A DNA stretch of 64,000 nucleotides from Gemmatimonadota bacterium (GCA_027623325.1 JAQBXY010000006.1:1-64000); one strand, 5' to 3'. Positions 1 through 64,000 are shown, counted from the stretch's first letter. The notes: generated by a model not told the origin, from the letters alone. Numbers and translations: made by a program.

Positions 1-638
1 TGGCCTGAGTACGAGGCAGGCCTTCGGCGTCGTGGCGACGTGACCGTGTGGCTTTCGGATGAGGCGCTCGATGCCTGGCGGGCTCCGGCCAGCGGCAAGC
101 CCGGTGGCCAGCGTACGTACGCGAACATCGCGATCGAGGCCGCATTGACGATCCGCATGGTCTTCCGTCTTCCACTTCGCCAGACCGAGGGCTTCCTGCG
201 GTCGTTGGCCCAGCTACTCGAGTAAGATCTCCCGATCCCTGATCACACCACGTTGTCTCGGCGGCTCAAGAAGCTCGGCCAGGTTCGATCTCGGAGACTC
301 GCCACGGATCGACCGAGCGCAGCGAGGGACGAGCGGTGAGAGTGCTCATCCCACCCGGTCGCGATGCACGACTCAGCCAGCAGCCTTCGGCCGCGCTGAC
401 AGAAAGAGATCGCAACATTCACTCGATCGGAGAACTCGGACGGCGCGAATGGCACACGTCCTCAGGCTACAGCAAGCGCAGCATGGTCGAGAACACGATG
501 TACCGATACAAGACGAGCCTCGGTCGAAGTCTGCGAAGTCGAACGTTCGACGGACAACGAGTTGAGGTGAGGTTGGCGAGCGAAATTCTCAATACGATGA
601 CCCGGCTCGGGATGCCCGACAGCCACCGCATCGAGTGA
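1..638 (+). pseudogene. IS5-type transposase remnant with internal deletion
   Basis: Reading frame 1 is open from the first base and resembles the N-terminus of IS5-group DDE transposases: the run GDVTVWLSDEAL, then APASGKPGGQ, then LPLRQTEGFL. It meets a TAA at 223-225 exactly where the family has a Leu codon. The same frame then continues with DLPIPDHTTLSRR, so this is a nonsense mutation. After about 330 the catalytic middle is missing. From about 399 to 638 the C-terminal part reappears (RDRNIHSIGELGRREW, then MYRYKTSLG, then LGMPDSHRIE). The element therefore has a stop, an internal deletion and a frame change and cannot be active by itself. The true start lies at or beyond the window edge. 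I saw no terminal inverted repeat. The family assignment comes from recognised motif order. Confidence 0.75.
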
Positions 639-838
639 TCTCCGCTTAGCGGACGGGGAAGCTGTCCTCAGCTCTGAGCCATGCACCAACGCCCCGGATC
701 GCTACAGTCTCACGGTGCATCCGCAGCCGTCGGCTGTCTGACGGGCGGTTCCGCTCCTACCTTGCCCTCCAGCCCCGACGTCGTGGGCACCCGCAGGCCA
801 GAACGCTGGCTGCCAGTACCGAGGGGGGAGCGCACACC

Positions 839-1714
839 GTGACTGATGTGGATTCAGCAGCCGTGACGGACAACGAAGCAGAAACCACGACCGGCCCGAC
901 CGGCGACCGGGCCCGGAAGGTGGACGACCGCTTCGCCAACCGGATCGTCATCGCCGTTCCGGACCGGCACAACCCGAAGCTCCGGTCCATCATGGAGCGG
1001 GTCAACGAGGACGACGACCTGTACGCCCTGTGGCTGGCCGCGAACGTCAACGCGGTCGAGCGGCTGCATATGACCGATCACGGTCCCGTTCACGTGAAGA
1101 TCGTGATGAACATCGCGGTGCGCATGCTCCGGATCCTCATCGATGCCGGGGTCGAACCGGGCGTCGTGCGCGACTATGCGATGGAGCCCCAGGATGCCGA
1201 AGTCGTGGTCGCGCTGGCAGCCCTGCTGCACGATGTCGGCATGTCGATCCACCGGGCGGACCACGAGGCGTTTTCGCTGTTCATCGCCGAGCAGAAGCTC
1301 CGCGAACTGCTCGCGGGACTGTACCCGACGCGAGAGGAGACCATCATCCGGTCCGATGTCCTCCACGCCATCATCTCCCACCGTTCTGGAGGCAAACCGT
1401 TCACGCTCGAGGCCGGGGTCGTGCGCATCGCGGATGCCCTGGACATGGCGAAGGGCCGCTCCCGCATCCCCTTCGAGGCGGGCTCCGTCTCGATTCATTC
1501 GATCAGCGCCGCAGCCATCGAGTCGGTATCGATCGAGCGCGGTGAGACCAAGCCCATCCGGGTCAGGATCGAACTCACCAACTCCGCCGGCGTCTTTCAG
1601 ATCGACCAGCTCCTCCGCGAGAAGATGAAGGGGAGCGGCCTCGAACCCCACGTCGAGATCCACGCCTCCGTCGCGGAAGGCGAAAAGCGCCTTCTGACGG
1701 ACTTCCGCCTGTAG
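839..1714 (+). CDS. HD-superfamily metal-dependent phosphohydrolase
   Basis: This 291-residue cytoplasmic protein resembles the COG3294-type HD phosphohydrolases. Metal-binding candidates are DHGPVH (residues 80-85), the HD pair in LLHDVG (131-132), a histidine in LHAIISH (about 176-181) and the Asp in RIADALD (199-202). HD proteins hydrolyse phosphoester bonds of nucleotides or similar substrates with a divalent metal; the substrate cannot be read from sequence. Residues 1-30 are acidic and look disordered. The C-terminal third (about 210-291) looks like a separate small alpha/beta region. The GTG start is favoured by a purine-rich GAGGGGGGAG run 8 bases upstream. It stands alone after the transposase remnant, so context gives no further hint. 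Confidence 0.8.
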   Translation: MTDVDSAAVTDNEAETTTGPTGDRARKVDDRFANRIVIAVPDRHNPKLRSIMERVNEDDDLYALWLAANVNAVERLHMTDHGPVHVKIVMNIAVRMLRILIDAGVEPGVVRDYAMEPQDAEVVVALAALLHDVGMSIHRADHEAFSLFIAEQKLRELLAGLYPTREETIIRSDVLHAIISHRSGGKPFTLEAGVVRIADALDMAKGRSRIPFEAGSVSIHSISAAAIESVSIERGETKPIRVRIELTNSAGVFQIDQLLREKMKGSGLEPHVEIHASVAEGEKRLLTDFRL

Positions 1715-1929
1715 GGCGGTGCATCGAGGGGGCGATTGCGGGAGCGGAGATCCACCGCAAGGTTGAGCCAGTCAGCCTCGTGCCTCTCCGCGAGCATCGA
1801 CCGTCTGACCGGGTTCATCCCGAGGGGGCGAATCAGGTGCGGATAGGAAGTCCAACCGCGCACAGGTGCGGGAAGGCAACTGAATGTGCAGTAGAAGGGC
1901 GAGACGATACCTCTACCCGCGAGCCGTCC

Positions 1930-3729
1930 GTGTCCCACTCCGCAAAGTCACGCATCGTTCGCCGTTCCAGGTCCTCCCTGCTCGTTGCGCTGCTGATCTG
2001 GGGCTGCAGCAAGACGGTCGTAGCGCCAGACCCCGATCCGGAGACGGGCTCGATCGCGGTATCCGTTGCGACGACGGGAGGTCCGGTCGACCCCGATGGC
2101 TACAGCGCCACGGTCGGATCGACGCAGCAGGCCCTGCCCCTCAATGGCAGTGTCACATTCACGGGCGTCGCGGTGGGGTCGGCGTCAGTGACCCTCGGTG
2201 GCCTGGCGTCCAACTGCACCGTAACCGGAGCCAACCCTCAGTCCGCAACGGTGACGGCGAACGCCACGACGACAGTGACCTTCTCTTTTGCGTGCGCCCG
2301 CATTTCGGGCCCGATGACACTCCTCGCGACCGACCGTGAAGGCACGGTCTACGTCATCGACGAAACGACCGGGGAGGCGACGACTCTGTTCGTTCCCACG
2401 ACCGCCAGTGCCGGGGGAGATCAGGTCGCGATCGGGGTAATCAGCTCCATGGCCTACTCTTGGACCACCGAGGGCTGGTGGCTCGGCTTCGGTGGACGGA
2501 GCGTGTGCTTCGGATGCCTCCACACGCTCGACCCGGCGACGGGCAGGTCAACCCTACTCTCCGACCCGAGCCCCACGATTCGTGCCGTGGCCGGTCTGGC
2601 GGTGCACCCGACCACGGGCAAGATCTGCACGACAGAGGCGGACGGGAGCGACGGGCTCTTCGAGTTGAATGCAGTGACCGGAGCGCTTTCGACGGTGGCC
2701 CCGATCGCCGGGGAGCCCAGCAGCGCAAAGGGCCTGACGTTCTCGAACGCCGGCCTGCTCTACATCGGCGGCGACGACAAGCTCCTGACGTTCGACATCG
2801 CAAACGGGGTCGCGACGAATCTCGGCGTTCCCGTCATGACTGGCTTCCCTGCGGGTGTAACGCGGTCCTCACTACTCTCGATGACGACCCGTGAAAGCGA
2901 CGGCGTCATCTTCGCCATCACCCGTACAGGCCGGTCCGACCCGGCCTTCCTCGCGACCGTCAACCCCACCACCGGGGAGCTGACGTACGTCGGAGAAAGG
3001 CCAGAACTCCTGGACGGGCTCGCGTTCATCCCGACTCGCTTCATTGAGCAGGTAGCTCCGTCCGATGCGTCTCGAATCGCGTTCTCCAGCAACCGTGCCG
3101 GGAACTGGGACGTGTTCACCATGGACCCGCACGGAGGCAACCTCATCCAGGTCACCGACGACGCTGCGTTGGACGCGAGCCCCACGATCTCCCCGGATCG
3201 CACGAAGGTCATCTTCGCTTCAGACCGAGACGGCAACTCAGAGCTGTACGTGAAGAACTCCGACGGGTCGGGAGTAGCGACCCGCCTCACGATCACCCCC
3301 GACGCGGAATGGGACGCGAACTACTCGCCGAACGGCTCACGGATCGCGTTCACATTCGAGCCGGTCGGGTCGGCAAATTGGGACCTCTACTCGATGGCCA
3401 CGAACGGATCGGACCTCGTACAGCTGACCGACACCCCCGAGTGGGACGCCAACCCCGATTGGTCACCGGACGGGTTGCGAATCGCCTTCGAATCCCGCAT
3501 GGGCGGAGGCGATTGGGAGATCTATACATCGGACGCGACCACACTTGGCGTGCCGCTCCGCTTGACCCAGAACCAGGGCGTCAATGCCGATGCCGAACTG
3601 GTCGCCCGATGGGACCAAGATCGTCTTCGCTCGAGGCCGCGACGGGGGTCGAACCGGCGACGACGAGATCTACATCATGAATGCGAACGGGACCGACATC
3701 CGGCCCATCAGCAACCATGCGGCCAATGA
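1930..3729 (+). CDS. PD40/TolB-like beta-propeller lipoprotein, C-terminus frameshifted
   Basis: Starting from GTG 1930 the product has an n-region rich in Arg, a hydrophobic stretch and a lipobox LIWGC, so it is probably an outer-membrane or periplasmic lipoprotein. An Ig-like/PEGA-like stretch follows, with repeated Thr-rich strands and one Cys pair, then a propeller. The second half has at least four PD40 blades of the type SRIAFSSNRAGNWDVFTMD, as in TolB-type proteins and dipeptidyl-peptidase IV propellers. Near 3596 the frame is lost. Reading one base later gives a perfect continuation (NWSPDGTKIVFA, then DDEIYIMNANGTD, ending NDDEIDWR and TAG at 3749-3751), whereas the nominal frame gives Arg-rich nonsense to 3729. 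This is either a recent frameshift or a sequencing error. A longer start at 1780 is possible but would bury the signal peptide. Confidence 0.75.
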   Translation: MSHSAKSRIVRRSRSSLLVALLIWGCSKTVVAPDPDPETGSIAVSVATTGGPVDPDGYSATVGSTQQALPLNGSVTFTGVAVGSASVTLGGLASNCTVTGANPQSATVTANATTTVTFSFACARISGPMTLLATDREGTVYVIDETTGEATTLFVPTTASAGGDQVAIGVISSMAYSWTTEGWWLGFGGRSVCFGCLHTLDPATGRSTLLSDPSPTIRAVAGLAVHPTTGKICTTEADGSDGLFELNAVTGALSTVAPIAGEPSSAKGLTFSNAGLLYIGGDDKLLTFDIANGVATNLGVPVMTGFPAGVTRSSLLSMTTRESDGVIFAITRTGRSDPAFLATVNPTTGELTYVGERPELLDGLAFIPTRFIEQVAPSDASRIAFSSNRAGNWDVFTMDPHGGNLIQVTDDAALDASPTISPDRTKVIFASDRDGNSELYVKNSDGSGVATRLTITPDAEWDANYSPNGSRIAFTFEPVGSANWDLYSMATNGSDLVQLTDTPEWDANPDWSPDGLRIAFESRMGGGDWEIYTSDATTLGVPLRLTQNQGVNADAELVARWDQDRLRSRPRRGSNRRRRDLHHECERDRHPAHQQPCGQ

Positions 3730-3758
3730 CGACGAGATCGACTGGCGGTAGCCGATCC

Positions 3759-4496
3759 ATGAAGCGACCTCGCTCGCCGAGTCGGCGTGACCGGGCCTCC
3801 CTGAAGGCATTCCTGGGTCGCTCCGAGCGGCCCGAAGACATGTTGTCGTATGGCGAAATGCATGGATTCCTGTTCACGATCGCCAGCGCGCCAGAGCTCG
3901 TACCTCCGTCCGAGTGGTTCCACGAAGTCTTCGGTAGCGAAGAGCCCGGCTTCGCGGACCAAGACGAAGCCCAGCGCATATTCACGGCGGTGACGGGTGT
4001 CTACAACGACATCGTCCACCAGGTGCTCTCGGGGACCGCCGACCTACCCGCCGACTGTGCCCTCCGCAGAGACGTGATGGCGAATTTCGACGACGACGCG
4101 CCAGTGGCGGCCTGGTGCCGAGGCTTCAGGCACGGGCACTTCTGGCTGGAGGAGAGCTGGAACGAGCTACTTCCCGAAGAGATGCAGGACGAGCTCGCCG
4201 CCATCGTCTTCTCGTTGGCGTTCTTCAGCGAGAAGTCCATTGCGACAGCGGTGATCGAGGACGCGACTGCCCCCGACGCGTCCGTGGAAAGACTTGCCGA
4301 GGGCCTGCGAGCGGAGTTTCCACAGACGATGAAAGCCTACGCTCGCCTGGGAAGGATCCTCTACGAGGCGGGTCTCGCGGAGGAAGAGGAAGGACTCGTG
4401 CCGTCGACGGTGGAGGTGGTCCTTGGCCGAAACGACCCATGTCTTTGCGGCAGCGGCCGAAAGTTCAAGAAATGCTGCGGGCGGAGCGTGCACTGA
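3759..4496 (+). CDS. UPF0149 (YecA/YgfB-like) protein with C-terminal SEC-C zinc motif
   Basis: This 245-residue protein has the UPF0149 helical domain (about residues 20-185; landmark GEMHGFLFTIASAP, then WCRGFRHGHFW) and ends in a SEC-C motif, NDPCLCGSGRKFKKCCG. SEC-C motifs bind zinc, as in SecA and YecA, and are thought to help contact ribosomes or SecA-like partners. The ATG at 3759 is preferred because it lies only 7 bases after the repaired stop of the PD40 gene (3751) and removes an Arg/Thr-rich extension that overlaps that gene. The two may be co-transcribed, but no functional link is evident. The role of UPF0149 proteins is not settled. Confidence 0.85.
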   Translation: MKRPRSPSRRDRASLKAFLGRSERPEDMLSYGEMHGFLFTIASAPELVPPSEWFHEVFGSEEPGFADQDEAQRIFTAVTGVYNDIVHQVLSGTADLPADCALRRDVMANFDDDAPVAAWCRGFRHGHFWLEESWNELLPEEMQDELAAIVFSLAFFSEKSIATAVIEDATAPDASVERLAEGLRAEFPQTMKAYARLGRILYEAGLAEEEEGLVPSTVEVVLGRNDPCLCGSGRKFKKCCGRSVH

Positions 4497-4797
4497 GCAC
4501 ACCCCGCCCGTAGCCGCTACATCGGCGAGCGCAAATCGGAGTTCGGCGATAGCCGAAACAGGTTACGTCCGGCTCCTCGGCCTCGCACTCGAAACGCGGA
4601 TCGAAGTGGAAGCGATTGTCGCGCCCTGAGAAGGCCCGGCGCACGGAGAGCGTCAGCCCGACGACCGTGGTCGCGGCATCTTCGACGACGAACGGACAAG
4701 ACGAATACCGCCGTATCACAGTCCACTTTCGGCTTGACGATCAGCACTCCTCCTACTTCATTTTGTTTAACGACTTAATTTTGTTTAGGGGGTGGTG
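4497..4797. other. intergenic region with no convincing gene
   Basis: About 300 bases between the SEC-C gene and padR. Short open frames exist on the minus strand (4465-4719 and 4517-4747), but none has a recognisable domain, signal peptide or ribosome-binding site. The last 40 bases are distinctly AT-rich and hold the padR regulatory repeats described separately. Confidence 0.5.
4760..4787 (+). promoter_or_regulatory. ATTTTGTTTA direct repeat upstream of padR
   Basis: The 10-mer ATTTTGTTTA occurs at 4760-4769 and again at 4778-4787, 18 bases apart, in a local AT-rich island immediately before the padR start. PadR proteins commonly bind short repeats over their own promoter, so autoregulation is a reasonable inference. 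No good sigma-70 -35/-10 pair is visible across it. Confidence 0.45.
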
Positions 4798-5130
4798 ATG
4801 ACGAAGGGTGCACACTTGGGCGAGTTTGAGGAGATCGTCCTCCTGGCGGCAGCGCGGTCCGACGGATACGGATCTGCGATTCACGGTGAGATCCTCGCAA
4901 CGACCACCCGCGATGTTTCGATCCCGTCCGTGTATGTGACACTGACGAGGTTGGAGAAGAAGGGACTTGTCGAGTCGTCGGTCGCGATTTCGGGCGGTGA
5001 TCGCGGAGGACGCCCCATGAAGGTGTTCACAGTAACCGAGGCAGGGGTTCGCCAGCTTCAGGCGTCGAGAATGCTGAAGGCCCGGTTATGGGAGGGACTC
5101 GAATTCGACCCTCTCGCGGCGGAGGAATGA
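4798..5130 (+). CDS. PadR-family transcriptional regulator
   Basis: This small (110-residue) winged-helix repressor has a typical PadR layout: LGEFEEIVLLA start helix, SIPSVYVTLTRLEKKGLV recognition helix and wing with GGRPMKVFTVTEAG. GTG codons at 4792 and 4795 precede the ATG at 4798. The ATG is chosen because TAGGGGG lies 7 bases upstream of it. The stop is one base before the ADOP permease start, and GGAGG inside the padR end serves as that gene's ribosome-binding site. PadR-ADOP pairs of this kind are common in Acidobacteriota and Gemmatimonadota, where the regulator probably controls the neighbouring permease in response to an unknown ligand. Confidence 0.9.
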   Translation: MTKGAHLGEFEEIVLLAAARSDGYGSAIHGEILATTTRDVSIPSVYVTLTRLEKKGLVESSVAISGGDRGGRPMKVFTVTEAGVRQLQASRMLKARLWEGLEFDPLAAEE

Positions 5131-5131
5131 C

Positions 5132-7828
5132 ATGGTCCGTCCACCTCCGTTGGCTGTGCGGCTCCTTGAATGGCGCGTACCCGAGCAGGTCAGGACTTAC
5201 CTACTCGGAGATCTAGAAGAGACGTTCCGGAGCAAAGCGAACGAGTCGCCCATCCGTGCCAGCCTCTGGTATTGGAGGCAGGCTCTTTCCGCGCTCTTCG
5301 CTCCGCTTCCTGGCACTGTAGGGGTTGAGCGTGGTGGTCCGAATCCCGGTTTGTTGAGAGACACACGACACGCCATTCGCGCGCTGAAGCGACATCCCAC
5401 TCAGAGCCTCGCCGCCGTTCTGACCCTGGGCTTGGGTGTCGGCGTCGTGGGCACGGCATTCAGCATCTTGTGGGGCACCGTGCTGGCCGGGCTCCCCTTC
5501 GAAGATCCCGACCGCCTCGTTCACTTCGAGCGGGCGGCGTTGGAAGACGGCCGGAATTCTCTTGCGGTGACTCCGCACGACTACGTGGCATGGTCGGATG
5601 CACAGCGCTCGTTCGAAGCGTTGGGTGCCTATGTCGAGGCCACCGCCTTGATGTCGAACGATCAGGCCCCTCCCGATCGGTACGTCGGTGTGAGGATGTC
5701 GGCCAGCTCGTTCGAACTCCTGCGTGTGCAACCCGCATTGGGGCGTGGATTCTCTCAGGAGGACGAAAGCCCCGGCGCACCTCAGGTCATCCTTCTCAGC
5801 GATCGCCTGTGGCGGAGTCGTTTCGCCGCTGACGCGGGCGTGGTGGGGAGAACAGTCGACATCAATGGACTCCCGACCACTGTCGTCGGTGTGATGCCGG
5901 AGCGATTCGGTTTCCCCATTGCGGAGGAGTTTTGGCTCCCGCTCCGTCTCGATTTCTCTACGATCGAACGTGGCTCGGGCCGCCTAGACGTCTTCGGCCG
6001 GCTGGCCGGTGATCAGGAGCTGGCCTCGGCACACGACGAATTCTCGAGGATCACAGGAGCGTTGGCTGAGGCGTATCCAGAGACCAACCGAGGCATCACG
6101 GCTCAGCTCCGCAGTTTCTCAGATGAGTACGTGGGCGACGAATTCGCCAACACCGTATATCGACTTGTCGCAGGTGCACTCTTGGTCCTGCTGATCTGCT
6201 GCGCCAACGTGGCCAATCTGTTGCTCATTCGGGGTGTCCGACGTAGGCGAGAACTCGCCGTGCGCATGTCTCTCGGAGCGACCCATGGCCTGATCGTGCG
6301 CCAGCTCCTTACCGAGTCGTTTGTCCTGGCAGCGCTTGGAGGATTGATCGGCATCGGGGTAGCGAGCCTGGGCGTGAGTTGGTTCAATCGAGTTGGGACT
6401 CAGGCCGGTGTGTTCGACCTGCCGCACGGCTCGGACTCGCTCTTCTGGTGGGACGTGTCGTTGGACGGACCGGTGATGCTGGCGGTCCTCGCGGCCGCGG
6501 CCCTCACCGCTGTGCTCGCAGGTGCCGCACCCTCGATGAGGATCGCTCGCTCCACTCACCTGCTACGAGGCGGGCGGGCAGGCAATGCTCTGGCCGGTGG
6601 CGGCCGAGTGACCTCCGCTCTAGTTGTCGTTCAGCTCACGCTGACCGGCGCCCTGACAGTTGCCGCTGCGTTCGTCGCGAAGAGTGTGTGGAACGTTGCG
6701 GGAGCAGACGCCGGATTCGCGACAGAGGCGGTTGTGGTCACACGAGTCGATCTGCCGGTCGGTCGCTACGGAGGGAACGGTTCCGGGGATCACTCGGCGA
6801 GACTGCGCTTCGTCAGTGTGTTGCTCGACGAACTCGATGCAGATCCTGCTGTGGTTGCCGCGGCCGTCACGTCCGATGTGCCTACGGATCTCCCGATCAC
6901 GCAGGACTTCCGGATCGATGGGGACGGGGTTGGTCCCGACGTCGAGCGCGAAGTGGGTGTCGTATCTGTGACGGCGTCCTACTTCGATGTCTTCGGGGTC
7001 GATCCGACCGATGGTCGTGTGTTCGGGCCAGGGGATGGAGAAGGCGGGGCGCCGGTCACACTCGTGAACGAAACGTTCGCTCGGCTCTACCTGTCCGGTC
7101 GTAGCGCGGTTGGAAGTCGTGTGCGCCTTGGCCCGATCGACAGCGGGGAGCCATGGCGGACCGTTGTTGGTGTCGTCCCAGATCTTTGGGCGCGACCTGG
7201 GGAGCCTTTACGAGAAGCGGGCGTCTACGTTCCGCTTGAGCAGAGTGCTGGCACCGACCCGACGCTCACGCTTGGTGTTCTCGGCTTGAGGTATCCGACC
7301 GTCGCTGTACAACTATGCCCGGGAAGTGTGAACGTGTCTGATGTACTTCGGGCGGCCGTATACCGGGTAGACGGTGCCGTACCGGTTCGGCGCGTCCAGA
7401 CCATGTCGGACTTCGTGGGTCAGCGTATGGGGCGATACCAAGTGTGGGGGCGCTTCTATCTCTGTTTTTCGGCCCTCGCGCTGTTGCTCGTAGCCGTGGG
7501 CGTCTACGGAGTGCTCTCGTTCGGTGTGCTTACTCGTACCGGTGAGATCGGTGTCCGTCGTGCCCTTGGGGCTTCCCAGGGATCAGTGCAGCGAGAGATC
7601 CTCCGCGGCGCGGTGCGTCAACTTGGAATCGGGATCGCTGCGGGAGTAGCCCTCGGCGTGGTACTGGTCAGAGGGCTGACGAGCGTGCTCTACGGGGTGG
7701 AAACGAACGATATCAGCGTGTTCGTCGGCGCGGCGTTGTTGCTGGGCACGGTCGGGCTGCTCGCGAGTTGGTTACCCGCCCGGCGAGCTGCGCGGATCGA
7801 CCCGTTGGAAGCCATCCGCACCGAGTAG
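5132..7828 (+). CDS. ADOP-type ABC transporter permease (MacB/FtsX duplicated permease)
   Basis: The 898-residue membrane protein starts with a cytosolic permease-prefix domain (about 1-75). A first membrane helix and MacB-like periplasmic domain follow, then an FtsX permease domain (around residues 340-460, with LVLLICCANVANLLLIRGVRRRRELAVR). A second periplasmic domain and a second FtsX domain (about 770-898, with LLLVAVGVYGVLSFGVLTRTGEIGVRRALGAS) complete it, ending in the characteristic ARIDPLEAIRTE. Length and domain order match acidobacterial duplicated orphan permeases, which are MacB-like but usually lack an adjacent ATPase, as here. MacB relatives transduce ATP hydrolysis to the periplasm to move peptides, toxins or lipoproteins; the substrate here is unknown. 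It is translationally coupled to padR. Confidence 0.9.
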   Translation: MVRPPPLAVRLLEWRVPEQVRTYLLGDLEETFRSKANESPIRASLWYWRQALSALFAPLPGTVGVERGGPNPGLLRDTRHAIRALKRHPTQSLAAVLTLGLGVGVVGTAFSILWGTVLAGLPFEDPDRLVHFERAALEDGRNSLAVTPHDYVAWSDAQRSFEALGAYVEATALMSNDQAPPDRYVGVRMSASSFELLRVQPALGRGFSQEDESPGAPQVILLSDRLWRSRFAADAGVVGRTVDINGLPTTVVGVMPERFGFPIAEEFWLPLRLDFSTIERGSGRLDVFGRLAGDQELASAHDEFSRITGALAEAYPETNRGITAQLRSFSDEYVGDEFANTVYRLVAGALLVLLICCANVANLLLIRGVRRRRELAVRMSLGATHGLIVRQLLTESFVLAALGGLIGIGVASLGVSWFNRVGTQAGVFDLPHGSDSLFWWDVSLDGPVMLAVLAAAALTAVLAGAAPSMRIARSTHLLRGGRAGNALAGGGRVTSALVVVQLTLTGALTVAAAFVAKSVWNVAGADAGFATEAVVVTRVDLPVGRYGGNGSGDHSARLRFVSVLLDELDADPAVVAAAVTSDVPTDLPITQDFRIDGDGVGPDVEREVGVVSVTASYFDVFGVDPTDGRVFGPGDGEGGAPVTLVNETFARLYLSGRSAVGSRVRLGPIDSGEPWRTVVGVVPDLWARPGEPLREAGVYVPLEQSAGTDPTLTLGVLGLRYPTVAVQLCPGSVNVSDVLRAAVYRVDGAVPVRRVQTMSDFVGQRMGRYQVWGRFYLCFSALALLLVAVGVYGVLSFGVLTRTGEIGVRRALGASQGSVQREILRGAVRQLGIGIAAGVALGVVLVRGLTSVLYGVETNDISVFVGAALLLGTVGLLASWLPARRAARIDPLEAIRTE

Positions 7829-7875
7829 AGGAGTCGGCCCCGGGGCGGCTTGACCACCGCGGGGCTGGATTTCTC

Positions 7876-8082
7876 TTACCGCGGGTCGACCTCGGCCTCG
7901 CGTTCCGCGTCCGCGACGGCCTGCTGGCTCGTCGCGCTCACCTCGGCCAGCGCCGCCTCCGCCTCGCGAACCGCAGCCACCGCCTCGCGGTCGTCCAGCG
8001 TCATCAGGATGTCGCCCGCGGCCACGCGATCACCCTTGCGTACGCGCACGGACGTCGAACTTCCCGCCAAGGACGGTCCCAA
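7876..8082 (-). pseudogene. HlyD/RND membrane-fusion protein fragment
   Basis: A 68-codon minus-strand frame reads VRVRKGDRVAAGDILMTLDD, then AAVREAEAALAEVSA, and ends at a stop at 7876. This is the lipoyl-like hairpin and first coiled-coil segment of a membrane-fusion protein of an RND or ABC efflux pump. The family is normally 350-400 residues, so both the N-terminal anchor and most of the barrel domain are missing. It lies just downstream of the CarH-like gene and is probably decay debris. Confidence 0.6.
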
Positions 8083-8094
8083 AGCCGCTCGGTG

Positions 8095-9021
8095 TCAGCT
8101 TCTTCTCCCCCTGCAGTAGTCCCGCAGCCCTCCCAAACCATGTACGACATGGACGCCGGCAGGGAGCGAGTTCAAGAGTGAGGAGGCGCGCCCTCCGACC
8201 ACCACATCGATGGATGTGTTCAACCCAGCTCTGATCTCTCGGATCGCCTGCCCGGTTTCAGACACCGTGTCGATGTTCACCGTGCTGATCGCCACCGCTG
8301 CTGCTCCAACCGATTCAGCCGCCGCCGCGATCTCCGCCGCCGGCAGGTCGATACCTAAATAGGTCACTACCCAACCCTCCAGGATCGCAACGGTGGAGAC
8401 GAGTCGCGCTCCAAGACCGTGGCGCTCTCCCTGGACGGTCGCCACAACCAGCCTGAGGCCTCCCTCCACCCGCGACGGCTCCGCCAGTCGCTCCAGAACC
8501 CTCTCAGTAACTGCGCTCGCGAGATGCTCCTGGGCGGGGGTCGAATCACCAGTCACCCAGGTGCTACCTACTCGAACCAGGAACGGCGCGACGACCTCGT
8601 CGAGAAACGTGTCGGCACCCAAGGTGAGCGCGGAGTGCCACAGCACGCGCTCCATGGCTAGCCCGTCCAAACTCAAGGTGGCCGTGAAGGCCTCATCTAC
8701 ACATCGAGAGGGAGCTCGCCCAGCCGCGGCACCGAAGGGAGATGCTGCCGCCGAGGCCCGATCCTCTCGAACCAGGTCGGTCACCTCTCGCTCTGACAGC
8801 GCTGCGACCATGCTGATGGGCCTCCCGGCCTCCGTCAGCCTTCTGAGGACAGTCAGTCGTTCGAGGTCGTGGTCCGAGTAGAGACGCTGTCCCGCGTCCG
8901 AACGCCCCGGCTTCACGGCATCGTAACGGCGCTCCCAGGCGCGAAGCGTCGCCGGGGTCAGCCCCGTGCGCTGGGAGACGACCCGAATTGGGTGCCGGGG
9001 CGTGGTGTCGGTGTTGTTCAT
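8095..9021 (-). CDS. MerR/B12-binding regulator, CarH/LitR-type photoreceptor
   Basis: This 308-residue protein has an N-terminal MerR winged helix (residues 12-78; VSQRTGLTPATLRAWERRY), a four-helix bundle (about 105-185) and a cobalamin-binding Rossmann domain (188-300). Known CarH features are present: Trp155 followed nine residues later by Glu165-His166 (the W-x9-EH motif of the adenosylcobalamin pocket), the lower-ligand motif ERHGLG with His201, then ISTVN and VVGG. CarH binds operators as a dark tetramer with adenosylcobalamin and is released by light. The residue after Trp155, His132 in Thermus CarH, is Val here. ATG 9021 is chosen because the longer TTG start at 9057 falls inside a -35 box. 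The divergent lipid operon is its likely target. Confidence 0.85.
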   Translation of the reverse strand: MNNTDTTPRHPIRVVSQRTGLTPATLRAWERRYDAVKPGRSDAGQRLYSDHDLERLTVLRRLTEAGRPISMVAALSEREVTDLVREDRASAAASPFGAAAGRAPSRCVDEAFTATLSLDGLAMERVLWHSALTLGADTFLDEVVAPFLVRVGSTWVTGDSTPAQEHLASAVTERVLERLAEPSRVEGGLRLVVATVQGERHGLGARLVSTVAILEGWVVTYLGIDLPAAEIAAAAESVGAAAVAISTVNIDTVSETGQAIREIRAGLNTSIDVVVGGRASSLLNSLPAGVHVVHGLGGLRDYCRGRRS

Positions 9022-9028
9022 GACCGCA

Positions 9029-9057
9029 AGAATACCGCCTTGTGTATGCCGTGTCAA
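9029..9057 (-). promoter_or_regulatory. sigma-70-like promoter for the CarH-like gene, probably leaderless
   Basis: Read on the minus strand: TTGACA (9057-9052), 17-base spacer, TATTCT (9034-9029). The ATG at 9021 begins 7 bases after the -10 box, about where transcription would start, so the message may be leaderless. No Shine-Dalgarno sequence fits otherwise (AAGGCGG is about 16 bases from the ATG). Confidence 0.55.
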
Positions 9058-9059
9058 AC
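9038..9059. promoter_or_regulatory. left arm of inverted repeat, candidate CarH operator
   Basis: On the minus strand the sequence reads GACAC, GGC, ATACACAAGG. A matching copy in the opposite orientation (GACAC, TCGTT, ATACAAAGG) lies at 9118-9141. This arm covers the -35 box and spacer of the regulator promoter, which is where a MerR-type repressor would block RNA polymerase. Confidence 0.45.
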
Positions 9060-9087
9060 AAATTACGATATCCTATTGCACTTATGC

Positions 9088-9116
9088 TTGACACGTTGGT
9101 CGAGTGGCGTCATAAT
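9088..9116 (+). promoter_or_regulatory. sigma-70-like promoter pointing toward the desaturase operon
   Basis: TTGACA at 9088-9093, a 17-base spacer, then CATAAT at 9111-9116: a near-consensus housekeeping promoter. It faces the desaturase gene about 200 bases away, with the 9118-9141 repeat arm right at the expected transcription start. Confidence 0.55.
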
Positions 9117-9117
9117 G

Positions 9118-9141
9118 TTGGACACTCGTTATACAAAGGGG
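9118..9141. promoter_or_regulatory. right arm of inverted repeat, candidate CarH operator
   Basis: TTGGACACTCGTTATACAAAGG, mirrored by the arm at 9038-9059 with about 60 bases between them. It sits directly after the -10 box of the plus-strand promoter, a position suited to repression. Assignment to the CarH-like protein is inferred from symmetry and divergent layout only. Confidence 0.45.
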
Positions 9142-9245
9142 CGGACGTGCTGGCCTCAAACGGGGTCATTCACATCATCGACACCGTAATGCTCCCGCCG
9201 GCAATTCATTAATATTAGCAAGAGATTCACCGCTCATATGAAGCT

Positions 9246-9283
9246 GCGGCGGTCGGCAACGCGCCGGCCGCCGCCCCCTTTTT
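9246..9283 (+). terminator. intrinsic terminator between promoter and desaturase gene
   Basis: GCGGCGGTCGGC (9246-9257) pairs with GCCGGCCGCCGC (9263-9274) around an AACGC loop: 12 pairs with one G-T wobble. CCCC and five T follow. It probably ended the lost fasciclin gene, but it now lies in the leader of any transcript from the 9088 promoter. Confidence 0.75.
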
Positions 9284-9320
9284 CCATCCGCACGTTCCAC
9301 GGCCCGAGTTACCATCCCAA

Positions 9321-10211
9321 ATGAGACGCATCAGAATGGCCGGCTTCGTCAGGAAACTGATCCTCTGGTTCGACACGTCCGCTCCGGATGTCGCCGTGAC
9401 GACGGACAATCAGACGGTTGACTGGGTGAGGGTAGTTCCGTTCATCGGCATGCACCTCGCTTGCCTCGGCGTTTTCTGGGTAGGGTGGAGTTGGACCGCG
9501 GTCGGCATTGCCGCCGGCCTTTACGCGGTCCGCATGTTCGCGATCACAGGCTTCTACCATCGGTATTTTTCGCACCGAACGTTCAAGACCTCGCGGGCCG
9601 GTCAGTTCATCTTCGCATTCATTGCCGCGAGTTCGGTGCAGCGGGGTCCCCTCTGGTGGGCGGCGCATCACCGAAAGCACCATCGCCACTCGGATACTGA
9701 GCTCGATGTGCACTCGCCCGGGGAACACGGTTTCTGGTGGGCCCACATGGGGTGGATTACCGCGCCGTCGAACTTCCCCACTGACTTTCGCGAGGTTCGC
9801 GACCTCGCGAAGTACCCCGAATTGAGGTTCCTCGACCGGTTCGACATCCTGGCACCGGTCGTGCTCGCGGTCGCGCTCTTCGTGACCGGCGGTGCACAGG
9901 TGCTGGTGTGGGGCTTCTTCATCAGCACCGTCGTGCTCTTCCACTGCACGTGTCTCATCAACTCCCTCGCTCACCAATTCGGGACACAGCCCTACGAGAC
10001 GGGTGACGAAAGCCGGAACAGCCTCATTCTCGCCCTGCTCACCTTCGGCGAGGGGTGGCACAACAATCACCACAAGTATCCAGGCTCCGCCCGCCAGGGC
10101 TTCTTCTGGTGGGAAATCGACATCACCTATTACGGCCTGAAGGTCCTCGAGCACCTCGGGATCATTCGAGACCTCCGGCAGCCTCCCCGCCGCCTGTTGG
10201 AGCGGACCTGA
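9321..10211 (+). CDS. acyl-CoA (delta-9 type) fatty-acid desaturase
   Basis: This 296-residue membrane di-iron desaturase has all three histidine boxes: H80-RYFS-H85, H117-RK-H120-H121 and H247-NN-H250-H251, plus the auxiliary NSLAH at about 213-217. Four hydrophobic segments fit the usual topology with the boxes facing the cytosol. It introduces a double bond into acyl chains using O2 and an electron donor, giving unsaturated substrate for the cyclopropane/methyl-type enzymes encoded downstream. Starts at 9321 and 9336 are both possible. Its stop is one base before the next ATG, so it heads the overlapping lipid operon. It lies downstream of a terminator-like hairpin, so an extra promoter or antitermination may exist. 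Confidence 0.9.
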   Translation: MRRIRMAGFVRKLILWFDTSAPDVAVTTDNQTVDWVRVVPFIGMHLACLGVFWVGWSWTAVGIAAGLYAVRMFAITGFYHRYFSHRTFKTSRAGQFIFAFIAASSVQRGPLWWAAHHRKHHRHSDTELDVHSPGEHGFWWAHMGWITAPSNFPTDFREVRDLAKYPELRFLDRFDILAPVVLAVALFVTGGAQVLVWGFFISTVVLFHCTCLINSLAHQFGTQPYETGDESRNSLILALLTFGEGWHNNHHKYPGSARQGFFWWEIDITYYGLKVLEHLGIIRDLRQPPRRLLERT

Positions 10212-10212
10212 C

Positions 10213-11442
10213 ATGCGCATCGCCATCGTCGGGGGCGGCGTCTCAGGCCTGGTAGCGGCCCACCTGCTGCACCCCCTACATGAGATCACCGTCTTCGAGG
10301 CTCGGGACAGAATCGGGGGGCACGTCAACACGGTCCAAGTCGAGACCGAAGACGGAGCGTGGAGCGTGGACACCGGCTTTATCGTCTACAACGAAGCGAA
10401 CTATCCGAACTTCACCCGCCTCTTAAAGAAGTTGTCCGTTCGCACCCAAAGCTCGGATATGAGTTTCAGCGTGAGGTGTGACCGGACCGGCTTGGAGTAC
10501 AACGGGTCTACGCTACGCCAACTCTTCGTGCAGAAAAAAAACCTGGTCAGCCCGGGCTACTACCGGATGATCCGAGACATCCTGCGCTTCAACGCCGAGG
10601 CCCCCGCCGCGATCGCCAATGGCTCTGCGGGCATGTCGATGGGGGAGTACCTCGAACACGGGAAGTACTCCTCCCGCCTCGCGGATCACTACCTCGTGCC
10701 CATGGGCTCGGCGCTGTGGTCCATGCCTCGCGGTCAGGTCCTCGCGATGCCAGCGGAGTTCTTCGTCCGCTTCTTCGACAACCACGGCATGCTCAAGGTG
10801 GATGGTCGCCCCCATTGGCGAGTCATTGAAGGTGGCTCCGCGAGTTACCTGGGGCCGCTCGTCGAGCCTTTCAGAGAGAGGGTCCGGCTTTCGACCCCCG
10901 TGACGGCGATCTCGCGAGACCTCGACGGCGTAACCGTGAACGGAGAGTCGTTCGATGAGGTCGTGTTGTCATGCCACGCGGACCAGGCATTGGCAATGCT
11001 CTCCGACCCGAGTCCGTCGGAGTCGGAGATCCTCACTGCACTGCCTTTCCAGAAGAACCGCGTCGTGCTGCATACCGACACGGCGGTGCTTCCGCGCCGG
11101 CACAAGGCCTGGGGTGCTTGGAACTATCACATTCGCCGAGAAGAGAACGAGCCCGTCACCGTCACCTACGACATGAACATCCTGCAGTCGTTGTCTGCAC
11201 CGGAGACCTTCTGCGTGACGCTGAACCCGCCGGAGTGGATCGACCCTGCCCGCATTCTCTACGAGACGTCTTTCGCCCATCCGGTCTTCACCACCGCGGG
11301 GACCCACGCCCAACGGAGACGCCCGGAGATCAGCGGTGTGAATCGCACCCACTACTGCGGAGCCTATTGGGGCTTCGGCTTCCACGAAGACGGCGTCAGA
11401 AGCGCCGTCGACATCGCTCAGGCATTCGGGGCGGAGCTGTGA
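10213..11442 (+). CDS. FAD-dependent amine-oxidase-fold oxidoreductase (COG2907 type)
   Basis: This 409-residue flavoprotein has an N-terminal dinucleotide-binding motif [11 protein letters not shown] (residues 3-13), the [16 protein letters not shown] contact and the C-terminal [11 protein letters not shown] helix. It belongs to the predicted NAD/FAD-binding proteins that recur beside DUF1365 and Cfa-like genes in light- or singlet-oxygen-regulated loci of proteobacteria. A role in oxidising or desaturating a modified fatty acid is plausible but unproven. The stop overlaps the next start (GTGA), indicating translational coupling. Confidence 0.85.
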
Positions 11443-12197
11443 ACAGCGGCCTGTACGTCGGCACCGTCCGGCATCGCCGATTCGAGCCCAGAGAGCACAC
11501 CTTCTCGTACTCGATCTTTCAGTTGTATCTCGACCTAGCCGAAGTGCCTGAGGTCTTCGACGGTCACTTGCTCTGGTCGGCCCGCAGGCCAGCCCCTGCT
11601 TGGTTCCGCCGTTCCGATTACCTGGGCGATGCCAACGAACCCCTCGACGAAGCGGTACGGAACGAAGCACACCGACAGACAGGGATTCGCCCTGCGGGGC
11701 CGGTCCGGATGCTGACGCACCTCCGATACCTCGGGTTGGTGATGAACCCGGTGACGTTCTACTACTGCTTCGACACCAGCGGGACACGCGTCGAGGTCAT
11801 TCTCGCCGAGATCACGAACACGCCCTGGAACGAGCGCCACGTCTACGCGCTCGCCGCCGGCTCGGCTGAAGTTGAAGCGACCGGCAGGCGCCACCAGGTC
11901 GGCAAACGGTTCCACGTCTCTCCCTTCATGGACATGGACCATACGTACGACTGGCGCTTCAGCGAACCGGGTGAATCGCTGAACGTGCATATGGAAAATC
12001 ACTCGAACGGTCGACGTGTCTTCGACGCCACGCTCTCTCTGCGCCGCCGGGAGATCACGGGCGGCTCGCTCGCCCTCGCGCTCGCGCGTTTCCCGTGGAT
12101 GACGGCCAAGGTGGCCAGCGGCATCTACTGGCAGGCTGCCCGCCTGTGGTTGAAGCGCACTCCCTTCTTCACTCACCCACAAGAGCGATCCGCATGA
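11439..12197 (+). CDS. DUF1365 family protein
   Basis: A 252-residue cytoplasmic protein of the DUF1365 (COG3496) family; landmarks are [13 protein letters not shown] at the start, [17 protein letters not shown] (about 95-111) and the [10 protein letters not shown] segment. Its biochemical role is unknown. The family almost always neighbours COG2907 flavoproteins and Cfa-like methyltransferases, as here. GTG 11439 is chosen because it overlaps the preceding stop and begins exactly at the family's N-terminus; a longer open frame back to 10971 is only the flavoprotein read out of frame. The end overlaps the next ATG by four bases. Confidence 0.88.
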
Positions 12198-13429
12198 ACG
12201 CCATCAACAGACTCGCCCGCCGCGCGGTGAACGCACGCCTTCGCCTCATTCGCGAAGGTCGGCTCAGCGTGCACGAAGGGGACAGCATCACGGTCTTTGG
12301 ATCCGGTAATGGTCCAGCAGTGACGCTCACGATTCACGATTCGCGCTTCTTTTCGACGCTCGCCTTCGGCGGTCACTTGGGGGCCGCCGAGTCCTATGTT
12401 GCCGGTGAGTGGGACACCGACGACCTGACGACACTCGTCCAGTTGCTCGTCCGTAACCGTGACGTCCTGGACTCTCTCGAGACCGGCTTCGCTCGACTCG
12501 TCCGGCCGGCCCGCGCTCTTCTTCACGCGATCAACCGGAACACGAGGCGTGGCAGCAAGAAGAACATCATCGCCCACTACGACCTCGGCAACGAGCTCTT
12601 CGAAGCATTTTTGGACGAAACAATGACGTACTCCGCCGGGATCTTCGCCACGCCGGAGACTTCGATGCGTGACGCGTCCATCGAGAAGTACGACCGCCTC
12701 TGCCGAAAGCTCGAACTCACTTCAGCGGATCATGTGCTGGAGATCGGAACCGGATGGGGCGGCTTCGCCATCCACGCGGCGTCAAGCTACGGGTGCCGTG
12801 TCACGACCACCACGATCTCGGACGAGCAATACGCGCTCGCGAAGGTCAGAGTCGAAAACGCCGGACTGAGCCATCGGGTGACGCTGCTTCAGAAAGACTA
12901 TCGGGACCTGGAAGGGACCTTCGACAAGCTCGTGTCTATCGAGATGATCGAGGCCGTCGGGCATCAGTACTTCGAGGAATATTTCCGCCAATGCGCTCGG
13001 CTCCTCTCCCCCACGGGCTTGGCCGCGATTCAGGCCATCACGATCCAAGACCGCCTCTACGAGTCGGCACGGAAGGAGGTCGACTTCATCAAGAGGTACA
13101 TCTTCCCAGGCAGTTGCATCCCCTCGATGTCCGTACTCGCGACGGCAGCGGCGCCTACGGACCTGCGCCTCGTACACCTGGAAGACATCACGCCGCACTA
13201 CGCCGAGACCCTCCGCCGGTGGAGATCGAGGTTCCACGACAACTGGCATAGGATCGCGGCGCACGGATACGGTGAGGACTTCAGACGTCTGTGGGACTTC
13301 TACCTCGCGTACTGTGAAGGCGGGTTCAACGAGGCGGTGATTGGCAACGTGCAGCTCGTGTTCGCCAAACCGAAGGCCTCCACTTCTCTGGTCGGGAGAG
13401 TGCTACAGCGCGCCGAGACCGCCGCATGA
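12194..13429 (+). CDS. cyclopropane-fatty-acid synthase-type methyltransferase
   Basis: This 411-residue protein has the full Cfa layout: an N-terminal acyl-chain/sterol-carrier-like domain (1-115), [23 protein letters not shown] (about 125-147), the SAM site [11 protein letters not shown] (181-191), [10 protein letters not shown] with the conserved Glu, [12 protein letters not shown] and a C-terminal [10 protein letters not shown] region. Cfa enzymes add a methylene or methyl from S-adenosylmethionine across a phospholipid double bond. In these loci the product may be a cyclopropane, methyl-branched or furan-type acid; the sequence alone does not decide. The start overlaps the DUF1365 stop (ATGA). 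The gene before supplies no SAM-binding function, so this is the first methyltransferase of the operon. Confidence 0.9.
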
Positions 13430-13451
13430 CCAACATTGAACTGAGCGTACC

Positions 13452-14465
13452 ATGATCGCATCCACAGCAATCGCGCTCGCGGAGCGCGGACTCGTTCCCC
13501 TCCCAGGACTTCGGCTCGGAATTCGGAGCCTGCTCAAACAGCGCCTCAGAGGCAGCGCCTCAGAGATGAGTGTCGAGGCGTTTGCAAAAGTTCTCGCCAA
13601 GAGTCCCATCGCCCTGGATACGGACAAGGCGAACGAGCAGCACTACGAACTGCCGCCTGAGTTCTTCTCCCTCGTCCTGGGGGCGCACCTGAAATACAGC
13701 GGCGCATACTGGCCCCAGGGTACGACCAGCCTGGACGCGGCCGAGCTTCGCATGCTCGAGTTGAGTTGCAAACGCGCCAAACTCGAGGACGGCCAGGACA
13801 TCTTGGAACTCGGGTGTGGCTGGGGTTCGCTCACGTTGTACATGGCCCACATGTACCCCAACAGCCGAATCACCGCAGTGTCGAACTCGGCGCCGCAGCG
13901 CCGCTACATCGAGGCGCGGGCACCTAACAACGTCACGGTGGTGACCGCAGACATGAACCACTTCGCCCCCGAGCAGACGTTCGATCGGATCGTGAGCGTG
14001 GAGATGTTCGAACACATGCGGAACTACGAGGAGCTCTTGGGGCGAATACGATCTTGGCTGCGCCCGGAGGGCCGGCTCTTCGTGCACGTATTCTGCCACA
14101 AGGAGCACGCGTACCCTTTCGAGGTGGAGGGCGAGGACAACTGGATGGGTCGGTACTTCTTCACCGGCGGAATCATGCCGTCGTTCGGGCTTCTGCGGCA
14201 TTTTGATCAAGACATGGCCGTGGAAGAACACTGGCCGGTCGACGGAAGCCACTACAGCAAGACCGCGCGGGCTTGGCGCAAGAATCTCGAAGACCGACGC
14301 CCGGAAGTGATGGAGGTCCTCCGTGCGACATACGGTCATCAGGCGGACACATGGTATCACCGCTGGCGCCTCTTCTTTCTGTCCTGCGAGGAACTGTTCG
14401 GGTACGACGACGGCAAGGAGTGGCTCGTGGGGCATTATCGATTTGCGCCGACGCCCGTCGAATGA
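13452..14465 (+). CDS. second, shorter CFA-like SAM-dependent methyltransferase
   Basis: A 337-residue protein with NEQHYELPPEFF (61-72), the SAM site ILELGCGWGSLTLYMA (117-132), SVEMFEHMRNYEELL and a long C-terminal helical part ending HYRFAPTPVE. The family is the coclaurine-N-methyltransferase-like branch of the Cfa superfamily, and it lacks the N-terminal lipid domain of the preceding Cfa. It could act on the same lipid at a different step or on another acceptor. It lies 22 bases after the Cfa stop, and its own stop overlaps the SRPBCC start, so it belongs to the operon. Confidence 0.85.
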   Translation: MIASTAIALAERGLVPLPGLRLGIRSLLKQRLRGSASEMSVEAFAKVLAKSPIALDTDKANEQHYELPPEFFSLVLGAHLKYSGAYWPQGTTSLDAAELRMLELSCKRAKLEDGQDILELGCGWGSLTLYMAHMYPNSRITAVSNSAPQRRYIEARAPNNVTVVTADMNHFAPEQTFDRIVSVEMFEHMRNYEELLGRIRSWLRPEGRLFVHVFCHKEHAYPFEVEGEDNWMGRYFFTGGIMPSFGLLRHFDQDMAVEEHWPVDGSHYSKTARAWRKNLEDRRPEVMEVLRATYGHQADTWYHRWRLFFLSCEELFGYDDGKEWLVGHYRFAPTPVE

Positions 14466-14938
14466 CGGCCCACGTCCTCGAACGGAGTCAGGTCGTCCCG
14501 GGCAATATGGATGCCGTCTTCGGTTTCTTCGAAGACCCGTGGAATCTCGAGACGCTGACTCCGTCCTGGCTTCACTTCAACGTCCACGCGACGTCGGATC
14601 GCCGCGTTCGGCTCGGCACGGAAATCGACTACAAGCTCCGCTGGCACATCTTCCCGATGACGTGGCGCTCGCGGATCTCAGAGTACGTCCCAGGGGCGTG
14701 CTTCGCGGACGAGATGCTGCAGGGCCCATACTCGAGTTGGTACCACCGCCACCTCTTCCAGGAGGTGAGTGCGGGGGTCGAGATCGTGGACATCGTGAAA
14801 TACGAGCTACCCTTCGGCCCGCTCGGGCGACTCGCGCATGCGGCCCTGATCCGTGATCAACTCGAGGGCATCTTCGACTATCGAGCAGTCGTGGTCGACC
14901 GGCTCTTCACGGACGCACGATTAGAGATCAAGGGATGA
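14462..14938 (+). CDS. SRPBCC (START-like) lipid/ligand-binding protein
   Basis: This 158-residue protein of the COG4276 type has LERSQVVPGNMDAVFGFFEDPWNLETLTP at its start, a central pair of strands, and FDYRAVVVDRLF at the end, typical of the helix-grip fold with a large hydrophobic cavity. Members recur in the same lipid loci and may carry or present a modified acyl chain. ATG 14462 overlaps the preceding stop by four bases; the 63-residue longer frame is antecedent coding sequence in another frame. It is the last gene of the plus-strand operon. Confidence 0.85.
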   Translation: MTAHVLERSQVVPGNMDAVFGFFEDPWNLETLTPSWLHFNVHATSDRRVRLGTEIDYKLRWHIFPMTWRSRISEYVPGACFADEMLQGPYSSWYHRHLFQEVSAGVEIVDIVKYELPFGPLGRLAHAALIRDQLEGIFDYRAVVVDRLFTDARLEIKG

Positions 14939-14957
14939 GCCCGCCGAGCCAGCGGGT

Positions 14958-15057
14958 CTAGAACTCGATACTGAAGCCGAAGGTCGGTAGCAAGCCGGCC
15001 CATCGGTCATCTCCTGCCTGTCGTTGGGCGAGGTAGCCTACTTGTTGCAGCGCTTCC
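14958..15057 (-). pseudogene. outer-membrane beta-barrel C-terminal remnant
   Basis: Immediately downstream of the DUF1295 stop the minus strand reads WAGLLPTFGFSIEF and TAG (14958-14960). Alternating residues and a terminal Phe are the hallmark of the last strand of an outer-membrane barrel protein. Only about 34 codons remain. Confidence 0.5.
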
Positions 15058-15930
15058 TTAGAGGGGTCGCCGCATGACCAGCTCCGGCGTCCGATCACGA
15101 TACGCCCGGTACTCGGGATCCTCCCCCCACTTCGCTTCGGCTCGCTCCTCGAGCAGCGGAATCCCGCTCACCCGCGTGAGCAGAACGTAGACGAATAGGG
15201 GCGATACGAGGGTGACGTATTGCCACCCGGCCAGCTCCGGATACGCGATGATCGCCACACCGATCCACAGCACGATTTCGCCGAAGTAGTTGGGGTGGCG
15301 CGACCACGCCCACAGCCCGCTCTGAATGAAGCGCCCCCGGTTTCCGGGATCGGCGCGGAAGCGGTTCTTCTGGCGATCGGCGACGACCTCGATGGCGAAG
15401 CCCACGGCCCAGATCAGGGCGCCGACGAGCGCGGCTGCGCCCAGCGGGCGCGTGTCCTCGCTCGTGATCGCGGCCAGCGCGCACGCCAGGGTGAGGAAGA
15501 CCCACAAACCCTGGAGCGTCCAGGCGCCCAGAAAGCGCGGAAAGCTCGTCTTCAACTCATCGAAGCGACCATCTTGGCCCTCCCGGTTGATCCGCGAGAA
15601 CAAGAAGGTCCCCAACCGAATGGCCCAGACCAGAACCAGAGCAGCCAGCAGGAGCGAGCGCGGATCCGTGGCGGCTGTCGCCAAGAGCGCGGTCCCGATG
15701 ACCGTGACGTAGGTGAGGCTCCCAGCCAGGTCGAAGAAGCGTTCTGTCTGGGCGAGGTACGAAGGCACGAAGACGACCCAGTTGATGACGAACGCGAGGA
15801 GCCCGCACAGGGCGAAGACCGGTACGCCACCTGCGGTGACGCCCCCCTGGCTTCCCGCCCATGCAACGGCTGCGCCCACCACCACGATTGCGGGGCTACC
15901 GATCAAGGCACGTTGTTCGGGTTGGTTCAT
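15058..15930 (-). CDS. DUF1295 / steroid 5-alpha-reductase-like membrane protein
   Basis: This 290-residue integral membrane protein has about eight hydrophobic segments and the diagnostic C-terminal motif SRHPNYFGEI (about residues 223-232), shared with isoprenylcysteine methyltransferases and steroid reductases. DUF1295 (COG3752) proteins commonly accompany the COG2907/DUF1365/Cfa genes, and a reductase acting on a membrane lipid is the usual guess. The ATG at 15930 has GAGG 8 bases upstream; the longer start at 16014 lacks this. It faces the lipid operon tail-to-tail and probably works with it despite being on the other strand. Confidence 0.85.
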   Translation of the reverse strand: MNQPEQRALIGSPAIVVVGAAVAWAGSQGGVTAGGVPVFALCGLLAFVINWVVFVPSYLAQTERFFDLAGSLTYVTVIGTALLATAATDPRSLLLAALVLVWAIRLGTFLFSRINREGQDGRFDELKTSFPRFLGAWTLQGLWVFLTLACALAAITSEDTRPLGAAALVGALIWAVGFAIEVVADRQKNRFRADPGNRGRFIQSGLWAWSRHPNYFGEIVLWIGVAIIAYPELAGWQYVTLVSPLFVYVLLTRVSGIPLLEERAEAKWGEDPEYRAYRDRTPELVMRRPL

Positions 15931-16019
15931 GGTTCTGACCTCGGATCGTTGGCAGCACGCGCACCGGGCCGCGAGACGGGTCCGCTCGGGCCATCCGCGG
16001 TCGAATCGACCCATGACCC

Positions 16020-16625
16020 GTAAGATACCACTGTCCGAGTTGGATCTCGCCGAGGTGTATCTGCCTCTGGATCAGGTGGGCTCGGGCTCCATCACTTTCG
16101 TGCTGGAGGCGGGTCCGAACGTCGAGTCACTCACGCAGTCGGCGATGGAGGCCGTCTGGGCCGCCAACCCTAGCCAGGCCGTGTGGGGGGAGGTGACGCT
16201 GGAGGGGGCTCCTCGCAGAATGGCTCGAGGAACGACGCTTCAGCCTTTACTTGCTCAGCGCGTTTTCCGCGCTCGCGCTGGCGCTCTCGGCGATCGGGCT
16301 CTACGGCCTCGTCAGCTTCTCGGTCGAGCGGCGAACGGGTGAGATCGGGATTCGACGCGCGCTCGGTGGCCAGTCCCGGGCCCTGCTGGCGATGGTGCTC
16401 GGAGAGGGAGCTCGGCTAGCCGGCACAGGACTCGTCATTGGACTTGGCGCGGCATGGTATCTGTCGCGGTTCATTCAGGGGATGCTGTTCGAGATCACCC
16501 CAGGAGATCCGCTCACATTGATCGCGCTGGGAGTGCTCGTCTTCCTCATCGCAACGGCAGCGACACTCGTGCCGGCGCTACGCGCTATGCGGGTTGATCC
16601 GGTGGCGGCACTCAGGAGCGAATAG
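16020..16625 (+). pseudogene. ADOP permease C-terminal remnant with G-run frameshift
   Basis: The first part (16020-16206) encodes the end of an ADOP periplasmic domain (AEVYLPLDQVGSGSITFVLE, then AVWAANPSQAVWGEVTLEG). The second part (16206-16625) encodes the last FtsX domain (LLSAFSALALALSAIGLYG, then RTGEIGIRRALGG, ending VDPVAALRSE). The two are in different frames. Dropping one G from the five-G run near 16204-16208 gives EVTLEGLLAEWLEERRFSLYLLSAF without a break. The upstream 600 or so residues of the family are absent, so this is a decayed gene and not merely a sequencing slip. Confidence 0.8.
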
Positions 16626-16664
16626 GGGCCCGAGTGTCCGGGAGCCTGCCCCCGTCGAGGGCCG

Positions 16665-17942
16665 CTAGCGTGGCCCCACCGTCGCGCCCGTCAACTGCGA
16701 CAGCGCCGACAGGGTCGTCTGCGCTGCATTGAGTCCGAGCCGGAAGTCGTCATCGGTAAACGTGGCCCAGACGTCGAGAGGTGTGTGCCAGGTCGGATTC
16801 CAGCCGGCTCCCGTGTGGGCGCCGCGTTCGTTTTCGCGCAGGCTGATCGACGCAACGATGTTCATGAACGGGGTCGAGTCGGTGTTCGTCATGTGCGGAC
16901 CGACCGTAGCCGGATAGTCGGTGTTGTAGGCATCGGCGGCCGCCTTGAAGACGAATGCGAGCGCCCGAGATGCGTCGGCGAGATCCGAATTGGACTGGAA
17001 CTCGATGTTGACATCCGCCTCCGCGCGTTGGTCGCGACTCACCGTCCCGTCGGCGCGGGGCGCGCCATGATCCCAGAGCATCATGTCGTGCTGGATCATC
17101 CCGAGCCACGTCGGTTCCGGATACAGCCCGGACCCGGCAGGGTTTTCGATTCCCTGAAGGGCTCGTCGCTGCTCCACGTAGGCGGTGGCTCCGTTCAAGC
17201 CGGTCTCTTCATTGTTCCAGAGGGCGAACCGGATCGAGACATCCGTCTGCACATCGGGACTGCTGAAGATGCGGGCCAACTCCATTACCAGAGCGGTGCC
17301 CGAACCATCGTCGTTGACCGCCTCGTTGACCCCGTGCCCGTCCATATGGGCGCCGACGATGTACATCTCGTGGGGCCTCGTGGTGCCGACCTTGGTGCAG
17401 AAGACTTCGGTGCGCTCTCCATTGACGGGCTCCTCGCGGTTCAACTCGCGGATCCGCTCATCAGGCTGTGCGGCTAGGTCGCGGTTTACGCCGGTCCGAC
17501 CCCGGTAGCCGTAGATCGAGCTCCCGCCGGGGCCGTTGCCGTTGCGCCCGACGAGCCCGCCGGTCGGGGTGGTCAGGTCCGGGGCTGCGGTGGGGCCACC
17601 TCGCCCCCCCCGACCGCCACCCGCGTTGGGCGGCGGGGGATTGAACTGATAGGTGACACGCTCCGTGTTCGTACAACCCACTGCTTGGAGTTGCGCCTCG
17701 ATCCAGTCGACGGCGTCTCGATTGCGCTGCGTGCCCTGACGTCGATCGCCGAACTGGGTGAGGCCCTTCAGCGTCGTCTTATAGTTGTCGAGGGTCAGGC
17801 GGTTCACGAGCGTCTGAGTCGGATCGTCCTGAGACTGGGGTGCTACCGCGCCCACTGCGGGCGTAGCGAACACGCTCGTCGCGAATGCGACGGCCAGGCC
17901 GAAGGTCAGCGAGGTGGTGAGCGGTCGTGTCAGCGTGCGCAT
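16665..17942 (-). CDS. exported M28-family metallopeptidase
   Basis: This 425-residue protein has a Sec signal peptide (cleavage near residues 27-36). Zn ligands of the M28 aminopeptidase fold are visible: AHMDGHG (His and Asp), NDDGSGTA (bridging Asp), NNEETG (catalytic and metal Glu), QHDMML (Asp) and WHTPLD (His). A Gly/Pro/Arg-rich insert (about 100-150) replaces the usual PA domain. It probably removes N-terminal residues from peptides in the periplasm or outside the cell. ADOP remnants flank it on both sides on the opposite strand. Confidence 0.88.
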   Translation of the reverse strand: MRTLTRPLTTSLTFGLAVAFATSVFATPAVGAVAPQSQDDPTQTLVNRLTLDNYKTTLKGLTQFGDRRQGTQRNRDAVDWIEAQLQAVGCTNTERVTYQFNPPPPNAGGGRGGRGGPTAAPDLTTPTGGLVGRNGNGPGGSSIYGYRGRTGVNRDLAAQPDERIRELNREEPVNGERTEVFCTKVGTTRPHEMYIVGAHMDGHGVNEAVNDDGSGTALVMELARIFSSPDVQTDVSIRFALWNNEETGLNGATAYVEQRRALQGIENPAGSGLYPEPTWLGMIQHDMMLWDHGAPRADGTVSRDQRAEADVNIEFQSNSDLADASRALAFVFKAAADAYNTDYPATVGPHMTNTDSTPFMNIVASISLRENERGAHTGAGWNPTWHTPLDVWATFTDDDFRLGLNAAQTTLSALSQLTGATVGPR

Positions 17943-17984
17943 GGCGGTCTCCAGGGTGTGTTCGTCGTCCGCACGGAACTACGC

Positions 17985-18251
17985 GATCTAGCCGTCGTTC
18001 GCCAGTCCCTCATGCGCCGAGGCAAGGTGGGGAGGCCGAGCTTGTTCCTCGGAGCCGCGCTTGGCGTCGCTGCGGCCCTCCTGGTGATGCCCAACCTCTC
18101 CGAGTTCCTCGCGGGCGTGAGTCCGGCGGATCCGCTTACCTACCTGAGCGTGGTTGGATGTTTCGCGTTGGTGGCCGCGCTTGCGAGTTGGCTACCGGCT
18201 CGACGAGCATTGCGCATCGAGGCCACTGAGGCCCTTCGCGGCGACGGCTAG
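17985..18251 (+). pseudogene. second ADOP permease C-terminal remnant
   Basis: The frame reads LFLGAALGVAAALLVMPNL, AGVSPADPLTYLSV and ASWLPARRALRIEATEALRG, the last two transmembrane segments and tail of an ADOP/MacB permease. No start and no upstream domains are present. Its TAG shares the CTAG tetramer with the stop of the convergent CbiX-like gene. Confidence 0.75.
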
Positions 18252-19165
18252 CGCGGGCACGCTTCCATCGGGGATCCCCATTCGGCTGAGCAGGTCACGC
18301 GAATCGATGTTGCCCGTAGCCAGTCGCTGATGCCGGGATGCGGGAGAAGCCCATCACCCGCCTGATACTCGAGGCCGGCCAAGACCTCGGCGTAGGGTCC
18401 GAAGCCGGCCAGGCGCATGGGAATGACGAGGACCCTCCTTCCCTCGGCGGTTTCGCCGCGAACGAAGGCCCTCATATCCGCTTCGGCGATCACGCGTTCT
18501 GCGGCCCAGTCCTCCCTGAGCGTCGCGATCTCGACTCGGGCGAACTCGCGCGTTCTGATCAGGTCCGCCGCGGATCGCATCGCGGCGAGGACTCGCTGAT
18601 TCTCCCCTTCGTCCCCCATGCCGTGGGCGACGAGCAGCACACTCTCTTGCGCCGGGTCGGAGCTCAGTTCGGCCACCCGCTGGACGGAGATCATCCCGGC
18701 CTCGCCCGAGGTGAGCAGTCCGTCGAAATGGGTCGCGACCTCCATCCCGTGCAGGATCGGCGTCGTGGTCGTCTCGTGCACGCCTCCGCCGTGGCTCATG
18801 TGGATGAAGTGGTCAGGCGGCGTCTCGGACAGCCCGAGGTAGTACTGGGTCTGCTCCAGAAAGGACTCACCCGAGAGGAACATCCGGACGACGGCCACGC
18901 GTTGCACACCCCGCGCACGCAGGGAATCCAGCGCAGCGCGGAGCGTGGCGGGGTCGGCCATTCCGTAGGCGACCGCCGTGGGCACCTCTCGCGCCAACGG
19001 GGCCACCGCATCGGCCACGTGCCGATTCCATTCCGGGGTCCCCCCATGCGCCATGACCATGACCCCGATGTCGCCGCTTGGGGGCGGAGGGGGAGGGGTG
19101 GACGGCAAGGGTGGGGAGCACGCGGCGAGCACGAATACGAGTAACGGGAGTAGAATTCTGGGCAT
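18248..19165 (-). CDS. CbiX/sirohydrochlorin-chelatase-like lipoprotein
   Basis: This 305-residue protein begins with a lipoprotein signal (LLVFVLAAC, Cys16), followed by a Pro-rich linker and two chelatase-fold halves. The halves carry the signature His motifs VMVMAHGG (about 35-42) and VLLVAHGMGDEGENQ (about 172-186). CbiX/SirB enzymes insert Co or Fe into sirohydrochlorin in the cytosol, so an exported lipidated relative is unusual. It may bind or deliver metal at the cell surface instead. No cobalamin or siroheme gene adjoins it. A Fur-like region precedes the start. Confidence 0.75.
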   Translation of the reverse strand: MPRILLPLLVFVLAACSPPLPSTPPPPPPSGDIGVMVMAHGGTPEWNRHVADAVAPLAREVPTAVAYGMADPATLRAALDSLRARGVQRVAVVRMFLSGESFLEQTQYYLGLSETPPDHFIHMSHGGGVHETTTTPILHGMEVATHFDGLLTSGEAGMISVQRVAELSSDPAQESVLLVAHGMGDEGENQRVLAAMRSAADLIRTREFARVEIATLREDWAAERVIAEADMRAFVRGETAEGRRVLVIPMRLAGFGPYAEVLAGLEYQAGDGLLPHPGISDWLRATSIRVTCSAEWGSPMEACPR

Positions 19166-19177
19166 TTCTAGACGAGG

Positions 19178-19214
19178 ATGAGAATCAATATCAAAGAGAG
19201 ATATCTGATATCTC
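19178..19214. promoter_or_regulatory. Fur-like sequence and perfect palindrome upstream of the CbiX-like gene
   Basis: TGAGAATCAATATCA (about 19179-19193) matches a 7-1-7 Fur-type inverted repeat at five of seven pairs. GAGATATCTGATATCTC (19198-19214) is a perfect 8-1-8 palindrome. Both lie within 50 bases upstream of the minus-strand start. Iron control is an inference; the palindrome also marks the edge of a gene remnant. Confidence 0.4.
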
Positions 19215-19461
19215 GATCCTAGTCAACGCGGGGGTCGGCCCGTTCGCGATGGCGGTGCTCTTCGGCTCGCACTTTTTGCCCTATGCGTGGCTCTACGAGA
19301 GTCGTGCCTACGCGTTCCTATCCATCTCGGTCGCGGTGGTCATGTCCGTGGGCGTCGTGGCGACCCGCAGCCCACTCTACCTGACCGTGCCGTTCATGGC
19401 GGCGGGCTGTTACGCGTCCGCTGACCCCGGTCGCTCGGTTCGGGCGGCACACCTACATTAA
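19207..19461 (+). pseudogene. small membrane protein remnant
   Basis: The frame reads ILVNAGVGPFAMAVLFGSHF, LPYAWLYESRAYAFLSIS and SPLYLTVPFMAAGCYAS, the C-terminal half of a multi-helix membrane protein (it resembles DUF7010-type proteins). There is no start codon or signal upstream; the frame runs straight into the palindrome and the divergent lipoprotein gene. It is considered a 5'-truncated remnant. Confidence 0.5.
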
Positions 19462-19474
19462 GCGGCCGTTTCAC

Positions 19475-19503
19475 GACTGTGCGCCGGTCGCCGGCGCACA
19501 GTC
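19475..19503. repeat. perfect 13-bp inverted repeat in the iorA leader
   Basis: GACTGTGCGCCGG, loop TCG, CCGGCGCACAGTC: a 13-base perfect stem ending 25 bases before the iorA start codon. No T-tract follows, so it is not a standard terminator; an operator or an RNA leader hairpin is possible. Confidence 0.6.
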
Positions 19504-19527
19504 AGGTTCCAGCCAGAGAGAGCCGAC

Positions 19528-19986
19528 ATGCCGAAGTATTCCCTGCGGGTCAACGGTGACACCCATGAAGTCGATGCGCCCGAGGACATGCCTCTGCTGT
19601 GGGTGCTTCGTGATCTGCTGGGACTGACCGGCACGAAGTTCGGGTGTGGGGAGAACCTCTGTGGGGCGTGCACGGTGTACGTGGACGGCTCCCCCGTGCG
19701 TTCGTGTTCGAGGGCCATCTCTGGCGTCGCGAATCGTAGCGTTACGACCATCGAGGGCCTGTCACCCGACGGGCTCAACGCCGTCCAAGAAGCGTGGATC
19801 GCCGAGGACGTACCGCAGTGCGGCTACTGCCAATCCGGCCAGATCATGGCCGCCACGGCCCTGTTGGCGGAGAACCCCGACCCGAGTGACGAGCAGATCG
19901 ATCGGGCGATGCTACGAAACCTGTGCCGCTGCGGGACGTACCAGCGGATCCGAAAAGCGATTCACCGCGCCGCGCGGGAGGGCTGA
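19528..19986 (+). CDS. iorA: isoquinoline 1-oxidoreductase-like 2Fe-2S subunit
   Basis: This 152-residue small subunit of a xanthine-oxidase-family enzyme has an N-terminal plant-type ferredoxin domain with Cys40, Cys45, Cys48 and Cys60, and a C-terminal helical [2Fe-2S] domain with Cys98, Cys101, Cys133 and Cys135. It passes electrons from the molybdenum centre of the large subunit to a downstream acceptor (probably cytochrome c, as no FAD subunit is encoded here). It has no signal of its own, so it would be exported by hitch-hiking on the Tat signal of the large subunit encoded two bases later. Confidence 0.88.
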
Positions 19987-19988
19987 TC

Positions 19989-22226
19989 ATGGCTACCACC
20001 AACTGTGCGGTAACCAACATCTCCCGGCGTGACGTGATCAAGACGCTGGGCCTCGCTACGGGGTTCGTACTGTCGTCGTCTGTCGTGCCCAAGAGTTTGA
20101 GGGCGCTCGCGGGGCGCGCGGTCGCGGATCCTTTTTCGCCCTCGGTTTACCTCGCGATCGACGAAGATGGCACGGTGCATGCGTACCTCCATCGGGTGGA
20201 AATGGGGCAGGGAGCCCGTACGGGCATGACCCAGATGCTCGCGGACGATCTCGAGGCGGACTGGGATCGGATCCACCTCATGGAGACGTTCGGCGACGTG
20301 AAATTCGGCAGTCAGAACACGGACGGGTCGACGTCGATCCGTATGTTCTATGACGCCTACCGCACCGCAGGTGCAACGGCACGTCACATGCTGGAGGATG
20401 CGGCTGCTGCGCACTGGCGCGTCGATCGAGGCCAGGTCGAGGCCCGCAACCATCGGATCACCAACAAGGTCTCGGGAGAGTCGCTCGACTACGGAGCCTT
20501 CGTGGCGGCGGCCGCCCTGCTCGAAGTTCCGGACCCCGCCTGGGTGACCCTGAAGACCCGGGCCCAGCATCGGTACATCGGGACCTCGGTGCAGAACCTC
20601 TATGCGGTGGACTTCGCGACGGGCCGAGCCATCTTCGGACAGGACGTTCGCCGAGAGGGCATGGTGTACGCGGTGGCGGCCCGGCCCCCGGTCGTGCGCG
20701 GAACCCTCGCCGGCTACGATCGAGCGGCCGCGTTGGCGGTCGCGGGTGTCCTCGACATCGTCGAACTGCCCGTAATGGAGGGAGCCTGGGGCTTTCAGCC
20801 TCTGGGCGGGGTCGCGGTGGTCGCGACCAACACATGGGCCGCGATCCGGGGGCGCGAAGCGCTCGCTGCCCGCTTCCATGCGGGCCCCAACGCCTCCCAC
20901 GACACGACCGAATACGAGGCGTCGCTCTGGCGCGCGATCGACGGTGGCGGGGAGGAGACCTATTCCCGCGGCGATGTGGAGGGAGCCCTGGCTTCGTCGA
21001 CCCGGCGGATCTCGGCCGACTACTTCGTCCCGTACCAGCACCACGCTCCCATGGAGCCTCCGGCTGCGACCGCAGATTGGAACGCGGGCGACCTGAAGAT
21101 ATGGACCTCGTGCCAGGACCCGCAGGCGGTACAAAACACGGTCGGGCCCTATGTCGGGCTGGAGCCGGCGGATATCTACGTGGAGGCGACACTCCTGGGC
21201 GGAGCCTTCGGCCGGAAGTCCAAGCCAGACTTCGCGGTTGAGGCGGCGGTCCTGTCGAAGCACGTGGGCCGGCCGGTCAAGATGATCTGGACCCGGGAAG
21301 ACGACATGCGTCACGGCTTCTACCACGCGATTTCGGCTCAGCGCATCGAAGTCGGTCTCGATCCGGCAGGTCGCATACAAGCGTGGGATCATCGTGCGGC
21401 CTATCCGTCGTTGATGGAGGCCTACACGGGGCAAGTCGTCGACGCGGCGACTTCCTTCGAAGTCGCTCCTGTCATGGAACAGCCTTTGGCCGTGCCCCAC
21501 ATGAGGATCCGATCGGCCGAAGCGAAGGCGCATGTTCGAGTGGGATGGCTCCGTTCGGTTACAAGCATCCAACACGGCTTCGCCGTCGGGTCCATGGTGG
21601 ACGAGATCGCCGAAGTGACGGGCCGACGCCCCGATCAGGTATGGTACGACTTGTTCGGCTCTGTCCTCTCCGGCGCTGACCTCACCGACCCGGATCGGCC
21701 TGAACCGAGACCGGTCGTGGCAGAGCGACTGAGTGCCGTCCTCCGCAGAGTGGCAGACATGTCAGGGTACGGCCGAGTCCTGCCAAACCGCACCGGGATC
21801 GGTCTGGCAGCCTTCACCAGCTTCGGGAGCTTCACGGCCGCTGCCTTGGAAGTGGAGGTGTCGGAGAGCGGCGAAGTCCGTGTGCCGCGGGCGTGGACGG
21901 CCATCGACTGTGGGCTGGCGGTCAGTCCCGATCGCGTTACTGCGCAGATGGAGGGTGCGGTGGTGTTTGGCTTGACGATCGCCTTGCACGGGCAGATCAC
22001 GGTCAAGAATGGGTCCGTGGAGCAGGATAACTTCGACGGCTACGAAATCTGCCGGATCGACGAGGCACCGGTGGTCGAGGTCGCGATCTTCGAGAACGAT
22101 CACCCGCTCGGTGGTGCCGGCGAGCCTGGTGTGCCGCCGGTCGCAGCAGCCCTGAGCAACGGCATCTTCGCGGCGGTCGGGAAGCGGATTCGCCGCCTCC
22201 CGATCGGAGATCAACTCAAGGCTTAA
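19989..22226 (+). CDS. iorB: isoquinoline 1-oxidoreductase-like molybdopterin subunit, Tat-exported
   Basis: This 745-residue catalytic subunit binds the molybdenum cofactor and hydroxylates an aldehyde or N-heterocycle. A twin-arginine signal (SRRDVIKTLGLATGFVLSS) lies at about residues 12-30. Family landmarks include the MGQGARTGMTQMLADDL segment near 75, LGGAFGRKSKPDF (about 400) and HPLGGAGEPGVPPVAAA near the end with the conserved Glu of the active site. The start at 19989 has GAGGG upstream and follows the iorA stop. The real substrate is unknown; many such pairs act on aldehydes. The next gene starts directly at its stop. Confidence 0.9.
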   Translation: MATTNCAVTNISRRDVIKTLGLATGFVLSSSVVPKSLRALAGRAVADPFSPSVYLAIDEDGTVHAYLHRVEMGQGARTGMTQMLADDLEADWDRIHLMETFGDVKFGSQNTDGSTSIRMFYDAYRTAGATARHMLEDAAAAHWRVDRGQVEARNHRITNKVSGESLDYGAFVAAAALLEVPDPAWVTLKTRAQHRYIGTSVQNLYAVDFATGRAIFGQDVRREGMVYAVAARPPVVRGTLAGYDRAAALAVAGVLDIVELPVMEGAWGFQPLGGVAVVATNTWAAIRGREALAARFHAGPNASHDTTEYEASLWRAIDGGGEETYSRGDVEGALASSTRRISADYFVPYQHHAPMEPPAATADWNAGDLKIWTSCQDPQAVQNTVGPYVGLEPADIYVEATLLGGAFGRKSKPDFAVEAAVLSKHVGRPVKMIWTREDDMRHGFYHAISAQRIEVGLDPAGRIQAWDHRAAYPSLMEAYTGQVVDAATSFEVAPVMEQPLAVPHMRIRSAEAKAHVRVGWLRSVTSIQHGFAVGSMVDEIAEVTGRRPDQVWYDLFGSVLSGADLTDPDRPEPRPVVAERLSAVLRRVADMSGYGRVLPNRTGIGLAAFTSFGSFTAAALEVEVSESGEVRVPRAWTAIDCGLAVSPDRVTAQMEGAVVFGLTIALHGQITVKNGSVEQDNFDGYEICRIDEAPVVEVAIFENDHPLGGAGEPGVPPVAAALSNGIFAAVGKRIRRLPIGDQLKA

Positions 22227-23867
22227 ATGGGAATGGCCCTCGTGCCCCAACTGCGACCCCTGGTGCTCGCATTAGCCGTTGCGGCCGCCGCCTGCGCGGA
22301 CGCCGAGCCGGACTTCGATCTCCTCATCGTCGGAGGCGACGTCATCGACGGCACCGGCGCGCCGGCGTACCGAGCCGACGTCGGTGTGCTCGCCGGAGTG
22401 ATCGCCGAGATCGGTGATCTTTCAGGGCGCACTGCGGTCGATGTCGTGGACGCGTCCGGTCATGTAGTCGCCCCGGGCTTCATCGACCCGCACACACATT
22501 CTCGTGGCGCGATCTTCGAGATCCCTACTGCGGACAATCTCGTTCGGCAGGGCGTGACCACGATCGTCGAGGGCAACGACGGCAGTTCGCCTTTGGAACT
22601 CGGCGCCTTCTTCGATTCGCTCGTGACGATCGGTCGGACGGCGCCGAACTTCGCGATGTTCATCGGCCACGGATCCATTCGTTCCGAGGTCATCGGCAGC
22701 GAGGACCGCGCGCCCGATGCGGCCGAATTGGAGAGCATGCGGGCGCTCGTGGTACGGGGAATGCAGGAAGGCGCCTTGGGGCTTTCGACGGGGTTGTTCT
22801 ACCTGCCCGGGAGCTTCGCGGAGACCGAGGAAGTGATCGAATTGTCCAAAGTCGTGGCGACGTTCGGCGGGATGTACATATCCCACATGCGGAACGAGGA
22901 CGTGAACGTCCTCGAGTCGGTGCGCGAGACGATTCGCATCGGTCGTGAGGCCGGTCTTCCCGTTCAAATGACGCACCATAAGGTGGGCGGGCAGGTCAAC
23001 TTTGGTCGCAGCGCGGAGTCGATCGAACTGATGCGCGCGGCGCGCGCCGAGGGCGTCGATGTCACCTTCGATCAATATCCTTACACGGCATCTTCGACTG
23101 GCCTGTCCGCGATCATTCCGACGTGGGCGCGTGCCGGGGGCGATCAGGCTCAGCGACAGCGGCTCTCGGATCCCGCCGTGCGTCGACGCGTGGTCGCTGA
23201 CATGATGGCGTTCGTACAGATGCGATTCGGCGACGACCCGTCCAAGATCCAACTCGTGTCGTGCCGTTTCGATGACGGTTCGGCCGGCGCATTTCCCGAA
23301 GATCTCGCGGGCTGGACTCTGGCTGACGTCTTTGCCGAACGGAGGATCTCCGCCACGCCGGCCGGGATTGCCGACCTCATTTTGGAGATCGACTCCTCGG
23401 GCGGATGCTCGGCCATCTTTCACTCGTTCGATGAAGGCGACATCGAGCGTTTCATGCGGTCCGAGGGCGGGATGATCGGCTCTGATGGAACGCTGGTTCA
23501 CTTCGGCGAGGCGAGCCCACATCCGCGCGGGTACGGGACCTTTCCACGGGTGCTCGGCGTGTACGTTCGCGAACGAGGTGTCCTCACGCTGGAAGACGCG
23601 GTCCGCCGTATGACTTCGGTTACGGCAGACCGACTCGGCTTCACGGGCCGCGGCCGCTTGGTGCTTGGTGGCGTGGCCGATATCACAGTATTCGACCCTG
23701 CCACGGTCATCGACCGGGCCACCTTCGACGAGCCGCACCAGTACCCGCTCGGCATTCCGCACGTCTTCGTGGCGGGTGTCGCGATCGTGCGTGACTCTGA
23801 AGTAACCGGTGCTCGGCCCGGGGTGGTATTGCGGGGACCTGGCTACGAGCCTCCGACCGGACAGTAG
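22227..23867 (+). CDS. N-acyl-D-amino-acid deacylase family amidohydrolase, lipoprotein
   Basis: This 546-residue protein with a lipoprotein signal (AVAAAAC) has the D-aminoacylase layout: a beta-sandwich flank with DLLIVGGDVIDGTG, metal motif GFIDPHTHSRG, then VEGNDGSSP, YISHMRNE, TFDQYPYTASSTG and the closing YEPP tail. Such enzymes cleave N-acyl-D-amino acids or related dipeptides. It begins at the base after the iorB stop, so the three genes form one operon, although a molybdenum hydroxylase and a deacylase share no obvious pathway. A start at 22233 is also possible. Confidence 0.88.
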   Translation: MGMALVPQLRPLVLALAVAAAACADAEPDFDLLIVGGDVIDGTGAPAYRADVGVLAGVIAEIGDLSGRTAVDVVDASGHVVAPGFIDPHTHSRGAIFEIPTADNLVRQGVTTIVEGNDGSSPLELGAFFDSLVTIGRTAPNFAMFIGHGSIRSEVIGSEDRAPDAAELESMRALVVRGMQEGALGLSTGLFYLPGSFAETEEVIELSKVVATFGGMYISHMRNEDVNVLESVRETIRIGREAGLPVQMTHHKVGGQVNFGRSAESIELMRAARAEGVDVTFDQYPYTASSTGLSAIIPTWARAGGDQAQRQRLSDPAVRRRVVADMMAFVQMRFGDDPSKIQLVSCRFDDGSAGAFPEDLAGWTLADVFAERRISATPAGIADLILEIDSSGGCSAIFHSFDEGDIERFMRSEGGMIGSDGTLVHFGEASPHPRGYGTFPRVLGVYVRERGVLTLEDAVRRMTSVTADRLGFTGRGRLVLGGVADITVFDPATVIDRATFDEPHQYPLGIPHVFVAGVAIVRDSEVTGARPGVVLRGPGYEPPTGQ

Positions 23868-23935
23868 TAAAGATCGGGGGGAGGGTGTCGCCCTCCCCGT
23901 ACCTTCGGGCGACGACCTGCCCTTCAGGAGATTCC

Positions 23936-25405
23936 ATGTACAGACGTCGTTTTCTCGGCCTGGCTAGCGTAGGAGCCTTGGGGGCGGGAATCCCCCGTCC
24001 GATCCGAGCCGGAGCCGTGTTCGACGATCCGCCCCCCCAGGCCGACCCTCGCTTCGACGAGATCGGTCGACTGATCGAGGCGAAGATGGCGGAGTACCGC
24101 ACGACCGGTGTCGCCGTCGGCCTCTCGAAGAGCGGTGCTTCGCAGCGACGTGGCTTCGGGATCACCAACATCGACAACCCGCAGCCGATCACGCCGGATA
24201 CGGTCTTCCCGATCGCCTCCATCTCAAAGACGGTCGTGGCTACAGCGTTGATGCGCCTGCACGACCAGGGCAGGATCGACGTGGAGGCACCGGTCCGAGA
24301 CTATCTCCCAGACTTCGCGCTGGCGGACGCATCCGCCGCTCGGGATGTGCGGGTCTGGCATCTCATGACGCATACGCCCGGATGGGAGGGGCAGCTCGGC
24401 ACCCCCGACCGCGGTCCGGCAACACTCGCGAACTTCATCGAGACCCTGCGCGACCTGCCGCAACTCGCGCGGCCGGGGGAGGTCTGGAGCTACAACAACG
24501 CGGGGTGGGGGGTGGCGGGTCGCATCCTCGAGGTCGTGACCGACCGCACGATCCACCAAGCTCTCGACGAACTGGTATTCGACCCCCTCGGATTGGACCG
24601 CGCGTTTTCGCTGACGGGCGAGGCGATGACGTACCGCTTCGCGGCTCCCCACAGCGAGCGAGACGGCGCGACCGTCGTGAGCCGACCGTTCCAATTGTCC
24701 GCCAACGTACCGGCGGGCGGGTGTGCGATGAGCGTCGAGAACTTGCTTCGGTACGCCGAGTTCCACCTCGGCGAAGGGACCTTGGCCAGCGGCGAACGGC
24801 TCCTGAGCCGTGCATCTCTCGAATCCATGCGCACGGCCCGGATTCGCAAGAACACTTCAACGGACGAGATGGGACTCGGGTGGCATCTCCGGTCCCTGAA
24901 CGGTGTGCTGACGGCTCAACACGGTGGGACCCTGGGCGGCCACTGTCTGCACGTCCAGCTCGTGCCCGAGCGGGATCTGTGCTTTGCCATTCTCACCAAT
25001 CACTCCGATGGCTGGCGACTGAACGAGGACGTGGCGACGGCGATTCTCGATCGTTACGAAGGGCTCGCGCTCGCACCCGGCCAGTTGACGGGCGGCAATC
25101 GCGGTGGAAACGAACGGATGACGAGGCATGCCGAGCCGCTCGCGACTCAGCCCGCATCGGCAGAATACGTCGGACGATATGTTCGGCCCCCCGTGGGGGA
25201 TGTGGAGGTCCGCGAGGAGGGCGGGCGACTCGTTGTCGGGGCCGGCGACAACCGGTACGGCCTCGTATTTTGGGGACCGGACGTCACCTATGCGACGGGT
25301 CCTGGCGCGTTTGCGGGGATGGCCGTCGAGTTCATTCGAGATGCCGGGGGCGTCGTGACCTGGGTGCGCGTGAACGGGCGGATCGCCAGGAAGGAAGGGC
25401 GCTAG
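23936..25405 (+). CDS. serine hydrolase, beta-lactamase class C fold
   Basis: This 489-residue exported protein begins with a twin-arginine-like signal (MYRRRFLGLASVGALGAG). It has the catalytic SxxK at Ser95-Ile-Ser-Lys98, the tyrosine motif WSYNNAGWG and a late GGTLGGH segment matching the third class C motif (KTG-like, here HGG). A C-terminal lipocalin-like extension (about 400-489) follows. Relatives are esterases, D-aminopeptidases or peptidases more often than true beta-lactamases. The ATG at 23936 has AGGAG upstream. With the D-aminoacylase just before, a role in handling D-amino-acid peptides is plausible. Confidence 0.85.
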   Translation: MYRRRFLGLASVGALGAGIPRPIRAGAVFDDPPPQADPRFDEIGRLIEAKMAEYRTTGVAVGLSKSGASQRRGFGITNIDNPQPITPDTVFPIASISKTVVATALMRLHDQGRIDVEAPVRDYLPDFALADASAARDVRVWHLMTHTPGWEGQLGTPDRGPATLANFIETLRDLPQLARPGEVWSYNNAGWGVAGRILEVVTDRTIHQALDELVFDPLGLDRAFSLTGEAMTYRFAAPHSERDGATVVSRPFQLSANVPAGGCAMSVENLLRYAEFHLGEGTLASGERLLSRASLESMRTARIRKNTSTDEMGLGWHLRSLNGVLTAQHGGTLGGHCLHVQLVPERDLCFAILTNHSDGWRLNEDVATAILDRYEGLALAPGQLTGGNRGGNERMTRHAEPLATQPASAEYVGRYVRPPVGDVEVREEGGRLVVGAGDNRYGLVFWGPDVTYATGPGAFAGMAVEFIRDAGGVVTWVRVNGRIARKEGR

Positions 25406-25512
25406 CCGGGCGACAAAGGCCGCGTCGGTCGGGCGGATTCTCGCTCCCTCCTTTCGTCGAGAGTCGGCAGCCCGTCAATCGCGCGTTCGTTCCTTACAAC
25501 TATGGAGGCTCC

Positions 25513-25800
25513 ATGCGCATGATGCTTAGATGGACCGTGCCGGTGGACACCGGCAATGAGCTGGTGCAAGACGGGTCGATGCAATCCACGATCGAGACCC
25601 TCATGAATAAGCTCAAGCCCGAAGCCGCGTACTTTCTTGCGGACGGAGGGTAGCGCGGCGGCATGATCTTCTTCGACATGAAGAAGTCGTCCGATATCCC
25701 GGGGATTGCCGAGATCTTGTTTCAGAACGCCGAGGCGGCCGTCGAGTTCGTCCCAGTGATGAACGCGGACGATTTGAAGAAGGGTCTGAAATCACTCTGA
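25513..25800 (+). pseudogene. DUF3303-like small protein interrupted by an in-frame TAG
   Basis: The frame starts at ATG 25513 after GGAGG, reads MRMMLRWTVPVDTGN, then LMNKLKPEAAYFLADGG, stops at TAG 25651-25653, and resumes in the same frame with RGGMIFFDMKKSSDIPG, then EFVPVMNADDLKKG to TGA at 25798-25800. The two halves together make one 95-codon member of a DUF3303-type family, in which the stop position holds a polar residue. A point nonsense mutation or sequencing error is most likely; suppression is not excluded. Confidence 0.75.
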
Positions 25801-25834
25801 CCTGGTCGTGACCATCCTGCCGTAGAGAGACGAC

Positions 25835-25861
25835 GGCGGGGTGTCCCAATGGCACCCCGCC
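25835..25861. terminator. bidirectional hairpin between convergent genes
   Basis: GGCGGGGTG (25835-25843) pairs perfectly with CACCCCGCC (25853-25861) around a nine-base loop. It lies between two converging genes and so probably ends both, although neither side has a clear T-tract. Confidence 0.5.
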
Positions 25862-25868
25862 CGACTCC

Positions 25869-26960
25869 TCAACCGATGACCTCGCGGTACAGTCGGTACT
25901 GATTCCGTCCCATGATCTTCTCGACGTCACCTTCCGAATAGCCTCGGGCCGCGACGCCATCCCAGACGACTTCCATGCGGCGGGGGCCGTTGAGTTCGTC
26001 GATGAAGTAAGGGAGTTCGCTGCTGGAGACCTGGCTGCCTTCCTCGGCGCGGAGTTCCGCCTCGTACTCGGGCGTCATCTCGATCACGCGGTGGTCACGA
26101 TCCGAACCAATGCAGACGTGCTCGATGCCGCACACGTTCACGGCGTGTTCGATGTGGTCGAAGTAGGCATGGAGGTTGTCGCTCTTCTTCAGGGTGAGGA
26201 ACGGTCGGAGTTGGCAGATCCCCACCACGCCACCTCGTTCGGCCGTTGCCCGCATGTTGGCATCCGACATGTTCCGAGCGTGGGGGTGCACCGCGTCGCA
26301 TCCGGTGTGCGAATTGATGACCGGCATTCGTGAATGGGCGATGGTGTCGGCCATGGTGCGGGCGTTGGCGTGGGCCAGGTCCACGAGGATGCCCGCCGAA
26401 TTCAGGCGATCGATGAGTTCCCGCCCGAAGGGCGTGAGGCCGCCGTTGTCACCCTCGGCCCGGCAGCCGACCCCGGCGAAATTCCGCTCGTTGTACGTGA
26501 TCTGGCAGCTCGTGAGCCCCAGGCTCCGAAACATCTCGACCCGATCGAGGTCCTCGCCGAACTGAATCGAGTTCTGGTACAGGTAGAACACCGCCATCCG
26601 CCCCGACCGTCTCGCCTCGTCGACGTGAGCCACCGAGGTGGCCTTGATGAACAGCGCAGGATTGGCCGCTAGGTATCGGTCGTATTCCATCAGTCCGTCG
26701 ATGGCGGCCTGCAGTCCCTCGGCGCCGACCGGCTTGGGATCACACAGGGTGACGGTGATTGCATCGGTGCCGCTGCCGAGCATCTCGCGCACTAGCGACG
26801 GCTCGTAGATCGGCCGCAGCTCGCCCATGGCGTCCATGATCAGGGCGCGTGGGTTCGGGACGGGGGCGGGGCGAGAGGTGGTGGCCAGCACTTCGTCCGC
26901 GGTCATGCTCACGGTGACGGCGGAAGCGGCGGCGGAGTGAAGAAAAGTTCGACGGTCCAT
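25869..26960 (-). CDS. membrane dipeptidase (peptidase M19), Tat-exported
   Basis: This 363-residue protein has a twin-arginine signal (DRRTFLHSAAASAVTVS) and a TIM-barrel M19 domain: MDAMGEL at the first metal site, LVDLAHANARTMAD, VINSHTGCDAVHPHARNMSD and GIEHVCIGSDRDH. M19 enzymes are zinc dipeptidases, often active on dipeptides with a C-terminal D-residue. The first metal motif is DAMGE rather than the usual DxHND, so the metal site may be altered. A second M19 gene lies at 55888. Confidence 0.85.
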   Translation of the reverse strand: MDRRTFLHSAAASAVTVSMTADEVLATTSRPAPVPNPRALIMDAMGELRPIYEPSLVREMLGSGTDAITVTLCDPKPVGAEGLQAAIDGLMEYDRYLAANPALFIKATSVAHVDEARRSGRMAVFYLYQNSIQFGEDLDRVEMFRSLGLTSCQITYNERNFAGVGCRAEGDNGGLTPFGRELIDRLNSAGILVDLAHANARTMADTIAHSRMPVINSHTGCDAVHPHARNMSDANMRATAERGGVVGICQLRPFLTLKKSDNLHAYFDHIEHAVNVCGIEHVCIGSDRDHRVIEMTPEYEAELRAEEGSQVSSSELPYFIDELNGPRRMEVVWDGVAARGYSEGDVEKIMGRNQYRLYREVIG

Positions 26961-27057
26961 GGTCTGCTCCGGGTCGGTGATTCCGACACCCTATGGAGTG
27001 AGGGTCCGTCGCGCCACGGTGTCGATTTTAGCGGACCTGCCAGTTGGCGCTACTGAC

Positions 27058-28734
27058 TCAGCGAGCCTTGTCCATGCGCACCGTGACCTTCTTGCCCTTG
27101 ATCTTGGCAGTCTTGAGCGCTTGCACGACCCGGTCCGCCACATCGCTCGAGACCTCCACGATCGTGAAACGTTCCGAAATCTGAATCGAGCCGATCTGAC
27201 TACCCTGGATGCCGGCTTCCCCCGTAATCGCACCTACGAGGTCCTTGGGTCGAACCCCGCCCGAGCGACCCAGGCCGATGAAGAGGCGTGACACGCCACC
27301 ACCGGTGCGCGATGCACCGTGCTTTCCCTTCGCGGGTCGATTCTCACCTCGGTTCTTCTCGCGGAACGGCTTCTCGATGGGGATCTCCTCTTCATCCCCT
27401 TCGGGACCGGTCAGCGTGGCCTCGTGTCCCATCTTCATGGCGCCGAGCGCGATGTCGAAGAGGTCGAATTCGTCGCTGAGCGTTTCTACGACCACTCGGA
27501 ACCGGTCGAGACCACCTTCGAGGATGGACTCTCGCACGGAGGCCCTCGTCAGCTCCAGCCTGCGGGCGTGCAGATCGGCTACGGTCGGGATCGACGCGAC
27601 GGCGATCTTCTGTTTCGTGAGCCGCTCGATGTTCATGAGCAGCGCGTGCTCCCGCGGCTCCGCCAATGTGATCGCTACCCCCTCCCGACCCGCGCGGCCC
27701 ACCCGCCCGATGCGGTGCACATAGGACTTCGCTGCGGAAGGCACCTCGTAGTTGATCACGTGGCTGAGGTGGGAGATGTCCAGGCCACGCGCGGCGACAT
27801 CCGTTGCGACGAGGAGGTCCACCGTACCTCCGCGCAGCTTCTTCATGACACGGTCCCGTTCCTCTTGGGACATGCCGCCGTGAAGCGCTTCGGCGCGGTA
27901 ACCGAGACCGTTCAGCGACTCCGTGAGCTCGTCCACGTCGTTGCGGGTGCGGCAGAAGACGAGTGCGGCCTCGGGGCTTTCCAGATCGAGCACCCGGCCA
28001 AGGGCGGCGAGCTTGTGCGGCCGTCGGACCAGATAAGCGATTTGACGCACCATGGGGACATCGCCACCGCTGTCCCCGTCGACGTCGGTCGCGATGCGTA
28101 CCTCGATGGGGTCACGGAGATACTTTCGTGCGATGCTCTCGATGCGGGGACCGAGGGTGGCCGAAAAGAGGAGCGTCTGGCGTCGCGCGGGAACCTCGGC
28201 GAGAATCGCCTCGAGGTCCTCCGCGAAGCCCATGTCCAGCATCTCGTCCGCCTCATCGAGAACCAAAACGGTGAGACCCTTGAGGTGCAGCGTGCCTCGT
28301 CGGAGGTGATCCAGCGCCCGGCCCGGGGTCGCGACGATCACGTCGACGCCGCGTTTCAGGACCTTGAGCTGCTGCTGGAAGGACTGTCCGCCGTAGATCG
28401 GCAGCACTTCGACGCCCAACTCCTTGCCGTAGCGGTGCACGGCCTGCGCGACCTGGACCGCCAACTCCCGTGTGGGCACCAGGATGAGCGCCGAGGGCAC
28501 CTTCGCACCGATCTGTATCAGCTGGAGCAACGGCAACGCGAACGCGGCGGTCTTTCCTGTTCCGGTCGCGGCCAATCCCAGCAGGTCCCGACCTTCCAAG
28601 AGATGCGGGATCGCTTCTCGTTGGATCGGCGTCGGTTCCTCGTAGCCCAGAGAAGAAAGGGTCTGGAGGAGAGCAGGGCCGAGGCCGAGCTCTGCGAACT
28701 CCTGGTTCGCTGCAGGGGATGACGTAGGGCTCAT
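27058..28734 (-). CDS. deaD: DEAD-box ATP-dependent RNA helicase with DbpA RNA-binding domain
   Basis: This 558-residue cytoplasmic helicase shows the Q motif (FAELGLGPALLQ, then PTPIQ), motif I AATGTGKTAA, DEAD motif VLDEADEMLDMG, SAT and the HRIGRVGRAGREG motif VI. An Arg/Lys-rich linker (about 450-480) leads to a DbpA-type RNA-binding domain (about 482-556) starting RLFIGLGRSGGV. It likely unwinds rRNA or mRNA structure during ribosome assembly and RNA decay. It is a single-gene unit. Confidence 0.92.
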   Translation of the reverse strand: MSPTSSPAANQEFAELGLGPALLQTLSSLGYEEPTPIQREAIPHLLEGRDLLGLAATGTGKTAAFALPLLQLIQIGAKVPSALILVPTRELAVQVAQAVHRYGKELGVEVLPIYGGQSFQQQLKVLKRGVDVIVATPGRALDHLRRGTLHLKGLTVLVLDEADEMLDMGFAEDLEAILAEVPARRQTLLFSATLGPRIESIARKYLRDPIEVRIATDVDGDSGGDVPMVRQIAYLVRRPHKLAALGRVLDLESPEAALVFCRTRNDVDELTESLNGLGYRAEALHGGMSQEERDRVMKKLRGGTVDLLVATDVAARGLDISHLSHVINYEVPSAAKSYVHRIGRVGRAGREGVAITLAEPREHALLMNIERLTKQKIAVASIPTVADLHARRLELTRASVRESILEGGLDRFRVVVETLSDEFDLFDIALGAMKMGHEATLTGPEGDEEEIPIEKPFREKNRGENRPAKGKHGASRTGGGVSRLFIGLGRSGGVRPKDLVGAITGEAGIQGSQIGSIQISERFTIVEVSSDVADRVVQALKTAKIKGKKVTVRMDKAR

Positions 28735-28848
28735 GACGCCAAGATAACGGGACCGCCCCTCAAGCCGGTCCCCGGCCGCTGTCGGGGTGAACCGGCGGGC
28801 CGTATGATCGGGGTCGCCTTCGAGGCATCAACGATTCCAGGAGTGGTC

Positions 28849-29688
28849 ATGAGGCGCTATCTGCTCACCCTAGCCGGATTTCTGGCCTTTGCGCCGGCGC
28901 CGGTAGCCGCGACGTGGTCGATCATCGCGATCGACCGGACGACCGGGCGCGTCGTCATCTCGTCTGCGACCTGTGCCGCGACGGCGCCCAATCAACTCAA
29001 GCTGCTCCAAGCGATCGTGGTACCGGGCGTGGCCGTCGCGGCGGCTCAGGCCGGAGTCGATCGGACGCACGAGAATCAGAAGCTGATCTTCAGGGAGCTC
29101 GAGCGCGGAACCCCTCCCGCGGACATCATCCGGATGTTGGAGGAAGACCCCAACATCGAACGCAGACAGTTCGGCATCATCGATCTTCAGGGTCGCGGCG
29201 CGGGGCGCTCAGGGTCCGGCAACGGTGCCGTGTCGATGGACCTGCGGGGCGAGTCCGACGATGGCATCATCTGGGGCGTGCAGGGCAACATCATCGCGAC
29301 CGAGGAAGCGCTGACGGCGGCCGCGACGATCATGCAGCACGGGCCGGGGTCGATCATCGATCGGGTCATGCTCGCCATGGAAGTGGCCGATGCCCGTGGC
29401 GGCGATCGCCGCTGCACCTGTGATTCGGAGCCGCTCCCGGAAATGGCACCCTGCAACGGCAAGACCGCGCACGTCTCGTATCTGCTCGCCGCGGATCCCG
29501 ATGATGCCCAGGGGGAATTCGCCGCGAACCATCCAGAGCAGATGGACGCTCCTTACAACACCGGCGACTACTACCTCTATCTGATGGTCGTCCCAACCAA
29601 CACCACGCCCGAAGAAGACGCCAATCCCGTTCGAACGCTACGCATGCGCTACGATGCCTGGAAGGCCGCCAACGAGGTCAACGACTGA
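28849..29688 (+). CDS. exported DUF1028 protein (predicted Ntn-hydrolase)
   Basis: A 279-residue DUF1028 protein with a clear signal peptide that ends in PVAA just before TWSIIAIDRTTGRVV. The family normally starts MTFSIVA, and its Thr is the expected N-terminal nucleophile, so signal-peptidase cleavage would itself expose the catalytic residue. Further landmarks are AAAQAGVD, DPNIERRQFGIID and GVQGNIIA. The ATG at 28849 has AGGAG upstream. It is followed at once by two creatininase-like genes, suggesting a shared periplasmic amide-hydrolysis unit. Confidence 0.85.
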   Translation: MRRYLLTLAGFLAFAPAPVAATWSIIAIDRTTGRVVISSATCAATAPNQLKLLQAIVVPGVAVAAAQAGVDRTHENQKLIFRELERGTPPADIIRMLEEDPNIERRQFGIIDLQGRGAGRSGSGNGAVSMDLRGESDDGIIWGVQGNIIATEEALTAAATIMQHGPGSIIDRVMLAMEVADARGGDRRCTCDSEPLPEMAPCNGKTAHVSYLLAADPDDAQGEFAANHPEQMDAPYNTGDYYLYLMVVPTNTTPEEDANPVRTLRMRYDAWKAANEVND

Positions 29689-29689
29689 T

Positions 29690-30505
29690 ATGAACATGAA
29701 TCGCTCCGCGCTCTTTTCCGCGCTCTTCCTGGCACTCACCGCGACGAGCGCACTCGCCCAATCGCCGCCCAACTCGGTGTTCATCGAGGCACTGACGTGG
29801 GAGGAGATCCGCGACCAGATCGCGGTGGGAAAGACCACGATCATCATCCCGACTGCGGGGACCGAGCAGAAGGGACCCCACATGGTGATGGGCGAGCACA
29901 AATTCGTCATGGAGTACACGATGGACGAAGTCGCTCGAACGCTCGGCAACGCCCTGGTCTCGCCCATCATGACGTATGTGCCCGAGGGCAGTTGGGGTGA
30001 CGAACCCACCGGCCACATGCGGATGCCGGGAACGATCACGCTTCCGGAGGAGTGGTTCCGTGACCTCCTCACCCATACGGCCAAGAGCCATGCGGCCGGA
30101 GGCTTCACGGACATCGTCTTCATCGGAGATTCGGGCGGCAACCAGCGCGGCATGAGTGCGGTCACCGATCAGCTCAATGCGGAGTGGGCGGGATCAGGCA
30201 TGCGCGCACACTTCATCGGCGACTACTACGCCAAGAGCAACGGAGACATCACGACGTACATGCACCAGCAGGGCTTCACCGACGCACAGATCGGGAGTCA
30301 CGCAGGCATTCTCGACACCTCGCAGATGCTTTTCGTGAATCCGAACCACGTCCGTATGGACAAGGCCGCCCCGGGTGGCGGGTTCGAGGGTTCGGGTGTG
30401 AGCGGAGATCCTTCGCTCTCGACTCCCGCGCTCGGCGAAGTCCAGCTCCGCATCAAAATCGACAACGCGTTGGCTCAGATCCGAGCCAGCCTCGCCGCCA
30501 GGTAG
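29690..30505 (+). CDS. exported creatininase-family protein 1
   Basis: A 271-residue protein with a Sec signal (ending near TSALAQ) and a creatininase fold: GTEQKGPHMVMGEHKF (about 53-68), PEGSWGDEPTGHMRMPGTI, FIGDSGGNQRG and IGSHAGILDTS. Classic creatininase binds its two metals through ExH, an Asp and the His of NGHGG. Here these positions read EQK, His and GDSGG, so the metal site must differ. It starts one base after the DUF1028 stop. The substrate is unknown; an amide or lactam is the family expectation. Confidence 0.85.
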   Translation: MNMNRSALFSALFLALTATSALAQSPPNSVFIEALTWEEIRDQIAVGKTTIIIPTAGTEQKGPHMVMGEHKFVMEYTMDEVARTLGNALVSPIMTYVPEGSWGDEPTGHMRMPGTITLPEEWFRDLLTHTAKSHAAGGFTDIVFIGDSGGNQRGMSAVTDQLNAEWAGSGMRAHFIGDYYAKSNGDITTYMHQQGFTDAQIGSHAGILDTSQMLFVNPNHVRMDKAAPGGGFEGSGVSGDPSLSTPALGEVQLRIKIDNALAQIRASLAAR

Positions 30506-30512
30506 ACACATC

Positions 30513-31349
30513 ATGAACAAGACACGAATCGCCCTGGCCTTCGCACCCGTCCTCTTCTTTGCCGGCGCGCTGAGTGCTCAGACCACGGGCGATCCGTTCA
30601 TCGAGCAGATGACGTGGACCGAAATCCGAGACGCGATGGCCGCCGGAAAGACGACCGTGATCGTTCCGATCGGGGGCACCGAGCAGAACGGGCCACACAT
30701 GGTCATGGGCAAGCACAACTATGTGATCACCTTCGCCGCGGGCCAGATGGCGAGGCAGCTCGGCAACGCACTCGTCGCCCCTACCATCGCGTGGGTACCG
30801 GAAGGGAGTTACGAGCGAGAGGGCTTCGGCGATAAGCCGGGGGTCATTACGAACCCGTCTCCCAGCTACAACAACCTCCTCGAAGCCACGGCCCGAAGCC
30901 TCGAATCCCACGGCTTCGCCCAGATCCTCTTCATCGGGGATAGCGGTGGTAATCAGGGAGGTATGAGTGAGGTCGCCGATCGCCTCGGCGCCGAGTGGGC
31001 GGGCGGCTCCACGAAGATCTTTGCGCTGACCGACTTCTACGCGAAGGGTCAGGAGTATTCCCGCGCATGGCTCATGGCGGCGTACGGCTACGACATGGAG
31101 ACCATCGGGTCGCACGCCGGGATCACCGACACATCGGCCGTGATGTATGTCTTCGCGGACGGCGTGCGGAACGATCGCCGGTATCGGTTTGGTGGTCGCG
31201 AAGATGCCGGTGTGACCGGCGATCCTACGTTGGCTTCCCCCGAGATCGGGCGGATGGTCGTCCACTTCAAGATCGTGGGAGCACTCAACCAGCTCGAAGC
31301 GCTGACGGCTCCCCCGCGACGTGGTCGCGGCGGTGGCCCGGGGAGCTGA
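30513..31349 (+). CDS. exported creatininase-family protein 2
   Basis: A 278-residue paralogue of the preceding protein, with signal peptide (GALSAQ), IGGTEQNGPHMVMGKHNY, FIGDSGGNQGGMS and IGSHAGITDTSAVMY. The tail is Arg/Gly-rich (PPRRGRGGGPGS). The same departures from classical ligands are seen (EQN, His, GDSGG). It lies 7 bases after the first copy, so the pair arose by tandem duplication and is co-transcribed with DUF1028. Confidence 0.85.
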   Translation: MNKTRIALAFAPVLFFAGALSAQTTGDPFIEQMTWTEIRDAMAAGKTTVIVPIGGTEQNGPHMVMGKHNYVITFAAGQMARQLGNALVAPTIAWVPEGSYEREGFGDKPGVITNPSPSYNNLLEATARSLESHGFAQILFIGDSGGNQGGMSEVADRLGAEWAGGSTKIFALTDFYAKGQEYSRAWLMAAYGYDMETIGSHAGITDTSAVMYVFADGVRNDRRYRFGGREDAGVTGDPTLASPEIGRMVVHFKIVGALNQLEALTAPPRRGRGGGPGS

Positions 31350-31355
31350 TCGACC

Positions 31356-31613
31356 ATGGATCGACGCGAACTTCTCCGGGCTCTGCTCACTCGCGGGACG
31401 CCCGTGTACGATCTGGTTCACCAAAGGGTCATCCGGGCCGGTCCCGAGCGACCGCTGGAGGTGCCGGAGAGCGCGGTGGTGGTTCCTGGCGCACGGGCCG
31501 TGACTTCGGAATGGGGGAAGGCTTCGGGCCTCTCCCTCTACACACCGGTGATCGTGAAGTATCGAGACGCACGAACGGATGCTGCGACGGCACTGGAAGA
31601 GTGGCTCCGGTGA
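31356..31613 (+). pseudogene. DapD (tetrahydrodipicolinate succinyltransferase) C-terminal remnant
   Basis: An 85-codon frame reads LLTRGTPVYDLVHQRVI, then VPESAVVVPGARAVTSEWG, then GLSLYTPVIVKYRDARTDA. This is the last left-handed beta-helix coil and C-terminal tail of a DapD-type succinyltransferase of lysine/diaminopimelate synthesis. The acyltransferase hexapeptide repeats and N-terminal domain are missing. It may be translated, because an ATG follows the creatininase stop closely, but it cannot be a working enzyme. Confidence 0.65.
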
Positions 31614-31759
31614 CGGGGAGCCCCGCTGGTCGCCGCTCCCGCCGACAGTGCGCCTTTGGCAGCCTTGCGGGCAGCAGACGCTGCGGGAGTCGGCTTGCGC
31701 TCACGCTACGCGGACAGCAAATTCGCGACTCGATCCCTCCCGACGATGGAGACCATGAT

Positions 31760-32542
31760 ATGAAGAACCTCATGCGAAGTGCCTGGATTGCGGTGATGCT
31801 CGCCGTGCCGGTGGCCGCCGCCGCCCAAGACATCCCGCCCCTCTTCCAGCAAGCCCCCGCGGTCCTCTACGAGACCTATCGCGGCGTCAACGCGCCCGTG
31901 TTCAACGAGTACTTCAGTATGCTCGCCGATCGATATGCCGATTCTGACGGGTACGGCTGGGGAGTCTACCGTGAAAACCCGACGGTGGCGTACCGCATTA
32001 CCGCGCTCCCCGAGGGGCTCCAGAGTATGGTCGAGGTGCAGGCGGCCCGGATCGCCATCTTTGAGACCTTCGGCGAATCGGAAGTTGCGCTCTGGAACTC
32101 AGCGTGGGGTAGCCGCCACGTCGCGGTCTACGACGCGGCGCCCGGAATGAGCGTCGTCCCGGCCGGCTTCACGGTCGCCGACATTCAGGCGCTGCCGTAC
32201 AACCGCGTGACCGTGTACCATCTCACCTGGGACAAGGCGCCAGAATTCCGCCGGGCGTTGGCGGCTCGGTCAGCTCTCGATCGGGCGGCGGGTATCGCCG
32301 GCTTCGTGATGACCGTCTGGAACGGTGGCATCGGTACTGAGGCCCCGACCGTCATGGTACGGGTGTCGGCGGCGAGCCAGGCGGCCGACATCGGCGCGAA
32401 CGCGACGGCCCGCAGAGCCGCGAGGGCCGCGTACCAGGCAGAATTCGGTCGGCTGAGCGGCATCATGAACGCGGCGGCGCGCCACATCGAACGTCACGAT
32501 CAGGTGCGCGTTCCGCGTCTCTCGCACGTCCCTGGCGCGTAG
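31760..32542 (+). CDS. exported protein of unknown function
   Basis: A 260-residue protein with a Sec signal peptide ending near AVPVAAAAQ. The remainder is a mixed alpha/beta protein with repeated antiparallel-strand-like segments (RVTVYHLTWDKAPEFRRAL, then GIAGFVMTVWNGG); I do not recognise a family, although a NIPSNAP/ABM-like ferredoxin fold is conceivable. The long open frame back to 30995 is creatininase sequence out of frame. ATG 31760 is preferred, with a short GGAGA run 10 bases upstream. Confidence 0.65.
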   Translation: MKNLMRSAWIAVMLAVPVAAAAQDIPPLFQQAPAVLYETYRGVNAPVFNEYFSMLADRYADSDGYGWGVYRENPTVAYRITALPEGLQSMVEVQAARIAIFETFGESEVALWNSAWGSRHVAVYDAAPGMSVVPAGFTVADIQALPYNRVTVYHLTWDKAPEFRRALAARSALDRAAGIAGFVMTVWNGGIGTEAPTVMVRVSAASQAADIGANATARRAARAAYQAEFGRLSGIMNAAARHIERHDQVRVPRLSHVPGA

Positions 32543-32656
32543 CCTGCTTCCGCTGTGACGTAGCGTTTAAGCCGAAGAACCACCAAATTAGTAGTCTTGG
32601 GCCGCTCCGAGCTCTCGGGGCGGCCCTCCGTGCTTTCACCGGAGTTGACAGACAAC

Positions 32657-33757
32657 GTGCTACGCGGCCTGCTACGGACGGTCCGGTACGCCCACGGGTG
32701 GACGTCGGGAGCAGGGGTCCGCGTCGAGGAGACAGAGATCGAACGGGAGGGGGTACGAATCCCCGCGACGCTCCTGCTCCCGGCTCGGGGCAAGGGACCA
32801 TTTCCAGGTTGGATCGCCATGGGTGGGATCACCCGGATGGGGCGCTTCCACCCTCAGCTCGTGCGGTTCGGCAACGCGCTCGCCTCGAGCGGTGCGGCCG
32901 TGCTGCTACCCGAAATCCCGGAATGGCAAAAGCTCGAGGTTCCGCCGAGTGTGACTGGGCCGACGCTCCGGGGTGCGATCCAGACGCTCGGGATTCACCC
33001 CGAGGTCTTGCCCGGGAAAGTCGGCCTGATCGGATTTTCGTTCGGGGCCCCTCAGGTGGCCATCGCGGCGGCCCGCGAAGAATTGGCCGACCACGTAGCG
33101 GGTATCGTTCTCTTCGGTGGTTATTGCTGCCTCGACCGAACCCTACTTTTCGGCCTGACGGGCGATCATGAGTGGGAGGGAGTCGACTACTCCCTTACTC
33201 CCGACCCCTACGGGCGATGGGTCGTCGCGAGCAACTACCTCGCCGACATCCCGGGCTGCGAAGACGCGCACGATGTGGCGGCGGCGCTCCGGTGCCTTGC
33301 CACCGCGACCAGCGACCAGAGGATCCCGGCATGGGAGCCGCATCACGACGCCATGATCCGAGACCTGCGGCTCGCCCTACCGAAGAGGCATCAGGCCCTA
33401 TTCGACCTGTTCGCCACGCCTACCACGGGAACGAGGCCCGACCGTGATGAGTGCGCCGACATCGGCCTGAGGCTCGCGGACGCGTGTCGGCGCGTGGATC
33501 CTTTGCTCGAACCGGCCCCGGACCTCGCCAAGGTCCATCTTCCGACCCAGCTGATTCACGGGCGCGGGGATCGTCTCATTCCCTTCACGGAAGGGATGAG
33601 GATGGTAAATGGGCTCCCGAGCACCGCAGAGAAGAGCCTCACGGTGACCGGCATGTTCGCCCACAGCGCCACCCACTCGCCTCCCGGACTGTTCGATAAA
33701 TTCCGGGAAGGCACGGCCCTCTTCGGTGCGGTTCGGAGCCTGATCAATACGGTCTGA
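32657..33757 (+). CDS. alpha/beta hydrolase 1 (dienelactone-hydrolase-like)
   Basis: This 366-residue alpha/beta hydrolase has nucleophile motif GFSFGA, acid Asp in GRGDRLIPF and His in MFAHSATHS. It has no signal peptide. It is clearly paralogous to the gene at 61405-62514 (shared GFSFGAP, FGGYC, DPYGRW and NYLADIP). Start codons are uncertain: TTG 32597, GTG 32630 and GTG 32657 are in frame. The last is chosen because it aligns with the ATG of the paralogue. Substrate unknown; carboxylester or lactone hydrolysis is the general expectation. Confidence 0.8.
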   Translation: MLRGLLRTVRYAHGWTSGAGVRVEETEIEREGVRIPATLLLPARGKGPFPGWIAMGGITRMGRFHPQLVRFGNALASSGAAVLLPEIPEWQKLEVPPSVTGPTLRGAIQTLGIHPEVLPGKVGLIGFSFGAPQVAIAAAREELADHVAGIVLFGGYCCLDRTLLFGLTGDHEWEGVDYSLTPDPYGRWVVASNYLADIPGCEDAHDVAAALRCLATATSDQRIPAWEPHHDAMIRDLRLALPKRHQALFDLFATPTTGTRPDRDECADIGLRLADACRRVDPLLEPAPDLAKVHLPTQLIHGRGDRLIPFTEGMRMVNGLPSTAEKSLTVTGMFAHSATHSPPGLFDKFREGTALFGAVRSLINTV

Positions 33758-33773
33758 CCCGACGGTCTGACGC

Positions 33774-33793
33774 GCGCCGAAGAGGGCGCTTTT
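33774..33793 (+). terminator. short intrinsic terminator after hydrolase 1
   Basis: GCGCC, loop GAAGAG, GGCGC, then TTTT, just after the hydrolase stop and before the convergent mscL end. The stem is only five pairs, so efficiency is doubtful. Confidence 0.45.
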
Positions 33794-33811
33794 GACTAGG
33801 GTACCTCTGGC

Positions 33812-34246
33812 CTAGCCCTTGGCCTTCAGTAGGTCCCGGATTTCCCCGAGCAGGACTTCTTGCGCGGACGGTGCCGGAGGCGCCGCGGGTGCTGCGGCCT
33901 CTTCCTTTTTGAGCCTGTTGAAGGCCCGTACCACCATGAAGACCGAGAATGATACGATCAGGAACGAGATCAGCGCATTGGCGAAGACGCCGAAGTTGAT
34001 CGTCACCGCGCCGGCTTCCTTGGCCGCAGCGAGTGTTGCATAGGGGCCGGCCGCAGCGGAGCCCTCCTGGAGGGTGAGGAAGAGGTCGCTGAAGTCGACG
34101 CCGCCCAGGAGCATTCCGATGGGTGGCATGAGAATATCCTTCACCAGCGACTGGATGATCGTGCCGAACGCCGCCCCGATGATGATACCCACCGCCATGT
34201 CCAGCATGTTGCCTTTGACTGCGAACTCCTTGAATTCCTTCAGCAT
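33812..34246 (-). CDS. mscL: large-conductance mechanosensitive channel MscL
   Basis: This 144-residue homopentameric inner-membrane channel opens under membrane tension to release solutes in hypo-osmotic shock. The canonical N-terminus [22 protein letters not shown]1 ([16 protein letters not shown]), a periplasmic loop, TM2 ([17 protein letters not shown]) and the cytoplasmic helix are all present. A short Ala/Pro-rich linker precedes the last helix. Length is typical. Confidence 0.96.
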
Positions 34247-34270
34247 TATCGTCCTCGTGTTTCGAGTCTA

Positions 34271-34289
34271 GCCGATCAATCTGATCGGC
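34271..34289. repeat. 8-bp perfect inverted repeat in the mscL leader
   Basis: GCCGATCA, ATC, TGATCGGC, about 25 bases upstream of the mscL start. It could be an operator or a leader hairpin; no T-tract makes it a terminator. Confidence 0.4.
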
Positions 34290-34423
34290 AGGGGGCCTGA
34301 ATCGCTTCTGGAATGTATGGACGACCGGAAAGTCGGGTTCCCGGGAGGGGGTGACCTGTTGACAGTATGGACGGGCCGGTGAATGCTGACGGCTCGGCAC
34401 GACGATTCCCACAGGAGGCACCG

Positions 34424-35359
34424 ATGAAGCGATGGTCACTCGGACCGATGGCGCTGGCAGTCGCGCTTTGCATTACGTCGACGCCGGCCTTTGCCCAGGC
34501 AGGGCGAGGAGGTCGCGGCGGTCAGAGGCCGCCTCCACCCGAGGTCATCCGTCCGGCGGACCAGAGGGTCCCGGCGCCGTATAGCTACGACATGGTTCGC
34601 CCGATCGCGATGGCCGACAATGTTTGGATGTCGGAGCTGACGATCCTCGAAATGCGTGATCTCGTGCGGCGCTACGGATACACGACGGCCCTCGTGCTCA
34701 ACGGGACGATGGAAGCGAACGGGCCGTACCTCACGACCGGAAAGCACAATCACGTCCTGAAGGTCACCGGGGAGGCCATCGCCCGGACGCTCGGCAACAC
34801 GCTCGTCGCACCCATCATGATGCTCGACCAGGGCGACCCGACCGCGACGGACACGCCAGGACGACTCGTGGTGTCAGCGGCGACTTTGGAGGCCGTCCTC
34901 AAGGACATGGCGACCAGCCTCAAGGCCCAGGGATTCACGGAGATCTTCTTCCTCGGTGACAGTGGGAGCAATCAGGCGATGCTGGAGGGGGTCGCCACGG
35001 ATCTCAGCACCGAATGGGCCGGCGGCGGAGTCCTCGTGGCGCACATCCGAGACTATTACAACTACGCAGATGTGCTGCGGTACCAGAACGAAGTGCTCGG
35101 TATGGTCGAACTCAACAAGGATCTCGACGGTTATCACGACGACTACTACATCTCGTCGTTGATCATGAATGACAGTCCGGACCACGTGCGCCTCCCCCAG
35201 CGACAGGCCGTAAACCTGGACCACATCAACAGCCTTCCTCTGTACCTGGATGAAGGGCTCGAAATCGGTAGAAAAATTGCCCAATTCCGTGCGGACGTGA
35301 CCGTTGCCGCGATTCAGCGCGTCAGGGGCACAGGGTACCCCGCGCCGTCGCGGGAGTGA
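34424..35359 (+). CDS. exported creatininase-family protein 3
   Basis: A 311-residue protein with a signal peptide (TSTPAFAQ) followed by an Arg/Gly-rich stretch. Family motifs are NGTMEANGPYLTTGKHNH (with Glu kept but the ExH His replaced by Asn), LGDSGSNQ in place of GDSGGNQ, and a Tyr/Asp-rich segment (DYYNYADVLRYQNE). It is more divergent than the tandem pair at 29690-31349. ATG 34424 has AGGAGG upstream, ending 9 bases before it. A single-gene unit. Confidence 0.8.
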   Translation: MKRWSLGPMALAVALCITSTPAFAQAGRGGRGGQRPPPPEVIRPADQRVPAPYSYDMVRPIAMADNVWMSELTILEMRDLVRRYGYTTALVLNGTMEANGPYLTTGKHNHVLKVTGEAIARTLGNTLVAPIMMLDQGDPTATDTPGRLVVSAATLEAVLKDMATSLKAQGFTEIFFLGDSGSNQAMLEGVATDLSTEWAGGGVLVAHIRDYYNYADVLRYQNEVLGMVELNKDLDGYHDDYYISSLIMNDSPDHVRLPQRQAVNLDHINSLPLYLDEGLEIGRKIAQFRADVTVAAIQRVRGTGYPAPSRE

Positions 35360-35512
35360 GCTAGCCTGAGGCGCATGCCGGAGAGTTGTACTTGAAGTCC
35401 CGGACAGTTTTCGAGCTGCCCGGGGCTTCTCATATGGTGCGTGTAGGCTCGGCCCAGAGGCGGATTTCCGTTAGCCTTCCCCAGACGTGAGCGTACCCGA
35501 CCGAGGAGAAAG

Positions 35513-35773
35513 ATGGCCAAGCAGGAAAAGATCGAAGTAGAGGGGCTCGTTACCGAAGTGCTCCCCGATCAGAAATTCCGCGTTCAGCTCCAGAACGACC
35601 ATGTCGTTCTCGCGTACGCGGCCGGGAAGATGTCCAAGTTCCGAATTCGGGTGCTCGTTGGTGACCTCGTGACCGTCGAGCTGTCACCGTACGATCTGAA
35701 CCGCGGGCGAATCACCTACCGGCACAAGACCGGTGCTCCGCCTCCGACCTCGACGCAACGCCGTAAGCGCTGA
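35513..35773 (+). CDS. infA: translation initiation factor IF-1
   Basis: An 86-residue OB-fold protein with the IF-1 signature [19 protein letters not shown], then [19 protein letters not shown] and [21 protein letters not shown]. It binds the ribosomal A site with IF-2/IF-3 during initiation. The C-terminal [14 protein letters not shown] tail is longer than in E. coli. GAGGAGAAAG gives a strong ribosome-binding site. It stands apart from the ribosomal-protein cluster where infA often lies. Confidence 0.95.
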
Positions 35774-35819
35774 CGTTCGGACCTGTCGCGAAACTCGATG
35801 GCTTCGGGTTCGCGTGTGT

Positions 35820-36715
35820 AGGGCCTTCCACCACACGAAGGAGCGGATCTTGCCCGCCTCAGCGGCTCTAACGGGCGGGGTAGCTTTCTTCCCGCGGTGT
35901 TCATCATCAACGTGGAGTTGTGGCGGAACGTGTGTCCTCTCGCCACGCTCAATCTGCTCTTTGAGGCCTCCGGTTCGCGACGACAACTGCCCAAGGACTG
36001 GCTGCGGATCGCGGGCATCGTCGGGATTATCCTGCTTGCCGTCATGGTGCCGGCCCGCCGCTTCCTCTTCAATGTCGATGCGACCGCCCTAGGTGTTACG
36101 GTCGTCGCGGTCTGCGTGCTGGCGCTGCTCGGTGGGCTGCTGTTCGACATGAAGGGCGGTTTCTGCAATGCGCTGTGCCCGGTACTCCCCGTCGAACGCC
36201 TATACGGCCAACGGCCGCTCTTGTCGGTACCGAACGCGCGGTGCCTTTCGTGCACGGCATGCACACGCGGCTGTCTCGATTTGATCCCCACGAAGTCGGC
36301 CGTCCTCTCGGTGGGAAACCATGCGGGGTCACCGCGGTGGACTGTTTCGGGCTATGGGATCTTCGCCCTGGCGTTCCCCGGCTTCGTCGTGGCGTATTAT
36401 CTACTTCCTGATGGGGGCCTCGGTGACATGGCCTCGACCTACGGGACAGTTGGGCTCTGGTCGGTCGGGAGTTGGCTTGTGCTCGCGAGTTTGTTCACGG
36501 TGTCGCGGACCTCACCCGCCCACGCGCTGCTGTTGTGTGCGGGCCTTGCCATCGGGCTCTATTACTGGTTCGCGCCGCCTGGAATCGCTGCCCAATTCTG
36601 GCTTCCCGCCGCGTTCACCTGGGCCCTGCGAGCTGTGACCCTCGCGCTCGTCAGCCTATGGTTGATTCGCGGACGGAGGGTCTCCGGAAACGGCACTGCC
36701 CCGGCCACGACCTGA
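35820..36715 (+). pseudogene. 4Fe-4S membrane protein, 5'-truncated and probably frameshifted
   Basis: From GTG 35897 the frame gives a 272-residue membrane protein with VELWRNVCPLATLN, GGFCNALCPVLPVERLYG and CLSCTACTRGC, cysteine sets able to hold 4Fe-4S clusters as in NosR/NapH/FixG relatives, plus about six membrane segments. The sequence just upstream reads ASAALTGGVAFFP in the neighbouring frame. Adding one base at about 35888 joins it to AVFIINVELWRN, so a -1 frameshift is likely. The usual N-terminal helices are absent; infA ends only 120 bases away. The product could still be made from the GTG. Confidence 0.6.
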
Positions 36716-38050
36716 CGCGTCGAGCTTCTTGGTCAGCTCAGTGGACAGCATCCACCAAGCGACGACCGCCTGCACGGCGACGGTAGCTACGGACGCGTAC
36801 CAGAGGTAGCGAAGCTCGAACCAACTCTGGGTCGTAAGCCATACTGCGGGGATCACGAAGGTCACGAGGCGTGTCGCGCTCGCGAGGAGTGCGGGTACCG
36901 TGTTCCCAAGCGCCTGGAACATGCCCGAACAGGTGAAGATCACGCCGCTCGCGACGAAGTTCCACGAGATGATCCGAAGGAACTCGGAACCGGTGGCGAT
37001 GACCTCAGGGTCGTCCGTGAAGAATCCGATGAGGGCGTCCGGGCGGTACTGACACAGGAGCGTCAGTGTGAGCATGATGGCGCTCAGCGCGGAAACGGCG
37101 GTGCGAAACGTCTCGCGCACCCGGTCGTGATGCCCGGCTCCCATGTTCTGGCCCGCGACCGGAGCCGTCGCGAACGCGATCGCCATCGCCGGCAAGAAGA
37201 TGGCCTGCATGACGCGTGAGCCGACTCCAAAACCGGCCTGAGCCGTCGGCCCGAAATCTCGGATCGTCCAGTAGATGACACCCATGTAGACGAACATCAG
37301 GGCGAACTCCCCGCCGGGGGGCAGCCCCACGGCGAGGATGCGCTTCCATGCTCCGACGCGCGGCCGCATCATCGTCGGATCGAAGACGACGTACCGTTCG
37401 AGACGGACGAAGTATACGGACATCAGAACTACCCCGACCGCAACCGAGATCGTCGTGGATATCCCCGCGCCGGCGACTCCGAGCGGTCGCCCCGTCCCCC
37501 ACCCAGCGACCATGATCGGTGACAGGATTGCGTTCAGGAGGACGGACAGGACCTGCACCACGATCGTCGGCGTTACGATGCCCGTGCCCCGGAGAGCGGA
37601 GCCCATCGAGATCATCGCGAACTGAAGGCCGAGGCCTGGCAGGAACCAGAAGAGGTACGTGGTCCCAGCGGCGACCGTATCCGCGTCCGCTCCGAGCGTG
37701 CTCATGTACCACCCCGTCAGGGTGTATCCACCCACGAGCGTGATGACCGCGCACACCGCCGCGAGCGCCAGGCTCTGGTTGAAGATCAGGTTGGCATCGA
37801 TGCGGTCTTTCCTGCCGCTGGCCTGGGCGATCAGCGCCATCGTGCCCACGCCTAGAACCTGGGTGATGGCCATCACGAGGAATTGGACGTTGCCCGCCGA
37901 CCCCAAGCCCGCGATCGCCGCGTCCCCGAGTTGGGCGACGAAGTAGAGGTCGACGAGGTAGTACATAGTCTGGAAGACCATGCCAATGGCGATCGGCACG
38001 GCCATTCGCATGATGTTGCCAGCGATTGGGCCCTCGGTGAGATCGCGCAT
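36656..38050 (-). CDS. MATE-family multidrug efflux transporter
   Basis: This 464-residue protein has 12 predicted membrane helices in two halves, each starting like LTEGPIAGNIMRMAVPIAIGMVFQTMY. MATE carriers use Na+ or H+ to export cationic drugs and metabolites. ATG 38050 is chosen over 38227, since the extra residues are the end of the DUF2239 gene in another frame. It begins only 4 bases after the DUF2239 stop, so the two are co-transcribed. Its 3' end overlaps the convergent 4Fe-4S gene by 60 bases. Confidence 0.9.
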   Translation of the reverse strand: MRDLTEGPIAGNIMRMAVPIAIGMVFQTMYYLVDLYFVAQLGDAAIAGLGSAGNVQFLVMAITQVLGVGTMALIAQASGRKDRIDANLIFNQSLALAAVCAVITLVGGYTLTGWYMSTLGADADTVAAGTTYLFWFLPGLGLQFAMISMGSALRGTGIVTPTIVVQVLSVLLNAILSPIMVAGWGTGRPLGVAGAGISTTISVAVGVVLMSVYFVRLERYVVFDPTMMRPRVGAWKRILAVGLPPGGEFALMFVYMGVIYWTIRDFGPTAQAGFGVGSRVMQAIFLPAMAIAFATAPVAGQNMGAGHHDRVRETFRTAVSALSAIMLTLTLLCQYRPDALIGFFTDDPEVIATGSEFLRIISWNFVASGVIFTCSGMFQALGNTVPALLASATRLVTFVIPAVWLTTQSWFELRYLWYASVATVAVQAVVAWWMLSTELTKKLDASGRGRGSAVSGDPPSANQP

Positions 38051-38054
38051 CGGG

Positions 38055-38651
38055 TCAGCCGCCGCCCGTCGAGGCGGTCGGGTTGGCCCGCAGGACCCAC
38101 GCTCGCGCCGCCAGCATCCGGCTGTGCTCTGCGAGGTCTCCCGGCCAGCCGGCGATCTGCTCCTCGAAGCGCTCTCGATCCGAGGCGAACAGCGCGCGGA
38201 TCGCTTCTTCGAATCCGGGAAGGTCACCCGCCATGGCCGTCATGAACCGGTACGCGGCGTCTTGAGCGCGCCTTATGTGGTCACATCCTTCCTGGTTCTT
38301 GCGAGCCTGATCTACGAGTCGACGTAGCGTGGCGGAGGCGCCGCCGCGTTGTGTGCCGAGCCAGGCCCAGTGGCGAGGCAGCAGCGTCACTTCTTTCGAG
38401 ACGACGCCGAGCTTCGGCCTGCCGGGGCCTCGGGGCTTGGCCTGCCGAAGACGCGCCACGACTTCTTGCTCGCTGCCGCGCAGGTCGATCTCGATCAGGC
38501 GGCTCGTATCGTCGTCGAAGATCAGCAGGGGAACGGTCGTCTCACGTTTCCATGCGGCTCTCGCGGCCAGCGCGACGGTGCGCACATCTCCGGACGCGAT
38601 GCGTCTGTTGCCTAGGAAGGCCGTGCACCGGGTTGAAGATTCCTCAGTCAC
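38055..38651 (-). CDS. DUF2239 family protein
   Basis: A 198-residue cytoplasmic protein with the DUF2239 pattern: AFLGNRRIASGDVRTVALAA, LLIFDDDTSRLIEIDLRG and GRPKLGVVSKEVTLLPRHWAWL, then a helical C-terminal half. Function unknown. The GRPKLGV and HWAWL segments suggest a nucleic-acid or regulatory role, but this is speculation. It precedes the MATE gene in one transcript. Confidence 0.8.
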   Translation of the reverse strand: MTEESSTRCTAFLGNRRIASGDVRTVALAARAAWKRETTVPLLIFDDDTSRLIEIDLRGSEQEVVARLRQAKPRGPGRPKLGVVSKEVTLLPRHWAWLGTQRGGASATLRRLVDQARKNQEGCDHIRRAQDAAYRFMTAMAGDLPGFEEAIRALFASDRERFEEQIAGWPGDLAEHSRMLAARAWVLRANPTASTGGG

Positions 38652-38683
38652 GTGTACATCCTATCCGCTCGTCGTTGGGTGAA

Positions 38684-38733
38684 ATGACCCGGTAAATTAC
38701 CCGGGTATAATGTGCTGTCAATATCACCCGGGT
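38684..38733 (+). promoter_or_regulatory. promoter with repeated ACCCGGGT operator
   Basis: TATAAT at 38706-38711 is a perfect -10 box, with a weak -35 (ATGACC, 38684-38689) 16 bases upstream. The 8-base palindrome ACCCGGGT lies at 38699-38706, overlapping the -10, and again at 38726-38733. A third, 7-base version, ACCCGGT, lies at 38687-38693. Centre spacing of the full copies is 27 bases. This is the layout of a repressor-controlled promoter for the DUF885 gene at 38875. Confidence 0.6.
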
Positions 38734-38874
38734 GTATTCACCGTCACGTTATGGGCCAGAGGAGTGGCCCTTCGGGGCTTGCCCCGCTCCACCAACGCGG
38801 CCTACCCTCTGGCGGGTTCGACCCGTCCGGGCCGTTGGAGCTCCGGGTCCTTGATCGTATTCCCGGGAGAGTTC

Positions 38875-40542
38875 ATGTCCGATCGCACCACTGTGCCGAG
38901 GTACCTCCCAGCCCTGTTGGTCGTTTCGATCGTCGGGTCTGCGTGCGCGCCGACCGATACCCCCTCGGCCGTGGCCACGCACGACGAACTCGTGTCACTC
39001 TTCTCGGAGTGGCGGGCGTTCGAGGCGCCGGACTTCGCCGGCGGCGTGCCGGACTATTCGGAGCAGGCGATGGCTCGACAGCACGATGCCCTCGGTGCCT
39101 GGCAGGCCCGACTCGGGCCCACCGAGCCGGCGAACTGGCCCGTCGCCGAGCGCATCGATTGGCACCTCGTACGCGCGGAGATGAACGGTCTGGATTTCGA
39201 TCATCGTGTACGTCGGCCCTGGGCCCGGGACCCTGCCTTCTACGTCACGATCTACTCGGCCGAGAGCGACGTGCCGGCGCACGAAGGGTCGGTGATCCAC
39301 GGATGGATCGACCTGTGGACCTATACGTATCCCCTCTCTGACGCCGCCGCCGCTGAACTCGCGGACCGCATCGCCGCGATTCCCGCGTTGCTCGAGCAAG
39401 CGAGGGCCAACCTCGGAGCGAGCAACGCCCGCGACTTGTGGCTGGCTGGGTTGCGCTCGTTCCGAGGCCAGAGTGCTGAATTGGCCGCGTTGGGAGAGCG
39501 GGTGCGAGGGAGCAGCGCCAGCCTCGACGCGGCGATCGTCGCAGCTCGAGACGCGAGCGATGCGTTCCACGACTGGCTCGAGGTGGAGGCCGACTCGAAG
39601 ACAGGGCCGTCGGGCGTCGGGAAGGACAACTACACGTGGTACATGCGGAACGTGCACCTCGTCCCCTACTCCTGGGAGGAACAGGTCACGCTCATGAGAC
39701 GGGAGTTGGCTCGCGCGCATGCGGGGCTCCGGTTGGAGGAGAACCGGAATCGTGACCTACCAGAACTGGAGCGGATCGCGACCGAGGACGAGTACGATCG
39801 ACGCCTGAACCAAGCGGTCTCTGACTACATGCGCTTCCTCGACCAAGAGGAGATCCATGAGATCCGCGACTGGATGGATCCTGCTCTGCGCGCGGTCAAC
39901 GGCGCCTTCACGCCTGCGGAACCAGGCGAGATCCGCAACTTCTTCAACGAGGTGAACTATCGAGATCCGTTGGTCATGCGCACCCACATGCACCACTGGA
40001 TCGAGCTGGCTCGCATGCGCGAGGATCCCCACGGGAGTCCCGTTCGACGCGTCCCGTCGCTCTACAACATCTGGGACGCTCGCTCCGAGGGCCTCGCGAC
40101 GGGCGTCGAAGAGATGATGATGCATGCCGGCCTCTTCGACGCGCGTCCGCGATCCCGGGAGTTGGTCTGGATCATGTTGGCGCAGAGGGCTGCGCGCGCT
40201 CTGAGCGGCCTCTACCTGCACGGGGGCGAGTATGCCATGGAGGAGGCGGTGGAGCACGCCATGACCTGGACACCGCGCGGATGGCTGCCGGACGGCGATT
40301 TGGTCCGTAACGAACAACACCTGTACTTGCGTCAGCCCGGCTACGGTACGAGCTACCTCTCCGGGAAGATCCAGATCGAAGAGCTACTGGCGGAGCGCGC
40401 GCTCCTGGCCGGGGACTCATTCACGATCAAGGACTTCTTCGATGACTTCTTCGACGCCGGTGTGATTCCCGTCTCGCTGGTCCGGTGGGAAATGACCGGT
40501 ACGCGCGACCCGATCCTGGACGGCTCGATCGCGCGGGACTGA
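38875..40542 (+). CDS. DUF885 family lipoprotein (predicted metallopeptidase-like)
   Basis: This 555-residue protein has a lipobox near SIVGSAC. DUF885 proteins are thought to be zinc peptidase-like. However, the HExxH-type site expected in many members is here a weaker THMHHWIELAR segment, and the usual EGWALY motif appears as TGVEEMMMHAG, so activity is uncertain. The ATG at 38875 follows GGAGAG closely. After the TGA at 40540 the frame continues for 15 codons (YYDERLLDRVPAAE), which may be a former C-terminus. Expression is probably controlled by the ACCCGGGT sites. Confidence 0.75.
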   Translation: MSDRTTVPRYLPALLVVSIVGSACAPTDTPSAVATHDELVSLFSEWRAFEAPDFAGGVPDYSEQAMARQHDALGAWQARLGPTEPANWPVAERIDWHLVRAEMNGLDFDHRVRRPWARDPAFYVTIYSAESDVPAHEGSVIHGWIDLWTYTYPLSDAAAAELADRIAAIPALLEQARANLGASNARDLWLAGLRSFRGQSAELAALGERVRGSSASLDAAIVAARDASDAFHDWLEVEADSKTGPSGVGKDNYTWYMRNVHLVPYSWEEQVTLMRRELARAHAGLRLEENRNRDLPELERIATEDEYDRRLNQAVSDYMRFLDQEEIHEIRDWMDPALRAVNGAFTPAEPGEIRNFFNEVNYRDPLVMRTHMHHWIELARMREDPHGSPVRRVPSLYNIWDARSEGLATGVEEMMMHAGLFDARPRSRELVWIMLAQRAARALSGLYLHGGEYAMEEAVEHAMTWTPRGWLPDGDLVRNEQHLYLRQPGYGTSYLSGKIQIEELLAERALLAGDSFTIKDFFDDFFDAGVIPVSLVRWEMTGTRDPILDGSIARD

Positions 40543-40636
40543 TACTACGACGAGCGCCTGCTGGATCGGGTGCCGGCCGCCGAGTAGACAGTCCTCCTGG
40601 GCGGAGCGAAGCCGGTAGCTGTGGCTCCGCCTGCCG

Positions 40637-41785
40637 TCAGCGGGCCGGGAAGCCGGCCACGGGCATCCGCGGAATGACGCGGAGCGCGTTGCCGTAGTAC
40701 ATCGCGCGCAGAACGTCATCCGGCAGGTCCATGCCGTACAATTTCCAGAAGGCGTGGTAGTCCCGGTAATAATCGAAGTACTCGTCGGCCGTTTCGAAGA
40801 CCCGCCAGTAGTACGGGTACTCGTCGGGCTGGAACGAGTCCTTTCCGAAGAAGATCCGGTCCCGATACTTCTCGAAGAACGCCCGGGCGAAACGAGGTTG
40901 TCTGCCGAGGTCGTAGAGAACCGCCCCGACTTCGGCGTGCACGTTGGGGTGCTGGTCGAACAGCCTTCCGAGCGTCGCGAGATCGTGCGTGTGCCACCCC
41001 ATGTGTGCAAGGATCCACGTCGTGTTCGGGTGCTTCGCGATCATGCGGTTCCGTTCGGCCATCAGATCGTCGAACGCGGGAAAACGCGCTGGATCGTTGA
41101 AGCGGCGGTTCTCGAAGAGCGCCATTTCGAGCCAACGCTCGTTCGAGTAGTCCAGCGGTTCGAAGAACTCGGGCGGATCCGCCGTGTGGACAAAAACCGG
41201 AATCCCGAGCCGGGCCGCCGTCTCCCACACGATGTCGAGTTCTGGGTCATCCATGGCAAGGCGGGATCCGTCGGCTTTCTGATTCGACAGGCCGAAGCCC
41301 TTGCCGATTTCGCCGATGCCGACGGCCCCGGCAGCCACGTCCGCCTCGAGCTGCGCGGCGATGCGCGCCCCTGAGCCTGGTCCGACGCGGTTGAAGTCGA
41401 GCGACGCGAAGAAGACGAAGCGATCCGCGTAACCTGCATCACGGACTGCTTCGATCTGCGACGTGAGTCTGTCCCCGGAACTGGGGCGCGCCTGGACCAT
41501 GACCTGAATGTTGAGCTCGTCCATCGACGCGATCACCGCTTCGATCGCTTCACGTGAATTCAGGGTCGGCGGGTGACCGTGCAGGTCGACGACCGGAAAC
41601 TTGGCTCGAGGAACCGCGTGCTCCGGCACCACCAGGGTGGACTGGGGCTTGTACTCCGTGATGCTCGGAGCCGGAAGGGTGGGTTCGCGGCCCTGGCCCG
41701 GTCGAGTCTGGGCATCACAGGCAACGGGCGCGGCGGCTGCCAAGAAGAGGACCGCGAGCTTGGTCGCTGGGCTGGTACAACGCAT
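40637..41785 (-). CDS. amidohydrolase-2 family lipoprotein
   Basis: A 382-residue protein with a lipoprotein signal (AAAAPVAC) and a COG2159-type TIM barrel: VVDLHGHPP (first His pair), VFVHTADPPEF, WILAHMGWHTHD and a late FGKDSFQPDEYPYYW with the metal or catalytic Asp. Such enzymes hydrolyse or decarboxylate aromatic or amide substrates; the substrate is unknown. It converges on the DUF885 gene. Confidence 0.85.
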   Translation of the reverse strand: MRCTSPATKLAVLFLAAAAPVACDAQTRPGQGREPTLPAPSITEYKPQSTLVVPEHAVPRAKFPVVDLHGHPPTLNSREAIEAVIASMDELNIQVMVQARPSSGDRLTSQIEAVRDAGYADRFVFFASLDFNRVGPGSGARIAAQLEADVAAGAVGIGEIGKGFGLSNQKADGSRLAMDDPELDIVWETAARLGIPVFVHTADPPEFFEPLDYSNERWLEMALFENRRFNDPARFPAFDDLMAERNRMIAKHPNTTWILAHMGWHTHDLATLGRLFDQHPNVHAEVGAVLYDLGRQPRFARAFFEKYRDRIFFGKDSFQPDEYPYYWRVFETADEYFDYYRDYHAFWKLYGMDLPDDVLRAMYYGNALRVIPRMPVAGFPAR

Positions 41786-41980
41786 CAGACTTTCCCTGAG
41801 TAGTGGATGCCGGGAAGCTGCGCCTCGGTCAGCCTGCTGTACAGGGGGATGGGGTCAGGGTTCCGCCCCGGTTCATGCGGCGATGAGAAGGCCGCAGTGG
41901 GTTGGCTCTCGTACACGTCGGCAACGATCTTTGGGGCTGGTTGTCCGAATTCGGTTCCGCACAACTCCGAGAGAGCCGTC

Positions 41981-43186
41981 ATGAGTGCACCCCTCGCTGG
42001 CATCCGCGTCTGTGACGTGACGCAGAACCTCGCGGGACCCTTCTGCAGCCAAATTCTGGCCGACCTCGGCGCCACGGTCTTCAAGGTTGAGCCGCCCGGT
42101 GGAGACCTGGGACGCGCTTGGGGACCGCCCTTCTGGGGTTCGGACAGCACGCTCTTCCTCTCGGCCAATCGAGCGAAGAAGAGCATCGTCCTCGACCTCA
42201 AGCAGCAGGACGGGCGTGACGTTCTGTCTCGGCTCGCGACCAGCTGCGACGTGTTCGTTCAGGCGTCTCGGCCGGGGGTGGCTGCACGTCTCGGCATGGA
42301 CTATGACTCCATCCGTGCGCTGCGCGAGGACGTGATCTACCTGTCGGTCAGCGCCTATGGTCAGGATGGGCCCATGAGCGATCAACCCGGCTACGATCCG
42401 CTCATGCAGGCCTATACCGGGATGATGGCGCTGACGGGTCACGCCGACACGCCACCGACCCGCGTCGGCGGCTCGGTCGTCGACTACGGAACGGGAATGT
42501 GGGCGGCCATCGCGATACTCGCGGCCCTGCGCACACGCGAGACGACGGGGAAGGGTGCGGAGCTCGAGACCGCGCTCATGGACACGTCGCTCGCGTGGGT
42601 CTCCTACCACATGATGGGGTATCTCGCCACCGGCGAGGCTCCGGCTCGAGCCGGCTCGAGCCTCGGGGCCATCGCTCCCTATCGAGCGTTCCAAACCTCC
42701 GACGGTCACGTCATGATCGCTGCGGGGAATGACGCGATCTTCGGCCGGCTTTGTGAAACGCTCGGCCTCGGCCCCCTCTTGGATGACCCACGCTTCTCAA
42801 GCAACCGCGATCGCGTGTTGAATCGGACCGCGCTCGACGAACTCGTCGAGGACCGAACTTCCCGCTTGCCCACGTCGGAGCTACTCGACCTCACCCGGCG
42901 TCATGCGGTCCCAGCCTCTGCGATCCAGTCGATTCCGGAGGTCGTCGAAGACGCTCAGGTCGCGGCCTCCGGTATGCTCCTGCCGACCCACCATCCCGAG
43001 GTTCCGGAGTACCGGGACGTGTCCCTACCGTTGCGTGTGGACGGGGTCCGGCCGCGCGGAGAAGGCGCCCCACCCGCCGCGGGTGAGCACTCCCGAGCGG
43101 TGCTGTCCGAGTTGGGATACGAGGCTGCCGAAGTGGAGCGCCTACTCGCGTCCGATGCGGTGGGGCAATCGACTAGAAGCGGCTGA
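41981..43186 (+). CDS. CaiB/BaiF CoA-transferase family III
   Basis: This 401-residue cytoplasmic protein starts MSAPLAGIRVCDVTQNLAGP and keeps the family nucleophile Asp168 in GGSVVDYGTGMW. The fold forms interlocked dimers that move CoA between carboxylic acids, as in formyl-CoA or carnitine CoA transfer. C-terminal motifs (AVPASAIQSIPEVVED) are complete. The ATG at 41981 is used, as the upstream open frame (from 41807) lacks family sequence. Substrate unknown. Confidence 0.9.
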   Translation: MSAPLAGIRVCDVTQNLAGPFCSQILADLGATVFKVEPPGGDLGRAWGPPFWGSDSTLFLSANRAKKSIVLDLKQQDGRDVLSRLATSCDVFVQASRPGVAARLGMDYDSIRALREDVIYLSVSAYGQDGPMSDQPGYDPLMQAYTGMMALTGHADTPPTRVGGSVVDYGTGMWAAIAILAALRTRETTGKGAELETALMDTSLAWVSYHMMGYLATGEAPARAGSSLGAIAPYRAFQTSDGHVMIAAGNDAIFGRLCETLGLGPLLDDPRFSSNRDRVLNRTALDELVEDRTSRLPTSELLDLTRRHAVPASAIQSIPEVVEDAQVAASGMLLPTHHPEVPEYRDVSLPLRVDGVRPRGEGAPPAAGEHSRAVLSELGYEAAEVERLLASDAVGQSTRSG

Positions 43187-44114
43187 GCGCGATTCGAAAG
43201 CCGATGAAGGGTCGGCGGGCACCCGGGTCGGCGCCTCCTCGATTCGCGGCGCGCACGTGCTGCTCGCCATCTCCGAAAGATCCGCCTCGCATGACCCAGA
43301 GTGCCTCGGTGTCGAGGTCGAGCCGGTCGTCCGAATCGTCGTAGGGATACGGCTGATAGGGGCTCCGCGTCCACTCCCAGACGTTCCCACTCATGTCCGA
43401 CAGTCCGTAGGCGCACGCGGGGCACGCAATGCTCCCCACCGCTACCGTCGCCCGGCTTCGATAGTTGGCTCGGTCGGGGTCCGGCGTGTCGCCCCACGGA
43501 TAGATGCGCCCGTCGATCCCGCGGGCGGTCTTCTCCCATTCGGCCTCCGTCGGCAGCCGGACCCGCCAGCCATCTCGGATCAGCGCCGCGAGTTCCGGCA
43601 GAGATCCGGCGGTCCGTAGTTCACCGTCCAGCCAACGGGTGTACGCCACGGTGTCGGTCCACGACACCCATACGACGGGATGGTCGGGAGGGCCTCGCAA
43701 GGCGCGTTCGTCGACGGCACGGTACCCCGTGACGGAGACGAACGCTGCGAACTGGGCGACCGTAACCTCGAAGCGCCCCATGTAGAAGGCGGGGAGAAGG
43801 ACACGCCCCTGCGTCTGCTCTTCGCCCCACGACTCGAGGTCGAAGGCGAGAGAGTCCACCGACGGGTCACTTCCCATGGTGAAGGGGCCGGCGGGTATCT
43901 CGACGAAGCCCAGGAGTTCGTCGTCGGGGAGGTACCAGAGATCCGGACGGAAGCCGGTCAGTGAGGTGGGGAGGACGACGGCAGCCGTCCGAGGGTTCGC
44001 CGCAGGCTGTGGGGTCAGCCAAGTCGACAGCTCCAGCGCGCCCCACACCGCAAGGACCAAGGCTCCGGCGCCTGCCATGACCCGCCGGCTCGTCACGTCT
44101 TCGGACTCGGTCAA
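43173..44114 (-). CDS. FGE-sulfatase-fold protein lacking the catalytic cysteines
   Basis: This 313-residue protein has an N-terminal membrane anchor (about 12-31) and a formylglycine-generating-enzyme fold: PAGPFTMGSDP, VTVAQFAAFV, VRLPTEAEWEKTARG, GLSDMSGNVWEWTRSPY and VMRGGSFGDGEQHVRAANRG, ending FIGFRIALSRF. Genuine FGE uses two Cys in the last segment (RGGSWxC, then CxR); both are absent here, so it is unlikely to activate sulfatases. Its start overlaps the stop of the NqrB/RnfD-like gene (ATGA), suggesting they work together in the membrane. Confidence 0.85.
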   Translation of the reverse strand: MTESEDVTSRRVMAGAGALVLAVWGALELSTWLTPQPAANPRTAAVVLPTSLTGFRPDLWYLPDDELLGFVEIPAGPFTMGSDPSVDSLAFDLESWGEEQTQGRVLLPAFYMGRFEVTVAQFAAFVSVTGYRAVDERALRGPPDHPVVWVSWTDTVAYTRWLDGELRTAGSLPELAALIRDGWRVRLPTEAEWEKTARGIDGRIYPWGDTPDPDRANYRSRATVAVGSIACPACAYGLSDMSGNVWEWTRSPYQPYPYDDSDDRLDLDTEALWVMRGGSFGDGEQHVRAANRGGADPGARRPFIGFRIALSRF

Positions 44115-45682
44115 CTCGCCCTATCGGTCGAAGGGCAGGCGAAGTCCCAACCGTGCTCGCAGGCCCGTGCGTAGAGAACCGACTCTTCCATCTGCATGAG
44201 GTTCAGCCCGCCCTCTCGCAGCAGCAGGCGGAGATCCAATTCTCGAGGCTCCGCCCGTTGCCGATTTTCGGGGTCCAGCAGATTCAAGCAGGCCACTTGA
44301 AAACGAAGCTCACAGGCGCTTGAGAAATAGCCACTGGCCAGCTGCGGGTCGATCCCCACGATTCTGCCCTCGGCGTGGTGTAGTCCCAGCTCGTTGCAGG
44401 CCCAGGCCGAGTTGTCAGCACAATAATTGGCTTCGATCGCGATGAGCCGGTCGCACGACGTTCTTCGGTCTTCGGAACACGCCTGTTCCCAGAACGGGAT
44501 GCGATCTCCTTCGTGTCTTCCGTCCGTTCTCCCTGTGGCGGTCATGACGCCGAAGAAGACGATCCATCCTGCCATATGGGCCAGATTCAGCCGGGTGGGA
44601 TGTACGGGGCCGCGCGCGACACTCTGCACGCGTCGTTCGCCGAACTTCGTCACCGCGTGATCGATCCCACGCACTGCCAGGTTCAGGAGTGGAACGCAGA
44701 GCAACTTGTCGTAGAACGTCGGGGCCCCTGCCGCGCCGAGGATGGCGTACAAGGCGAAGACGCCCGTCCCGTAGAGGCCACCAAAGACGACCTTGCCTGT
44801 GGTTGATCGCGGGGAGGTCGACGGATCGGTTATCAGGAGGTGGAGCCCCAGGAAGACGGCGGCGGGAATCTCCGAGTCGACGAAATACGGCACGCCGGAC
44901 CACGTGTAGTACAGCGCGCTCAGGACAAAGAGAACCGTGGCGGCCGCGCCAGCCAGGAGCGTGATGGAGAAGAAATACATCACGACCAGCCCGACGCCGA
45001 ACAGAAACAGGTAGATGTTCGGAGCGAGCGTCAGCGTGGACGCGATGTCGGCGCCCCACGTCAGGTCGGTCGTCCCGGTAGCAATCAAGACGAGTGAGAA
45101 GAGACCGAGCGAGAATGCCGACGGGTTGAAGATGTGTACCTGGCGCCCATCCCGGTGCCAACGTACGAACTCCTTGCCCAAGAGTCCGACGGCGATCATG
45201 AGGAACTGCAGGTAGAACCAGTCGTCCCTGAACCACAGGAAGAGGTTGATGCTGAAGACGATGGGAAAGGGACCGAAGCCGAGTACGTAGCGCCGCCCTC
45301 GCGTCCACGACAGGAGCATTCCGAACGCGTAGGCGAAGATGAGTTGCGCCCCGATGAGGACTGCCATGTCGTACACGGGTCGCCAGTACCATCCCCAGTA
45401 CGCGAAGACCGCGAGCTGGACCAGTGCCTGGACGTAGTGCTGAGGCCGGAACGCTGATTCGAGGCGGAGTGTGGGGCCACCGCGCCGGCTACGTACGAAG
45501 AGCGCCCCATGCCAAAGCAACAGGCCGATGCACGTCGCCAAGACGGAGCGCGACAGGACGACGTGCGACTCGACGCGCGGCGTCGTCGCCAAAGCTCCGA
45601 GGGCGACTACCGCGAGAAGCGGAGCCCAAGGCGCGGGTTTGGTCTCGCGAGCCGTGTCCGATGAGGGTCCTTTGCCTGGCAT
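44111..45682 (-). CDS. NqrB/RnfD-like membrane protein with C-terminal Sel1-like region
   Basis: This 523-residue protein has about ten membrane helices. The landmarks HIFNPSAFSLGLF and LLITDPSTSPRSTTGK resemble RnfD/NqrB redox-complex subunits, which carry flavin and pass electrons across the membrane. After the last helix (about 395) a soluble part rich in Cys and Ala (ACSEDRRTSC, CNELGLHHAEG, ACELRFQVACLN) looks like Sel1/TPR-type repeats. No other rnf or nqr gene is nearby, so it would act outside a standard complex. It is coupled to the FGE-fold gene. Confidence 0.7.
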   Translation of the reverse strand: MPGKGPSSDTARETKPAPWAPLLAVVALGALATTPRVESHVVLSRSVLATCIGLLLWHGALFVRSRRGGPTLRLESAFRPQHYVQALVQLAVFAYWGWYWRPVYDMAVLIGAQLIFAYAFGMLLSWTRGRRYVLGFGPFPIVFSINLFLWFRDDWFYLQFLMIAVGLLGKEFVRWHRDGRQVHIFNPSAFSLGLFSLVLIATGTTDLTWGADIASTLTLAPNIYLFLFGVGLVVMYFFSITLLAGAAATVLFVLSALYYTWSGVPYFVDSEIPAAVFLGLHLLITDPSTSPRSTTGKVVFGGLYGTGVFALYAILGAAGAPTFYDKLLCVPLLNLAVRGIDHAVTKFGERRVQSVARGPVHPTRLNLAHMAGWIVFFGVMTATGRTDGRHEGDRIPFWEQACSEDRRTSCDRLIAIEANYCADNSAWACNELGLHHAEGRIVGIDPQLASGYFSSACELRFQVACLNLLDPENRQRAEPRELDLRLLLREGGLNLMQMEESVLYARACEHGWDFACPSTDRAS

Positions 45683-45866
45683 TGAATCTCGTCGGAGCGG
45701 TCGGGAGGGCTATCGTGGGCGGGAAGCTAGGGCGGCCTGCCGAACCGAGAAAGTCGCTCTCGCCTCGCCGTCGAGTCCGCCTGTGTGGCCCAGTATCCGA
45801 TGCGGAACATCCGCCGTACCTTGCTGACGCCAACGCCCTGTCAGTTTCCTGAGGAGAGTCCGCCCG

Positions 45867-47006
45867 ATGAAGGGATCCCGTTCGTTCTGCGCCATCGCGC
45901 TCGCGTTTGCCGCTCCGATCCTCCTGACCGGGTGCGACGCCAGCACGAGCGGTTCTTCCGCGAGTGTGGCATCCGGCAGTGTCCCGACGTTCTCTGTCGA
46001 TCCGTCGTGGCCGCTCGAGATGCCGAACGACTGGATCATGGGTTCGGTAACCGCGGTATTCGTCGATGCGCGGGACCACGTCTGGGTCACCCATCTGCCC
46101 GAGACGCTGACTCCAGAAGAGATCTCGGCGGTGCAGGAACCCCCGCTCGGAGAATGCTGTCGTCCGGCTCCTGTCGTGATCGAGTTTGATCCGCAGGGAA
46201 ATGTCGTACAAGGTTGGGGCGACCCGGCGACTCAAGACGTGGCCGAATTCCCGCGCAATGCCCACGGCCTGTTCGTCGATCACAACGACAACGTTTGGAT
46301 CGGCACGTACCGGCATCACCGGGTCATGAAATTCACACGTGGGGGCGATCTGCTCATGCAGATTGGCGAGTACGATGTCACGGGGGGCAGCAACAATACC
46401 GAACTGCTCGGCGGCCCCGCAGGCATCTGGGTGGATCCTCAGACGAACGAGGTCTTCATCGCGGATGGCTACACCAACCGTCGTGTCGTCGTGTACAACG
46501 GCGACACGGGTGAGTACCTGCGGCATTGGGGCGCTTATGGTGAGGTGCCGCAAGACGAGTACCGATTCGAGTGGGGCAGTGAAGGGCACGCGGCTTCACC
46601 TCCCTCGGAGTTCTCCACGGTGCACGGACTCACCGGTTCGCGGGACGGACTCATCTATGTCGCGGACCGTCGAGGAAATCGGATTCAGGTCTTCCGCCAA
46701 GACGGAGAGTTTGTCGAGGAGAAGATCATCGCACCGCGGACGCTCGCGTCCGGCTCGGCCTTCGTGATCGCGTTGTCTCCGGATGCCGACCAGCGGTGGC
46801 TGTACCTCGCCGACGGCACGAACCACAAGGTATGGGTCCTGCGGCGCTCCGACCTCGAGGTCGTCGGGGAGTTCGGCCGAGGTGGCCGTCAGGTCGGTCA
46901 GTTCCTGCGTCCCCATGGCATGGGAATCGACTCGCAAGGCAACCTCTATGTCGGGGAAGCGTCGACGGGTCGCCGAGTTCAGAAATTCACGGTGACAGGT
47001 GGCTGA
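45867..47006 (+). CDS. NHL-repeat beta-propeller lipoprotein
   Basis: A 379-residue protein with lipobox LLTGC and about six NHL blades (for example GLFVDHNDNVWIGTYRHHRVMKF, then GIWVDPQTNEVFIADGYTNRRVVVY, then GMGIDSQGNLYVGEAS). NHL propellers bind ligands or other proteins, and some are lyases (peptidyl-hydroxyglycine lyase-like). The stop overlaps the next gene region, so it is probably transcribed with the following periplasmic protein. Confidence 0.88.
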   Translation: MKGSRSFCAIALAFAAPILLTGCDASTSGSSASVASGSVPTFSVDPSWPLEMPNDWIMGSVTAVFVDARDHVWVTHLPETLTPEEISAVQEPPLGECCRPAPVVIEFDPQGNVVQGWGDPATQDVAEFPRNAHGLFVDHNDNVWIGTYRHHRVMKFTRGGDLLMQIGEYDVTGGSNNTELLGGPAGIWVDPQTNEVFIADGYTNRRVVVYNGDTGEYLRHWGAYGEVPQDEYRFEWGSEGHAASPPSEFSTVHGLTGSRDGLIYVADRRGNRIQVFRQDGEFVEEKIIAPRTLASGSAFVIALSPDADQRWLYLADGTNHKVWVLRRSDLEVVGEFGRGGRQVGQFLRPHGMGIDSQGNLYVGEASTGRRVQKFTVTGG

Positions 47007-47007
47007 C

Positions 47008-47847
47008 ATGAGAGCACGAGTGGGTACCATCCGCCCGATGGTGGCGAGCGCGTTGGTCATGGGCCTCATGATCGCGCAGCCCGTCGCAGCACAAACCGCC
47101 AGTAGCATCGTCGAACGGATGCTGGGTGAGTACGAACGGCGCATTGCCTCGGTCGAGAACTACACCGTCGTCCAGAGCACGATGGGGTTCGAAACCGTGT
47201 CCTACTTCGAGAAGGAGATGTTGAACGGTCGCCCCGTGTTTCAGCTCCGGCGTAGCTCGACGGCAGGAATCGAGGCGAACACGGAAGGTGCAGGAGTCGA
47301 TGACCTGTACCTCATGGGCGATGACTTCGGCCGCCTGTCTCAGTATATCGGCAGGGACAAGGTCGAAGGGTTCGACGTCTTGGTGCTCGACGTCCCGGAC
47401 CTGAGTGAAGTCGGTTTTGGTCGCAATGTGACTCCCGACGCCGACTTCACTCCGAAGCGCGGACGCATCATGCTCGATGCCGAGAGCTACGTGCCGCGAC
47501 GCTTCGAATTCGAAGGCGAGATGAAGACGGAGCAGGGTGTGCACGAGGTCACGACATCCGTCGTGCTCGGAGACTATCGGGAAGCCGAGGGATTGCTCCT
47601 GCCGTATCGTACGACCGTCAGCATCGAGGGGCTCGGAGCTGCGATCGATCCAGATATGCGGGCCCAGTTCGAAGAGATGCAGAGAGAACTCGCCAATATG
47701 CCCGAGGCCCAGCGCCGGATGGTCGAGTCGATGATGTCGGCCCAGATCGAGCAATTCAGGTCCATGATGGACGGCGGCGGCGAGGCGATGACCGTCGAAC
47801 TGACCGTGAATGAGGTGCGCGTGAACGCTGGGCCTCCGAGGCGGTAG
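47008..47847 (+). CDS. periplasmic LolA-like/outer-membrane lipoprotein-sorting-type protein
   Basis: A 279-residue protein with a signal peptide ending AQPVAAQ and a half-barrel-like pattern (VENYTVVQSTMGFETVSYFEKEM, then RRFEFEGEM). It is similar in style to LolA/DUF4292-type proteins that bind hydrophobic ligands, but the identity is unsure. A GTG at 46999 would overlap the NHL stop; ATG 47008 fits the signal peptide equally well. The end is Glu/Met-rich and helical (about 205-265). Confidence 0.6.
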   Translation: MRARVGTIRPMVASALVMGLMIAQPVAAQTASSIVERMLGEYERRIASVENYTVVQSTMGFETVSYFEKEMLNGRPVFQLRRSSTAGIEANTEGAGVDDLYLMGDDFGRLSQYIGRDKVEGFDVLVLDVPDLSEVGFGRNVTPDADFTPKRGRIMLDAESYVPRRFEFEGEMKTEQGVHEVTTSVVLGDYREAEGLLLPYRTTVSIEGLGAAIDPDMRAQFEEMQRELANMPEAQRRMVESMMSAQIEQFRSMMDGGGEAMTVELTVNEVRVNAGPPRR

Positions 47848-47879
47848 GCGCGGCCCCGTCCGGGCAACTAGCCGGCGAA

Positions 47880-50855
<2,976 letters not shown>

Positions 50856-52155
50856 GGCCCGTTAGGCGATCAAGGCCCAGTAGGTGACCAGGGTGCGCAG
50901 GGGCTCCCCGGCCTTCAAGGCCCAGACGGCGACCAAGGCCCGGTAGGTGATCAGGGCCCAGTAGGCGATCAGGGCCCGGTGGGCGATCAAGGCCCAGTGG
51001 GTGACCAGGGTGCCCAGGGGCTCCCCGGCCTTCAAGGCCCAGACGGAAACCAAGGCCCGGTAGGCGACCAGGGCCCAGTGGGCGACCAAGGCCCCGTAGG
51101 CGACCAGGGCCCAGTAGGCGATCAGGGCCCGGTGGGTGATCAAGGCCCGTTGGGCGACCAGGGCCCGGTGGGTGATCAAGGCCCAGTGGGTGACCAGGGT
51201 GCCCAGGGGCTCCCCGGCCTTCAAGGCCCAGACGGAAACCAAGGCCCGGTAGGCGACCAGGGCCCAGTGGGCGACCAGGGCCCGGTGGGCGATCAGGGCC
51301 CGTTGGGCGACCAGGGCCCAGTAGGCGATCAGGGCCCGGTGGGTGATCAAGGCCCAGTAGGTGACCAGGGTGCGCAGGGGCTCCCCGGCCTTCAAGGCCC
51401 AGACGGCGACCAAGGCCCGGTAGGCGACCAGGGCCCGGTGGGCGATCAGGGCCCGTTGGGCGACCAGGGCCCAGTAGGCGACCAGGGCCCGGTGGGCGAT
51501 CAAGGCCCAGTGGGTGACCAGGGTGCCCAGGGGCTCCCCGGCCTTCAAGGCCCAGACGGAAACCAAGGCCCGGTGGGCGACCAGGGCCCAGTAGGGAACC
51601 AAGGCCCAGAAGGCGACCAGGGCCCGGTAGGTGATCAGGGCCCAGTGGGCGATCAGGGCCCGGTGGGCGATCAAGGCCCAGTGGGCGACCAGGGCCCGGT
51701 GGGTGATCAAGGCCCAGTTGGTGACCAAGGCCCAGTTGGTGACCAGGGGGCCCAGGGGCTCCCCGGCCTTCAAGGCCCAGACGGAAACCAAGGCCCAGTA
51801 GGTGACCAAGGCCCAGTAGGCGACCAGGGCCCACAGGGTGAGCAAGGTGAGGCGGGCATCGGCGGGTCGATCAACTTCACGATCCTCAACGTGAACTCGG
51901 GTTGGGTCGAGGTCGGGGGTGAGAACAACGTCTATGAAATGACCGTGAGTTGCGGAGTCGGCGCCACGGCGATGAGTGTCGGCGTCAACGGAGTTGGAGC
52001 GATGAACAATGTCATCGCGATGGCCATCACCGGCGGCAGCAACAACCAGGGCTACTTCCGCGTGCGCATCACTGCGGGCAGCCAACCGTCGGAGGTATGG
52101 CGCAGCTTGCGTGCGGGACGTTCAACTAGCTGTCCTCGTCACACCGCGGCTTCCG

Positions 52156-52188
52156 GCGCCCGCTCCCCCTTGTGGGGGCGGGCGCTTT
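52156..52188 (+). terminator. intrinsic terminator of the collagen-like gene
   Basis: GCGCCCGCTCCCC pairs with GGGGGCGGGCGC around CTTGT, a 12-13 pair stem, followed by TTT. Strong stem, short T-tract. Confidence 0.6.
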
Positions 52189-52310
52189 GTCGTTGGGAGC
52201 CGTTTCTGGCGTGATGGGCTGGTCTCTACACCCAAGGCACGCCCAGATTGGGCGGCCGGGACCCAGCAGCGGTCATTCCAAACGCGCTCCCACGAGAAGG
52301 CTGAAAGCCG

Positions 52311-52775
52311 ATGACACGACGTATGGTTCGTTCGATTCCGTTCGCGATGGCGACCGTGCTCTTGATCGCCACGGGAGGCGCAGCCCAGTCCTCGAACGCT
52401 CCTGCGGTCCTCGGCGCTTGGACGGCCGAGCGCTATGAAATGGCCGGCGGAGGCGAGCACGAGGTGCAGGGGCGCATTTTTTTCACCGCGCGTGACTGGC
52501 AGGTCCTCTTCTTTGTGATCGGTGCGGACGGCACGGCCCGAAGAGGGTCGGCGGAAGGCGGGACCTATACGCTCGATGGGGAGCAGTTGGTATTCACCCA
52601 CCTCTTCAATCTTTCCGTGGGAGAAGAAATGCGGGGCCTACCTGCGGCTGCCTTGCGGATGACCTCCCGCAGTCCCGAGGGTGCTCCACTCGAACCAACC
52701 GAGATCGACGTCGAGGGTGACGTGCTTACGTTCCACTTTCCGAGCGGCAATCGAATGATCTTTAGGAGACGCTGA
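52311..52775 (+). CDS. exported lipocalin-like small protein
   Basis: A 154-residue protein with a signal peptide (ATGGAAQ) and a beta-rich body (LGAWTAERYEMAGGG, then TYTLDGEQLVFTHLF) resembling lipocalin-like DUF4488-type domains. It may bind a small hydrophobic ligand. GAGAAGG lies 13 bases upstream of the ATG. It shares the base A of its stop with the next start (TGATG), so it is co-transcribed with the M24 peptidase. Confidence 0.65.
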   Translation: MTRRMVRSIPFAMATVLLIATGGAAQSSNAPAVLGAWTAERYEMAGGGEHEVQGRIFFTARDWQVLFFVIGADGTARRGSAEGGTYTLDGEQLVFTHLFNLSVGEEMRGLPAAALRMTSRSPEGAPLEPTEIDVEGDVLTFHFPSGNRMIFRRR

Positions 52776-54277
52776 TGGTGACCGCGCCTACTTCACCCGA
52801 AGCTCCGAGAATTCGCATCTGGTCCGTCGTGGTGCTGAGCCTGTTGGCCTGGCTGCCCGCGCCCATCGCCGGCCAATCGGACGTCGCGTTCCCACCGGAG
52901 GTCTATGCCGCGCGTCGAGCGCGCCTCGTCCAACAACTCGACGCGCCGATCATCGTTCCATCCGAATACATGATCCGTCACGGCGGCGAGAAGAAGCAGG
53001 AGCCAAACTTCTTCTACCTCACGGGTGTCGAGTCGCCCTATGCGATCCTGTACATGGCGCCGGATGGCGCGGGTGGGGTTCGCGAAGTGCTCTTCCTCCC
53101 CGCGCATCGTGAATTCGCAGGGGCGCAGTACTCTCATCAGGACCCCCGCCTAATCGACGCCGCGTGGAATAGGCTGATCCGCCGACTCGAGCCAGGCGAC
53201 GTCGCCGAGGCTGCGCTCGGAATCGAAGAGACGTATGCGCTCGACGAATTCACCAGAATGACGCAAGAGCTTACGCGCGAAGCCACGACCCTTTACTTCG
53301 CAAAAGAAGGGGAGAGGCTCTACGCCCCCCCTGGGCTGCCGGCTCCTGCAACCGTCCGCCAGCAGTTCGAATCAGCACTCTCGGACGCACTCGGCGGACG
53401 AGTCTTCGAGGACGCGACTCCGGCCATCGAGCGAATGCGGGTGATCAAGGACGAGTACGAAATCGATGCTCTCCGCCAGGCCGCACGGATCAGCGCCGAC
53501 GGGCTCGTCGCGGCGATGCGCAGGATCGAACCCGGGATGAACGATCTCGAGGTCGCCGGCGTGATGGAGTGGGCCTGGAAGCAGGGTGGCTCACCGCGCA
53601 CTGCTTTCCCGCCTATCGTCGCGTCAGGCCCGGATGCGGTATCCCTCTTTACGATCCGCTCGGAGAACTACAACTCCGTCGACCGCGTCATGCAGGACGG
53701 GGATCTAGTATTCATCGACTACGGGGCAGCTGAATGGGCCATGTACGGCTCGGATGTCTGTCGCACGTTTCCGGTGTCAGGCCGATTCTCGGCCGAACAG
53801 CGACGGCTCTACGAGATCGTCCTCGAGGCGCAGGAAGCGGCTATTGCGGTGGTGCGCCCGGGTGTGACGATGCTCGAGGTCATTCGGGCGGCAGCCGAGG
53901 TCTTTCAGGCCAGGGGGCTGGAGCCCAACGAAGATGTCGACCGGATGGGTGTGGATCGAGTCTGGGGGCTCATGCCGTCCCCGACACACTATCTCACTCA
54001 GGGTCGTGGCCTGACGCAGTACACGGCTGTGGCGGGGCTCGGGGTCCGTGATCTCGGCCATCACGTGGGGCTCGAGGCCACGGACGGTCGCGACTATTCG
54101 ACCCCGCTGGAACCCGGCATGGTCTTTACGATCGAACCCAAGATCTACGCTCCGGAGTTCGACATCGCGATCATGATCGAAGACGTGATTCTCGTGACTG
54201 AAGACGGATTCGAGAACCTTTCTGCCAACGCTCCGCGTACGGTCGAGGACATCGAACGAACCATGGGAGGTAGGTGA
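52775..54277 (+). CDS. exported Xaa-Pro aminopeptidase-like M24 metallopeptidase
   Basis: This 500-residue M24B peptidase has an N-terminal signal-like segment (LLAWLPAPIAG), an N-terminal creatinase-like domain and a pita-bread catalytic domain. Metal ligands: Asp in VFIDYGA, Asp in MYGSDVCRTFP, His in LGHHVGLE, Glu in VFTIEPKI and Glu in MIEDVILVTEDG. It would cleave residues before proline. It overlaps the preceding gene by one base and the next (TGATG) also by one base. Confidence 0.92.
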   Translation: MVTAPTSPEAPRIRIWSVVVLSLLAWLPAPIAGQSDVAFPPEVYAARRARLVQQLDAPIIVPSEYMIRHGGEKKQEPNFFYLTGVESPYAILYMAPDGAGGVREVLFLPAHREFAGAQYSHQDPRLIDAAWNRLIRRLEPGDVAEAALGIEETYALDEFTRMTQELTREATTLYFAKEGERLYAPPGLPAPATVRQQFESALSDALGGRVFEDATPAIERMRVIKDEYEIDALRQAARISADGLVAAMRRIEPGMNDLEVAGVMEWAWKQGGSPRTAFPPIVASGPDAVSLFTIRSENYNSVDRVMQDGDLVFIDYGAAEWAMYGSDVCRTFPVSGRFSAEQRRLYEIVLEAQEAAIAVVRPGVTMLEVIRAAAEVFQARGLEPNEDVDRMGVDRVWGLMPSPTHYLTQGRGLTQYTAVAGLGVRDLGHHVGLEATDGRDYSTPLEPGMVFTIEPKIYAPEFDIAIMIEDVILVTEDGFENLSANAPRTVEDIERTMGGR

Positions 54278-54582
54278 TGGGCCTCGAAATTCTGATTCCA
54301 ATCTTCGGCATCATGATCGTGCTGGTTCCGGTCATTGGCCTTACGACAGTCTTCACGTTGCGGCTGGGCGGGAAGCCGTTCGTGGAGACGTTGGCCCGAG
54401 AACTTCGCGGCTCCGGGGGAGGGAGCTCGACGGAACTCCACTTCAAGGTGCAGGATCTGGCCGAGCAGGTTGAGGCGCTTTCTGCCGAAGTACACTTGTT
54501 GCGTTCAGGCCAGGACTTCGACAAGAAACTCCTCGAGCTGCATGAGTCTCCCACGCCTAACGCGTCTATTGGCGTTCGGTAG
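54277..54582 (+). CDS. small membrane-anchored coiled-coil protein
   Basis: 101 residues: one N-terminal membrane helix (about 3-25), a Gly/Ser linker, then a predicted coiled coil (KVQDLAEQVEALSAEVHLLR). Family unknown. It overlaps the M24 stop and is the last gene of this transcript; phage-shock PspB-like proteins have a similar plan, but I cannot call homology. Confidence 0.6.
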   Translation: MGLEILIPIFGIMIVLVPVIGLTTVFTLRLGGKPFVETLARELRGSGGGSSTELHFKVQDLAEQVEALSAEVHLLRSGQDFDKKLLELHESPTPNASIGVR

Positions 54583-54671
54583 CCATGCCGTCTCGGTGAA
54601 CGCCCTCGACGTTTGGAGGATGAGTGAGCCGCGTCACTTGACGGCTCTCTCCGACGCATGGGGCGTGTGAC

Positions 54672-55730
54672 ATGGCTGAGATCGACATCGTCGCCCTCCC
54701 CGGAGACGGGGTAGGTCCAGAGGTCACCGACGCGATGATCTCGGTGCTGACGGCCGTTTCGCATCGGTACGGACACTCGTTCACCGTGCGAAGTCATGAC
54801 ATCGGTTGGGCTGCGTTCGAGCGGCACGGGACTGTATTGCCGGACGAGACCCTCGCTGCGGCCCGCACCGGGCCGGCGGTTTTTCTTGGGGCCGTCGGAG
54901 ATCCGAGAGCCGAGGGCCTGTCCCCGTCTCTGCGACCGGAGTCGGCGTTGCTCCGGTTGCGATCGGAATTGGGATGCTTCGCCAACCTTAGGCCGGCGCG
55001 GGTCGATGCGGCGCTCGCCGCCCTGTCACCGCTTCGCCCCGACCTTGCCGCGGGATGTGACCTTCTCATCGTCCGCGAGCTGACGGGCGGACTCTACTAC
55101 GGTACGCCTCGACATTCGGACGGCGTCACCGCCGTGAATACGCTGCGGTATACGGACATGGAAGTCGAGCGGATCGCGCGGGTTGCGTTCGACGCTGCGC
55201 GCGCCCGGAGGTCTCATGTCACGTCGATCGACAAGGCGAACGTGCTGGAGGTGTCGCAGCTGTGGAGGGAAGTCGTCACGAGGGTCTCATCCGACTATCC
55301 CGACGTGACCCTCGCCCACATGCTTGTCGACAGAGCGGCGATGGAAATGGTCATGAATCCGAGCCAGTTCGACGTCATCCTCACGACGAACATGTTCGGG
55401 GACATTCTGAGCGACGAGGCGTCGGCGCTGACGGGGTCAGTGGGACTTCTGGCGTCGGCCAGCGTGGGAGGCTCGGTCGGGATCTACGAGCCCGTGCACG
55501 GCCCGGACCCCGATCTCGCGAGTAAGGGTGTCGCGAACCCGATCGGGGCGATCCGTACGGGGGCGCTCATGCTCTCCCATTCGTTCGCGCTGCATGGCGA
55601 GGCAGCCGCGATTGAGGAGGCGATTCAACGTGTCCTTGCCCGAGGCCTCCGCACGAGGGACATCGCGGCGGGCGGGCCCTCGGTCGGTACCACGGCCTTC
55701 GCCGCGGCGGTGACCGAGAAGCTGACGTGA
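54672..55730 (+). CDS. leuB: 3-isopropylmalate dehydrogenase family protein
   Basis: This 352-residue beta-decarboxylating dehydrogenase has GDGVGPEVTDAMI at the nucleotide end, LRLRSELGCFANLRPA (substrate Arg residues), VRELTGGLYYGTPR, DKANVLEVSQLWREVV and GIYEPVHGPDPDLASKGVANP. GGLYYG fits IPMDH rather than isocitrate dehydrogenase, so the reaction is oxidation of 3-isopropylmalate in leucine synthesis. No leuA, leuC or leuD adjoins it, so a role on another 2-hydroxy acid is possible. Confidence 0.88.
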   Translation: MAEIDIVALPGDGVGPEVTDAMISVLTAVSHRYGHSFTVRSHDIGWAAFERHGTVLPDETLAAARTGPAVFLGAVGDPRAEGLSPSLRPESALLRLRSELGCFANLRPARVDAALAALSPLRPDLAAGCDLLIVRELTGGLYYGTPRHSDGVTAVNTLRYTDMEVERIARVAFDAARARRSHVTSIDKANVLEVSQLWREVVTRVSSDYPDVTLAHMLVDRAAMEMVMNPSQFDVILTTNMFGDILSDEASALTGSVGLLASASVGGSVGIYEPVHGPDPDLASKGVANPIGAIRTGALMLSHSFALHGEAAAIEEAIQRVLARGLRTRDIAAGGPSVGTTAFAAAVTEKLT

Positions 55731-55887
55731 TCAGCCCTGCCGAGCCGGGCCTGCGAGGCGCGTAGCTGGCCCGCAAGTGCACCCTAACCTTCGAGCGTCG
55801 GTCCTTGCCGGTGGGCAGTCGCGTTCGCGATTGTTGGGTCTTCCGTGCGTTGGCCCGCGCGATCCTCATATCCGGAACACGCGAATC

Positions 55888-57045
55888 ATGAATCGAACCG
55901 TTGCAGCTCTTCTGACCGTGGTTTTGCTCGCGGCCGTTCCTCTCGCCGCCCAAGACGTACACCTTGAGGCCGCGCGCCGGGTGTTGTCGGCGACCCCTCT
56001 GATCGATGGCCACAACGATCTGCCCTGGGCGATCCGCGGTAGCGCAGGGGCGCCACACGACGTGGAGGCGGTCGGACACGATCTGCGAACCACCACGCCG
56101 TTTCACACGGATATCGCGCGCCTTCGGGCAGGCATGGTGGGCGGTCAGTTCTGGTCCGTGTACACACCCTTCGAAGCCACGCAGGAAGGGGCCGCGAAGG
56201 TTCAACTCGAGCAGATCGACATCGCGCTCCAGGTCATCGCCAAGTACCCGGAGGCGTTCGAGCTCGCGCTCACGGCTTCGGACGTCGAGACCGCGTTCGG
56301 TCGTGGACGTATTGCTTCGATGCTCGGCATGGAAGGCGGGCACGCGATCGAGAATTCACTCGGTGCCCTACGAGCGTTCTTTTCGATGGGCGTCCGCTAC
56401 ATGACGTTGACGCACAACGGGACGCTCGACTGGGCCGACGCGGCAAACGATGAGGCCCGGCACGGGGGACTGACGGACTTCGGTCGTGAGGTCGTTCGGG
56501 AGATGAACCGCCTGGGTATGCTCGTCGATCTTTCCCACACCTCTCCCGAGACGATGAACGATGCGCTCGACGTGGCCGAGGCCCCGGTCATCTGGTCCCA
56601 TGCCGCCGCTCGCGGGGTCGTGGATCATCCTCGCAACGTGCCCGATCAGGTCCTTCGCAGGCTGCCCGAGAACGGTGGCGTCGTGATGGTCACCTTCGTG
56701 CCCTCGTTCGTTACGGCGAATGAGCCCGCGACCATCGCGGACGTCGCGGACCATGTCGATCATGTGGCCAACCTCGCCGGCATCGATCACGTCGGAATCG
56801 GTTCGGACTTCGATGGCATCGATTCGACGCCGGTCGGTCTCGAGAACGTGTCGACCTTCCCGGCCCTGTTCGCGGAGCTCTCACGCCGCGGCTGGAGCGA
56901 AGAGGAACTTGCGAAACTCGCGGGTGAAAACGTGCTTCGCGCGATGCGGGAAGCGGAAGCGGTGGCGAGACGGCTTCAGCGCGAACGAGCCCCGTCCACG
57001 AGGACCATCGCGGAGCTGGACAGGCCGATTGGAGAACAGTGGTGA
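55888..57045 (+). CDS. exported membrane dipeptidase (peptidase M19) 2
   Basis: This 385-residue protein has a Sec signal (LLAAVPLAAQD) and the full M19 site: PLIDGHNDLPWAI (His and Asp), MLGMEGGHAIEN (bridging Glu), MLVDLSHTSPETM, VIWSHAAARGV and GIGSDFDG. Unlike the M19 gene at 25869, all metal positions are intact. ATG 55888 is chosen for the signal peptide. The DinB gene overlaps its stop. Confidence 0.9.
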   Translation: MNRTVAALLTVVLLAAVPLAAQDVHLEAARRVLSATPLIDGHNDLPWAIRGSAGAPHDVEAVGHDLRTTTPFHTDIARLRAGMVGGQFWSVYTPFEATQEGAAKVQLEQIDIALQVIAKYPEAFELALTASDVETAFGRGRIASMLGMEGGHAIENSLGALRAFFSMGVRYMTLTHNGTLDWADAANDEARHGGLTDFGREVVREMNRLGMLVDLSHTSPETMNDALDVAEAPVIWSHAAARGVVDHPRNVPDQVLRRLPENGGVVMVTFVPSFVTANEPATIADVADHVDHVANLAGIDHVGIGSDFDGIDSTPVGLENVSTFPALFAELSRRGWSEEELAKLAGENVLRAMREAEAVARRLQRERAPSTRTIAELDRPIGEQW

Positions 57046-57572
57046 GTGCACTCCCCCGGCCAGCAGACGATGAATACGTGGAGTACTATCGTCGCTACGT
57101 CGCGATGGTCCCCGATGGTGACATCCTCGAAACGTTGCGTGATCAGTTGGGTGACACTCTCGAGCTGCTCAAGGCTGTGCCGTCCGAGAGAGAGACGTAT
57201 CGGTACGCGGAAGGGAAGTGGAGCCTGCGCGAGGTGATCGGCCATCTGATCGACACCGAGCGCGTCTTCGCATTTCGCGCGCTGACCATGGCCAGGTCGA
57301 AGGACGTTGACCTTCCGGGCATGGATCAAGACGAATGGGTCGCGACGTCGAACGCGGCTGGCCGCTCGCTCGCCGACCTGACCGCGGAGTGGACTGCCCT
57401 GCGTCGCTCGAACGTCCACATGTTCGCCGGTATGGATGCGGCGGCGGGCGCGCGTAGCGGGGTCGCGAGTGGAAACCGGTTCTCCGTGCGCAGCTTCGCC
57501 TGGATCATGGCAGGCCACGAGTTGTGGCATCGACAGCTGATCAAGCGGGACTACCTCGGAGTCGGAGCGTGA
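57042..57572 (+). CDS. DinB-family protein
   Basis: A 176-residue four-helix-bundle protein of the DinB superfamily, with metal histidines in REVIGHLIDTERVFAF and AGHELWHRQLIK. Such proteins bind a divalent metal and often act with small thiols, as in bacillithiol transferases. GTG 57042 overlaps the M19 stop (GTGA); GTG 57039 is an alternative. Its own stop overlaps the next gene's GTG. Confidence 0.88.
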   Translation: MSALPRPADDEYVEYYRRYVAMVPDGDILETLRDQLGDTLELLKAVPSERETYRYAEGKWSLREVIGHLIDTERVFAFRALTMARSKDVDLPGMDQDEWVATSNAAGRSLADLTAEWTALRRSNVHMFAGMDAAAGARSGVASGNRFSVRSFAWIMAGHELWHRQLIKRDYLGVGA

Positions 57573-58171
57573 CCGACGAAAAGATCGGCGCCGACAACGC
57601 CGGACGTGACGACGAGCGGAGCTTGGTGCGTCGGCGCGACCGCGGGAAGGACGACGCCTGGGTCCGCGGGTTCATCCAGGAGGCTCCCTACGGCTTCATG
57701 GCGAGCGTGGATGGGGCGGGCCAACCCCATCTGAACTCGAACATCTTCGTCTACGTCGAGGCTCGTCACTGCATCTATCTGCACACGCATCGGACGGGTC
57801 GCACTCGGGATACGATGGATGCGGGTGACGACGTCGTGTTCAGCGCCGTTGCGATGGGACGCCTCCTGCCGGCGGCCGAGGCGCTCGAGTTCAGCGTCGA
57901 ATACTCGGGGGTCACCGCGTTCGGAAGGGGCCGCGTGGTGGAGGAGACCGATGAGGCGAAGGAAGCGCTGCAGCTGCTGCTCGACAAATACGCTCCCCAC
58001 CTGCGACCGGGTCGCGACTATCGGCCGACGACCGATGACGAGTTGAAGCGGACGGCGGTGTATCGCATCGACATCGAGACGTGGAGCGGAAAGCAGAAAG
58101 AGGTCGCGCCGGACTTCCCGGGCGCATACCGGCTTCCTCCGCTTTCCGTCCCGTTCCCTGGGCCGATCTAG
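57569..58171 (+). CDS. pyridoxamine 5'-phosphate oxidase-like FMN-binding protein
   Basis: A 200-residue split-barrel protein of the Pyridox_ox_2 type: YGFMASVDGAGQPHLNSNIFVY, IYLHTHRTGRTRDTM and the later YRIDIETWSGKQKEV. It probably binds FMN or heme and reduces a flavin-dependent substrate. The GTG start overlaps the DinB stop; both were probably duplicated as one unit with M19 upstream. Physiological role unknown. Confidence 0.85.
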   Translation: MTDEKIGADNAGRDDERSLVRRRDRGKDDAWVRGFIQEAPYGFMASVDGAGQPHLNSNIFVYVEARHCIYLHTHRTGRTRDTMDAGDDVVFSAVAMGRLLPAAEALEFSVEYSGVTAFGRGRVVEETDEAKEALQLLLDKYAPHLRPGRDYRPTTDDELKRTAVYRIDIETWSGKQKEVAPDFPGAYRLPPLSVPFPGPI

Positions 58172-58185
58172 CAGCGTAGCCTTCC

Positions 58186-59577
58186 CTAGGGGATACGGGC
58201 GTGTTTCGCGGCCAATGCCTCGAGACCGGCATCGATGTCGGCGCGACTGATCCACCGGCCCCTGACCATCACTCCCTCGCGATCCGTGAGGTTGGCGAGG
58301 TCGTCGAGTGGGTTCGAGCCGAGCAGGACCAGATCCGCCCGCTGTCCGGGAGCCACCGCTCCAAAGTGATGGTCGATGCCGAGATGCTCACGGACGTAGC
58401 GACCCACGGTGAGCGTTCCGCTTTCGAGGATTTGCTGATTGGTCATGCCGGCGTCGGACATGAAGTCGATTTCGCGGAAGAGTGCGAAGCCCGGCACGTT
58501 GAACATCTGCGGTGAGTCGGTTCCCATGAGAATGCCGGCTCCTGCGTCCGCGAGATCTTTCAAGATTCGGTTGCGCACATCCAGGAACGCCTCAACCACG
58601 TGGGGTGCTCCCCGTGGACCGGGCGCCGCCTGGCGCCTCCAGGCATCGCGCTGAGCGCTCGACACGTACTTCATTTCCGGTTGGCTCAAGAACGGCTCCG
58701 GGTCCGTCACACCGTACAGGTTGGCCCAGAGATACATCGTCGGAATCACGTAAACGTCGTGCTCGAGTGTGAGCTGCACGAGGTCGGCGATCTTTGCCTC
58801 GTCCACACCATTGACCAGTCCATCGAGGCTGATCTCCTGGCCGGTGTTCACCTGTGAAACGACGTCGTCCGAGGCAACGGCCTGCACATACCCGTCGAGG
58901 TGGTCGACGGTGGACATACCGGTCTCAATCGCGTGGACCAAGCCGACGTCGGACGGCACGTGTCCGCCGTAGGTGAGGCCCACTTCTCCCGCCACGGCGA
59001 CCATGTGGTCCCACGTCTCCAGGGAGACTCCGGGGTGGATCTTCTGCAGGTCGTATCCCGCGGCCTTGTGATCTCGAATGAGGCGTTCGGCGTCGGCTGG
59101 GGTCGGTGCGGACGTGCCGTTGATGGAGGGGGCTCCGACATAGAAGGTCGGGCCGAGCAGGCTTCCTGATTCCAACTCGTCCGCGAGCGGGATCTGGTAC
59201 TCCGACCCGAGCATTCCGCGGATGGTCGTTACGCCGTTGGCAATGTAGAGGAAAAGGATGTCCTCCACGGCCTCGCGGGAGGGATTCGCGCCCGAGGGCA
59301 CGTGGGCGTGCATCTCGGCGAGGCCGGGCATCAAATACCGGCCGGCCCCGTCGATGATCGTCGCACCGGTCCCGACCGACACCGCGTTGCTGGAGCCAAC
59401 TTGTGTCACGACCCCGTTCACGACGACGACAGTCTGGTTGGCCACCACGCCGGCCTGGTCCATGGGCAGGAGGTTCACGTTGACGAACGCGATCGTTCCC
59501 GGTTCGGCCTGGGCCTGCGCACATCCCGCGGACGCGACCAGGGCGGCGGCTAGGATGAGGAAACGATTCACGTTCAT
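58186..59577 (-). CDS. imidazolonepropionase-like amidohydrolase lipoprotein
   Basis: A 463-residue protein with lipobox ASAGC and a metal-dependent TIM barrel: YLMPGLAEMHAHVPSG (first His pair), YGGHVPSD, STVDHLDGY and GILMGTDSPQMFN (Asp). Flanking beta-sandwich halves fit COG1228-type amidohydrolases, often dipeptidases or prolidases of secreted Xaa-Pro type. Its start overlaps the stop of the SpoIIAA-like gene (ATGA). Confidence 0.87.
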   Translation of the reverse strand: MNVNRFLILAAALVASAGCAQAQAEPGTIAFVNVNLLPMDQAGVVANQTVVVVNGVVTQVGSSNAVSVGTGATIIDGAGRYLMPGLAEMHAHVPSGANPSREAVEDILFLYIANGVTTIRGMLGSEYQIPLADELESGSLLGPTFYVGAPSINGTSAPTPADAERLIRDHKAAGYDLQKIHPGVSLETWDHMVAVAGEVGLTYGGHVPSDVGLVHAIETGMSTVDHLDGYVQAVASDDVVSQVNTGQEISLDGLVNGVDEAKIADLVQLTLEHDVYVIPTMYLWANLYGVTDPEPFLSQPEMKYVSSAQRDAWRRQAAPGPRGAPHVVEAFLDVRNRILKDLADAGAGILMGTDSPQMFNVPGFALFREIDFMSDAGMTNQQILESGTLTVGRYVREHLGIDHHFGAVAPGQRADLVLLGSNPLDDLANLTDREGVMVRGRWISRADIDAGLEALAAKHARIP

Positions 59578-59948
59578 GGCCCGAATCCGCCCGCGAGCCA
59601 CGCGCGTGCATCCGCGTGGGACTGGCATGCCTTCACTCCGACGCCGGCTTCGCGTCCGAAGTCACCATCATCAGCAAAGAGGCTATGCACTTCGGCGGAC
59701 GCGACGACTCCGATCCCCGTTACCCGATCTCGGTACGCTCCGAAGATCGCTCCGCTTGCCTGAAGTTCTTCTTGCGTCTTGAGCGAGAGGCCCGCGGCTC
59801 CGCTCATGTCGAGGAGCACCGGAACGGAGGGTGGAGTCTCCTTGGCCTCAAACGCAGCGAACGCGACGCGTCGGAGCTCGTTGGGGGTGTAGTCCCCGTC
59901 CACTGTGAGGACGAGCACGCCGTCCTTAACTCGAGTGAACACAGGCAT
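59574..59948 (-). CDS. SpoIIAA/STAS-like small protein
   Basis: A 124-residue cytoplasmic protein starting MPVFTRVKDGVLVLTVDGDY, with alternating strands and helices like the SpoIIAA-like (PF11964-type) fold, and a conserved VPVLLDMSGAAGLS segment near 46-59. A GGGAG box precedes the ATG at 59948; the longer open frame to 60281 is discarded. It may act as a small ligand or phospho-switch domain but no partner is encoded beside it. Confidence 0.65.
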   Translation of the reverse strand: MPVFTRVKDGVLVLTVDGDYTPNELRRVAFAAFEAKETPPSVPVLLDMSGAAGLSLKTQEELQASGAIFGAYRDRVTGIGVVASAEVHSLFADDGDFGREAGVGVKACQSHADARAWLAGGFGP

Positions 59949-60174
59949 CTTCGGTCTCCCTGAGTGATCGATTCGAATCGCGTTACTGACCCGGACAGGT
60001 GCGAGGCGACTCGCGACGCCCGGTTGGGGCGGTACTGCCGTGGGGGAAGCCGGAAGATGATCGGCTGATTTGGGGCAGGCAAGGAAGGCCTCGCGCAGGG
60101 TCCCTCTCGCCGCGCTCGTGGAGTACATTGTGTCTTCTGATGCGGCTCCACGACCACCATGCCTGGTAGGACCC

Positions 60175-61389
60175 ATGTCCGAGTCAGTCGGGAAGAAGGA
60201 ACTCACTGGAATCGCTGGTTCCGTGCAGGCGCTCTTTTCGAGCGCCGCGCCCGTGGCGGTACCCTCAGAGGAGGCGAGCACCCCGACGGCGGTGGAGCCG
60301 ACGGTTGTCGAAGTCCCGGCCTTCGAAGTCCCTCCCTCCGAACCCGAGGTCTCCGAAGCTCCGGTGGTGACCCCTCAGGAGGATCATGTGTCTCCTTCAG
60401 TCGGGGTACCGCCGGTGCCCAACGATGAGGAGCGGGGACCCCTCGACTTGGCCGTCGACGCGTACTTAGCCGGAGAGCTCGATGCCGTCGGGGCGATCAG
60501 GGCGCTGGCGGATTCATTTCTCGCCCAAAAGGCAGTCGATCCGATCGCGAAGGCCGTGGGTCGGCTGGCGGCAGCAGCCGGGATTCCACGTGATGAGTCG
60601 GTGTATGCTGTCGCCGAGTCGATCATGTCTCCTCCCGTGCTCGGTCGCCTCGCGCGTCGAATGGGATCCGAGCGCGACGAGACTCGCCGGAAGGAGAATT
60701 TTCTCGCGTGCCGCGTGATCGGCGAGAAGATGGCGGTAGCCATCCGAAATGACCTTGCAGACTCAACGGACCGCCTGGCTCGCCGCATTCATTACGACGC
60801 CCTCATCGGCATGGGGGATGCGAGCCGCTACGTGATCGAGGGGATGGTCGCGGACGAGAACCGCTTTCTCGTTCGTAACGGCGTCGCGATCCTCGGGGAG
60901 ATCGGTGGAGACCGCGCCGTCGAACTGGTCACCTCTGCGCTCGCCAACCCTGACGCCCGGGTTCGGCGCGAGGCGCTGCTCGCCCTCGCGAAGTTGGGGG
61001 ACGAGGAGTCGGGGCAGCTGGTGGTCGGCTTTCTGGACGACCCCTCGGACGAAGTGAAGCTCGCCGCCGCCGTCGCCTCAGGCGAACTGAAAGTGGAGCG
61101 CTCGCTCAAGGCGTTGATTGCGATGCTGGATGGCTCCAAAGATCCGGATACAAGCCTTCCCCTGATTCGGGCGCTCGGTCAAATCGGGGACCCCGGCGCG
61201 GTCGTTTCGATCGAGAAACATGCGGTACGTTCGTTCTTCTCGAAGCCGCGCATCGACGTGCGGATTGCCGCGTATCGCGCGCTCAACCTCATCGGTACCC
61301 CGCATGCTCGCCGCCTGCTGAATCAAGCGGTCAGTGACAAGGACCCCGAGGTCAAGGATGCGGTCAAGAGCATGCTGAACATGCGTTAG
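60175..61389 (+). CDS. HEAT-repeat protein
   Basis: 404 residues: an acidic Pro/Val/Glu-rich N-terminal region (about 20-90), a helical middle, and HEAT/PBS-lyase-type repeats in the last 200 residues (RNGVAILGEIGGDRAVELVTSAL, then RREALLALAKLGDEESGQLV). These form scaffolds for protein-protein contacts. No signal peptide. It sits alone between divergent units. Confidence 0.75.
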   Translation: MSESVGKKELTGIAGSVQALFSSAAPVAVPSEEASTPTAVEPTVVEVPAFEVPPSEPEVSEAPVVTPQEDHVSPSVGVPPVPNDEERGPLDLAVDAYLAGELDAVGAIRALADSFLAQKAVDPIAKAVGRLAAAAGIPRDESVYAVAESIMSPPVLGRLARRMGSERDETRRKENFLACRVIGEKMAVAIRNDLADSTDRLARRIHYDALIGMGDASRYVIEGMVADENRFLVRNGVAILGEIGGDRAVELVTSALANPDARVRREALLALAKLGDEESGQLVVGFLDDPSDEVKLAAAVASGELKVERSLKALIAMLDGSKDPDTSLPLIRALGQIGDPGAVVSIEKHAVRSFFSKPRIDVRIAAYRALNLIGTPHARRLLNQAVSDKDPEVKDAVKSMLNMR

Positions 61390-61404
61390 TTCCCTGGCCC
61401 GTCG

Positions 61405-62514
61405 TTACACGACTCCGAGCAAGCCCGACATCCCTCGGGCCAGTCGAGGGACCTCGCTGAGCGTTCGTGCGAACGGGAAGGGGTCCTGGCCGGAGTGTCC
61501 GAAGAGTCGTGTAATCGTGAGTTGGGTGCGTGTGGACCGGGGCATCGCAGAGTGAAGCCGATACCCTTCGGTGAACGGCATCAAACGATCGGTTCGACCG
61601 TGAAGAATGTGGACCGGTCGATCGACTGCACCGAGCGCTTCACGCGGGTCGATCATCGGATCGATTCGACGCCCCGCCTCGGAGAGGCCTTCCGCCACCG
61701 AGGGCGCGTCGGCTCCGACCTTCGTGCCGTTGGACCGGGTGGTCGACAGCGGGGCGAAGAGGTCGAAGAGGGTGCGGCGCGACTCCGCGACGCCTTCACG
61801 TAGCTTCACGATGATCACATCGTGGATGGCATGCCACGATGGGGAACCAGAGTTTCCCGCCTGGACCGCCAACTCTCGAAGTGCCGACGCGACGTCGCCT
61901 GCGTCCTCGTGGTCCGGAATCGCGGTGAGGTAGTTCGCGGCGGCGATCCAGCGTGCATAGGGGTCAGGCTCGAGCACGTGCTCCTCACCACGCCACGAGT
62001 GTCGCCCGGTCATCATGAAGCGAAACATGCTCTCGAGGTGGCAGTATCCACCGAAGCCTGCCGTCCCCGCGATGTCGTCCCGCAGGGTGGGGTCGCCCGA
62101 CGACGCGATCGCATGGGGCGCGCCGAACGAGAATCCGATCACGCCGACGCGCTCGTCGCGCGCGGCGCCCGAGGAACGCAGGCCGGCGATCGCGGCCTTG
62201 ATCGTGGGGGCGGAGAGGTGAGGTGCCAAGTCGAGGGCTCGCCATTCCGGTACCTCGGGCACGATCGTCACCGTACCCGTCGCCGCGACGGACCGGGTAA
62301 AGCGCACGAGTTGATCGTGCGCTCGTCCCTGTCGGGTGATGCCGTGCATGACGATCCAGGCCGGGAGTGGCCCGGAGGATTTCCGCGGCCGGACGAGCGT
62401 CGCAGGTACGGTGGTGCCGTCCCGATCGAGGAGGATCTCATCCTGCACCACCTCCGCGCTTTCGGAGAGCCACGCCCGCGCGTACCGAAGTGTGCGAAGG
62501 GTTACGAGGGTCAT
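61405..62514 (-). CDS. alpha/beta hydrolase 2 (paralogue of hydrolase 1)
   Basis: A 369-residue hydrolase with GFSFGAPHAIA, GRTDRLMPFTEG and LFGHSGQDP as nucleophile, acid and histidine loops. It is closely related to the protein at 32657-33757 (same AGTAGFGGYC and DPYARWIAAANYL regions). ATG 62514 is used because it aligns with the start of homology; the longer frame is not supported. Confidence 0.85.
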   Translation of the reverse strand: MTLVTLRTLRYARAWLSESAEVVQDEILLDRDGTTVPATLVRPRKSSGPLPAWIVMHGITRQGRAHDQLVRFTRSVAATGTVTIVPEVPEWRALDLAPHLSAPTIKAAIAGLRSSGAARDERVGVIGFSFGAPHAIASSGDPTLRDDIAGTAGFGGYCHLESMFRFMMTGRHSWRGEEHVLEPDPYARWIAAANYLTAIPDHEDAGDVASALRELAVQAGNSGSPSWHAIHDVIIVKLREGVAESRRTLFDLFAPLSTTRSNGTKVGADAPSVAEGLSEAGRRIDPMIDPREALGAVDRPVHILHGRTDRLMPFTEGYRLHSAMPRSTRTQLTITRLFGHSGQDPFPFARTLSEVPRLARGMSGLLGVV

Positions 62515-62653
62515 GCGGAAAGCTAGTGAAGCTGGGTCGACCAGTGCATGGTCCAATTGACGTAGGCGTAGGGTGCTCGGAGCACATCCTTGCCGGACGA
62601 GGCGGGGTCGGGCATGATCCGGCTGCATCCACGCCCTTTCCAGGAGAACCACC

Positions 62654-63100
62654 GTGAAGCGTCTCGCACTTGTCCTCGGCCTGGTCGCGCTGAGCGCACA
62701 TCCGGTCGTCGCGCAGGATCAGACGCGCATCGTACATCAGCCCTCGACGCGATCGCCCCTCAGCGCGGCGGTCCAGGTCGGCGACGTGTACTGGCTCTCT
62801 GGCAAGCTCGGGGCGACTGCCGAGACTCGCGCCATGACCGAAGGGCGCGTCGCGGCCGAGACGCACAACATCATGCGGTCGTTCGGTGCTCTGCTCGAGG
62901 AGCTTGGTTTGGACTTCCAGGACGTCGTAAGAGGCACGGTCTACCTTGCGGACATCGATACCTTCGCAGAAATGAACCAGGTGTACGCCGAGTACTTCGA
63001 GAGCGGCGCCGCCCCCTCGCGGGTCACCGTTGCCGTCGCCGGGCTCGTCGGTGGAGGTGCGATCGAGATCGCGTTCGAGGCGGTGAGAACCGGAGGGTGA
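62654..63100 (+). CDS. exported RidA (YjgF/YER057c/UK114) family protein
   Basis: A 148-residue protein with a signal peptide (SAHPVVAQ) and a RidA fold: VGDVYWLSGKLGA, VVRGTVYLADIDTFAEMN and APSRVTVAVAGLVGGGAIEIAFEAV. The Arg in APSRV corresponds to the imine-binding Arg of RidA. Cytosolic RidA removes reactive enamines made by PLP enzymes, so an exported member is puzzling, although exported RidA genes occur in related bacteria. The PLP aminotransferase downstream is a natural partner. Confidence 0.8.
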   Translation: MKRLALVLGLVALSAHPVVAQDQTRIVHQPSTRSPLSAAVQVGDVYWLSGKLGATAETRAMTEGRVAAETHNIMRSFGALLEELGLDFQDVVRGTVYLADIDTFAEMNQVYAEYFESGAAPSRVTVAVAGLVGGGAIEIAFEAVRTGG

Positions 63101-63125
63101 CCGCCTAGGGAAGCGGGGCCGTCAT

Positions 63126-64000
63126 ATGACCATGGATCGTCGGGGTTTCCTGAGCGTCGTCGGTGGCGCGTCCTTGGCTTGGCCCCGGTCGATCGAGGCG
63201 CTTGCGCGCGAATTGCAGGAAGGCGGGGCCCAGGACGACGAAGCGTTCTGGTCGCTGGTCCGCCAGCAATTCCTCGTTCCAGCGGATCGGATCTACCTCA
63301 ACAACGGAACGCTCGGCCCTTCACCCAGGATTGTGGTCGACGCGGTCGCCGAACATGTCAGACGGGTGGCGCAGACCTACCCGCCCGGTGTGGCCTGGAT
63401 GGACCTCAAGGCCGCGGCTGCCCACCTGCTCGGCGGAGATCCGGCGGGATTCGTTTTCCCACGGAACACGACGGAGGCGATGAACTTCGTCGCCAATGGA
63501 ATCGAGATCAGTCCGGGGGATGATGTCGTTTCGACGGACCACGAGCACATCGGTGGGCTCGAACCATGGAGACTGATCACGAGCCGCCGTGGCGCGTCGC
63601 TAACGATTGCGTCCCTCCCCGTCCCGGCCAGAAGCAGCGATGAGCTTGCGGACGCGGTTTGGGCCACCGTGACGCCCGCGACCCGCGTTCTGTGTGTCTC
63701 CCACATGACCTTTACGACCGGGACCGTTCTTCCGGTTCGGGAGCTGGCGGACCGCTGCCGCGAACGGGGCGTGATCTTCGTCGTCGACGGCGCGCACCCG
63801 CCGGGAATGCTGTCGATGGACGTGGGCGCGCTCGGCGCCGATTTCTATGCCACGTCACCCCATAAGTGGCTGCTCGCGGCCCAAGGGACAGGGCTTCTCT
63901 ATCTCGATGAGTCGTGGTGGGAGAGGCTTTGGCCCACGCTCGCGTCGGGGGGATGGGACGACCTTTCCTTGGGAGCCCACCGTTTCAACCATCTCGGCAC
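63126..64000 (+). CDS. class V aminotransferase (NifS/isopenicillin-epimerase-like), Tat-exported, partial
   Basis: The frame is open to the window edge. It starts MTMDRRGFLSVVGGASLAWP, a twin-arginine-like signal, then gives a fold-type I PLP enzyme: IYLNNGTLGPSP, HEHIGGLEPWR, ATRVLCVSHMTFTTGTVLP, VVDGAHPPGML and the PLP lysine in SPHKWLLAAQGTG. Relatives are cysteine desulfurases and isopenicillin N epimerases. Starts at 63126 and 63132 are both possible. It follows the exported RidA gene by 25 bases, and both would be periplasmic, so a linked imine-forming and imine-removing pair is plausible. C-terminal part outside the window. Confidence 0.8.
   Translation, partial: MTMDRRGFLSVVGGASLAWPRSIEALARELQEGGAQDDEAFWSLVRQQFLVPADRIYLNNGTLGPSPRIVVDAVAEHVRRVAQTYPPGVAWMDLKAAAAHLLGGDPAGFVFPRNTTEAMNFVANGIEISPGDDVVSTDHEHIGGLEPWRLITSRRGASLTIASLPVPARSSDELADAVWATVTPATRVLCVSHMTFTTGTVLPVRELADRCRERGVIFVVDGAHPPGMLSMDVGALGADFYATSPHKWLLAAQGTGLLYLDESWWERLWPTLASGGWDDLSLGAHRFNHLG

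Follow-up and report, generated by a model that had tools for sequence, protein, structure and literature searches.

A probable CarH-controlled furan fatty acid operon in a Gemmatimonadota bacterium

The furan fatty acids (FuFAs) of Rhodobacter scavenge singlet oxygen and are also needed for turnover of ChrR. The trio UfaM, UfaD and UfaO of Rhodobacter and Rhodopseudomonas suffices to turn phospholipid-bound cis-vaccenate into a monomethyl FuFA, and FufM supplies the second methyl group to yield a dimethyl-FuFA (PMC7380195). UfaO is a DUF1365 protein, and the adjacent Rhodopseudomonas palustris genes RPA2571-2569 encode these enzymes in D-O-M order (PMC7380195). In Pseudomonas, operons controlled by the class II LitR proteins PplR and PmlR hold ufaM, phrB and an FAD oxidoreductase, so there is a published precedent for a light-regulated ufaM operon under a LitR-family protein (PMC9758184). 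The CarH proteins of Thermus, Bacillus megaterium and Myxococcus switch carotenoid genes, and the published CarH unit is an 11-bp sequence, nAnnTnnACAn, that occurs in tandem (PMC8156234).

The window analysed here, a 64,000-nucleotide stretch of DNA from a Gemmatimonadota bacterium (GCA_027623325.1, JAQBXY010000006.1:1-64000), contains a locus that is probably a CarH-controlled FuFA operon (Table 1). Six tightly packed plus-strand genes are divergent from a minus-strand MerR-type gene (8095-14938); three of the operon junctions overlap by 4 bp (GTGA or ATGA) and at the remaining two the genes are 1 and 22 bp apart, so it is likely that the six genes share a single transcript. The original prediction had placed all of these genes where they were found and had proposed a search for the same gene order in Gemmatimonadota genomes; the identical order was seen again in dozens of genomes when loci were compared, so the layout is far from chance.

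Table 1. Features of the locus, with positions counted from the first nucleotide of the window.
Feature	Position	Strand	Evidence or remark
CarH-like MerR regulator, B12-binding, predicted light-sensing domain	8095..9021	-	ATG at 9021; Pfam, Thermus CarH likeness, motifs
carH promoter, TTGACA-N17-TATTCT	9029..9057	-	10/12 consensus matches; 0.2 sites expected in region
Predicted CarH operator 1, TTGTTTGACAC GGCATACACAA	9040..9061	-	tandem 11-bp repeats over carH -35
Operon-side promoter, TTGACA-N17-CATAAT	9088..9116	+	11/12 consensus matches
Predicted CarH operator 2, ATGTTGGACAC TCGTTATACAA	9115..9136	+	tandem 11-bp repeats overlapping -10 and start region
Fasciclin-domain gene remnant, last 21 codons and stop	9147..9212	+	VLASNGVIHIIDTVMLPPAIH and stop match C-terminus of intact L034 gene
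Intrinsic terminator between promoter and operon	9246..9274	+	12-pair stem, then CCCCTTTTT; MFE -28.4 kcal/mol, z -3.1
Des, SCD-type fatty acyl desaturase, probably delta-9	9321..10211	+	PF00487, 75 bits; later start 9336 possible
UfaD-like flavoprotein, COG2907 type	10213..11442	+	PF01593 / NAD_binding_8
UfaO-like DUF1365 protein	11439..12197	+	GTG start; PF07103, 281 bits (cut-off 25)
UfaM-like SAM methyltransferase, would be annotated Cfa	12194..13429	+	CMAS, 268 bits
FufM-like SAM methyltransferase, coclaurine-N-methyltransferase clade	13452..14465	+	CMAS family, 141 bits
START/SRPBCC-fold protein, probably lipid-binding or cyclase helper	14462..14938	+	AlphaFold2 pLDDT 91
DUF1295 protein, convergent neighbour, membership uncertain	15058..15930	-	PF06966, 218 bits; tail to tail with operon

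Compared with the Rhodobacter and Rhodopseudomonas pathway, the enzyme families are alike and the D-O-M adjacency is that of RPA2571-2569 (PMC7380195), but the window has the FufM-like, desaturase and SRPBCC genes in one operon and a CarH-like regulator in place of RpoE-ChrR. The two methyltransferase types, which had been thought new, correspond to R. palustris UfaM and FufM (PMC7380195). The Pseudomonas systems likewise pair a light-controlled ufaM operon with a regulator of the LitR/CarH family, although light control is predicted for the window and the class II LitR proteins have a partial B12 domain and act together with LOV proteins, whereas the B12 domain encoded here is complete (PMC9758184). 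With the Thermus, B. megaterium and Myxococcus systems the locus shares a MerR-B12 protein, the W-x9-EH motif and tandem 11-bp repeats over a sigma-70 promoter (PMC8156234), but its target is a lipid operon in a genome without phytoene synthase rather than a set of carotenoid genes. A cluster on an Acinetobacter haemolyticus plasmid (CP085288 81601-87726) has the same order, Des-UfaD-UfaO-UfaM-DUF1295-FufM, but lacks CarH and CarH repeats, has DUF1295 inside, and is preceded by a lipocalin gene and followed by a histidine kinase gene. Desaturase-led ufa operons without CarH are also found in Gammaproteobacteria, so gene order alone is not new; the earlier view that a desaturase-led version is new was only partly right, as such versions occur on Acinetobacter plasmids, in Gammaproteobacteria and in Acidobacteriota.

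The domains of the regulator are those of CarH and class I LitR proteins (MerR, four-helix and Rossmann B12), with Pfam matches above cut-off to PF13411 (MerR_1, 2e-16), PF02310 (B12-binding, 1e-12) and PF02607 (B12-binding_2, 1e-5), and its best solved relative is Thermus CarH (5c8d/3whp). The predicted MerR-B12 regulator with W-x9-EH and ExHxxG motifs, divergent from the operon, was thus recovered in both domains and motifs. Its score against the NCBIfam CarH equivalog NF052513 is 106.7 bits, compared with a cut-off of 400, so the protein is filed as a CarH-like family member and not as that equivalog. Light-responsive B12 domains are told from others by the signature GxxW, EH, GxxH and GxxxP (PMC11796333); all four elements are present in the regulator as GSTW-x9-EH, GERHGLG and GIDLP (SignatureFinder elements), and most of them are kept in nearly all operon-linked CarH homologues. 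The genome also encodes a cobalamin adenosyltransferase. From these features we infer that the regulator is a CarH-type light/B12 switch, its light response being predicted. A clear B12-binding domain would also suit a repressor that controls the lipid operon by sensing cobalamin status instead of light, but we give this reading very little credence, given the four light-response motifs (PMC11796333) and a target that other bacteria use against photo-oxidative stress (PMC6852236, PMC7074977). No cobalamin riboswitch or other Rfam RNA was found in the window at the gathering threshold. A defence-system reading of the locus was rejected, as it produced only weak matches, to the MerR protein and the flavoprotein.

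In the operon divergent from this regulator, homologues of UfaD, UfaO and UfaM occur together with the D-O-M order conserved, and the UfaD-like gene directly precedes that for the DUF1365 protein in nearly all loci compared. Intermediate arrangements also exist: in the Rhodobacterales locus L078, ECF-ChrR genes are divergent from UfaD, UfaO and MFS genes, which is the layout described for RSP1091-1087 beside rpoE-chrR, and the window proteins are 39% (UfaD) and 27% (UfaO) identical to their L078 counterparts. Based on family homology, gene order and such intermediates, the operon reads as a FuFA pathway. Among solved structures Des is closest to acyl-CoA desaturase 1 (4ymk, E 1e-24), and the histidine boxes of the two align; that Des is the sole desaturase was rejected, as the assembly has four PF00487 genes. 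The AlphaFold2 model of the UfaO-like protein (pLDDT 90) has only weak barrel matches, to OlmO spirocyclase, nitrobindin and FABP-like proteins (at best Z 6.9 and Foldseek E 0.008), too little to name a fold or cofactor.

The FufM-like protein scores 249 bits to coclaurine N-methyltransferase (6gkv) versus 114 to E. coli Cfa, and groups with the former at 100/100 in the tree. We take Arabidopsis AT4G33110 to be a member of the same coclaurine-N-methyltransferase-like group. R. palustris FufM is 38% identical to this plant protein (PMC10940516). The last gene of the operon encodes a protein with no Pfam or NCBIfam match, whose AlphaFold2 model has a helix-grip fold and Foldseek matches to TcmN aromatase/cyclase, TTHA0849 and PYL/Bet v 1-type proteins (E ~1e-6, down to 4e-7). 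This fold bears out the SRPBCC label that the gene had been given, and the modelled protein is probably a lipid-binding or cyclase helper. DUF1295 had been described as adjacent, and it is present, but it is convergent and its membership of the operon is unproven; a more distant DUF1295 is found inside the operon in many relatives.

A different set of products, methyl-branched or cyclopropane fatty acids with the DUF1365 and COG2907 proteins acting in branching or reduction, is suggested by the membership of both methyltransferases in the CMAS family, by the Cfa name that databases give them, and by the cyclopropane, methyl and methoxy products of other CMAS relatives. However, His240 and His266 (E. 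coli numbering), which are kept in the solved cyclopropane and mycolic acid synthases of E. coli, Lactobacillus, Aquifex and mycobacteria, are Ala and Gln in the UfaM-like protein. The three E. coli Cfa positions are replaced (G236E, H240A and H266Q) in this protein and in 74/74 relatives, and the UfaM-like proteins form their own clade (support 100/99), so a cyclopropane product is unlikely. In addition, UfaD, UfaO and UfaM together are the verified furan set (PMC7380195), and we consider synthesis of methyl-branched or cyclopropane fatty acids instead of furans to be improbable. The original prediction had left the product as methylated, cyclopropane or furan fatty acids; the loss of the Cfa histidines speaks against the cyclopropane option, and operator repeats, linkage in two phyla and pathway homology favour the furan.

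Between the regulator and the operon, two sigma-70 promoters stand back to back. The nearest relative, L034, has an equivalent carH promoter, and its operon-side counterpart is TTGACA-17-GATAAT. A scan for two adjacent 11-bp units, (nnnnTnnACAn)2, identified tandem repeats with T5 and ACA8-10 that overlap both promoters, two pairs in a 320-bp region compared with ~0.01 expected. Both predicted operators are kept in L034 with compatible changes: operator 1 is TTGTTTGACAC GGGCTGTACAG there, with T5 and ACA8-10 retained in both units, and operator 2 aligns as ATCTTGGACAC TCGTTGTACAA. Position 2, an A in the published consensus, is mostly another base in the predicted repeats. TTGACA alone matches one repeat unit; it does not explain a second unit exactly 11 bp away.

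When unique loci were considered, repeats were found upstream of the ufa operon in 21/25 cases with CarH within 10 kb and in 4/14 with CarH elsewhere in the genome. They were found before the operon in 0/8 Gemmatimonadota loci without CarH and in 0/20 loci of other phyla that themselves hold no CarH (0/28 for both groups). The association of repeats with CarH has a Fisher p of 4e-11, a value that is indicative only, as relatedness among the linked loci makes p-values overstate their independence; the background is 29 tandem repeat pairs per 1.28 Mb. Autoregulation of carH is not enough to explain the pattern, because in L047, L054 and L059 the CarH gene is found at the other end of the operon and the repeats nevertheless cover the -35 immediately upstream of the operon.

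The intergenic region additionally carries a remnant of a fasciclin gene and a terminator, neither of which appeared in the original prediction. In L039, L049 and L140, CarH and the operon are separated by a fasciclin gene (PF02469), which, judging from this position, probably heads the regulated unit in relatives. Fasciclin genes are part of the Rhodobacter photo-oxidative stress response (RSP_1409), and Azospirillum fasciclin genes are under RpoE-ChrR, as cited in PMC10949492. In the window, the remnant and a strong terminator split the promoter from Des, so transcription of the operon needs read-through or an unseen promoter. It could be that the lipid pathway is correctly assigned and CarH control has been lost or weakened here: CarH would have acted chiefly on the fasciclin gene, and deletion of that gene, which left the terminator in place, would have uncoupled the operon. 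The position of the terminator directly upstream of Des and the probable place of fasciclin at the head of the regulated unit agree with such a loss, but the repeats stand directly before the operon in fasciclin-free loci (L041, L044 and those of Acidobacteriota). In addition, no terminator-like site was found in the stretches scanned, from promoter or fasciclin to operon, in L034, L039, L048 and L049, and the operon genes here are all intact despite the terminator and the fasciclin deletion; we regard a loss or weakening of control as rather unlikely.

Control of the furan operon by CarH also agrees with how often the two parts occur together. In a sample of 395 Gemmatimonadota genomes, 53 have UfaO and 152 a CarH homologue; in 18 of the UfaO-bearing genomes, CarH and UfaO are no more than 10 kb apart, compared with ~0.4 expected. 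In Acidobacteriota, loci L101-L103, L106, L107 and L115 have CarH divergent from Des-UfaD-UfaO-UfaM. A second copy was rejected as a paralogue; it lies on contig C35, which shares 99.8% identity with genome G227 across 11 kb and is probably bin contamination. No match to the ChrR anti-sigma factor was found in the genome itself, nor any above cut-off in the 395 Gemmatimonadota genomes (0/395), with a positive Caulobacter control, and phytoene synthase was not found in the genome, so neither the Rhodobacter sensor nor the usual CarH target was found. Operator repeats, linkage in two phyla and pathway homology thus support the predicted arrangement, in which a light/B12 regulator of CarH type stands opposite a membrane-lipid operon.

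The computed evidence consists of gene content and order, homology, conservation of promoters and repeats, and statistical linkage; from it we infer a light response, catalytic steps, product and role. In the dark, CarH with AdoCbl would repress the operon; green, blue or UV light would cleave the Co-C bond, release CarH from DNA and allow transcription. Des would then make a cis double bond, probably delta-9, UfaM would put on a methyl group and move the double bond, UfaD would introduce a second double bond, UfaO would bring in O2-derived oxygen and close the furan ring, and FufM would attach the second methyl, while binding or presentation of the lipid may fall to the SRPBCC protein. The mono- and dimethyl-FuFA phospholipids formed by these steps would scavenge singlet oxygen. 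A delta-9 Des would lead to 7-series furans from 18:1 and 16:1, compared with 9M5/9D5 from vaccenate, so FuFAs of the 7M7/7D7 or 7M5/7D5 type are predicted if Des has this specificity.

The individual parts of this system are known, and the wiring of CarH to a furan operon is a new combination for which no description was found in the searchable literature; nor was any paper found there that deals, for Gemmatimonadota, with CarH and fatty acids or with furan fatty acids. It is plausible, and in our judgement about evenly balanced, that, in the Gemmatimonadota and Acidobacteriota, control of a self-sufficient dimethyl-furan pathway has passed from ChrR to a B12 photoreceptor, with all steps from desaturase through second methyl within one operon, allowing carotenoid-free cells to arm their membranes on light, before damage occurs. 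If this is true, the role of CarH would extend from carotenoids to membrane-lipid chemistry, and light would directly control FuFAs in two phyla from which we found no FuFA report. The two jobs proposed for FuFAs, singlet-oxygen scavenging and ChrR turnover, would also become separable: without ChrR, protection is the only role left to FuFAs, and its value could be tested alone. The operon would also provide a ready-made, light-switchable furan-lipid pathway, with new ring positions predicted if Des is a delta-9 enzyme.

The own assembly holds a second CarH-type cluster (L134), in which a CarH homolog, 55% identical, is divergent from the accompanying genes, the UfaD stub among them being reduced to ~61 residues, and tandem CarH repeats are present on both strands. 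This locus is a decayed sister cluster. The fasciclin gene of which the window keeps a remnant is still intact in related genomes (L034, L039, L049, L140), where CarH lies on one side of it and the operon on the other; proteobacterial photo-oxidative stress regulons likewise include fasciclin genes.

Another contig of this assembly, G000:C35 (L033, L135), is probably bin contamination, judging from its 99.8% sequence identity to genome G227 across 11 kb; in the lineage of C35 and G227, Des is cut down to an N-terminal remnant.

In several phyla (L090-L092, L102, L105, L107), a separate block near the ufa genes encodes DUF1295 plus FufM, which suggests that DUF1295 acts together with FufM. One furan fatty acid gene set (L073) is carried by a mobilizable plasmid.

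Features of the window and of compared loci
Feature	Location	Content
Fasciclin (PF02469) gene	window 9147-9212	remnant
UfaO (DUF1365)	window 11439-12194	predicted barrel-like fold
L134	own assembly, C59:26000-42000, at 3198-7476	CarH, fasciclin gene, UfaD stub, DUF1295
L073	Acinetobacter haemolyticus plasmid p4	Des-UfaD-UfaO-UfaM-DUF1295-FufM, with lipocalin and histidine kinase

The UfaO fold comes from a high-confidence predicted structure, and matches of this model in the Protein Data Bank (nitrobindin, OlmO spirocyclase, FABP-like) were weak throughout. The invariant residues of DUF1365/UfaO could help in looking for its cofactor.
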